Positions 1 to 42,732 are shown, counted from the first letter of the stretch. The stretch is 42,732 bases of DNA from Bacteroidota bacterium (GCA_030618105.1 JAUXED010000008.1:1-42732); one strand, 5' to 3'. Notes: generated by a model not told the origin, from the sequence alone. Numbers and translations are program-made.

Positions 1-238
1 AAATCACAAATGACAAGCACCAAATTGCATAGAAATTACAAATGACAAGCACCAAAATACAAATAAATTACAATATTCAAAGTTCAAAAAAAGAAAACAG
101 AAAGAAGAAAAAACAATATATAGGTTAACTCTATTTTGACTTTTTGTTATTTGTTATTTGGAACTTATTTGTTATTTGTTTTTTGTTATTTGGTGCTTTA
201 TTTTCGAAAATGCTTGACTTTATAGACAACCACTAATT

Positions 239-1078
239 ATGATGGATTACAAGGCGATGGTTATTATGGATCTGGATGGTACAATTCTTCCGCGTAAAGG
301 GAAGATCGATGAGCGGGATCTTGAGGTAATTGATATGCTGGAGAAGATGAAAGTATGCAGGGTGATAGCAACAGGCAGATCGGTTTTTTCTTTTAAAAGG
401 GCTCTTGGCAATGATTTTCCCATTGATTACCTTATCTTTTCAAGCGGTGCCGGTGTTTTAAACTGGAAAACGAAAGAACTAATTTATAGCCGGAATCTTC
501 AATCAGATGAAACACAAATGATTGTAAAGAAATTGTGGTTTGAGAAACTATCTTTTGCTTTGCATGAACCTATTCCGGACAACCATAAATATTTATATGC
601 TGATATTGATAATACAACCCCTGATTTTTATTACAGGAATGAGCTTTATTCTCAGTATGCAAAACCTTTGGAGAATCCCGAAGCTGAATTTGGTGAAGCA
701 TGCCAGTTTCTGATAATATCTAAAAACAATTCCGGCGTTCATGAAAAGGTAAAGAAAATGTTTCCCGGTTATCATGTGGAAAGGACCACTTCACCTTTGG
801 ATGGTAAGTCTATATGGACAGAGATCTTTCCCCCCGGGATATCGAAAGGATCAGGTTCCTGGTTCCTTGCAAATAAACTTAATATTCCTCTGTCTAATAT
901 CATGGCTTTGGGTAATGATTATAATGATGTTACAATGCTTGACTGGGCTGAAAACAGTTTTATAATATCCAGTTCACCGGATGAGCTGTGTGAGAAGTAC
1001 GAGGTTGTAGGTGATGGTGAACTTACCGGTCTGTGTGAAGCAATATACCGTTTCAATGAAAAAATGAATATCTGGTGA
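239..1078 (+). CDS. HAD-superfamily hydrolase (Cof-type phosphatase)
   Basis: Motif I MDLDGTI near the N-terminus and C-terminal motif GNDYNDVTML; length typical of Cof-like HADs. Confidence 0.9.
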   Translation: MMDYKAMVIMDLDGTILPRKGKIDERDLEVIDMLEKMKVCRVIATGRSVFSFKRALGNDFPIDYLIFSSGAGVLNWKTKELIYSRNLQSDETQMIVKKLWFEKLSFALHEPIPDNHKYLYADIDNTTPDFYYRNELYSQYAKPLENPEAEFGEACQFLIISKNNSGVHEKVKKMFPGYHVERTTSPLDGKSIWTEIFPPGISKGSGSWFLANKLNIPLSNIMALGNDYNDVTMLDWAENSFIISSSPDELCEKYEVVGDGELTGLCEAIYRFNEKMNIW

Positions 1079-1141
1079 TTTCTATTTTTTTTAATTTTTA
1101 ATTTTTAATTTTTAATTTCCGATTTTATTGACAGATACAAA

Positions 1142-2308
1142 TTAAGATATCACCCCTGACCCGATCAGCTCTTCTTCATCGTACCATGCAGCAAACTGTC
1201 CACGGGCTATTCCTCTTTGAGGTTTTGCGAATACTATATACATACCTTCCTTTTTCATATGAAGAGTTGTTTCCTGCAATGGTTGGCGGTAACGAATTCT
1301 AACCAGCATTTTCCGCTTCATACCGGGTTTCATTTCCTGGTCGTTTCTAAGCCAGTGTATTTCGTCTGATTTTACAAATAGTCCTTTGCGGAAGAGACCC
1401 GGATGATTTTTACCCATTCCGGCATAAACAATATTTGTATTTGTGTCATTATCAATAACAAAGAGCGGTTCGGTTTTGCCACCAATATTCAACCCTTTCC
1501 TTTGTCCGATAGTGAAAAAGTGTGCCCCGTTGTGTTCCCCGATCTTTATTCCGTCATGAGATTTATACAAATACTCTTTGGTAATATCTTCAAGAGAATC
1601 AGATTTAATAATGTTGTCGTAATAACCCAATGGAATTTCAATAATGTCTCCCTTTTTTGAAGCAAGTTGTTGTTGTAGAAATACCGGCAGGTCTACTTTA
1701 CCAACAAAACAGATACCCTGAGAGTCTTTACGGTTTGCAGTTGCCAGGCCAAGTTCCGAAGCAATTTTTCTTACTTCAGGTTTTGTAATACTGCCCAGCG
1801 GAAAAATGGCATTTGACAATTGCTTCTGAGATATCTGGCATAAAAAATAGCTCTGGTCTTTATTTTTATCAACACCGGCAAGTAATCTGTATATTGTTTT
1901 ATTGTTTGATTTGATTTCATCTTTACGGCAGTAATGACCTGTGGCTACCAGTTCTCCGCCAAGTCTTCGCGCTTCCCTGGCAAAAAGATCAAACTTTATC
2001 TCTCTGTTGCACAGTACATCAGGATTTGGTGTCCGACCTTCTTTGTATTCATCGAACATATAATCAACCACACGTTCACGGTATTCTTTACTCAAATCGA
2101 CATGGTGAAATGGAATTCCCAGTTTGTCAGCTACCATTTCAGCAAACATCATGTCATCATCCCAGGGACAGTCACCTTTAAGCACGCCTGTTGTATCATG
2201 CCAGTTCTTCATGAATAAAGCTTCCACATCATATCCCTGCTTTTTTAAAAGATATGCTGCAACACTGGAATCAACTCCTCCGGATAACCCAATAAATATT
2301 TTTTTCAT
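1142..2308 (-). CDS. mnmA: tRNA-specific 2-thiouridylase MnmA
   Basis: FIGLSGGVDSSVAAYLLKKQGYDV PP-loop, GDCPWDDDMMFAEMVADKLGIPFH, NPDVLCNREIKF, ATGHYCR, DSQGICFVGK, FTIGQRKGL. The start is taken at MKKIFIGLSGG (2308), not 2362, because a -7-like box (CAAAAGTA on + = TACTTTTG on -) lies at 2360-2367. Confidence 0.95.
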   Translation of the reverse strand: MKKIFIGLSGGVDSSVAAYLLKKQGYDVEALFMKNWHDTTGVLKGDCPWDDDMMFAEMVADKLGIPFHHVDLSKEYRERVVDYMFDEYKEGRTPNPDVLCNREIKFDLFAREARRLGGELVATGHYCRKDEIKSNNKTIYRLLAGVDKNKDQSYFLCQISQKQLSNAIFPLGSITKPEVRKIASELGLATANRKDSQGICFVGKVDLPVFLQQQLASKKGDIIEIPLGYYDNIIKSDSLEDITKEYLYKSHDGIKIGEHNGAHFFTIGQRKGLNIGGKTEPLFVIDNDTNTNIVYAGMGKNHPGLFRKGLFVKSDEIHWLRNDQEMKPGMKRKMLVRIRYRQPLQETTLHMKKEGMYIVFAKPQRGIARGQFAAWYDEEELIGSGVIS

Positions 2309-2359
2309 AATTTTTCTATACCGAAAGTATTTTCTCAATTTCACCCAGTTCTTTGCTTG

Positions 2360-2367
2360 CAAAAGTA
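2360..2367 (-). promoter_or_regulatory. Candidate Bacteroidota -7 box TACTTTTG for mnmA
   Basis: Matches TAnnTTTG on the minus strand about 50 nt upstream of the chosen start; no clear -33 TTTG. Confidence 0.4.
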
Positions 2368-2387
2368 GTATTATTTAAACACTTAAA

Positions 2388-2450
2388 AGAGGGAATAGAG
2401 GGAATAGAGGGAATAGAGGGAATAGAGGGAGTAGAGGGAGTAGAGGGGAA
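2388..2450 (+). repeat. 9-bp tandem array, unit GGAATAGAG (array A)
   Basis: gggaatagagggaatagagggaatagagggaatagagggagtagagggagtagagg read directly. Confidence 0.95.
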
Positions 2451-2501
2451 GAATGGAATATTTTCGTACTTTTAGTTTTTATTGTTTTGTTTCTTTGCTT
2501 T

Positions 2502-5500
2502 ATGTCAAAACTAACAGTATATAGTGCTTCGGCGGGTTCAGGAAAAACTTTTATCCTGGCTGTTGAATATATAAAATTACTTTTCAAATCAAGACATGAG
2601 TACAGGCACATCCTTGCTGTAACATTTACTAATAAAGCTACTGCCGAAATGAAAGCAAGGATAATCCGGGAGTTGAATAACCTTGCCATTAATGAACCAT
2701 CACCGGCAACGGATAGATTAATGAAGGAGATTGATTTGCCACCTGAACAGATTATCAGGGAAGCGGAGGTGATAAGAGACTACCTGCTACATGATTATTC
2801 AAGATTTTCGGTTGGAACAATTGACAATTTTTTTCAACGGATTCTAACTTCTTTTGCCAGGGAAACAGGTTTGCAATTTGGATTTAACCTCGAGCTTGAT
2901 AATAAAAGGATACTTGAACAAGCTGTTGATAACCTGATGGATAATCTGGATGGAAAGTCTAAATTAACTGATTGGCTGATCAGATTTGCGGAAAATAGAG
3001 TTGAAGAAGGCAAGAACTGGAATTTCAGGGATAGCCTGATTGATCTGGGTAAGGAAATTTTTTCAGAAAACTACCAGGGTGTTGATGATAAATATATACA
3101 GGATGGGTCTGACTCTTTTTTGAATAAACTGAATGAATATCAGAATAGCTTGCATAAGATCATCCGCTTATTTGAAAATGCTGTAGAGAAATTTGGAAAT
3201 GAAGGTTTGGACATAATTAGTGAACATGGATTGGAAATAGAAGATTTCAAGCATGGAAGTTCGAGTGTTCCACGTTATTTTTGGTATCTGGCTGAAAGAG
3301 ACAGGAAGAAATTCACTCCTCGTCAACGTGATATAAATGCTATTGATAATCCGGATGGATGGGTAAAAGATACATCTGAAAAAAAGAATGAAATTATAGC
3401 TGCAGTAGATGGTGGTTTAAATGAGGTTTTAAAGCGGGCAATTGAATTCTATAATAAAAATTTCAGGGAATATTTTACAGCAGTAAGTATAAATAATAAT
3501 CTGTTCTCCTTCGGAATTCTTGCAGATATTGAACAGCAAATCAGGGAGATTACACATAATGATAATCTTTTCCTTTTATCTGACGTCCCCGGGTTTCTTA
3601 ATAAGATCATTAATGGGAATGAAGCTCCGTTTATTTATGAAAAGACAGGCAATCACTTTAAATATTTCATGATTGATGAATTTCAGGACACATCAACAAT
3701 CCAGTGGGAAAATTTCAAACCGTTGATAATCAACAGTATTTCAGAGGGATATAAAAATATGGTTGTTGGAGATATAAAGCAGTCAATATATCGTTGGAGA
3801 AACAGTGACTGGAATATTCTTGCTTCCCTTATTGCAGGAAATCAAAATGTTTTTGATGTGGATAAAAGGTCTTTAAAGGAAAACTGGAGGAGCAAACGAA
3901 ATATTGTTGATTTTAATAACAGACTGTTTGAGGCAGCAAAGAAGCTGCTGGATGATCTTTTTGTAAGCGGTCTCCAGGAGAATGGTGAAAGGAATCAGAA
4001 TATAAAAGGTTTGGGTATTGATACCACGATATCCGGTGTTTTTAGTGATCATATCCAGGTACTACCCGGCGGTGAAGATAGAAAAGGGGGATATATTGAA
4101 ATTTCTTTTATTGATCCGGGAAAGGAGAAATGGGAAAGTAAAGTACTGGAAAAATTACCTGTTCTGGTTAATGACTTGCTTGATAAAGGATTGAGACCTG
4201 GTGAAATTGCAATACTTGTCAGGAAAAAGGATCAGGCTGTTAAGGTTATGGAAAGTCTGCTTAGTTATATGAATAATGACAAGGAACATAGGAAAACATA
4301 TAACCTGATTTCAGACGATTCCCTGTTTATCAGGAATTCAGGAGCTGTTAAATTTTTACTGGGAATGCTTCGGTATTTTCTGAATCCTGATGATGACATA
4401 AATAACTCATGGTTATTATATTATCTTAATAAAAAGGATAAACTTACCCGGAAGGATGATGGAGAAAGTGAATTATTTGAGGAAAATGATCGCAGTGCCA
4501 GGCTGATATCCATTTTACCGGTTGAATTTAGAGAAACCCTGTATAATTTAAAGAATCTCCCTTTATTTGAACTGACCGAAAACCTTATCAGAATTTTTAA
4601 GCTGAACACAATAGAAGATGAAATCCCGTTTATTCAGGCTTTTCAGGATCTGGTTATTGAATATTCAAAAACAGAATTTTCAGGGATCATGCAATTTATG
4701 GAATTGTGGGAACAAACAGGAATAGAAAAGAGCATACAGTTATCTGAAAAACTGGATGCGGTACGTGTTATTACTTTACATAAAGCTAAAGGCTTGCAAT
4801 TCAGATCAGTAATAATACCTTTCTGTAATTGGAAAATTGATCATGAAATAAACCCAATGATATGGTGTGAACCAAAAACTGCTCCATTTAATAAGCTTGA
4901 CCGGATTCCGGTAAAGTATGTAAAGAATTTAGCATTAACAGAATTTGATCAGGATTATTTCCGGGAAAAATTTTATACGTTTATTGATAACCTTAATTTG
5001 TTGTATGTTGCTTTTACCAGAGCTATGGACAGCTTATTTGTAATGTGTCCTCCACCACCTGTAAAGTCCGGGGGGCTAACTAATATGGGACACCTGGTAA
5101 GAGAGGCGATCAATTATTGTGCTGAGGCTTCAAATACCGAAATGAAAAATCAGGGAATAGATTTTTCAAAATTCAGGGATACCGAAAAGGAGGTTTTTCA
5201 AATAGGCATTAATGAAATATCAAAAGATCTTCCTGTGAAGATTGGTTTGGGGGAAATGGCAGTAAAAACTTATCCATCCAACAAATACTCTGCGAAACTG
5301 CGATTTAATCTTCAGGCGGATGACTATTTTGAACCTGCTGCAATAGGTGAAAGGTCAAAAGTAAACTATGGAAAGATAATGCATGAAATATTTGAAAATA
5401 TAACAACTTTAAAGGATATAGAATCATCGTTGAAAAAATTGGTTTATGCCGGGAAAATCTCGAATGATGAAACAGCTGCAATCAGGAATAATATTTTCAA

Positions 5501-5780
5501 AAAACTGGAAAATGAACAAGTAAAGGATTGGTTCAGTGATAAATGGAAAGTGAAAGCAGAAGCTGATATTTTATTGAAGGATGGAAAGATAAAACGTCCT
5601 GACAGGGTGATTTATAATAATGAAAAAACAGTGGTTATTGACTATAAGTTCGGAGAGATCAAGGAATCAAAACACCGGTCACAGATAAGGCAGTATATGA
5701 ATTATTTGTCAGAAATGGGATACAAACGTATTGAGGGATATCTGTGGTATGTTGAGATGGATGAAGTTATTAAGGTATAG
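2502..5780 (+). CDS. UvrD/Rep-family helicase-nuclease, AddA/RecB-like
   Basis: Walker A SASAGSGKTF, DEFQDTSTIQW, GDIKQSIYRWR, VRVITLHKAKGLQF, LLYVAFTRAMDSLFV, and C-terminal nuclease motif RPDRVIYNNEKTVVIDYKFGE. Start at MSKLTVYSASAGSGKT. Confidence 0.92.
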   Translation: MSKLTVYSASAGSGKTFILAVEYIKLLFKSRHEYRHILAVTFTNKATAEMKARIIRELNNLAINEPSPATDRLMKEIDLPPEQIIREAEVIRDYLLHDYSRFSVGTIDNFFQRILTSFARETGLQFGFNLELDNKRILEQAVDNLMDNLDGKSKLTDWLIRFAENRVEEGKNWNFRDSLIDLGKEIFSENYQGVDDKYIQDGSDSFLNKLNEYQNSLHKIIRLFENAVEKFGNEGLDIISEHGLEIEDFKHGSSSVPRYFWYLAERDRKKFTPRQRDINAIDNPDGWVKDTSEKKNEIIAAVDGGLNEVLKRAIEFYNKNFREYFTAVSINNNLFSFGILADIEQQIREITHNDNLFLLSDVPGFLNKIINGNEAPFIYEKTGNHFKYFMIDEFQDTSTIQWENFKPLIINSISEGYKNMVVGDIKQSIYRWRNSDWNILASLIAGNQNVFDVDKRSLKENWRSKRNIVDFNNRLFEAAKKLLDDLFVSGLQENGERNQNIKGLGIDTTISGVFSDHIQVLPGGEDRKGGYIEISFIDPGKEKWESKVLEKLPVLVNDLLDKGLRPGEIAILVRKKDQAVKVMESLLSYMNNDKEHRKTYNLISDDSLFIRNSGAVKFLLGMLRYFLNPDDDINNSWLLYYLNKKDKLTRKDDGESELFEENDRSARLISILPVEFRETLYNLKNLPLFELTENLIRIFKLNTIEDEIPFIQAFQDLVIEYSKTEFSGIMQFMELWEQTGIEKSIQLSEKLDAVRVITLHKAKGLQFRSVIIPFCNWKIDHEINPMIWCEPKTAPFNKLDRIPVKYVKNLALTEFDQDYFREKFYTFIDNLNLLYVAFTRAMDSLFVMCPPPPVKSGGLTNMGHLVREAINYCAEASNTEMKNQGIDFSKFRDTEKEVFQIGINEISKDLPVKIGLGEMAVKTYPSNKYSAKLRFNLQADDYFEPAAIGERSKVNYGKIMHEIFENITTLKDIESSLKKLVYAGKISNDETAAIRNNIFKKLENEQVKDWFSDKWKVKAEADILLKDGKIKRPDRVIYNNEKTVVIDYKFGEIKESKHRSQIRQYMNYLSEMGYKRIEGYLWYVEMDEVIKV

Positions 5781-5870
5781 GAGCGAAGAGCAAAGAGCGA
5801 AGAGCAAAGAGGAGAGGGGGCGAAGAGGAGAAAAGGAGAAGAGGAGAAGGTGAGAAGAGGAGAAGAGTTT
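5781..5870 (+). repeat. Purine-rich degenerate repeat (GAGCGAAGAGCAAA / GAGGAGAAAAG)
   Basis: gagcgaagagcaaagagcgaagagcaaagaggagagggggcgaagaggagaaaaggagaagaggagaagg. Confidence 0.85.
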
Positions 5871-5888
5871 TTGAGAAAATGTTTGTAG

Positions 5889-5908
5889 AGACAAGGCACG
5901 CCTTGTCT
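5889..5908. repeat. Palindrome AGACAAGGC-AC-GCCTTGTCT (copy 1)
   Basis: Perfect 9-bp arms around a 2-nt centre; a second copy lies at 22713-22732. Confidence 0.95.
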
Positions 5909-5957
5909 GGAGATTGTTTAATTAGGTAAGCCAAATTAACCTATTTTTAAATTATTT

Positions 5958-6908
5958 ATGAGCAAAAAGGTTTATAGCTGGGGACATGATAGAAGATTTA
6001 ATGCTTACCCGAACTATTTTAGGAAAATATTTGGAGAAAGAGTTCAGAAAGTGAGTATTGATGCCGGTTTTACATGTCCTAACAGGGATGGCTTAATTGC
6101 AAAGGGTGGTTGTACCTATTGTAACAATAATGCTTTTAATCCATCTTATTGCAAGCCTGAAAATACTGTAAGTGAGCAGATTAAGCAGGGTATTGAATTT
6201 CATAAGGTGCGATATCGAAAAGCTACAAAATATCTTGCATACTTTCAGGCTTATTCCAATACATACGCTCCATTGGAGGTCTTAAAGAAGATATACCGGG
6301 AAGCTTTGGAATTTCCCGGAGTGGTTGGATTGGTTATTGGAACCCGTCCTGATTGTGTGGATGATGAAAAACTGGATTATTTGAGTAAACTGGCAGAAAA
6401 ATATTATGTGATCATTGAATATGGCGTTGAATCGGTTTATAATTCAACTCTTCAACGGGTTAACAGGGGACATACGTATGAACAAAGTGTTGAGTCTATT
6501 GAAAAAACTGCCAGGAAAGGTATTCGTGTCGGGGCTCATTTTATTTTTGGTCTGCCGGGCGAGAGCAGGAAACAAATGCTCGATGAAGCTGGTATCATTT
6601 CCGGTCTGCCTTTGAACAATGTAAAATTTCATCAATTGCAAATTGTTAAGGATACAGCTATGTCATTGGAATACAGGGAACATCCTGAACGATTTGAATT
6701 GTTTACGTGGGAAGAATATCTTGATTTTATTGTAAGTTTTGTTGAAAGACTCAATCCGGCATTTGTTGTTGAAAGGATCACCGGTGAAGCACCGCCCGGA
6801 TATCTGACTGGTCCCCGGTGGAATATGAAACGAACAGATCAGATACTTAATTTTTTTGAACAAAAACTGGAAGAAATGGATACATGGCAAGGACGAAGAA
6901 GTATGTAG
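5958..6908 (+). CDS. TIGR01212-family radical SAM protein (YhcC-like)
   Basis: SIDAGFTCPNRDGLIAKGGCTYCNNNAFNPSY (CxnCxxC), GTRPDCVDDEKLDYL, EYGVESVYNSTLQRVNRGHTYEQSVE, FHQLQIVKDTAM. Confidence 0.92.
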   Translation: MSKKVYSWGHDRRFNAYPNYFRKIFGERVQKVSIDAGFTCPNRDGLIAKGGCTYCNNNAFNPSYCKPENTVSEQIKQGIEFHKVRYRKATKYLAYFQAYSNTYAPLEVLKKIYREALEFPGVVGLVIGTRPDCVDDEKLDYLSKLAEKYYVIIEYGVESVYNSTLQRVNRGHTYEQSVESIEKTARKGIRVGAHFIFGLPGESRKQMLDEAGIISGLPLNNVKFHQLQIVKDTAMSLEYREHPERFELFTWEEYLDFIVSFVERLNPAFVVERITGEAPPGYLTGPRWNMKRTDQILNFFEQKLEEMDTWQGRRSM

Positions 6909-7025
6909 TAGGTAGTAGGAAGTAAGTAGTAGAAGAGGTGACTCGTAACCCGTAACACTATTGAAAAAACCCAGTAACCAGTACCCAGAACCTGATTTTT
7001 AACCTTGCGTTAATACTTTAATATA

Positions 7026-9935
7026 TTGAAGAACAATTTCTTATACCAGATTGCAAAAAAGGTTTATGAACGTCATTATGAAGAGCTTGGTGACGTATGC
7101 GTAGTTTTTCCAAATAAAAGAGCGGGTTTGTTTTTTAGCCGTTATCTCAGTGAAATTACGGAAAAACCGGTCTGGTCTCCTGTTTTTATGACAATCAGAG
7201 AGTTAATGCAGGAATTTTCCGGTCTTCAGCTAGCCGATCCGCTGTATTTGATTTTTGAACTTTACAAAATCTTCCGGCAGGAAAAAAAATCAGAGGAGAG
7301 TTTTGATGAATTTTACCACTGGGGAGAAATGCTTCTCAGTGATTTTGATGAAGTGGATAAATACCTTGTTTCGGCAAAAGAACTGTTCCGGAATCTTAGT
7401 GATTTAAAGAAAATTGAAGACCGGTTTTCTACTCTTGATGATGAGCAAATTGAAGTCATTAAACAGTTCTGGAAATGGTTTGACCCTGAAAAAAGATCTG
7501 AGCATCAGGAAGAATTTGTCAACTTGTGGGAGGTGTTGTATAAGATATATTCCGGGTTTAAAAATACGATCAGTAATGAGGGACTTGCATATGAGGGAAT
7601 GCTTTACAGGCAGGTAGCGGAGAAAATACAAAAAAAGCAGAACCTGGAATTGAAGTATTCATCATATATAATTGTCGGGTTTAATGCCTTGAGTAAAGCT
7701 GAAGACAGGTTATTTGAATATTTGAGAGATAGTGGAAAAGCTGAATTCTATTGGGATTGGGACAAGTATTATTTAGATAAAGGGAAGGAGTTCCGGGAGG
7801 CAGGTTTTTTTATTTCAAAGAACAGAAAAAAACATCCTTCTGCAGAATTGGATCTTACTTTCAATTATATGCTGGATAAGAGTAAAAAAATTGAATTTAT
7901 AGGCGTACCCTCAGAAATTGGTCAGGCAAAAATTCTGGAACAGGTTTTCAGGGAATCATACGGGAAAATCGAAAACCTTGATCATAAAACTGCAGTTGTT
8001 CTTCCGGATGAACATCTTTTAATGCCGGTAATATACTCCCTGCCTGAAGAAATAAGTAATGTTAATATTACTATGGGATATCCCGTTAAAAACACTCCTG
8101 TATACGGATTAGTGTGTAATTTGATTGAACTACAGCGATCACTCAGGAATAAATCCGGCAGGAATCCGGTTTTTTATTTCAAACATATTCTTCCTATACT
8201 ATATAGTCATTATGTTCAGAATGTTGCAGGTGAAGAAGCAAAAACAATTGAACAGAATATCAATTCAAAAAACATTATATACTGGTCTCCCGGAAAAGAG
8301 GTTAAAAACCGGTTGTTACGAATAATATTTACTGCTGTAGAAAAGGTTGAGGATATATCATCGTATCTGCTTGAGATACTGGAATATTTCCATAAACAGG
8401 ATCCTGATGAAGAAAAGGAAAAACCGGACTTTTCAACATTAGAAAGGGAGTATATTTATAATGTTTATACATCAATAAAGCGGCTTGACGATGTAATTAA
8501 GTCAGCCAAAGGAATAAGATTATCCCTTGATATTTATTATCGGTTACTTAACAGGTATATGCGTGATATGAAGATCCCATTTAGTGGAGAACCTTTAAGT
8601 GGTTTACAGATAATGGGTATTCTGGAAACAAGGACTTTAGATTTTGAAAATGTGGTTATTCTTTCAATGAACGAAGGTACATTCCCCAGGTCCCGGCCCC
8701 GTTATTCATTTATTCCATTTAACCTCAGAAAGGGATTTGATCTTCCAACCATCGAACATCAGGATTCTATTTATGCATATTATTTTTACCGGTTGATTCA
8801 AAGGGCCCGGAACATATCCTTGATTTATGATACAAGTTCGGGAGGTCTAAAAACCGGAGAGATGAGCAGGTTCCTTACTCAAATGAAGTATGATAAGGAG
8901 GTTAAAGTAACAGAAAGGATACTTGGTTATAAAATTAATATCGATGTAAATGATCCAATCCGGATTTTCAAGAATAAAAAAACTTTGCAGGTATTATCAG
9001 AGTATATAGTTAAGGATAATAAGGAGAAGAGATACCTTTCTCCAAGTGCACTGAATATGTATCTGGATTGTTCATTGAAATTTTATTTTAAACATGTTGC
9101 ACGACTTAAAGAGCCGGATGAAGTGATTGAAGAGATAGATCCAATGATATTTGGAAACCTTTTGCACCATTCGGTTAACCTTCTTTACAAGCCATATGAA
9201 GGTAAAGCTGTTGATTTGCCGGTTATTAACGAATTAATAAATGATCGTAATAAAATAAGGGATTATGTAAACCAATCCTTTAAAGAGATCTGGTTTAAGA
9301 ATGATAAAAAAAAGATGGATAACCTTGAAATTTCCGGAAAAAGTATGGTTATCCGTGATGTTTTATTAAAATATGTAGTGTCATTGTTGGAAACCGATCT
9401 TAAATATGTTCCATTCCGGATTATTGAGTTGGAGAAATACCACTGGTTAGATATTCCTGTCTCCATTGATGGTATGCCTGAAAAAGTGAGGGTAGGGGGA
9501 AGGGTTGACAGAATTGATATGGTTGACGGGATAATCAGGGTGATTGACTATAAAACCGGTGCAACCGGTAATACAATTAAAATGATCAGCGATCTGTTTG
9601 TTTCAGGAAATAAGAACAGGGAAAGAGCGGTTTTCCAAACTTTTCTGTATGCCTTAATGCTGAAAATGAAGGAATCAGATACACCGGTTATTCCCGGGAT
9701 TTACTCTGTAAGAGATATTCACAATAAAAATTTTGATTACCGGATTTTTATTAAGGATAGAAATAAAACTTCATCTCCGGTTTTGGATATATCTGACTAT
9801 GGTATGGCTTTTACGGATTTGTTAAAAAATGTAATTGAGGAAATTTACGACATCACTATTCCATTTCAGCAAGTGGATGATCCGGAAATTTGTAAATATT
9901 GTCCTTATAAACAATTGTGCAGCAGGGATAAATAA
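7026..9935 (+). CDS. PD-(D/E)XK nuclease family protein, AddB-like, with predicted Fe-S cysteines
   Basis: VGGRVDRIDMVDGIIRVIDYKTG nuclease motif; LSPSALNMYLDCSLKFYFKH plus C-terminal CKYCPYKQLC (AddB/Cas4-style cysteine cluster). Starts with TTG. Confidence 0.88.
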   Translation: MKNNFLYQIAKKVYERHYEELGDVCVVFPNKRAGLFFSRYLSEITEKPVWSPVFMTIRELMQEFSGLQLADPLYLIFELYKIFRQEKKSEESFDEFYHWGEMLLSDFDEVDKYLVSAKELFRNLSDLKKIEDRFSTLDDEQIEVIKQFWKWFDPEKRSEHQEEFVNLWEVLYKIYSGFKNTISNEGLAYEGMLYRQVAEKIQKKQNLELKYSSYIIVGFNALSKAEDRLFEYLRDSGKAEFYWDWDKYYLDKGKEFREAGFFISKNRKKHPSAELDLTFNYMLDKSKKIEFIGVPSEIGQAKILEQVFRESYGKIENLDHKTAVVLPDEHLLMPVIYSLPEEISNVNITMGYPVKNTPVYGLVCNLIELQRSLRNKSGRNPVFYFKHILPILYSHYVQNVAGEEAKTIEQNINSKNIIYWSPGKEVKNRLLRIIFTAVEKVEDISSYLLEILEYFHKQDPDEEKEKPDFSTLEREYIYNVYTSIKRLDDVIKSAKGIRLSLDIYYRLLNRYMRDMKIPFSGEPLSGLQIMGILETRTLDFENVVILSMNEGTFPRSRPRYSFIPFNLRKGFDLPTIEHQDSIYAYYFYRLIQRARNISLIYDTSSGGLKTGEMSRFLTQMKYDKEVKVTERILGYKINIDVNDPIRIFKNKKTLQVLSEYIVKDNKEKRYLSPSALNMYLDCSLKFYFKHVARLKEPDEVIEEIDPMIFGNLLHHSVNLLYKPYEGKAVDLPVINELINDRNKIRDYVNQSFKEIWFKNDKKKMDNLEISGKSMVIRDVLLKYVVSLLETDLKYVPFRIIELEKYHWLDIPVSIDGMPEKVRVGGRVDRIDMVDGIIRVIDYKTGATGNTIKMISDLFVSGNKNRERAVFQTFLYALMLKMKESDTPVIPGIYSVRDIHNKNFDYRIFIKDRNKTSSPVLDISDYGMAFTDLLKNVIEEIYDITIPFQQVDDPEICKYCPYKQLCSRDK

Positions 9936-9974
9936 GAAGTCGGCAGTCGGTAGTCGGCAATCAACAAAAAAAAC

Positions 9975-10068
9975 TCCTAACGCGAAACACGAAACTCGTA
10001 ACACGTAACACGAAACAATTTAATCATTTTATCATTTCAAACATAAAGTACTTAATAATTACAATTGG
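9975..10068 (+). repeat. CGTAACACGAAAC-type repeats plus AATTTAATCATTTTATCATTTCAAAC module (copy 1)
   Basis: Similar in order and sequence to 17544-17670 upstream of yidC. Confidence 0.7.
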
Positions 10069-10133
10069 TATATTTTTTTATTAATTTGCGAAGCCATGTT
10101 CATATTTTTGTTAAACAGCCTTTTTTATAGCAT

Positions 10134-11882
10134 ATGACTTTTCAGTATACAAATTATAAGGTTGAGGTAAAGAATCTTAAATATATAACAGATAATGGCA
10201 AGGTTTTTCCCAGGACTGCCATTGTTACTTTACTGGATAATAATAACCAATCGGTTGCAGTTGAACTATTCGGATATCTTGAAACGGAGAAGCTGTATAA
10301 GATGATTGATAAAAATGAGGATCTTAACCTGGATCATTGCCTGGTTAGGAATTTCTCTCTTTCGGTTTATCGCAGTGAACGCGGAATTGATAAAAAAGAA
10401 TACGTTAAGCTTAACGGGTTTAGGGCGTCCAATTCATTCTTCGAATCAAAATTTGGTACAGATTTTTCCTTTTCTGAATTCGATGAAGGAGATTTATCTT
10501 TTGAAGGCACTCATTTTGTAAAGGGTGATGTTTCATTCAATTCTACAAAGTTTGGTGACGGAGAGGTGAATTTTTCCAATACTTTATTTCATAATGGTAA
10601 TATTGACTTTACCAATGCAATATTTGGTTCAGGAGATTTTATTTTTAAAAATTCTGTAATTCATGATGGTAAAATAGATTTTCAGTATACTGATTTTGGT
10701 CAGGGATTGGTCTCGTTCGCCAATACTGAATTTTACAGTAATAAGGTCTCTTTTATAAATACGAACTTCAATGATGGTGAGGTAATTTTTAAAGTTGCCC
10801 GGTTCAAAGGTGGAAGTATTGATTTCCATTTTTCAAAGTTTGGAAAGGGAAACATATCTTTTGAGCGCACTGAATTTGGAGACAGTAATGTTGATTTCAG
10901 GACCGTAGAGTTTAATGAAGGAAGAATAAATTTTAACCGTTCTGTTTTTGGTAATGGTAATGTAAGTTTTGAAGGCAGCCAGATTAGGAAAGGAAAGTTT
11001 AGCTTTAAAAAGGCAAAGTTTGGTAAGGGGAATTTGAATTTTGAACTTGCTGAATATGATAATTGTGAACTGACTTTTGAAAATACCGATTTTGATGAGG
11101 GGGATATTTCCTTTCATAATTCCAGGTTTAAAAGGCTGTCAATGAAATCTTGTCATCTCGATCATTATCTTGATTTGAGAGTTGCGAAGTGCGATGTTAT
11201 GGATCTTTCAGATACCATAGTGCGAGATATAATTGATCTTCAGCCATATGATTTTGATATTGATATAAGATTGCTTGATCTTACCGGTATGCGATTGTTG
11301 GGTAGGATCAATATTGACTGGCATAGTAACAGGGTTGAAAAAATGATAAAAGAGCAGAAGGAATCGACCTGTCGCCAGTTAGCCGAGCAGTTCAGAATGT
11401 TGAAAGAGAATTTTTATTTGACAGGTAAGTATAGTGATGAAGACCATTCCTATATCCAGTTTAAGCGGCATGAAGCAAAAGCCGATCTGCATGAGAGTCT
11501 GAAAAAAAATCCTATAAATGCTATATGGCATTATCCTGCAAGAGCTTTTCAATGGCTGGTTTTTGATCAGGTTGGATTATATGCCACTAATCCGCTTAGG
11601 GTATTGTTCAGTATGGTAGTTAGCTATTTATTTTTCTCATTTACTTATGTTGTATTGCAATTTTTCACTACTTCCAGTATAAACTCATCAGTAGGTGATC
11701 CCGATCATTTATCAACTGTACAGGTAGCGCTTTATCACAGCGCTATTACTTTTCTGACAATTGGATATGGAGATTATTATCCCTCTGGTGCAATACGGTG
11801 GGTATCAGGATTAGAAGGATTTGTCGGATTGTTCCTGATGTCTTACTTTACAGTTGCTTTCGTGAGGAAGATACTAAGGTAA
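10134..11882 (+). CDS. Two-TM potassium channel pore fused to an N-terminal 12-residue-repeat solenoid
   Basis: Selectivity filter [13 protein letters not shown] between hydrophobic TM segments ([22 protein letters not shown] and [19 protein letters not shown]). Residues 119-334 are 18 contiguous 12-aa units of form G-x-[VIL]-x-F-x4-F-x2. Confidence 0.88.
10488..11135 (+). repeat. 18 x 36-bp (12-aa) coding repeats in the channel N-terminus
   Basis: [48 protein letters not shown]/... /[12 protein letters not shown], no indels between units. Confidence 0.93.
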
Positions 11883-12548
11883 AAGGTCCGGTCTTATCTT
11901 TTTTGTACGGTCATACGATTGTTTTAACCTCCACTTTTCAACCTTTTCAGCATGACCTGATAATAAAACATCCGGGACTTTCCATCCTTTAAAATTTGCG
12001 GGGCGGGTATAGACAGGTGGTGCAAGCAGGTTATCCTGAAAAGAATCGGTAAGGGCAGATGTTTCATCCGAAAGAACTCCCGGAAGTAGCCTTACTATCG
12101 CATCAGTGATAACAGCACCGGCAAGCTCCCCTCCGGACAATACAAAGTCTCCAATTGAAAGTTCCATTGTAATCAGATGGTCCCGTACCCTCTGGTCAAC
12201 CCCTTTGTAATGTCCTGTCAGGATTATTAAATTGTTTTTGAGTGATAAGTTGTTTGCTGTTTTTTGTGTAAACCTCTCTGAATCAGGCGAAGTATATATA
12301 ATCTCATCATATTTTCGTTCGCCGGTTAACTTTTCAATAACATTGAAAATGGGTTCGATGGACATTACCATCCCGGCACCCCCACCAAACGCGTAATCAT
12401 CTACGCTTTTATATTTGTCTTTTGTATAATCCCGTAGATTATGAACCAGAATCTCAACAATTTGTTTTTCCCTTGCTCTCTGAATAATTGAATGCCCCAG
12501 CGGGCTTTCCAAAAGATCGGGAACGGCTGTAATTATATCTATTCGCAT
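11874..12548 (-). CDS. trmD: tRNA (guanine-N1-)-methyltransferase TrmD
   Basis: [78 protein letters not shown]. Confidence 0.95.
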
Positions 12549-12571
12549 TTGTTCCATTTTTAACAAAAGTA

Positions 12572-12579
12572 CAAACTTA
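12572..12579 (-). promoter_or_regulatory. Candidate -7 box TAAGTTTG for trmD
   Basis: CAAACTTA on the + strand, about 24 nt upstream of the TrmD start. Confidence 0.4.
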
Positions 12580-12587
12580 TTTGAAGA

Positions 12588-12632
12588 AAGGCTAAAGATG
12601 AGGCTAAGGCTAAGGCTAAGGCTGAGGATAAG
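12588..12632 (+). repeat. 6-bp tandem array, unit AGGCTA
   Basis: aggctaaagatgaggctaaggctaaggctaaggctgaggat. Confidence 0.85.
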
Positions 12633-12710
12633 AGAAGACTACATTCCAAAAATAAGACAAAGAACACCTGTAACTTACTTATTGCTTTGCGAAGCTGCAC
12701 CTTCACAGAG

Positions 12711-12754
12711 TGCCATTATGGCATGTGTATTTTCGAAAAGCTGCCAATATGGCA
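12711..12754. promoter_or_regulatory. Two inverted-repeat operator-like sites TGCCATTATGGCA (12711-12723) and TGCCAATATGGCA (12742-12754)
   Basis: Two near-identical 13-bp dyads whose centres are 31 bp apart, upstream of hsp20. Confidence 0.6.
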
Positions 12755-12868
12755 TTGCGATTAACTATTAACTGATAAACTGTCCTGAAAAACGAAACGG
12801 CATTGGTTTTGGAGATATTGTTATCGAATAGAGTTTGAAACAAAAATTATTAACAAAAATTTAATAAA

Positions 12869-13315
12869 ATGACACTTGTAAAATTTAATGATTGGAACAA
12901 CCAGGCAGTTGCAAATAACTATTTTTCTTTCTCAGACCTGATTAGTGATTTCTTTGGAAACGAAGGTTATTGTGATGATTATAAGGCTATTCCGGAAGCT
13001 AATATTTCTGAAGATGAGAATAAATATCAAATTGAACTGGCTGTACCCGGACTTGAGAAAAAGGATATCAATGTGGAAATTGATAAAGATATATTGAAAA
13101 TCCGTCATGAGAGTTCGGAAAAGAAAGAGAATGAAAACCACAGGTATTCCCGCAGGGAATTCCGGTATAATGGATTTACACGGACTTTTATCATCCCCGA
13201 AAGTGTTGATGACAGTAAGATGAAAGCAAAATATGAAAATGGAATTCTTATGCTTGAATTGCCAAAGAAGCAAAAGTCGGAAGTAGAACAAAAACGTGAG
13301 ATAAGGATTTCATAA
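12869..13315 (+). CDS. Hsp20/alpha-crystallin small heat shock protein
   Basis: IPEANISEDENKYQIELAVPGLEKKDINVEIDKDILKI, RREFRYNGFTRTFIIPESVD, KYENGILMLELPKK. Confidence 0.95.
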   Translation: MTLVKFNDWNNQAVANNYFSFSDLISDFFGNEGYCDDYKAIPEANISEDENKYQIELAVPGLEKKDINVEIDKDILKIRHESSEKKENENHRYSRREFRYNGFTRTFIIPESVDDSKMKAKYENGILMLELPKKQKSEVEQKREIRIS

Positions 13316-13342
13316 ATCTTTCGGACATATCTATTAATGATA

Positions 13343-13375
13343 CCACTTACCTTGTTTCGGCAAGTGGTTTTTTTT
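13343..13375 (+). terminator. Rho-independent terminator after hsp20
   Basis: CCACTTACC-TTGTTTC-GGCAAGTGG hairpin followed by a run of 8 T. Confidence 0.75.
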
Positions 13376-13444
13376 ATGTAAGAAATCTATATTCCAAAAT
13401 AAAAGGAAAAACTTTGAGTATTCGAAGTGAATTGTATATTTTCG

Positions 13445-13452
13445 TAGCTTTG
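13445..13452 (+). promoter_or_regulatory. Candidate -7 box TAGCTTTG for the DUF349 gene
   Basis: Matches TAnnTTTG about 65 nt upstream of the start. Confidence 0.4.
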
Positions 13453-13515
13453 TATTAATTGTTATTCTGTGTCCTGTTGGATGAATAGTAATAGATACTA
13501 TCAGTAAAAGAGATA

Positions 13516-15735
13516 TTGATGGACAACAATGAAGAAAAAAGCTCTGTTCGTGAAGAACAATTCGGGGAAGAGAAAAATAACCCTGAAAATACAGTAAAGA
13601 AGGAAGAAACTTCTGATCAGCTTAATGATTCTCAAATAGGGGAAGATCCTGATGGTGAATTTGTAAATTCTTCTGAAACAACAGTTGAAAAAACTGATTC
13701 GGAAAAAAATGCCACTGATAGTTCCTTACTGGAAAAATCAAATGATGCCTGCCTGCCTGCCGGACAGGCTGGCCTGCCGGCAAGGAAGGGAAACGATTCG
13801 AAACAGATAGAATCTGATGTAGATTCTGAAAAAGCAGAGGAAAAGGAACCAACAAAAGCAAAGGAAGACACTGATGAAATAGCAGAGGGGGAAGCAAAAA
13901 AGGAAGAAGAAGATTCAGTAAAGGCAGAGGAAAAGGAAGCAACAAAGACAGAGGAAAAACCTGATGAAGCAGAGGAAAAGGAGGTTGAGGAAATATTGGT
14001 AAGATCAGTTGATTATTCAACTTTTGGAAAGGAACAATTAGTTAACAGATTGACACTTTTGATTGAAGAGAGACCTGTAAACGAGATCAGAAATGATATT
14101 GACCATATAAAAATTAATTTTTACAAGAAGCACAGAAGTGAACTGGAACAGAAGAAAAAACAATTCCTCAAAGAGGGTGGTGAATTAAAAGATTTTATGA
14201 CCGGGGATGATCCTCTTGAATTAAATTTAAAAAGTCTTCTGCAAAAGTTCAGAAAGAAAAAAACTGAATATATTAAAACCCTTGAGGCTGATAAGCAGGA
14301 GAACCTTAAGGAAAAGTATAAAATTATTGATGAAATAAAAGATCTTGTTAACCGTGAGGAGTCACTTCATAAAACTTTTCAGGAATTCCGTGATCTTCAG
14401 AATCGCTGGAAAGCTGTTGGTATGGTGCCCCAACAAAATCTAAAGGATCTATGGGAAACTTACCACCATCATGGTGAAAAGTTTTATGATTATGTAAAAA
14501 TCAATAAAGAACTGCGAGATCTTGATTTAAAAAAGAATCTGGAAGCGAAGATTAAACTTTGTGAAAAAGCAGAAGAAATAATATCGGAATCCAATATTGT
14601 CACTTCTTATGAGGCACTTCAGAAATATCATGACCTGTGGAGAGAAATAGGTCCTGTTCCACGTGAGAATAAGACAGAATTATGGGAAAGATTCAAGGAA
14701 ATAACTTCAAAGATTAACAAGAAACATCATCAGTATTACCAGGATATTAAAGATCAGCAAAAGAAGAATCTGGAAGACAAAACGAAACTATGTGAACAGG
14801 TAGAAGAAATTAACAAGCAATGTGATATCAAATCTCCCAGAAACTGGGAGAAAACAGCTAATGAGATAAAAAAACTTCAGAAGGTTTGGCGTACAATTGG
14901 TTTTGCTCCGCGTAAACATAATAATAAAATATACAAGAGGTTCAGGGAAGCTTGTGACGCTTTTTTCCTGGCAAAGCGGAATTTTTATACTGAACATAAA
15001 GAGGTTCAGAATAATAACCTTAAATTAAAAGTAGAATTGGCTGTTCAGGCAGAAGATTTGCAGGTTAGTGAAGAATGGAAACAAACAACAGATGCATTGA
15101 TCAAACTACAAAGACAGTGGAAAGAGATAGGTCCGGTTCCAAGAAAAAATTCAGAGAAAATATGGAAACGTTTCAGAGCTGCATGTGATAAGTTTTTTGA
15201 AAGGAAATCAGGATATTATTCCAACAGGGATGAAGTATTTAAAGATAATTTGAAACTGAAAAATGAGCTGATTGAAGAAATTGAGAAATATATACCTATT
15301 GACAATGCAGAAGGGAACTTTATCAAAATCCAGGATTTTCAACATCGCTGGACAGAAATCGGATTTGTGCCTTTCAAACAAAAGGATGAGATTATTAACA
15401 GGTATAAGAGTGTAATTAATAAGCAGTTTGACAAGTTAGATGTTGACGAGTTCAGAAAGAATAAACTTAAATATAAGAATAAGCTGGAGCAATTACGTGA
15501 GAGTCCGAAGGGAAGTATCAAGGCTAAAAACGACAGGGAGAAATTTTACAACAAGATTAAAAAACTGGAAAGCGATGTTGTTCTTTGGGAAAATAATAAA
15601 GGCTTTTTTGCAAAATCAGATAATGCCGAATCTTTGATCCGGGAAGTGGATGAGAAAATTGATCAGGCAAAAGAGAATATCATCCTCCTGGAAGAAAAAA
15701 TAAAAATGATTGATCAGATTGATCTGAATGGATAG
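13516..15735 (+). CDS. DUF349 domain-containing protein with acidic low-complexity N-terminus
   Basis: Repeated W(R/K)EIGPVPR(K/E)N...W(E/K)RF(K/R)xACDxFF modules; N-terminus rich in E/K. Confidence 0.9.
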   Translation: MMDNNEEKSSVREEQFGEEKNNPENTVKKEETSDQLNDSQIGEDPDGEFVNSSETTVEKTDSEKNATDSSLLEKSNDACLPAGQAGLPARKGNDSKQIESDVDSEKAEEKEPTKAKEDTDEIAEGEAKKEEEDSVKAEEKEATKTEEKPDEAEEKEVEEILVRSVDYSTFGKEQLVNRLTLLIEERPVNEIRNDIDHIKINFYKKHRSELEQKKKQFLKEGGELKDFMTGDDPLELNLKSLLQKFRKKKTEYIKTLEADKQENLKEKYKIIDEIKDLVNREESLHKTFQEFRDLQNRWKAVGMVPQQNLKDLWETYHHHGEKFYDYVKINKELRDLDLKKNLEAKIKLCEKAEEIISESNIVTSYEALQKYHDLWREIGPVPRENKTELWERFKEITSKINKKHHQYYQDIKDQQKKNLEDKTKLCEQVEEINKQCDIKSPRNWEKTANEIKKLQKVWRTIGFAPRKHNNKIYKRFREACDAFFLAKRNFYTEHKEVQNNNLKLKVELAVQAEDLQVSEEWKQTTDALIKLQRQWKEIGPVPRKNSEKIWKRFRAACDKFFERKSGYYSNRDEVFKDNLKLKNELIEEIEKYIPIDNAEGNFIKIQDFQHRWTEIGFVPFKQKDEIINRYKSVINKQFDKLDVDEFRKNKLKYKNKLEQLRESPKGSIKAKNDREKFYNKIKKLESDVVLWENNKGFFAKSDNAESLIREVDEKIDQAKENIILLEEKIKMIDQIDLNG
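13747..13785 (+). repeat. GC-rich palindromic (REP-like) element in frame within the DUF349 gene (ACLPAGQAGLPAR)
   Basis: TGCCGG-A-CAGGC-TG-GCCTG-CCGGCA near-perfect hairpin (13758-13782), far GC-richer than its surroundings. Confidence 0.8.
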
Positions 15736-15780
15736 TGCCGGTAAGGGTATTTATAAATATAACCTCTAATAAATTATAGT

Positions 15781-17454
15781 TTGTCTTCTACAACTAAATA
15801 TATTTTTGTAACTGGTGGGGTTACTTCTTCCCTGGGAAAAGGAATCATATCGTCATCTCTTGCCAAATTATTGCAGGCACGTGGATATTCTGTCACTATA
15901 CAAAAACTTGATCCCTATATTAATGTCGATCCGGGTACTCTGAACCCATACGAACATGGTGAATGTTATGTAACTGTTGATGGCGCTGAAACTGATCTCG
16001 ATCTGGGTCACTATGAGCGATTCCTTAACAAACCTACTTACCAGGATAATAACGTTACTACCGGAATGGTTTACCAATCGGTTATCAATAAAGAACGAAA
16101 GGGTGATTACCTGGGTAAGACAGTGCAAATTATTCCGCATATTACCGATGAAATAAAATTCAGGATTAAGAAAGTTGCAAAAAAAACAAAGTATGATGTT
16201 GTTATTACTGAAATAGGAGGTACTGTTGGAGACATAGAGTCACTTCCATATATCGAATCGGTAAGACAACTTAAATGGGAATTGGGTCGGTCAAATAGTT
16301 TAGTAATACACCTCACTCTGGTTCCTTATCTTTCTGCATCGGGAGAACTTAAAACAAAACCAACTCAACACTCAGTAAAAGTTTTACTGGAAACAGGTAT
16401 TCAACCTGATATCCTGGTATTGCGAACCGAGAGAAAACTCTCTGATGATATAAGGAATAAAGTAGCCCTGTTTTGTAATGTTGATCGTGATTCTGTTATT
16501 GAATCAATTGATGTTTCCACAATATATAAGGTTCCAATTCTCATGCTTCGTGAGAAACTGGATATAATAGTATTAAAGAAACTTGACCTCGTTATTAATA
16601 AAGAACCCGGACTTAGAAAATGGAAAACTTTCCTTAATAAGCTGAATAACCCCAAACATCATATCAAAATTGGACTGGTGGGTAAATATGTTGAGTTACC
16701 GGATGCATATAAATCTATATCAGAATCGTTTATTCATGCAGGTGCCAGTAATGATTGTCATGTCGAAGTTGATCTTATTCAGTCTGAAACACTTCATATA
16801 AGAAACAATAAAAGGAAACTTTCAGATTTTGATGGAATACTGGTTGCCCCCGGATTCGGACATCGTGGTATTGAAGGGAAAATTCTTGCTGCCAGATTTG
16901 CCAGAGAAAATAATATACCTTTCCTTGGTATATGCCTGGGTATGCAATGTGCTGTAATAGAATTCGCCAGAAATAAATTAGGGTTCGAAGGAGCAAACTC
17001 TTCCGAAATGGATCCTGAAACAAAATTTCCGGTTATTGATTTAATGGAAGAGCAGAAGAAAGTAACCCGGAAGGGTGGAACCATGCGGCTTGGTGCATAT
17101 GATTGTGTGCTTGATATAAGTTCTCTGACATATATGGCATATAAAAGGAAAAATATTTCAGAACGCCATCGTCACAGGTACGAATTTAATAATAAATATC
17201 TAAAAGATTTTGAAAAGGCAGGTATGCAAGGAGTGGGGATCAATCCCTGTTCAGGACTTGTTGAAATAATGGAAATTCCTGAACACAGATGGTTTGTCGG
17301 GGTTCAGTTCCACCCTGAATACAGCTCTACTGTAGTTAAACCACATCCGCTTTTTGTGGATTTTGTCAAAGCAGCCATTAAGTATCATATGGAAGAAGAA
17401 AAAAGTCAAAAGTCGAAGGGTCAAAAGGTCGAAGAGAGAAGAGTGAAGAAGTAA
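15781..17454 (+). CDS. pyrG: CTP synthase
   Basis: [84 protein letters not shown] start. Confidence 0.97.
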
Positions 17455-17543
17455 GTAGAAAGTAGTAAATAGTATGTAGGAAAGATGAAGAAAAATGAGG
17501 AAATGATAAAATGATAAAATGAGGAAATGAGAAAAAGGGGCAT

Positions 17544-17670
17544 GAACTCGTAACTCGTAACTCGTAACCCGTAACTCGTAACACTTTGAAAGAATGTAAA
17601 ATTTTAAAGTTTAATCATTTTAGTCATTTTGAATTTTAGTCATTTCAAACTTAAGGCACTGAATAGTTAC
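17544..17670 (+). repeat. 9-bp CTCGTAACC repeats plus TTTAATCATTTTAGTCATTT module (copy 2)
   Basis: ctcgtaactcgtaactcgtaacccgtaactcgtaacac followed by sequence resembling 10011-10068. Confidence 0.75.
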
Positions 17671-17700
17671 GAAAATATTAATTGAAATCAATAAATAGGA

Positions 17701-19683
17701 ATGGATAAAAACTCAATAATCGGAATAATCCTGATAGCAACTATCTTTATTCTTTTTGGCTGGTTTAATACCCAAAAGACCAGGAAAGCTTATGAAGATG
17801 AAATTAGCGTGGCTGATTCATTATTCGATGCCAGGAATTACGAAGCTGCAAGGTTGGCTTATAGAAAGGTACTTACTTACAAAGTAAATGAGGAATATGT
17901 GTTTGAAAGAATAGACAGAATTAATTCTATAATAATCCCTGATACAGTAAGTATTGATCCTGCCACAACAAATGAAATTAAACCTGAAGAAACTATAAGG
18001 CAGATGGCGGAATCGGTTGAGAAGACAGTTGTCTATTCAGATGAGGAGGCACAAAATATGTATGGAGCTTTTTCATCAAGCGCCTCAGGTGAGAATAGTT
18101 TTATAACTCTTGAGAATGACAAAGTTAAAGTAGAATTGTCAACTTTAGGAGGGCGTGTATATTCGGCAGAGATAAAGAATTATCAAACACACGATTCATT
18201 GCCATTAATACTTTTTGACGGTGATTCAACCGAATTTGGATTACGGTTCTTTACAATTGACAATAAGCCAATTGAGACTAAGATGTTCTATTTTAAACCG
18301 GTGAAAGAAAGAACCGGTTTTGATGCATCAGGTTCAAAGCAATCTGTTCCTCTTCGTTTGGAAGTTGGTGAAGGCATGTATATTGAATTCTTGTATACAC
18401 TCGAACCGGGGAGCTATATGGTTGATCTTGATATTACTTTGTATGGAATGGATGAGATAATTGCAGCCAATTTGAACAGCCTCGATTTAAATTGGGAAAT
18501 TTTTATGCCACAACAGGAAAAAGGCAGGCAGAATGAAAATAATTATAGTTCCCTGAAATATAAATTCTTTGAAGGTGAAGTTTCAGGATCTCGAATGAGA
18601 TCAAGCAAAGATGTTGAAGAGGAAGATATTCCTACAAAAATCAAATGGGTTGGCTTTAAAGATCAATTTTTCTCGTCTGTTATTATTGCTGATAAATTTT
18701 TTACTAATGGTTATATGCGTTCAGAACAGCTTGACTCCGAAAAATACTTTCGGAATATGCGTACAGAACTTGGTATTCCATATGAAGGTAAAAGTGAGGA
18801 AATAGTTAATTTAAGTTTTTATTTCGGTCCTAATCATTTCCAGACTTTGAAAAAGTACGGAATGGAACTAAAAGAACTGGTTTACCTTGGGAAAAGTATT
18901 ATCCGCTTTATTAACCAGTATGTGATTATTGCTCTTTTTAACTGGCTGAATAATTTTATTGGGAATTATGGTCTTATTATTCTTATTCTCACCGTAATTA
19001 TCAAGATGGGGCTTTTCCCTCTTACCTTCAAATCTTATATGTCGCAGGCTAAAATGAGGGTGCTTAAACCTCAGGTTGATGAGATTAATGCAAAGTTTCC
19101 CAAGAAAGAGGATGCTATGAAAAAGCAGCAGGCTGTGATGGCTCTCTACAAAAAAGCAGGTGCCAGTCCAATGGGTGGTTGTCTGCCCATGTTGGTTCAG
19201 ATGCCTGTTCTTTTTGCTATGTTCCGCTTTTTCCCGTCTTCAATTGAATTGCGGCAGGAGGGTTTCTTATGGGCGCACGACCTTTCAACTTACGATTCAA
19301 TTCTTAACCTCCCCTTTGAAATACCAATGTATGGTGATCATGTAAGTCTTTTTACCCTGTTGATGACTGTTTCAACTATCATAACAATGAAAATCAATAG
19401 TCCCGCTACAGAATCAACACAAATGCCCGGGATGAAAGGAATGATGTATATAATGCCTGTTATGTTTATGCTGATATTGAATAATTTCTCTGCCGGATTG
19501 ACTTATTATTATTTCCTGGCTAACATTATAACTTTCGGGCAGAATTTGATAACAAAGCGATTTGTGGATGAAGAAGCAATATTAAAAAAGCTGGCTGAGA
19601 ATAAGAAGAAGCCTGCTCAAAAATCAAAATGGCAGAAAAGACTTGAAGAAGCAGCTAAATCAAAGGGTAGGGGAAAAAAATAA
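17701..19683 (+). CDS. yidC: Membrane protein insertase YidC
   Basis: NNFIGNYGLIILILTVIIKMGLFPLTFKSYMSQAKM, GASPMGGCLPMLVQMPVLFAMFRFFPSSIELRQEGFLWAHDLSTYDSI, SAGLTYYYFLANI. Confidence 0.97.
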   Translation: MDKNSIIGIILIATIFILFGWFNTQKTRKAYEDEISVADSLFDARNYEAARLAYRKVLTYKVNEEYVFERIDRINSIIIPDTVSIDPATTNEIKPEETIRQMAESVEKTVVYSDEEAQNMYGAFSSSASGENSFITLENDKVKVELSTLGGRVYSAEIKNYQTHDSLPLILFDGDSTEFGLRFFTIDNKPIETKMFYFKPVKERTGFDASGSKQSVPLRLEVGEGMYIEFLYTLEPGSYMVDLDITLYGMDEIIAANLNSLDLNWEIFMPQQEKGRQNENNYSSLKYKFFEGEVSGSRMRSSKDVEEEDIPTKIKWVGFKDQFFSSVIIADKFFTNGYMRSEQLDSEKYFRNMRTELGIPYEGKSEEIVNLSFYFGPNHFQTLKKYGMELKELVYLGKSIIRFINQYVIIALFNWLNNFIGNYGLIILILTVIIKMGLFPLTFKSYMSQAKMRVLKPQVDEINAKFPKKEDAMKKQQAVMALYKKAGASPMGGCLPMLVQMPVLFAMFRFFPSSIELRQEGFLWAHDLSTYDSILNLPFEIPMYGDHVSLFTLLMTVSTIITMKINSPATESTQMPGMKGMMYIMPVMFMLILNNFSAGLTYYYFLANIITFGQNLITKRFVDEEAILKKLAENKKKPAQKSKWQKRLEEAAKSKGRGKK

Positions 19684-19714
19684 AAATTACAAAGTAAAAA
19701 TTAAAAATTAAAAA

Positions 19715-19789
19715 GCCATTGAAAAACTGCCACATGATGTATGCAGAGAAGATCTTCCGGTTGAAATTATAGGATGGATAGATAAGTAA
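19715..19789 (+). pseudogene. Possible C-terminal gene relic (AIEKLPHDVCREDLPVEIIGWIDK*)
   Basis: 24-codon protein-like open segment with no start codon and an in-frame stop just upstream. Confidence 0.25.
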
Positions 19790-19790
19790 A

Positions 19791-21221
19791 CTAGAAACTT
19801 AATTTCTTTTCAATATCCTGTATTTGTAATCTGAATTGTTTATCAGTATCAATAAGGTTATTTACAGTTTTACAGGCATGTAAAACAGTTGCATGGTCTT
19901 TCCCTCCAATTTGGGTTCCAATAGTGGCAAGTGAAGATTTAGTAAGACTTTTAGAAAAGAACATTGCTACCTGGCGTGCTTGTACAATCTCCCTTTTCCT
20001 GGTTTTACTCTGTATCAGGTTAAGGGGAATATTATAATAGTCGCAAACAATCTTTTGTATGTAATCAATTGATATCTCACGTCGTGAATTCTTGATCAAT
20101 TTATCAATCATCTCTTTAGCCAGGTTGATAGTGATTTCCTTCTTGTTCAGAGTTGATTGTGCGAGTAATGAAATAAGTGCTCCTTCTAATTCGCGGACAT
20201 TATTTGTTATATGTGTAGCAACGTATTCCAGTATTTCATCATCAAGATCTATCCCGTCATTATATGCTTTCTTTTTTAGTATTTCTATTCGTGTATCAAA
20301 ACCTGGTGACTGAAGATCGGCAGACAGTCCCCATTTGAATCTTGATAATAATCTTTGTTCCAGTCCCTGAAGCTCAACGGGTGGTTTGTCTGATGTTAGT
20401 ATCAGTTGTTTGCCGCTTTGGTGTAGATGATTAAAGATGTGGAAAAATGTGTCCTGTGTTTTTATCTTGCCTGCAAATTCATGAACATCATCCAGTATTA
20501 ACAGATCGATCATCTGGTAGAAATGCAGAAAATCATTTTTATTATTGTTTCTTACAGATTCAACGAACTGTGTCTGAAATTTGTTGGCGTTAACATACAA
20601 AACTATTTTCTCGGGAAATTTTTCTTTAACTAAAATCCCAATTGCTTGAGCAAGGTGGGTTTTTCCCAGTCCCGAGTTCCCATATAATAATAAAGGATTA
20701 AAAGCAGTTCCTCCCGGTTTATTTGCAACTGCAAATCCGGCAGAACGAGCCAACCGGTTACAATCACCTTCAATAAAATTTTGAAATGAATTATCAGAAT
20801 TTAACATGGGGTCTACATGAAGCTTCCTGATACCTGGTATGATAAATGGGTTTTTTATTGAACCACTTTCAGACTCCAGTGGTAGTGAAAATGGACGATT
20901 TCTTAAATCTGTTTTATTCCTGGTAGGTATTTTTATAGTATAAGGTTTAGACTGGTCAAATTGTGAATTTTCCATAACCACATTGTATTCCAGCTTTGCA
21001 TCAGGCCCCAGTTCTTTCCTGAGAGTTTTCCTCAGAATATCAATATACTGCTCTTCAAGGTATTCATAAAAAAATGGGCTGGGTACCTGGATAGTAAGGA
21101 TATTACTATCAACTCGAATAGGAACGATTGGTTCAAACCAGGTTCTGTAACTTATTGAAGGTACGTTGTCTTTAATTATTGTTAAACAATTTTGCCAAAC
21201 GTCCTGATGGGAATTATTCAT
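19791..21221 (-). CDS. dnaA: Chromosomal replication initiator DnaA
   Basis: FNPLLLYGNSGLGKTHLAQAIG, LLILDDVHEFAGK, ILTSDKPPVELQGLEQRLLSRFKWGLSADLQSPG, C-terminal GGKDHATVLHACKTV. Confidence 0.97.
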   Translation of the reverse strand: MNNSHQDVWQNCLTIIKDNVPSISYRTWFEPIVPIRVDSNILTIQVPSPFFYEYLEEQYIDILRKTLRKELGPDAKLEYNVVMENSQFDQSKPYTIKIPTRNKTDLRNRPFSLPLESESGSIKNPFIIPGIRKLHVDPMLNSDNSFQNFIEGDCNRLARSAGFAVANKPGGTAFNPLLLYGNSGLGKTHLAQAIGILVKEKFPEKIVLYVNANKFQTQFVESVRNNNKNDFLHFYQMIDLLILDDVHEFAGKIKTQDTFFHIFNHLHQSGKQLILTSDKPPVELQGLEQRLLSRFKWGLSADLQSPGFDTRIEILKKKAYNDGIDLDDEILEYVATHITNNVRELEGALISLLAQSTLNKKEITINLAKEMIDKLIKNSRREISIDYIQKIVCDYYNIPLNLIQSKTRKREIVQARQVAMFFSKSLTKSSLATIGTQIGGKDHATVLHACKTVNNLIDTDKQFRLQIQDIEKKLSF

Positions 21222-21685
21222 GAATGGGAAAAGAGTTATATTGATTGATAAATTTTATTTCAATTTTTACACCTGATTTGGGAACACTAAATTTGTTAAA
21301 AAAATGGTAAAAAAAAAATTAAATTTTACTTTGTTTTTACATAATTAATATATCGTTATTATTATCAGGTGATTGTGTTGAAAAAAAAAATAAAAAAAGA
21401 TTAATTGACTGAAAACAAGTATGTTAAATAATTGGACGCATAAGTTTTTGACATATAATTGTTTATTATGTATTAACTAAAGATTTTATTATCCTGTTAA
21501 GTAATTAACAGTAAATCTTGTCAAATTTTTTCTCTATTTCATCAAAAAAGGTAACTATACTTTTTCTAAATAAGCAGAAAATCTTCCTGAAAGAGTTCAA
21601 ATTGAAAAATTTCAGGGTTTATTTATCTACGGATTCTGATTTTTTGTTATTAGGATTCTTATCAACAACAACTATTCGTCCAATA

Positions 21686-22612
21686 TCAAAAAAGAGAGAA
21701 ATGTACATATCTTTTTGGATTCATTTGCATGTCTCTGAGCAGTAGATTCAGGCTTTCAATTGTTTCAACAAACTGGTAATATAATGAGTCATTGTTTATG
21801 ATCATTCCGGCAGTTCCTGTACCATCATTTATTTTTAAAAGAATTGAATTAAGATTTGCCAGCGACTGGTCAAGGAGGTTAATTGATGAACGGATATTTA
21901 ATTGGGCGATTGAATCGCTAACTGATGCAAGATTTTCAAGTGTTCTTGTTAATTCATCGTTGTTCTTTGCAAGGTTTCGTGTAATTGATTCTATATTAGT
22001 CATGGTTTCTTCAAATGACCCGTCTTTTTTTGCAACCATAGTATCTAAAGCACCAAGTGTGTTTTTCATATGTCTGACACTTTCACCCAGATCATTGCTA
22101 AAGTTACTATTGAAGGTGTAATGAAGAATTGAAAGCACCGAATCAATTGAAGCCATTAGGTTTTCAGCTTTCTCTTTAAGTGGATAAAGTTGTTCTCCTA
22201 TTTGATCCTGCAAAGCGATTTCAATCTGTCCTTTAAGAGTGTCTCCATTGTTAACAAAACTTTCTCCATCACCTGTTACTAACCTGATAGCTTTTGTGCC
22301 CAGCAGATCTGAGTTGTAAATTTCAGCTATGGTATTCAATGGTAAATTTACCTGCTCTTCAATGGATAATCTAACTTCCAGTTCACCTGTTTTTTCCGGG
22401 ACGAATCCAATGCGACTAACTGTTCCTATTTTATAGCCATTTAATGTTACAGGAGATGATTCTTCCAGCCCGTTTATTTCATCAAAGAAAATATAATAAT
22501 GAACAGATGAACTCAGGATATCATGTCCTTTCATAAAATTATAGCCCCAGATAAACATAGCCAGTATAACAAAAACTGCAAATCCAATCTTTACTTCGTG
22601 TGATATTTTCAT
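21686..22612 (-). CDS. MlaD/MCE family lipid-transport protein
   Basis: N-terminal TM then VHYYIFFDEINGLEESSPVTLNGYKIGTVSRIGF, LGTKAIRLVTGDGESFVNNGDTLKG. Confidence 0.88.
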   Translation of the reverse strand: MKISHEVKIGFAVFVILAMFIWGYNFMKGHDILSSSVHYYIFFDEINGLEESSPVTLNGYKIGTVSRIGFVPEKTGELEVRLSIEEQVNLPLNTIAEIYNSDLLGTKAIRLVTGDGESFVNNGDTLKGQIEIALQDQIGEQLYPLKEKAENLMASIDSVLSILHYTFNSNFSNDLGESVRHMKNTLGALDTMVAKKDGSFEETMTNIESITRNLAKNNDELTRTLENLASVSDSIAQLNIRSSINLLDQSLANLNSILLKINDGTGTAGMIINNDSLYYQFVETIESLNLLLRDMQMNPKRYVHFSLF

Positions 22613-22712
22613 CTTTAATCAGATATTTATTAATATTTATTGTGCTTCAGGATAATAATAGTCATCCGGAAATATTTCTTCTTTTTGGGTGCTGGGTGCT
22701 GGTTAACCTCAA

Positions 22713-22790
22713 AGACAAGGCATGCCTTGTCTCTACAAAACATCTTCTCAAACATTTCTCCTCTTCTCATTTTCTCCTCTTCACTTCCCA
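22713..22790 (-). repeat. Composite element copy 2: palindrome AGACAAGGCATGCCTTGTCT (22713-22732) plus purine-rich arm
   Basis: Reverse complement reads gaagaggagaaaatgagaagaggagaaatgtttgagaagatgttttgtagagacaaggcatgccttgtct, resembling 5818-5908. Confidence 0.9.
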
Positions 22791-22807
22791 CACCCACTCA
22801 CACACTC

Positions 22808-22902
22808 TCGTTCCATCGCCCCATCGTTTTATCGTCCTATCGTCCTATCGTTCTATCGTTCTTTCGTCCTTTCGTTCCCTCGTTCTTTCGTACTATCTCT
22901 CT
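22808..22902 (-). repeat. 8-bp tandem array, unit GATAGAAC (array F)
   Basis: On the minus strand: gatagtac gaaagaac gagggaac gaaaggac gaaagaac gatagaac gataggac gataggac gataaaac gatggggc gatggaac. Confidence 0.93.
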
Positions 22903-24002
22903 ATACTTTTAAGGGCTTCCCGAATTGTAATTATTGTATCATTTCTTACTGCAATAAGGAAAGCACCTGGAAAATCTTTTTGTAAAGTTTTACTGAAAGC
23001 TATGGTTTCATCATATGTTCCCGAATCAAGAAGTGCATACTTGTAAGTCTTATTTATTTTAAATTCATAAATGTTCTTGTGTTTTTTAAAGAAATCTGAA
23101 TCGAGTGAAATTTGTTTATGTGACGAGGAAATCTGAACCATAAAACGTATTGTGTTTTGTTCCTGAGCAATTATAAAATTACTTTTATCCTCAATGTTCT
23201 TTTTATATTCTTTGAATGCCCTGTAAATGGCAGAGGCAATATGTTCTTGTCCTTGTTGTGAAATCAAGTACTTTTCCTCAGTGGGATTTGAAACAAATCC
23301 GGTTTCAATAAGAACACTGGGCATAGTTGTTTGAGCAAGAACAAGAAATCCTGCCTGACGAACACCCCTGTCATGTCTTTTTGCCCGTTCTCTAAATTGA
23401 TCCTGAACAAAAGATGCAAACTCAAGACTCTGATCGAGATAAGTGTTTTGCATTAATGAAAAAATAATATAAGATTCCGGAGAATCAGGATCATAACCTT
23501 CGTATTTGGTTGTATAATCTTCCTCAAGTGTAATAACCGCATTTTCTTTCTGTGCTAAGGCAAGGTTCTCTTCGTTTTTATGAATTCCCATTGCATATGT
23601 AGATGGACCTGTAATACGCGAATTGCTATACCAATCGGCATGGATCGAGATAAAAAGATCCGCTTTGTTTTTATTGGCAATATCAGCTCTTTTATGAAGC
23701 TCGATAAACCTGTTGGTTTTTCTTGTATAAATTACCTTCACATCGCTAAAATTCTGTTCTATGTATTTACCGAGTTTTAATCCAATGCCCAGTACAATAT
23801 CAGCTTCCCTGCATTTTCTACCCATTGTACCCGGATCCTTTCCTCCATGTCCTGGATCAATAACAACAGTCCACAAATTATTAGTGTCATTATTTTGTCC
23901 AAAAGCACTATTCTGACAAAATAGAAATGCAATGATATATGAAATAAGTAAAACAACTACTCGTTGCTTTAGAAAAATGGCATTATTTATGCGGTACCTC
24001 AT
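22893..24002 (-). CDS. N-acetylmuramoyl-L-alanine amidase (amidase_3) with SPOR-like C-terminus
   Basis: TVVIDPGHGGKDPGTMG, FISIHADWYSNSRITG, PSVLIETGFVSNPTEEKYL; C-terminal FMVQISSS...YKYALLDSGTYDE...FPGAFLIAVRN. Confidence 0.92.
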   Translation of the reverse strand: MRYRINNAIFLKQRVVVLLISYIIAFLFCQNSAFGQNNDTNNLWTVVIDPGHGGKDPGTMGRKCREADIVLGIGLKLGKYIEQNFSDVKVIYTRKTNRFIELHKRADIANKNKADLFISIHADWYSNSRITGPSTYAMGIHKNEENLALAQKENAVITLEEDYTTKYEGYDPDSPESYIIFSLMQNTYLDQSLEFASFVQDQFRERAKRHDRGVRQAGFLVLAQTTMPSVLIETGFVSNPTEEKYLISQQGQEHIASAIYRAFKEYKKNIEDKSNFIIAQEQNTIRFMVQISSSHKQISLDSDFFKKHKNIYEFKINKTYKYALLDSGTYDETIAFSKTLQKDFPGAFLIAVRNDTIITIREALKSIER

Positions 24003-24025
24003 TCACGGAAATTTGATTTTTTATT

Positions 24026-24033
24026 TAGCTTTG
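24026..24033 (+). promoter_or_regulatory. Candidate -7 box TAGCTTTG for the lptD-like gene
   Basis: TAnnTTTG match about 75 nt upstream of the TTG start. Confidence 0.35.
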
Positions 24034-24107
24034 TCCACGACCTGTTGGTATCAATTAATAACTACTTTAACAGATAACCCCGATCACACAAAAATAGTAT
24101 TAATAAA

Positions 24108-26726
24108 TTGTTAAAAAAATACTTAATACCTGTATTCATTACTGCTACCTGGATTTTTGCAGGATGTCTGTCTTTTGGTCAGAATAATCCTGTAACACCC
24201 GGTGATACTATAATACAACAGGATACGATTTCGGTTGATACCACCCGCACTGCTTCACAATCAGGTTCAGGTAATGTTATAGAAACTCCAATTAACTATA
24301 ATTCAGAAGACTCTTTGCGCTTTGATGTAAAGGACCGGAAAGTTTATTTATATGGTCAGGCAATTGTGAATTATGAAAAAATTGTTTTGGAAGCTGATTA
24401 TATTGTGTTGGATACAAAAAATAATGTGGTTATGGCAACCGGTTGGCCTGACAGTACAGGAACCATGGCTGGCAGACCTCATTTCAAAGATGGAGCTGAA
24501 GAATTTGATGCAGATACACTTGAATATAATTTCAAGACACGAAAAGGTATTATTAAAGGAATTGTTACTGAAGAACAGGGGGGATACCTGCACAGTGTAC
24601 GAACAAAGAAACATGCTAATAGTGAAATACATGTAAAATCGGGGAAATATACCACCTGTAATGCTGAACATCCTCATTTTTACATTGCTCTTACAAAAGC
24701 CAAAGTTATTCCTGATGATAAAATTGTTTCCGGTCCGGCTTACCTTGTTGTTGAAGATTTACCATTACCGTTGATTCTTCCGTTTGGATTTTTTCCTAAC
24801 CAAAAAGGACGTGCATCAGGTGTTCTTATTCCTGATTATGGAGAAGAAAAAAATCGTGGATTTTTCTTCAGAAACGGAGGTTATTATTTTGCATTGAGCG
24901 ATTATGCCGACCTGGCGATACGTGGAGACATTTATACTAATGGGACATATGGATTGCGATTAAGCTCAAGGTATAAAAAACGGTATAAGTTTACAGGTAA
25001 CTTAAATGCCAGGTATTATAAAAATGTATCAGGAGAGCAAGGACTTCCTAATTATCGTTCATCAAGTGACTATTCCATTACCTGGTCACATTCTCAGGAT
25101 CCCAAGAGCAATCCGGGCGCCAGCTTTTCAGGAAATGTCAACATGTCTTCCAGTAGCTTTGATCAGAACCATGCTCGTACATCGAATAGTTATCTGACAA
25201 ATACTAAAACATCCAGTATATCTTATTCCAGGAGATGGGAAGGAACGCCTTTTAATTTTTCAGCCAGTATGAACCATAGCCAGAACAGCAGAAACGAAAC
25301 TGTAAGTCTGAACCTGCCACGTGCAAATTTTAATATGAGTCGTATCTATCCATTAAAACCGAAGAACCAGGTTGGAGAAACTAAATGGTATCAAAATATT
25401 GAATTAAGCTACCAGGCCAAGATGGATAACAGGATAAATACTACTGATGAAAAATTTCTGACTTCAGATATGTTTGATGAGATGAAAAATGGTTTTCAGC
25501 ATTCAATCCCTCTGAGTACGGTTTTTCGCCCGTTTAATAACTTCTCTATATCACCGCAGGTCAGATATTCCGGAGTTTTATATTCCCGCAGTATCGAAAG
25601 AAGTTGGGAGGATAATCAGGTAGTTACCGACACTATTAAAGGGATCAGTTATGCTCATGCATTGGTGCCTTCAATTTCTTTTGGACTTACTCCTAAGATA
25701 TATGGGATGTTTTTACCACGGAATCCTGATTCAAAAATTATTGCTGTTCGTCATGTGATGAGTCCGGCGATATCTATGTCGCTGGTACCGGATATGAGTG
25801 AAATTACTCCAAGCTATTATCGTGAATACCAGGCAGATACAACTGGCAGGATCCGTGAATATTCAATGTACGAATCTGAAATATACAGCACACCCTCACT
25901 ACCTGGTAGAAGCGGATCAATTTCTTTTTCTCTTAATAACAATATTGAAATGAAACTCAGGAACCTGGAAGATACAACAAAAGATGCACGCAAAGTTAAA
26001 ATAATTGACAGGTTCAATTTCTCTACCAATTACAATATGTTTGCAGATTCACTTAATCTTGCTCCTGTTATTTTCCGGGGATCAACCAAGCTTTTTAAAA
26101 AAGTCAGCCTGAGCTTTGGTGGTGCTTTTGATCCATATGCGATTAACGAAAATGGTACAAGGATAAATACTTTTGAGATTAAACAAACCGGTAATCTGTT
26201 TCGCGTAACAAGGTTGAATATGTCTGTAAACGCTTCTTTTAGTTCGAAAGCCGGAGGTGGTGGAGGAAGTGCAGCTCCTTCAAGAAGTGCACCCGCTGGT
26301 ATCAGACCGGAGGGTGGAGGAACAGGATTAGGTTCTGATGCAATGGGACAGGATGAGGAGATTATTGAGGAGTTGGGGTATACTGATTTTAATGTACCCT
26401 GGAGTTTTTCATTCAGATATAATTTTAACTGGTCAAAACGGGGCATAACGGAACCAAATATTACACAAACACTTAACTTTAACGGGAATGTTAGTTTAAC
26501 GGCAAAATGGAAAATTGGATTCAATTCCGGTTGGGATTTTAAAATTAAAAAACTCACCTATACCTCGGTGAATATTTCCCGCGATCTTCACTGCTGGCAG
26601 ATGAGATTTTCGTGGATACCATTAGGGAGTCGACAAAGTTATTCATTTACTATAAGTGCAAAATCATCCATCCTGAGTGATTTAAAATATGAAAAACGTA
26701 AAAGCTGGTACGATCGTGATATATAG
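24108..26726 (+). CDS. LptD-like outer-membrane LPS assembly protein
   Basis: Signal peptide; OstA-like VYLYGQAIVNYEKIVLEADYIVLDTKNNVVMATG, LPFGFFPNQKGRASGVLIPDYGEEKNRGFFFRNGGYYFALSDYADL, beta-strand-rich C-terminus. TTG start. Confidence 0.88.
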   Translation: MLKKYLIPVFITATWIFAGCLSFGQNNPVTPGDTIIQQDTISVDTTRTASQSGSGNVIETPINYNSEDSLRFDVKDRKVYLYGQAIVNYEKIVLEADYIVLDTKNNVVMATGWPDSTGTMAGRPHFKDGAEEFDADTLEYNFKTRKGIIKGIVTEEQGGYLHSVRTKKHANSEIHVKSGKYTTCNAEHPHFYIALTKAKVIPDDKIVSGPAYLVVEDLPLPLILPFGFFPNQKGRASGVLIPDYGEEKNRGFFFRNGGYYFALSDYADLAIRGDIYTNGTYGLRLSSRYKKRYKFTGNLNARYYKNVSGEQGLPNYRSSSDYSITWSHSQDPKSNPGASFSGNVNMSSSSFDQNHARTSNSYLTNTKTSSISYSRRWEGTPFNFSASMNHSQNSRNETVSLNLPRANFNMSRIYPLKPKNQVGETKWYQNIELSYQAKMDNRINTTDEKFLTSDMFDEMKNGFQHSIPLSTVFRPFNNFSISPQVRYSGVLYSRSIERSWEDNQVVTDTIKGISYAHALVPSISFGLTPKIYGMFLPRNPDSKIIAVRHVMSPAISMSLVPDMSEITPSYYREYQADTTGRIREYSMYESEIYSTPSLPGRSGSISFSLNNNIEMKLRNLEDTTKDARKVKIIDRFNFSTNYNMFADSLNLAPVIFRGSTKLFKKVSLSFGGAFDPYAINENGTRINTFEIKQTGNLFRVTRLNMSVNASFSSKAGGGGGSAAPSRSAPAGIRPEGGGTGLGSDAMGQDEEIIEELGYTDFNVPWSFSFRYNFNWSKRGITEPNITQTLNFNGNVSLTAKWKIGFNSGWDFKIKKLTYTSVNISRDLHCWQMRFSWIPLGSRQSYSFTISAKSSILSDLKYEKRKSWYDRDI

Positions 26727-26741
26727 ATTGTTAGGGAGTAA

Positions 26742-26790
26742 GGAATAGAGGGAATAGAGGGAATAGAGGGAATAGAGGGAATAAAGGGAA
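26742..26790 (+). repeat. 9-bp tandem array GGAATAGAG (array B)
   Basis: ggaatagagggaatagagggaatagagggaatagagggaataaagggaa. Confidence 0.95.
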
Positions 26791-26865
26791 TGTTGAAAGT
26801 TTGTTAAGTAAAATGCTTACTTTTAACTTTTAATTATTATTATAGTAATTTTTTTATTATTTTAT

Positions 26866-27243
26866 ATGAGAAAAGTAGTTAGTACTAAAAAGGCTCCCGG
26901 CGCAATTGGGCCTTACAGCCAGGCAGTTGAAGTAAATGGCACATTATATATCTCAGGGCAGGTACCACTTAATCCTGATACCGGGGAACTTGCCGGTGAT
27001 ACTATAACTGAACAGACTGAACGGGTTTTAAAGAATATCCGTTTTATAGTAAATGCTGCCGGATATTCAATGAAAGAGATAGTAAAAACAACCTGTATGC
27101 TTCAGGACATGAATGATTTTGCAGAAATGAACAAAGCTTATGAAAAATTCTTCCCTGATGATCCTCCTGCAAGGGCTGCATATGAGGTTGCCAGGCTACC
27201 CCTGAATGTTAAAATTGAGATTGAAGCCATTGCAGCAAGGTAG
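26866..27243 (+). CDS. RidA family protein (enamine/imine deaminase)
   Basis: TKKAPGAIGPYSQAVEVNGTLYISGQVPLNPDTGEL...PPARAAYEVARLPLNVKIEIEAIA. Confidence 0.95.
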   Translation: MRKVVSTKKAPGAIGPYSQAVEVNGTLYISGQVPLNPDTGELAGDTITEQTERVLKNIRFIVNAAGYSMKEIVKTTCMLQDMNDFAEMNKAYEKFFPDDPPARAAYEVARLPLNVKIEIEAIAAR

Positions 27244-27267
27244 GAAAAGCTGAACCGGATTATTTCA

Positions 27268-30200
27268 TTACTTTTTACCGGTCTTTTCTGATTCGATTTC
27301 CTTTAGCTTTCTCACGGCTGTAAACTTAGCTGCAGCAATTGTTTCCCTGTTAGCCTTTTCTGTTATTCTACCACGGGTCAGATCTTCAACAGCAATATAT
27401 CCGTTCATCAAAAGAAGCTGTATAACCATGTTGTTAATAATGGTGTCTTTGCTATATCCTTTTGCAACATAAACTTTTTCGCAATCGAGATAGAACTGGT
27501 TTGCAAATTCCTGGTTATTAGGTAACCACATTAATTGTTCATAAGTTTCACTAAACCCGTTTAACTCAATATTAATATTTGGGGTTATCAGTAACGGACT
27601 GAATTTATGGTTCTTTGGTAAAGGATAGAAGCCTGCTAATCCTGACAGGTCTATTTTAGTTTTCATATCATCCACTCTAACCAGCCGGGCTTTTCGCATT
27701 TCGTCAAGTTGATACAGGTAGAAATTATACCGCCAAATTTCCATATTATGTTTATGGTGCCTGAACAGATGCTTATAGCATTCAACAATTAAACTCTTAA
27801 CATGATTTTTCTTTTTGTCAAGGTCAGGGTGCATAATTCTCACTTCGCGTATCAAAGTTCTTACATCTGCTGCAGCCTTTTGAGGACCGGTTATTTCTTT
27901 CCCTTTTTTGCCAAGATCAGTAGACAGGATGCCAAGCTGGATATTTTTCCCTTTTCCTTTTCCGTCCGGTTTTCCTTTCAGTATTTCTATCAGGTGTTTC
28001 TTGGATTCACTTTCTCCCGGCTCAGCAATGAACGGATTTCCGGCCGGAGTACTGGCAAGTGTCTTAAACAGTGTGCCAAAGAAATCCCTGTCGATAGGGA
28101 ACGAAATCTTACTATCACCATCTGTGCATTTTGCATCTATAATGAACCTGTTCTCAATTATATTAAACCTGACTTTATTGATCAGGAATTCCTTGTTATT
28201 CCGGTTAAAATATTTTTTTATAAATATCTTGTTAACAATATCTTCAATGTCAATTTTATCCATCATTTTGTATGATGAGGATAGGTAGAATGCCCCGGTA
28301 TATTCATCTTTTTCCCATGAAAGAATATCATCCAGATAGTTTCCATGCTGGTCAATTATTTCAACAATGTTCCTGTCACCGGTATACCTGAGCAAAGTGC
28401 GCTGAATATGCGGATTGTCTGAGCTCGTTGCTTTTTCTTTCCTTTCTCCATGTGAATCACGATAGAGAAAAAAGTTTTCAGGGTTGGCATATCGTTTCAA
28501 ACCAGCTTCTTCTTTGGCAAAATTGTAGGCTGTTAGCATGATATCAATTTTAAAAGGCATATTGATATCACATAAACCACTGATAGTGCTTCGTGAGTTC
28601 AGATCATTCACATTACTATCTGCACTGCTTTCGAAAAGCGAATTATAATATTTAATAAAATCAGGATCAAAATCCGTTACGCGCGAGAAATCACCCGTTT
28701 CCGTACCTATCCCATACAGGTTACCCTCTTCATCAGGGAACAGATGAAACATATCCCCGGCAATCATCTTAATTGAGCGGATGCCTGGCAGATCTTTTTT
28801 CATCCATTTCAACATCATAGCGGCAAGCATTTCAGATTTGCCAACGCCGCTGTCACCACTTACCTGGATCACAAATATACTACCGTCATCTTCTTCCACG
28901 GCAAACAAAGAACCATGAAAAGGTATGCCGCCTAGTTCCTTCACTTTTTCATTCACCATTGTTAACCTTGGTTTCTTGATGTTGCCAAAATAATCAGCAG
29001 ATTTTTTTAAAGGTGTAACGATGGTTTTTATGTTCCCGTTTGGACCTTTCAGATCGAAATAACCAATTTGAGGGAATGATATAACCTTTTCAGGAGCTCC
29101 GAGAAGGAGGATTATGTCAGGAATAAACTTCTGAACCTCATTAAGCTTAACAAATCCGGGCCCTATCAGGCGGTAATTATCTGTCAGATATTTCAGAAAA
29201 GATTTTTGAATTATATGGAGTTCCTTCACCAAACCGATATTTACGATTTTGCATCTGTAATCTTCTTCATCAAGATTTTGTGCAAAAAGAGCAAGCCTTT
29301 TGGTAAAAAATGACGATAAAGGACTGACCTGCATTTTTTTAATAAATTCATTACGGTTGGGATTATCAGCAATTTTTTTGTTCACGGACGGATCCTCAAT
29401 CCTGTCAACCTTATAGTAGGGATATTCCCTTTTCTTGGCATCAGTTGCGATACGTGTATGTGTTTGTACCGGTTGTTCCCAGGCAATTACTCCACAACGC
29501 GACATCAATTGTGCTATCCATGATAACGATCCTTTGTTCCACTTCTCAAGTGTGTTGCTTTTTATGGAAAAATCTCTGTGAAGGACAATCCCATGTTGTA
29601 CCATTTCATTAATACTGGAATTCTGTTGCATGAATTCAGTTTCAACCAGTCTGATTAGTATATGATTATATTTTTTATAATACTCGTTGTTTTTGGTCAT
29701 GTTTGCCAGGCTGATAAAAAACAGAACCATCTCCCTGACTTCATCATGCAGTTGCTCAGGCATGATCTTCACATTTCTTTGTATGAATATTTCATCCATC
29801 AATGTCGTTATCTCAGCCGGAATAAGTCGAGATATCAGATCTTCCTTAATTAGTTTTATATCTTCCGGTTCTGTATTGTCAAAATGGCCTGTGAACCGGC
29901 TTATTTTTTCAATCACCCTGGTTTCAAAGCAACTATCCTTCTGCAGCAGGTAAAGAAATAATATCTTATTAACCGTTGTATGATGCGAATTGTGTATCTG
30001 TTTACTGATCGTTTGTTGGATAACACCGGGATATTTTCTTATCATTTCATCCCGGTTAAGGTCGTGCAATCTATTATCGATTTTCTCGATATACAGGTTC
30101 ATGAAAATATCCGGGTTAAGGTCATTCACAGATAATCCAACAATCTCGTTAAATTTTAAAGCTGTTGAATTGGCAAGTTGTTCAAATGTGGGTTCAATAG

Positions 30201-33200
30201 CTTGCTGTTCAAAAGGGAGGTTAAAATGTAGCAACAATTCCTGGATGTATTTTCTCAGTATTCTGTTATAACCTTCCAGTTTAGCCAGGTCACCGGAAAT
30301 ATCATTCTCATTTACTTTAATTGATAGTATTTTGGTTTTTGCATCAGAGAACAGAATTTTTTCCAGTTCTATCAGTATCTCCTGCATAATAGTTAGTTCA
30401 TCCGGGTTATCAAGTATATACCGGTCTGGCTGGAATTCCAGCTTGCTTTTAATATACTTTAGCAGGGTTGTTTTTCCATATTTGGCAATTACCGTATTGA
30501 TATCAAGCTTTTTAAGGTGTGGAATATTTCGATAAATCTGAGGAAGAAGGTTTTCATATATTTTTGTAAATGCTTTGGATGAGATGAATTCCGTCAGATT
30601 TCTGCATTTTCCTACATTTTCATAAAACTCCAGAACTGCATTCTTCGAATCACCAATTGAATTTATTGAGACCCCGCATTCTTTTGGGAAAGCATGATAA
30701 AGGGTTTTTATATCACTGATTTTTAACGAATTGTTGATCTTTTTATCAAGATCACGGATGATGTAGAAATCTTCAAGGATATTCCTGATCAGTTCGCTAT
30801 CATTACGAATACTGAATATTTCATTCAGAATATCTTCAGTCCGCTTTGTTTTATTAGAAGGATTATTCTTTGCTTCATAGAAAATTGACCAGTACTTCAG
30901 AAAGATCCTCAGTGCATTTTCAAATTCTTTGATATAAATATCATAACTGTCTGCTGTACCTTCCAGGTAATCACCCAGAGAGAATCGCAAGAATCCTGTC
31001 TGGTAGGGGATAAGAGCAATACCACGCTGGTCAGCCAGTTTCTTTGTGAATTTTTCAAGATCCTGGTACGAGAAAAAGTTTTTCAGATGAAGATTGAACA
31101 GGTATGACCCGTCTGAGTCGAGTATGCCAATTTGGTTTTCTTCGTTTTCAGATAAAACTGATAACGCCTTTTCTCTGGCCAGATCAAGTCTTTTATTAGC
31201 TTCCTGCCGGAAGATCTTATTCACTCTGAATTCATTCAACTCCTGTACGAGGTGTTCTTTGTAATAGCTGAAAAACGGAACACCTTTGTATTTGAAATCA
31301 TCGGGTAGTTCCAGCACGTCGAGTTTATCGAGGGAGACAAGCTCTTCAAGAAGGAACAGGTGAAGCGGACTTCCTTCGAATAATGACGGATTTCGTGTAC
31401 GGTCTTTGTGCCCGTTTTCACGGACATTGATATTATCACGGATCTCCGTCATGATATACTTTTTCAGCTTATCTTTTATCTTATACCGTGAAGCGTCTTT
31501 TGGAAGACTTTCGTCCATCCTGTCTTTTATCTTTTTTGCCAGTTGGGCGGTTTCCAGAATATTTATCAGAATGAACAGGGAGTTTGTGTTCCCTTTTTCA
31601 ACTCCGAATTGTTCCCTGGCATAATCGATCACATCTTTTCTGACGGGTGTAGCTATCAGTGAGCCGAGACGATCTCCTGTTGCACCAAGATTTTTTGTTG
31701 TAGAGAGAGATGATACAATACTTATCCTGGCAAATGAACCAATATTATTCATGATATACCTTGAAATAGTCCGCCATTTCGGTTCTTCAGGATCCTCAAT
31801 TTTTACAGCATCGTTATATGCTTCGTCCAAAAATAAAGTAAGTTTACTGTTATTAAGAAACTTAAGGAATTTTATCAGGTGAATGTTATTAAAATCGGTG
31901 AATCCTGATGGGTTGGACGGATCGTTGATAACAAGGGTTGAGTTTTCGCAGAACCGGTCCCACAAATTTCCTGTTTCGTCGAATAACTGAAAAGTGCTTT
32001 TTATCCGTTCAAGCTTTATGAGCAATCGCTCCCAGTCAACCCGACCCTCTTCGGTGAGTTCAATTTCAATATCAAAAGGATTCAGGTCAAAACGATCGGG
32101 CGGAAACAGATCTTTATACTCCCAGGCAGCTTCCTGGTTGAAAAAAATGAACGGGTTTGGTCTGCGGTTCTTATAAAACAACAGGTCTCGTATAATCATT
32201 TGCACATCATCTGAAATAGATGTTTTTTTCAGGTTTCCCAGGTTGCTTATGAATTCGTTAATGATCTGTTTACCGGCTGGATCTTTTTTATTGTACTTCT
32301 CCTCAATTCCAAGATCAATCAGCAGGTTTCTGAATCGCCCCTGGTTATCTGCACTGTTTTCGACCTTTGTGAGGTATTCTTTATACTTTTCAAGAAAAAG
32401 GTTTATTCCAAAGTTTTTATGGAAATGGTTATGGATTGTTCTCTGGTAATTATCAGGAACGATATCCAGGATAGTTCTGCACCTTTTTATTATTGAATCC
32501 TTTACAGGTTTAAGAGGGCGTTTGAGCAGGTATTCTCCGTATGTTCTTATCTGGTTACGTCCGCCACCTTCAACAACTGTTGCTATATGCAGACTTTTGT
32601 TCTCAGAATAAAAATATGCAAGGGTTCTCTCTTCAAATTCACTTATCATCTCCCGGTTGATGATTTTATGATTTTCAGTGTCCCTTGTGTTTTCTATCAG
32701 GTTGATATATGCTCCGAATTTTGAAAGGATGTACTTATCCTTAATTACCTGGCGGGCAAATTCATCAAATTTGTAAAGAATAATATCCTGATCGGGATCA
32801 TCAGGATTGGCTAACTGTTCCTCTTTCAGTTGCCTGAGTTCCTTGTCATATTCAACTATTTTTTCTTCGATCTTTTGTCTGAAATATTTCAAATTCCTGG
32901 AGTTAACCTTATCATGGATAAGGCGGAGATTCAACTGGCTGTTGGCAAGGGCACCCAGTTTCTTGGTATGAACCTTATTAAGTGTATTTATAATACCATT
33001 ATGCAGGCAAAAGATCAGGGATGTATTAGTTGACCGGGACTCAGGTGAATCATCAATAAATACCATTCTTGTCAGTAAAGGGAACCACCGGAAGGCATTG
33101 AACGGGTTCTTTCTCATATTCCTCATCTTGATAGCGAAAATACTGGTGCCGTCTTCATAAATCTCATTATAAAGCTTTTCTGCTGTTGAAAATTCGAGAA

Positions 33201-33963
33201 CCCTAACGCTGTTTTTGCTGAATACTTCTTTTGTAAGCAGATCAATGGTTGTTTCGGCAGTGCCCGAAACAATGGTACGTATGAAACCGTTGAGTCCTTT
33301 GAAATTTACCGTCGATTCGGTGCGGGCCAGAAAATTGTCCTTTTCTGCACTTGTGGTATAATGGGTCGACTGGTTGATCATCTGATCCATTACATCAAGC
33401 ATATAATTCCACTGTGCTTCTTCAATATCACCACTTACTCCGATCAGATCACGAAATTTCCGGAGTTCCCTGACCTTGTCACCCAGCAATATCCTGTAAA
33501 GAAAGTCGATAGTTACCTTTGTAATGGGAGGTGTACCAAGTGAATAATCATGAGTTTTAAGAATATTTCTGAACTGGATTTTTGTTTTATCGTCAACTTG
33601 TTCAGTATCAATGAGTTCGTTGAGCATCTTATAAAAAACCTGCCTTCTTGCACTGTACTCAAATGCTTTTGAGTTTTCATGGGGCATCAGCATCAGGGAA
33701 ACATCTATGTAGCCGGGAATAGCCTCCTTTAGTTCCAGCAGGTATTTCCCGATCTCAGCCTGCTGCCTTGCAGGATCATCAGGCTCTTCATAACATAACC
33801 TCACAAAATTCGTAAGGCTTTCAAAGACCCGGTCGGGAAGAAAGTTCTCTGCTCTTTCACCAAGTTGAGTATAAAGATCAACAAACCTTCTGGCTTCCTG
33901 ATTGAGTGTGGCTTTTGGTTCTCCGGATAATTGCATAACTAAGTTGTTTTTTGAAAAAGGCAA
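27268..33963 (-). CDS. 2231-aa multidomain protein: fold-type-I PLP aminotransferase-like domain plus PEPCK/HprK-like P-loop kinase domain
   Basis: VINDPSNPSGF, LFLDEAYND, SLSTTKNLGATGDRLGS (K757) and FLRFSLG; second domain VIQVSGDSGVGKSEMLAAMM (K1709), IAGDMFHLF. The start may be M10 at 33936, since a -7-like box lies only 8 bp from 33963. Confidence 0.75.
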   Translation of the reverse strand: MPFSKNNLVMQLSGEPKATLNQEARRFVDLYTQLGERAENFLPDRVFESLTNFVRLCYEEPDDPARQQAEIGKYLLELKEAIPGYIDVSLMLMPHENSKAFEYSARRQVFYKMLNELIDTEQVDDKTKIQFRNILKTHDYSLGTPPITKVTIDFLYRILLGDKVRELRKFRDLIGVSGDIEEAQWNYMLDVMDQMINQSTHYTTSAEKDNFLARTESTVNFKGLNGFIRTIVSGTAETTIDLLTKEVFSKNSVRVLEFSTAEKLYNEIYEDGTSIFAIKMRNMRKNPFNAFRWFPLLTRMVFIDDSPESRSTNTSLIFCLHNGIINTLNKVHTKKLGALANSQLNLRLIHDKVNSRNLKYFRQKIEEKIVEYDKELRQLKEEQLANPDDPDQDIILYKFDEFARQVIKDKYILSKFGAYINLIENTRDTENHKIINREMISEFEERTLAYFYSENKSLHIATVVEGGGRNQIRTYGEYLLKRPLKPVKDSIIKRCRTILDIVPDNYQRTIHNHFHKNFGINLFLEKYKEYLTKVENSADNQGRFRNLLIDLGIEEKYNKKDPAGKQIINEFISNLGNLKKTSISDDVQMIIRDLLFYKNRRPNPFIFFNQEAAWEYKDLFPPDRFDLNPFDIEIELTEEGRVDWERLLIKLERIKSTFQLFDETGNLWDRFCENSTLVINDPSNPSGFTDFNNIHLIKFLKFLNNSKLTLFLDEAYNDAVKIEDPEEPKWRTISRYIMNNIGSFARISIVSSLSTTKNLGATGDRLGSLIATPVRKDVIDYAREQFGVEKGNTNSLFILINILETAQLAKKIKDRMDESLPKDASRYKIKDKLKKYIMTEIRDNINVRENGHKDRTRNPSLFEGSPLHLFLLEELVSLDKLDVLELPDDFKYKGVPFFSYYKEHLVQELNEFRVNKIFRQEANKRLDLAREKALSVLSENEENQIGILDSDGSYLFNLHLKNFFSYQDLEKFTKKLADQRGIALIPYQTGFLRFSLGDYLEGTADSYDIYIKEFENALRIFLKYWSIFYEAKNNPSNKTKRTEDILNEIFSIRNDSELIRNILEDFYIIRDLDKKINNSLKISDIKTLYHAFPKECGVSINSIGDSKNAVLEFYENVGKCRNLTEFISSKAFTKIYENLLPQIYRNIPHLKKLDINTVIAKYGKTTLLKYIKSKLEFQPDRYILDNPDELTIMQEILIELEKILFSDAKTKILSIKVNENDISGDLAKLEGYNRILRKYIQELLLHFNLPFEQQAIEPTFEQLANSTALKFNEIVGLSVNDLNPDIFMNLYIEKIDNRLHDLNRDEMIRKYPGVIQQTISKQIHNSHHTTVNKILFLYLLQKDSCFETRVIEKISRFTGHFDNTEPEDIKLIKEDLISRLIPAEITTLMDEIFIQRNVKIMPEQLHDEVREMVLFFISLANMTKNNEYYKKYNHILIRLVETEFMQQNSSINEMVQHGIVLHRDFSIKSNTLEKWNKGSLSWIAQLMSRCGVIAWEQPVQTHTRIATDAKKREYPYYKVDRIEDPSVNKKIADNPNRNEFIKKMQVSPLSSFFTKRLALFAQNLDEEDYRCKIVNIGLVKELHIIQKSFLKYLTDNYRLIGPGFVKLNEVQKFIPDIILLLGAPEKVISFPQIGYFDLKGPNGNIKTIVTPLKKSADYFGNIKKPRLTMVNEKVKELGGIPFHGSLFAVEEDDGSIFVIQVSGDSGVGKSEMLAAMMLKWMKKDLPGIRSIKMIAGDMFHLFPDEEGNLYGIGTETGDFSRVTDFDPDFIKYYNSLFESSADSNVNDLNSRSTISGLCDINMPFKIDIMLTAYNFAKEEAGLKRYANPENFFLYRDSHGERKEKATSSDNPHIQRTLLRYTGDRNIVEIIDQHGNYLDDILSWEKDEYTGAFYLSSSYKMMDKIDIEDIVNKIFIKKYFNRNNKEFLINKVRFNIIENRFIIDAKCTDGDSKISFPIDRDFFGTLFKTLASTPAGNPFIAEPGESESKKHLIEILKGKPDGKGKGKNIQLGILSTDLGKKGKEITGPQKAAADVRTLIREVRIMHPDLDKKKNHVKSLIVECYKHLFRHHKHNMEIWRYNFYLYQLDEMRKARLVRVDDMKTKIDLSGLAGFYPLPKNHKFSPLLITPNINIELNGFSETYEQLMWLPNNQEFANQFYLDCEKVYVAKGYSKDTIINNMVIQLLLMNGYIAVEDLTRGRITEKANRETIAAAKFTAVRKLKEIESEKTGKK

Positions 33964-33970
33964 AATCTGT

Positions 33971-33978
33971 CAAAATTA
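33971..33978 (-). promoter_or_regulatory. Candidate -7 box TAATTTTG for the 2231-aa gene
   Basis: CAAAATTA on the + strand; TAnnTTTG on -. Confidence 0.35.
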
Positions 33979-34137
33979 CAAACATCACATGTTAAAAAAC
34001 ATATTAAGTACCATATTGTTATCAACATTTTTCAAACATATTATGGGATTTACATAAATTTGCAAAAGGGAGACGCGATCGGTTTTAGTAATCGAACTTT
34101 AGTTATATTGGTTGTTGGAAAAATTTACAACTTTTAA

Positions 34138-34164
34138 TCCTCCTTCGCGTTCCGCTTCGGAGGA
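34138..34164. repeat. Hairpin TCCTCC-TTC-GCG-TTC-CGC-TTC-GGAGGA
   Basis: Read directly; GC-rich small palindrome in an AT-rich leader. Confidence 0.7.
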
Positions 34165-34258
34165 CGAGAAGAGAGTGTTTAATACCATTTATTGTGAAAC
34201 GAGTCCCTGTATTTTTTGTATCATAATAATTTTGAAAAATATAAAATACATGAACCGA

Positions 34259-34277
34259 ATCCCGAAAAAATCGGGGT
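34259..34277. repeat. Hairpin ATCCCGA-AAAAA-TCGGGGT
   Basis: CCCGA/TCGGG arms just upstream of the epimerase start. Confidence 0.7.
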
Positions 34278-34314
34278 GAGCTACATATGACCATTGAAAA
34301 TAAATTATAAACAT

Positions 34315-35454
34315 ATGAAAATAAGCAGAAAAAAATTCCTTGCTTTAACAGGTTTAGCAGGTTCTTCACTTGTTTTTCCGGGGAACAGTGTATTAGCCGG
34401 TGAGGTTAGCAGGGCAGGAAAAGGTGATGCCAAAAAAGCATCAATCACCTACAAGAAAATAAAACTCGAACTGGGTCATACATGGACTATTAGTCGCGGC
34501 AGTACTGACTATAAAGAAGATGTATTTGTTTTTTACGAAAAAGACGGGATAACAGGAATAGGAGAGGCGGCGCATATGACAGGTGCCGGGCAGAATGCTG
34601 ACAGAACAATATCTGAACTGAAAAAAATTATACCTGTTTATGTCGACTCAGACCCTTTTGAATTTTATGAATTGCCTGATAGGGTTAATGCTGAGATTAA
34701 ATATATATCACCGGCAAAAGCAGCACTTGATATTGCACTTTTCGACTGGCTTGGAAAGAAACTTAATATTCCTGTTCACAGGTTTTTTGGTCTTGATCCG
34801 AATAAGTTCGTACATACCTCTTTCTCAATAGGATTTGATAAGCCTGAGATAATAAAACAGAAAGTCAGGGAAGCTGATCCGTATAAAATATTGAAAGTGA
34901 AATTAACAAACAGTAACGATCAGGAAATAATTTCAACTATTCGCCAGGTTACAGATAAGCCGATACGGGTTGATATAAATGAGGGGTGGACAAATAAGGA
35001 AAAGGCTATAAGAAAAATTGAATGGCTGGCAAAACAGGGTGTGGAACTTATTGAACAACCTATGCCTGTGGATATGATAAAGGAAACTAAATGGCTGAGA
35101 GAGAGATCGCCTGTACCAATTGTTGCCGATGAAGCAATAAATACAGCCAAAGATATACCCGCGATTGCGGAAGCATACGATGGCATCAATATTAAACTGA
35201 TGAAATCAGGTGGAATACTTGAAGCTTTCCGTATTGCAATTGTTGCAAAAACTTTTAATCTTGATATAATGATTGGTTGTATGATCGAGTCATCAGTGGC
35301 AATTAGTGCAGCCGTTCAACTCCAGCCACTCGCAAGATGGCTCGATCTGGATGGCTCCCTTCTCTTAAAAAACAACCCGTACAAAGGTGCCGAATTCCGT
35401 GATGGACACTGGATTATGCCTGTAAGTCCGGGGATAGGAGTAGAGGGAATATAG
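34315..35454 (+). CDS. Dipeptide epimerase (enolase superfamily, L-Ala-D/L-Glu epimerase-like), exported
   Basis: Signal-like N-terminus; KxK in YKILKVKLTN, DINEGW, EQPMP, VADEAINTAKD, NIKLMKSGG, DLDGSLLLKNNPYKG. Confidence 0.9.
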   Translation: MKISRKKFLALTGLAGSSLVFPGNSVLAGEVSRAGKGDAKKASITYKKIKLELGHTWTISRGSTDYKEDVFVFYEKDGITGIGEAAHMTGAGQNADRTISELKKIIPVYVDSDPFEFYELPDRVNAEIKYISPAKAALDIALFDWLGKKLNIPVHRFFGLDPNKFVHTSFSIGFDKPEIIKQKVREADPYKILKVKLTNSNDQEIISTIRQVTDKPIRVDINEGWTNKEKAIRKIEWLAKQGVELIEQPMPVDMIKETKWLRERSPVPIVADEAINTAKDIPAIAEAYDGINIKLMKSGGILEAFRIAIVAKTFNLDIMIGCMIESSVAISAAVQLQPLARWLDLDGSLLLKNNPYKGAEFRDGHWIMPVSPGIGVEGI

Positions 35455-35505
35455 GGAATATAGGGAATAGAGGGAGTAGAGGGATTAGAGGGAATAGAGG
35501 GGAAG
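35430..35505 (+). repeat. 9-bp tandem array GGAATAGAG/GGAATATAG (array C), overlapping the epimerase 3' end
   Basis: ggggataggagtagagggaatatagggaatatagggaatagagggagtagagggattagagggaatagagg. Confidence 0.93.
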
Positions 35506-35530
35506 AAAAGGAAGAAGTGGAATATTGGAA

Positions 35531-36220
35531 TTAATTTATCATCAACTTAGCTTTGGCAATATATTTTTCAATTTCTTGTGCCTCCTGGCTTTCAGGATAA
35601 TTATCTTTTATTTTCCGGTAGGTTTCCAGTGCTTTTTGAAATTTTTCCTGTGATTCATAAACCTGACCGGCCTTCATAAGATAAATTGGGTTTACAAATA
35701 CATTATCTTCAGTAGTTGCAGCTTTTTCGTAGTAAGTAATAGCTTTTGACGGTTCGTCAAGTTCAAGATAAGCATCACCAATAGCTCCTGTTGCAATCAG
35801 TTTTATCATTTTGTCATCTGAACTGAATTTTTCCAATTGCTCAATTGCCTGTTCAAATTCACCAAGGTGAAGAAATGAAATACCGGCATAGTAATGAGCA
35901 AGTTCAGCCGATTTAGTAATACCGTAATCATCGATAATATCAAGCATTCCAAGATTATTACCATCGCCGTAAAGAGCCAGGTTAAATGAGTCCTGCTCGA
36001 AGTATCTCTCGGCCATAAACATTTGCGACTGTGCTTCTTTTTCAGCGGGTATTGCAATGAAACGTTTATATCCCATAAAAGCAATAACAACCACAACTAA
36101 ACCCAAAATAATAATTGTCAGGAGTTTTTGATTATCTTCAATGTATCGTTCAGTACGGCTCAATGCACTTTCAACTTCTTCTAATTTGTCGGGTGCCTGA
36201 GACCTTTTTATTTTTACCAT
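35531..36220 (-). CDS. TPR-repeat membrane-anchored protein (YfgM-like)
   Basis: N-terminal TM (LLTIIILGLVVVVIAFMGYKRF) and TPR-like helices. Start at MVKIKRSQAPDK because a -7 box TACCTTTG (36257-36264, minus) lies inside the longer ORF call. Confidence 0.8.
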   Translation of the reverse strand: MVKIKRSQAPDKLEEVESALSRTERYIEDNQKLLTIIILGLVVVVIAFMGYKRFIAIPAEKEAQSQMFMAERYFEQDSFNLALYGDGNNLGMLDIIDDYGITKSAELAHYYAGISFLHLGEFEQAIEQLEKFSSDDKMIKLIATGAIGDAYLELDEPSKAITYYEKAATTEDNVFVNPIYLMKAGQVYESQEKFQKALETYRKIKDNYPESQEAQEIEKYIAKAKLMIN

Positions 36221-36256
36221 GATAGTGTTTTTATTACCTCTGTTAAAAAATCTCAG

Positions 36257-36264
36257 CAAAGGTA
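36257..36264 (-). promoter_or_regulatory. Candidate -7 box TACCTTTG for the TPR gene
   Basis: CAAAGGTA on +. Confidence 0.45.
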
Positions 36265-36323
36265 AATTTTTTGTGCTTTTAACAGAAATTATTGACATAA
36301 AAATAAGTGGAATATTATTTTCT

Positions 36324-36331
36324 TAACTTTG
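36324..36331 (+). promoter_or_regulatory. Candidate -7 box TAACTTTG for recF
   Basis: TAnnTTTG about 40 nt upstream of the recF ATG, divergent from the TPR-gene box. Confidence 0.5.
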
Positions 36332-36371
36332 TAAAAGTAAATTATACAACAGTAAAATTTAATCTGTTTTT

Positions 36372-37583
36372 ATGCATCTGCAGAATATTTCACTTATAAA
36401 TTTTAAGAACTACAGTCAGGTTGAATTGGAATTCTCGGCAAGAATTAATTGTTTTGTCGGAAATAACGGGGTAGGGAAGACAAATATCCTGGATGCCATT
36501 CACTACCTGTCACTTTCTAAAAGTTTTTTTAATTCAATTGACAGTCAGAATATTAAGTACGATGAAGATTTTTTTGTTATCCAGGGTGTTTTTTTCAGGG
36601 ATAACACACAGGAAAATATATATTGTAGTTCGAAGAGAAACAGGAAGAAACAGTTCAAAAGAAACAAGAAAGAGTACCAACGATTGGCAGACCATATAGG
36701 ATTATTACCGGTTGTTATGATCTCCCCTGCCGATAGTAATCTTATTACCGGCGGAAGCGATGAAAGGCGGAGGTTTATTAATGCTGTAATTTCTCAATAC
36801 GACAGGAACTATCTTAACGATCTTATTCAATATAATAAAGCACTGGCACAGCGAAACAGGTTACTGAAAGATTTTGCCCGGTCAGGCAGGTTCGACACTG
36901 AATCACTTGAATTATGGGATGATCAACTAATACCGCTTTCACAGAAGATATATACTAAAAGAATGGATTTTATTGATAAGCTCGTTCCTGTTTTTCAAAA
37001 GTATTATGATTCAATTGCCTCGGGAAAAGAATCGGTTGGTCTGGTTTACCATTCGCACCATCATGATTGTGACTTCAGGAACGTTTTCAGAGAAGCACTT
37101 GATAAGGACAGGATATTGCAATATACAACCAGGGGTGTCCACAAAGATGATCTGGTTCTTGAGTTGAATGGTCATCAGATAAAAAGAGTGGGTTCGCAGG
37201 GACAGCAAAAAACCTATCTCGTAGCATTAAAATTTGCTAAATATGAGTTTATTAGAGATGTAAGTGGTTTTAATCCGATTCTCCTGCTGGATGATATTTT
37301 TGATAAATTTGATGCATCCCGGGTTACACAGATCATTCACCTGGTTTCGGAAAACCAGTTCGGACAGATATTTATTACCGATACTCATCAGTCACGACTT
37401 GAAAAGATACTTTCTGAGTTATCTGCCGATTTCAGATTGTTCAGGATAAATAAGGAAATAGAGGAAATAAAGGGATTAGAGGGATTAGAGGGAATAGAGG
37501 GAATAGAGGGAATAGAGGGAATAGAGGGAATAAAGGGGATAGAGGGAATAGAGGGAGTAGAGGGAGTAAGAGTGAAGGAGTGA
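36372..37583 (+). CDS. recF: DNA replication/repair protein RecF with repeat-encoded C-terminal tail
   Basis: MHLQNISLINFKNYSQVELEFSARINCFVGNNGVGKTNILDAIHYLSLSKSFF, SQGQQKTYLVALKFAKYEFI, ILLLDDIFDKFD, GQIFITDTH; tail KGLEGLEGIEGIEGIEGIEGIKGIEGIEGVEGVRVKE. Confidence 0.95.
   Translation: MHLQNISLINFKNYSQVELEFSARINCFVGNNGVGKTNILDAIHYLSLSKSFFNSIDSQNIKYDEDFFVIQGVFFRDNTQENIYCSSKRNRKKQFKRNKKEYQRLADHIGLLPVVMISPADSNLITGGSDERRRFINAVISQYDRNYLNDLIQYNKALAQRNRLLKDFARSGRFDTESLELWDDQLIPLSQKIYTKRMDFIDKLVPVFQKYYDSIASGKESVGLVYHSHHHDCDFRNVFREALDKDRILQYTTRGVHKDDLVLELNGHQIKRVGSQGQQKTYLVALKFAKYEFIRDVSGFNPILLLDDIFDKFDASRVTQIIHLVSENQFGQIFITDTHQSRLEKILSELSADFRLFRINKEIEEIKGLEGLEGIEGIEGIEGIEGIKGIEGIEGVEGVRVKE
37453..37570 (+). 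repeat. 9-bp tandem array GGAATAGAG (array D), largely translated as (GIE)n in RecF
   Basis: ggaaatagaggaaataaagggattagagggattagagggaatagagg... in frame with recF. Confidence 0.97.
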
Positions 37584-37626
37584 TAAGACGATTGTACGAT
37601 AGAACGATTGTACGATAGTACGAAAA
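37582..37626 (+). repeat. 8-bp tandem array GATNGNAC (array G)
   Basis: gataagac gattgtac gatagaac gattgtac gatagtac. Confidence 0.9.
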
Positions 37627-37672
37627 AGAGAATAATGAATATCGATTAACGAATATCGAATTATGAAGTAAA

Positions 37673-37704
37673 AGACCAGTAACCAGTAACCAGTAACCAG
37701 TAAC
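37673..37704 (+). repeat. 8-bp tandem array CCAGTAAC
   Basis: gaccagtaaccagtaaccagtaaccagtaac. Confidence 0.95.
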
Positions 37705-37753
37705 AAATATTAGCTGAGTAAAATAACCAGACAGATTAATAACTTATGAATAT

Positions 37754-38044
37754 ATGCGTAAAAGTAACACTCAAACAATTGCAAGCGTCATAAAGGACTA
37801 CCTGAAAGAGGCTCAGATTGAAGGGAAACTAAAAGAGGTACAGGTTGTTAATTCCTGGGAAGAATTGGTTGGAAAAGTCATTGCACGCCGGACAAACAGG
37901 ATATATATCAAAAACGGAAAGCTCTACTTGCATATGAATTCATCAATTGTGAAAAATGAACTTCTGATGCACCGTGAAGGTATTATCGAAAGGATCAACA
38001 CCAATGCAGGGGAGGAGATTGTTAAGGAGATAGTTATACGATAG
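37754..38044 (+). CDS. DUF721 domain-containing protein
   Basis: Small protein next to recF; VVNSWEELVGKVIARRTNRIYIKNGKLYLHMNSSIVKNELLMHREGIIERIN. Confidence 0.88.
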   Translation: MRKSNTQTIASVIKDYLKEAQIEGKLKEVQVVNSWEELVGKVIARRTNRIYIKNGKLYLHMNSSIVKNELLMHREGIIERINTNAGEEIVKEIVIR

Positions 38045-38124
38045 AACGATGGAACGATAGAACGATGGAACGAAGGAACGAAAGAACGATAGAACGAAGG
38101 AACGGTGGAACGGTGGAACGATAG
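38037..38124 (+). repeat. 8-bp tandem array GATAGAAC/GATGGAAC (array H)
   Basis: gatagaac gatggaac gatagaac gatggaac gaaggaac gaaagaac gatagaac gaaggaac ggtggaac ggtggaac. Confidence 0.95.
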
Positions 38125-38132
38125 CGAGCTTA

Positions 38133-38552
38133 TTAAAACCTCTCTTTTTTTGCAAAAAAGAAATCACTTTCAATTATTGCATTTTCGTCACAGTCTGATC
38201 CGTGGACTGCATTTTTCTGGAGTGAATCGGCAAATTTTTCCCTGATAGTTCCTTTTTCAGCCTTTGAAGGATCGGTGCTGCCTATTAGTTGCCGGAAATC
38301 TTCCACAGCATTTTCTTTTTTTAGAATCATGGCAACTATCGGTCCTGATGACATGAATTCAACCAGGTCATTATAAAAAGGTTTGCTTTTATGTATAGTA
38401 TAGAATTCTTCAGCTTGCTCTAAAGTTAATTTTTCTGACTTAATAACGGATATTTTGAACCCGGCTTCATTGATTATTGCTAATATAGGTCCAATTAATC
38501 CTGTTTTTACAGCATATGGTTTTATCATAGAAAATGTAATGTTTCCTGCCAT
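38133..38552 (-). CDS. ndk: Nucleoside-diphosphate kinase
   Basis: NITFSMIKPYAVKTGLIGPILAIINEAGFKI, SSGPIVAMILKKENAVEDFRQLIGSTDPSKAEKGTIREKFADS, NAVHGSDCDENAIIES. Confidence 0.96.
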   Translation of the reverse strand: MAGNITFSMIKPYAVKTGLIGPILAIINEAGFKISVIKSEKLTLEQAEEFYTIHKSKPFYNDLVEFMSSGPIVAMILKKENAVEDFRQLIGSTDPSKAEKGTIREKFADSLQKNAVHGSDCDENAIIESDFFFAKKERF

Positions 38553-38777
38553 ATCGTGATTTTTTTTGTGGCTGCTAATGTAATAAATAATTCAAAACAT
38601 TTACAGATAAAACAGTTTGTTAAAATATTATCCCATAGTTATAACTGTGAGTATAATAAGAACAGATCAGCTTTCTGACCGGTTTTTGTTACCTTAAAAC
38701 CCTGTTACCTACTGGTTGTTAAATTTCAAAGATGCTATATACTTTGTTCCACTGGTCTGACCGCTTGTAATTATTTA

Positions 38778-38785
38778 TATCTTTG
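38778..38785 (+). promoter_or_regulatory. Candidate -7 box TATCTTTG for the DHH gene
   Basis: TAnnTTTG 25 nt upstream of the TTG start. Confidence 0.45.
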
Positions 38786-38810
38786 AAGATCAAAAAAAAG
38801 TGATATTTTA

Positions 38811-39830
38811 TTGAAAACAATTTCAAAAGAGATAGTTAACAGAATAAAGGATAAGCTTAAAGACATAAGCAATATCCTGATACTTAGCCATTATCATCCT
38901 GATGGTGATGCTGTTGGGGCAATTCTTTCAATGTCGCGTTTTTTCAGGAAGATGGGATATGAAGTATTTGCTGCTTTACCCGACTCAAGCCCTGAAAATC
39001 TTGAATGGATAAATGGAGTGGAAGATATCCTGATATTTGAAAAAGAGCCGGAACTGATTGAGCATAAATTTTCTGAAGCTGATCTGATTTTTGCACTCGA
39101 TTTTAATGATCCATCACGGCTTAAAGGCATGGAAATATGGTATGAAAAATCAAGTGCAACGAAAGTCCTTATTGACCACCATCCCGAACCGAAAAAGTTT
39201 TCTGATATTGCAATTTCTGATGTATCGGCTAGCTCAGCCTGCGAACTGTTGTATGAATTTATGAAGTCTGTTGGAGGTGCTGACATTATCGATGAGGAGA
39301 TAGCAACTTCACTTTTTGTTGGTATCATGACAGATACCGGTTGCTTTAGTTTCAATTCATCCGATCCTGAAACTTATATCAGGGTTGCAGAGTTGCTGGG
39401 TTATGGAATAAATAAAGATGAAATTTTTAGTCTTGTATATGATAATTATTCAGATAACAGGATGAGATTACTCGGATATGTATTGAAAGAGAAAATGGAA
39501 GTGATCCCGGAATATAATACTGCATTTATCAGCATTACAATGGATGAATTGGAGAGATATAGCTTTGTTATGGGAGACACAGAGGGATTTGTTAATTATC
39601 CTCTCTCAATCAAAGGTATTCGTTTTTCCGCCCTTTTTATCGAGAAACCCGATCATGTCAAGATCTCATTCAGGTCAAAGGGCAGTTTCCCTGCAAACCT
39701 TTTTTCCAGGAAACATTTTAATGGTGGCGGACATCTGAATGCAGCAGGAGGTGAATTGTATACCAATATGGAAGAAACACTTAGATTGTTTCGTTCACTT
39801 TTACCTGAATATGCAAAAGAGCTGAAATGA
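38811..39830 (+). CDS. DHH-family phosphoesterase (NrnA-like oligoribonuclease/pAp phosphatase)
   Basis: ILSHYHPDGDAVGAILSM, ALDFNDPSRL, VLIDHHPEP, MTDTGCFSFNSS, C-terminal NGGGHLNAAGG. TTG start. Confidence 0.93.
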   Translation: MKTISKEIVNRIKDKLKDISNILILSHYHPDGDAVGAILSMSRFFRKMGYEVFAALPDSSPENLEWINGVEDILIFEKEPELIEHKFSEADLIFALDFNDPSRLKGMEIWYEKSSATKVLIDHHPEPKKFSDIAISDVSASSACELLYEFMKSVGGADIIDEEIATSLFVGIMTDTGCFSFNSSDPETYIRVAELLGYGINKDEIFSLVYDNYSDNRMRLLGYVLKEKMEVIPEYNTAFISITMDELERYSFVMGDTEGFVNYPLSIKGIRFSALFIEKPDHVKISFRSKGSFPANLFSRKHFNGGGHLNAAGGELYTNMEETLRLFRSLLPEYAKELK

Positions 39831-40372
39831 AAGTGAGTTTTTATAAATACGGAATTTTGTTCCTTCTTATTCAGGTAATCTTAAATTCCTGCTTTAGAGA
39901 TACCACTGAACAGAATGAGAAAGTGCCGGCAATTGATGAAGAAACTTTAATAAGTACTAACAGGTATATTATTCAAAAAGAAGTTGAACGTATCGGTAAT
40001 TATGTTGAAAGAAGAGGTTGGGATATGGATACTACCAAATCAGGTTTATGGTATATGATAATTGAAAAAGGTGCCGGACCTGATGCTGTAAAGGGGAAAA
40101 TAGCAACTATTGAATATGAGATAAGTCTTTTAGACGGTACGGTATGTTATTCATCTGAACAGACTGGTCTGAAACAATTTACTATCGGATTCGGAGGTGT
40201 TGAATCAGGACTTGAAGAAGGAATACTTCTGTTGAATGAAGGATCTGAAGCGATTTTTATTTTACCTCCTTATCTGGCATACGGTATTCCGGGTGATCAA
40301 AAAAAAATACCTCCAAATGCATCATTGGTATATAATTTGAAGTTAAAAAAAGTTGAAGGAAGAAGGGAATAG
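39827..40372 (+). CDS. FKBP-type peptidyl-prolyl isomerase, lipoprotein-like
   Basis: N-terminal lipobox-like LNSCF; GLWYMIIEKGAGPDAVKGKIATIEYEISLLDG...EEGILLLNEGSEAIFILPPYLAYGIPGDQKKIPPNASLVYNLKL. ATGA overlap with the DHH gene. Confidence 0.88.
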   Translation: MKVSFYKYGILFLLIQVILNSCFRDTTEQNEKVPAIDEETLISTNRYIIQKEVERIGNYVERRGWDMDTTKSGLWYMIIEKGAGPDAVKGKIATIEYEISLLDGTVCYSSEQTGLKQFTIGFGGVESGLEEGILLLNEGSEAIFILPPYLAYGIPGDQKKIPPNASLVYNLKLKKVEGRRE

Positions 40373-40441
40373 AGGGAATAGAGGGAATAGAGGGAGTAGA
40401 GGGAGTAGATGGAGTAGATGGAGTAGAGGGAATAAAGGGAA
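40363..40441 (+). repeat. 9-bp tandem array GGAATAGAG (array E), overlapping the FKBP stop
   Basis: gggaatagagggaatagagggaatagagggagtagagggagtagatggagtagatggagtagagggaataaaggga. Confidence 0.95.
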
Positions 40442-40445
40442 GAAT

Positions 40446-40465
40446 GCCCGCCTGACCGGACGGGC
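40446..40465. repeat. GC-rich hairpin GCCCG-CCTGACCGGA-CGGGC
   Basis: Perfect 5-bp arms; sequence resembles the CCTGCCGGACAGGC element in the DUF349 gene. Confidence 0.75.
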
Positions 40466-40615
40466 AGGGAATGATGGAGAAATGCGTTAACAGCTAACAG
40501 CTAATTGCTAAAAGCTAATAGCTAACTTGTAATATTATAATATTGAAAAAATAAAAATTCAAAAACCAATATGCAAACATTATTAATTAAATAAAGTAAT
40601 AACAAAACTATTATT

Positions 40616-41080
40616 ATGAGGAAAAATATTGTATTGATAATTATTTCAATTATTGCATTTAGCTGGACAAGCTGTGATAAAGAGGTTAACCTTGCGGAGG
40701 AAGAGATGAAACTTCTGAATCAATACCTGGCTGATAACCAAATAACAGCAGAACCTAAAGCAAGTGGACTTTACTATATTGAGACTGAAGCAGGTACAGG
40801 CTTGCAGCCACAGCAGGGCGATACTGTGGATGTACATTATACAGGCAAACTTATTAACGGCACCATTTTCGATACTTCAGTGGGCGGCAGTCCTTTTTCA
40901 TTTGTTCTTGGCACTGGATATGTTATTCCAGGCTGGGACGAAGGGATTGGCTATATGAAAGAAGGTGGAAAAGCAACCCTTATTATCCCATCAGCATTAG
41001 GATATGGTTCATCCGGAACAGGACCAATTCTTCCCTATTCAACCCTTATCTTTGATGTTGAACTAGTTGATGTCAGGTAA
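40616..41080 (+). CDS. FKBP-type peptidyl-prolyl cis-trans isomerase lipoprotein
   Basis: Lipobox-like SWTSC; GDTVDVHYTGKLINGTIFDTSVGGSPFSFVLGTGYVIPGWDEGIGYMKEGGKATLIIPSALGYGSSG. Confidence 0.95.
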   Translation: MRKNIVLIIISIIAFSWTSCDKEVNLAEEEMKLLNQYLADNQITAEPKASGLYYIETEAGTGLQPQQGDTVDVHYTGKLINGTIFDTSVGGSPFSFVLGTGYVIPGWDEGIGYMKEGGKATLIIPSALGYGSSGTGPILPYSTLIFDVELVDVR

Positions 41081-41208
41081 ATTCATTTGCGAATAAACAG
41101 GTTCGGGATTCGCATAACCATATTGTTTTTTATTCTAAATTCAGAACACCTGACTTGATATTTAGTTATCAATTAGTTATAAAATTTAATTGTAAATAAC
41201 GAGTAATA

Positions 41209-42732
41209 TTATTCAATAACAATCTTCTTTACAATCACTACCTCCTTATTGGTCATTTTTAGGTAATAAACACCGGTTGGCAGGTGTGATACATTAAGTT
41301 CTTCCCTGAACTTTTTACCTGTTTTGGTTTCAAGGTTAAATACAATCTGACCCTGCGGATTCACCAGATCAAACCTGATTCTGGTTCCTTTTTCGAAACG
41401 GGCATATATATAGAATATACCTTTATTTGGGTTCGGAAATACCCGGATTAGATTACCATCCGGTGTATTAATGGGTACATTTATTGTTGCATCACTGTAA
41501 ATCTTAATGCTGTCGAATGCAAACCCATCCTGCTCGTAACTGTCGTTGGATGCAAAGGCAAACCTGAATTTTACAGAAGAATTCCCGTCGAATTCATTTA
41601 GCTTATGTCTGGCGGTGATCCATCCATTACTGCCCTGACCATAGGTTCCGTCACCCGACCATCCGGCACTGGTTCCTACTCCTGAGTATAAAGCTTCAAT
41701 ATTTGAAGTATTATACCAGTTTTCCAGGTCATTGTAATTACCAACCGATTGCCAGGATGCACCGTCATTAATAGAATACTGGAAGCATGTACCGTCATAC
41801 ATACCTTCCGAATCCCACCATATCTTCATGGCAATGGCTGCATCAGTTAAATTTGTAAAGTCGAACGTTGGACTATATACAAAGGATGTATCATTTGCAT
41901 TATGGTCTCCTGTCAGGTTAGTTACCCAGGATTTTGATCCCGATCCGGCAGAATTAATAGTAGAACCGGCTGGAGTTCCCAACTGCCATGACGAATTGGT
42001 TCCCTGTTCATACCAACCTCCTTTCCCATCCTCAAAATCTTCAAGGTAAGGGAATGTTGAGATTACGATTATTTCTTCTGTCACAGTAATAACCCAATCC
42101 TGTGGTGTGCCATTTTCAGCGATTATAGTATAGGTTACCGGATTTGTGAAATCATTGGATGTAACACCACTTTCCTGTGATGTAGATCCAATGGCAATTG
42201 TTGCCCAATCAGAAATGGTAAAGGTTGCCACTAAAGTTGTAACATTAGTGCCATAAGCTACTTCAATATCCACAGTATGATTTACTGCATCAATTGTAGC
42301 CGCACCGGTTTGTTCAGCAAAACTGAATGTTAGTATATCATTTTCACTACTCGGGGCAGCTGCAATGGTCAAGGTTACAATCCAGTTTTGTTGTGTTCCA
42401 TCCTCTGCTGTTATTGTATAAGTTACGGGTGAAGTGAAATCATTGGATGTAATACCACTTTCCTGTGATGTGGCTCCAATGGTAATAGTTGCCAAATCAG
42501 AAATGGCAAAGGTTGCCACTAAAGTTGTAACATTAGTGCCATAAGCAACTTCTATATCCACAGTATGATTTACTGCATCAATTGTAGCCGCACCAGTTTG
42601 TTCAGTAAAACTGAATGTTAATATATCATTTTCACTGCTTTGAGTAGTTGCAACGGTCACTGTTACAATCCAGTTTTGTTGTGTTCCATCCTCTGCTGTT
42701 ACTGTATAAGTTACGGGTGAAGTGAAATCATT
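41209..42732 (-). CDS. T9SS type A sorting domain protein with tandem DUF5018-like repeats (5'-partial at the window edge)
   Basis: C-terminal VFPNPNKGIFYI...LPTGVYYLKMTNKEVVIVKKIVIE; FPYLEDFEDGKGGWYEQG lectin/MAM-like region; 96-aa SENDILTFSF...TAEDGTQQNWIVT repeats. The frame is open through 42732, so the GTG at 42660 is internal. Confidence 0.9.
   Translation of the reverse strand, partial: NDFTSPVTYTVTAEDGTQQNWIVTVTVATTQSSENDILTFSFTEQTGAATIDAVNHTVDIEVAYGTNVTTLVATFAISDLATITIGATSQESGITSNDFTSPVTYTITAEDGTQQNWIVTLTIAAAPSSENDILTFSFAEQTGAATIDAVNHTVDIEVAYGTNVTTLVATFTISDWATIAIGSTSQESGVTSNDFTNPVTYTIIAENGTPQDWVITVTEEIIVISTFPYLEDFEDGKGGWYEQGTNSSWQLGTPAGSTINSAGSGSKSWVTNLTGDHNANDTSFVYSPTFDFTNLTDAAIAMKIWWDSEGMYDGTCFQYSINDGASWQSVGNYNDLENWYNTSNIEALYSGVGTSAGWSGDGTYGQGSNGWITARHKLNEFDGNSSVKFRFAFASNDSYEQDGFAFDSIKIYSDATINVPINTPDGNLIRVFPNPNKGIFYIYARFEKGTRIRFDLVNPQGQIVFNLETKTGKKFREELNVSHLPTGVYYLKMTNKEVVIVKKIVIE

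Follow-up and report, generated by a model that had tools for sequence, protein, structure and literature searches.

Does the unusually long minus-strand reading frame in this Bacteroidota contig encode one protein, and what could a chain with both an aminotransferase-like and a kinase-like region do? The window (the whole 42,732-nt stretch analyzed here) represents ordinary Bacteroidales chromosome with dnaA, lptD, yidC, pyrG, recF and ridA. The first-pass annotation had described a single contiguous minus-strand ORF at 27268-33963, which is open for 2231 codons when read from a TTG at 33963. The frame is indeed intact, and the first Met in every homolog corresponds to an ATG nine codons downstream of this TTG. 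Since the homologs all start at this position, we set the gene to 27268-33936 (minus strand), starting with the ATG at 33936 and encoding a protein of 2222 aa, hereafter the giant. All residue numbers count from this Met and are nine lower than those used previously.

A gene of this length from a MAG might reflect an assembly or frame artefact that fuses separate genes, and an assembly error had been named as one way in which the original proposal could fail. However, intact ORFs of the same length are present in many independent assemblies, including those of isolates, the N-terminal part is free of indels, and dN/dS values are low: the whole gene gives 0.05–0.12 over six pairs, and no segment exceeds about 0.16. 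Based on the intact orthologs and these ratios we ruled out an assembly join, the probability of which we consider negligible; the gene is under strong purifying selection.

Full-length orthologs of nearly equal length were found in Bacteroidales, Ignavibacteriota, Calditrichota and KSB1 MAGs, and isolates carrying the giant belong to Alistipes, Marinilabilia, Anaerophaga and Ancylomarina. Among the 60 relatives searched, 25 gave matches, some of which are fragments or the related kinase domain only, while the intact full-length copies are 56–98% identical. A genome-contig scan yielded 112 relatives, of which 80, mostly full-length, were kept; its Bacteroidales comprise Rikenellaceae with Alistipes, Marinilabiliaceae, Odoribacter and Ancylomarina. 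The distribution of the giant is patchy: 19 of 246 genomes match at the level of the order, a few of these by weak aminotransferase matches alone, and 3 of 396 match in a sample of the phylum. One relative (G015) carries a broken remnant of the gene. Phyla are intermixed in the tree, with Calditrichota at two places, which is compatible with, and not proof of, transfer between phyla. Carriage as plasmid or phage cargo was rejected, as no copies of the giant were found there and the single plasmid match is a stand-alone PEPCK-like relative. For the conservation analysis, 89 full-length ORFs were reduced to 53 at 88% identity, and the invariance of residues was scored over these 53 sequences.

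Residues 449-1045 (30802..32592, minus strand) are predicted from sequence and model to adopt a class-I (fold-type I) aminotransferase fold with inserts and to carry the residues of a PLP site, which bears out the aminotransferase-like domain of the first-pass annotation. The Pfam family Aminotran_1_2 matches above cut-off (E=5.7e-10) and is detected in 13 of 13 members examined, in each case over the PLP core, and PDB profile searches with this domain returned ACC synthase as well as tyrosine and alanine aminotransferases. An AlphaFold model of residues 1–1185 (mean pLDDT 82.7, pTM 0.83) matched class-I aminotransferases in Foldseek with probability 1.00 and E-values down to 2.8e-7. These matches cover many specificities, with ACC synthases being best, and their overall TM-scores are low, possibly because of the long inserts and the extra domains in the model. 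All motifs quoted originally were located in the translated protein, namely NDPSNPSG (671-678), LDEAY (703-707), STTK748, R756 and RFSLG (R984). N671, D704, Y707, K748, R756 and R984 are the same in all 53 homologs, so that the NPxNPTG-type Asn, the D-x-x-Y pair, the S-x-x-K motif with the predicted Schiff-base Lys (K748, formerly K757; codon 31693..31695, minus strand) and the Arg following it are all kept. R984 (in G-x-x-R-F-S) is labeled a putative C-terminal carboxylate-binding Arg from its motif alone; the hhalign alignment cannot be relied on in this region. The giant thus has the fold and the PLP-site residues in common with class-I aminotransferases and ACC synthase, but its domain comprises ~600 residues with inserts, lies behind 448 orphan residues, and can be aligned to these enzymes at the sequence level over the PLP core only.

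The second catalytic region, residues 1441-2040 (27817..29616, minus strand), had been described as a PEPCK/HprK-like kinase. Of these two names the former holds and the latter does not, as both sequence and model indicate a domain that is specifically of the PEPCK type. All of the 50 best solved structures matched in Foldseek by an AlphaFold model of residues 1050–2222 (pLDDT 78.7, pTM 0.71) are PEPCKs, with E-values down to 1.1e-5, and none of these 50 has the HprK fold. The giant was modeled as two halves, each containing one of the two active sites. Alignment by hhalign to eight canonical Bacteroidales PEPCKs gave E=1.3e-5 at ~25% identity and covers the Y-x-G-x-x-K-K motif, the His, the P-loop and the acidic region. 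The similarity falls under the Pfam and NCBIfam cut-offs; of 13 members, one matches PEPCK_ATP, with E=0.1. A bridge is provided by a stand-alone PEPCK-like family of ~580 aa, which aligns end-to-end with residues 1490–2040: this family matches the giant with 3.8e-22 and canonical PEPCK with 9.1e-8 in hhalign, and the chain of the two matches supports the assignment of the domain to the PEPCK type. Hence, similarities to both aminotransferases and PEPCK, the lack of which had been named as a possible refutation, are present.

HprK and PEPCK belong to one fold superfamily, and Hpr_kinase_C reaches 0.058 in 2 of 13 members, which could point to a protein-modifying kinase of the HprK type joined to an aminotransferase. 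We regard this as very unlikely, because the best Foldseek matches are all PEPCKs and the match to canonical PEPCK extends beyond the P-loop to the Lys-Lys and His motifs that precede it; the HprK identity was therefore dropped.

Y1649, K1654, K1655, H1674, K1700, S1701, D1728 and R1782 are invariant in 53/53 homologs. Among the PEPCK features kept are the Lys-Lys pair, the metal-binding His, the P-loop GxxGxGK[ST] and the Arg of N-x-R; the P-loop reads GDSGVGKSE (residues 1694-1702; 28831..28857, minus strand) and contains K1700, the former K1709. We take these sites to correspond to K212/K213, H232, K254/T255, D268/D269 and R333 of Escherichia coli PEPCK, based on the alignments and on general background on PEPCK. 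The DD metal pair, for which the register was taken via the stand-alone family, is G1727-D1728 in 53/53, and the Gly in place of the first Asp may change the handling of nucleotide and metal. In comparison with ATP- and GTP-PEPCK (PF01293 and PF00821), the giant shares the fold, the Tyr, Lys-Lys, His, P-loop, the second Asp and the N-x-R Arg, but it remains under the family cut-offs, has Gly for the first Asp of the pair and carries the domain inside a 2222-aa chain. The PPi-type PEPCK of ~1100 aa is likewise an unusual PEPCK, and no solved PPi-PEPCK appeared among the PDB matches of the giant in sequence-profile searches or among its 50 best folds. Whereas the PPi-type enzyme (EC 4.1.1.38) is reported to be unrelated to ATP/GTP-PEPCK (PMC8100219), the domain of the giant is related to them.

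More than 1000 residues of the giant are not explained by known domains, in agreement with the earlier description of large stretches without a nameable domain. These correspond to an N-terminal domain (residues 1-448; 32593..33936) with mixed alpha/beta structure and long helices in the model, a mostly helical middle region (1046-1440; 29617..30801), which is the least conserved part, and a helical C-terminal domain (2041-2222; 27271..27816), all on the minus strand. Profile searches of the PDB returned no credible match for any of the three, and Pfam gave only weak, probably spurious matches for residues 1–448. The segments resemble neither each other nor the catalytic domains, and internal repeats were not found in them. 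The N-terminal domain comprises exactly 448 residues with zero indels in 21/21 aligned representatives.

The giant gene is a lone transcription unit. Consistent neighbors, suggested as a check in the first-pass annotation, are mostly absent and no conserved operon surrounds the gene. Only ridA (Endoribonuclease L-PSP / imine deaminase family; 26866..27243, plus strand) recurs, lying tail-to-tail with the giant in the genus of the window and in a distinct clade with ~55% identity (L070, L075, L098, L099), and could be a possible, unproven partner. In the host and its relatives, an AspAT-like aminotransferase gene is directly followed by canonical PEPCK in a two-gene operon. The two are adjacent in 15 of 16 relatives with this aminotransferase, PEPCK not being found in the 16th, and in a KSB1 MAG the operon lies immediately beside the giant gene. 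As the order of the operon is that of the domains in the giant, the same two activities may exist both as operon and as fusion. In contrast to the giant, the operon encodes separate proteins with canonical sequences, which by similarity are not the direct parents of its domains. The operon is present in 13 of 22 genomes with the giant and in 3 of 38 without it, a difference that is confounded by common ancestry and thus only suggestive. Canonical ATP-PEPCK is retained in nearly all giant-bearing relatives including the host, which excludes the giant as its replacement.

What, then, might this one intact gene with two catalytic folds encode? The reading we prefer, with slightly less than even confidence, is a bifunctional enzyme that joins transamination to PEPCK chemistry, most probably aspartate ⇌ oxaloacetate ⇌ phosphoenolpyruvate. 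From the folds and the invariant catalytic residues we infer that both sites are active. The aminotransferase domain, with PLP on K748, would interconvert an amino acid and a 2-oxo acid, and the PEPCK-type domain would carry out the nucleotide-dependent decarboxylation and phosphorylation of this oxo acid, or the reverse, so that a PLP reaction would be coupled to ATP-dependent phosphoryl transfer. In the likeliest chemistry, aspartate would be converted to oxaloacetate and this to phosphoenolpyruvate and CO2, all reversibly, with oxaloacetate being passed on within one molecule; the domains at 1-448, 1046-1440 and 2041-2222 may serve in assembly, channeling or allosteric control. Because the host has canonical PEPCK, the giant would represent a specialized or regulated side path rather than the bulk PEPCK. 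More tentatively, it may be a widespread and uncharacterized single-chain enzyme that interconverts an amino acid, probably aspartate, and a PEP-like phospho-enol product at coupled sites, with an altered metal/phosphoryl-donor site and three new channeling or gating domains. A literature search for aminotransferase–PEPCK fusions, with most subscription journals outside its reach, found no description of such a protein. The PEP–oxaloacetate–aspartate node has a central place in the metabolism of anaerobic and gut Bacteroidota, and a protein that fuses both of its steps and occurs in several phyla would, if the preferred reading is correct, constitute a new kind of metabolic channeling, with orphan domains that are new folds or regulators.

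Several observations speak against the aspartate–oxaloacetate–PEP route: the giant hosts keep PEPCK, the DD pair is G1727-D1728, the PEPCK scores are under cut-off, and no operon names a pathway. Its main rival keeps the two-step scheme but changes the acid: both domains would be active, and the aminotransferase would make or use some other 2-oxo or hydroxy acid, on which the PEPCK-type domain would act as a kinase or decarboxylating kinase in specialized or secondary metabolism. We consider this possible, albeit doubtful. The lost Asp and the low identity to canonical PEPCK would fit such a change of substrate, as would the canonical PEPCK and AspAT-like aminotransferase already available to the host, the many specificities among the structural matches and the vicinity of the imine/enamine deaminase family gene ridA in two clades. 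On the other hand, the residues with which PEPCK holds PEP/OAA and metal (Lys-Lys, His, P-loop and the N-x-R Arg) are all retained, no biosynthetic cluster surrounds the giant, and the operon of aminotransferase and true PEPCK points to oxaloacetate. A regulatory or scaffold protein that reuses both folds for ligand sensing, with catalysis weak or absent, seems improbable: the size of the orphan domains, their near lack of indels and the canonical enzymes alongside the giant could be understood in this way, but all 53 homologs, from several phyla, share the Schiff-base Lys, the P-loop Lys (the two residues whose conservation had been proposed as a check) and the remaining catalytic residues, unlike typical pseudoenzymes.

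The stand-alone PEPCK-like proteins, exemplified by L022:4788-6548 and the L. fermentum plasmid protein AYP99509.1 (annotated as PEPCK), align over the entire PEPCK-type module of the giant with E-values of ~1e-22 to 1e-32. They differ from it in that they have neither aminotransferase nor orphan domains, keep the DD pair and occur in genomes without canonical PEPCK. Genomes with both the stand-alone gene and the giant were not seen, which is not significant at these counts. ATP-PEPCK is missing in 5 of 41 relatives that are at least 90% complete. Three of these five have GTP-PEPCK, and the other two, without either enzyme (G013 and G054), both carry the stand-alone gene; its association with the absence of PEPCK in these 41 relatives has a Fisher p of 0.004, with relatedness ignored. 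Two further genomes (G515 and G559) likewise have the stand-alone gene and no known PEPCK. The stand-alone relatives thus resemble genuine PEP–OAA enzymes and probably form an additional PEPCK family that takes over where the known PEPCKs are missing, which favors PEPCK function for this branch. PEP carboxylase is encoded right beside the stand-alone gene in both G054 and G559.

The stand-alone relatives of the PEPCK-type domain of the giant protein (~580 aa; L022:4788-6548(-), L021:4287-6071(+), L023:4794-6524(-), L024:4155-5888(+) and L120:1197-2906(+)), for which Pfam holds no model, are a candidate further PEPCK family. Their gene is found in the well-assembled relatives that carry neither an ATP- nor a GTP-dependent PEPCK, and in two genomes a PEP carboxylase gene adjoins it.

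Canonical ATP-PEPCK is encoded, in the window's genome and in relatives, directly after an AspAT-like aminotransferase gene in a two-gene operon (L141:3296-4510 and 4612-6261; L142:5871-7142 and 4216-5874). In a KSB1 locus, the giant gene lies directly beside this operon (L103:10278-13093).

In the related genome G015, the giant gene survives only as a broken remnant, located where a contig ends (L026, G015:C7:64624-66996); it carries one internal stop and lacks ~500 residues, reflecting either gene loss or a break in the assembly. The giant protein of L072 (JAADHC010000042.1), from a MAG titled Chlorobiota, is identical to that of G010, a genome of the window's own family; the title is probably a misassignment.

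Elsewhere in the window, 10134-11882(+) encodes a 582-aa protein with a C-terminal match to an ion-channel domain, Ion_trans_2, confined to the last ~85 residues, the preceding ~490 having no Pfam match. A 739-aa protein with five DUF349 repeats is encoded at 13516-15735(+).
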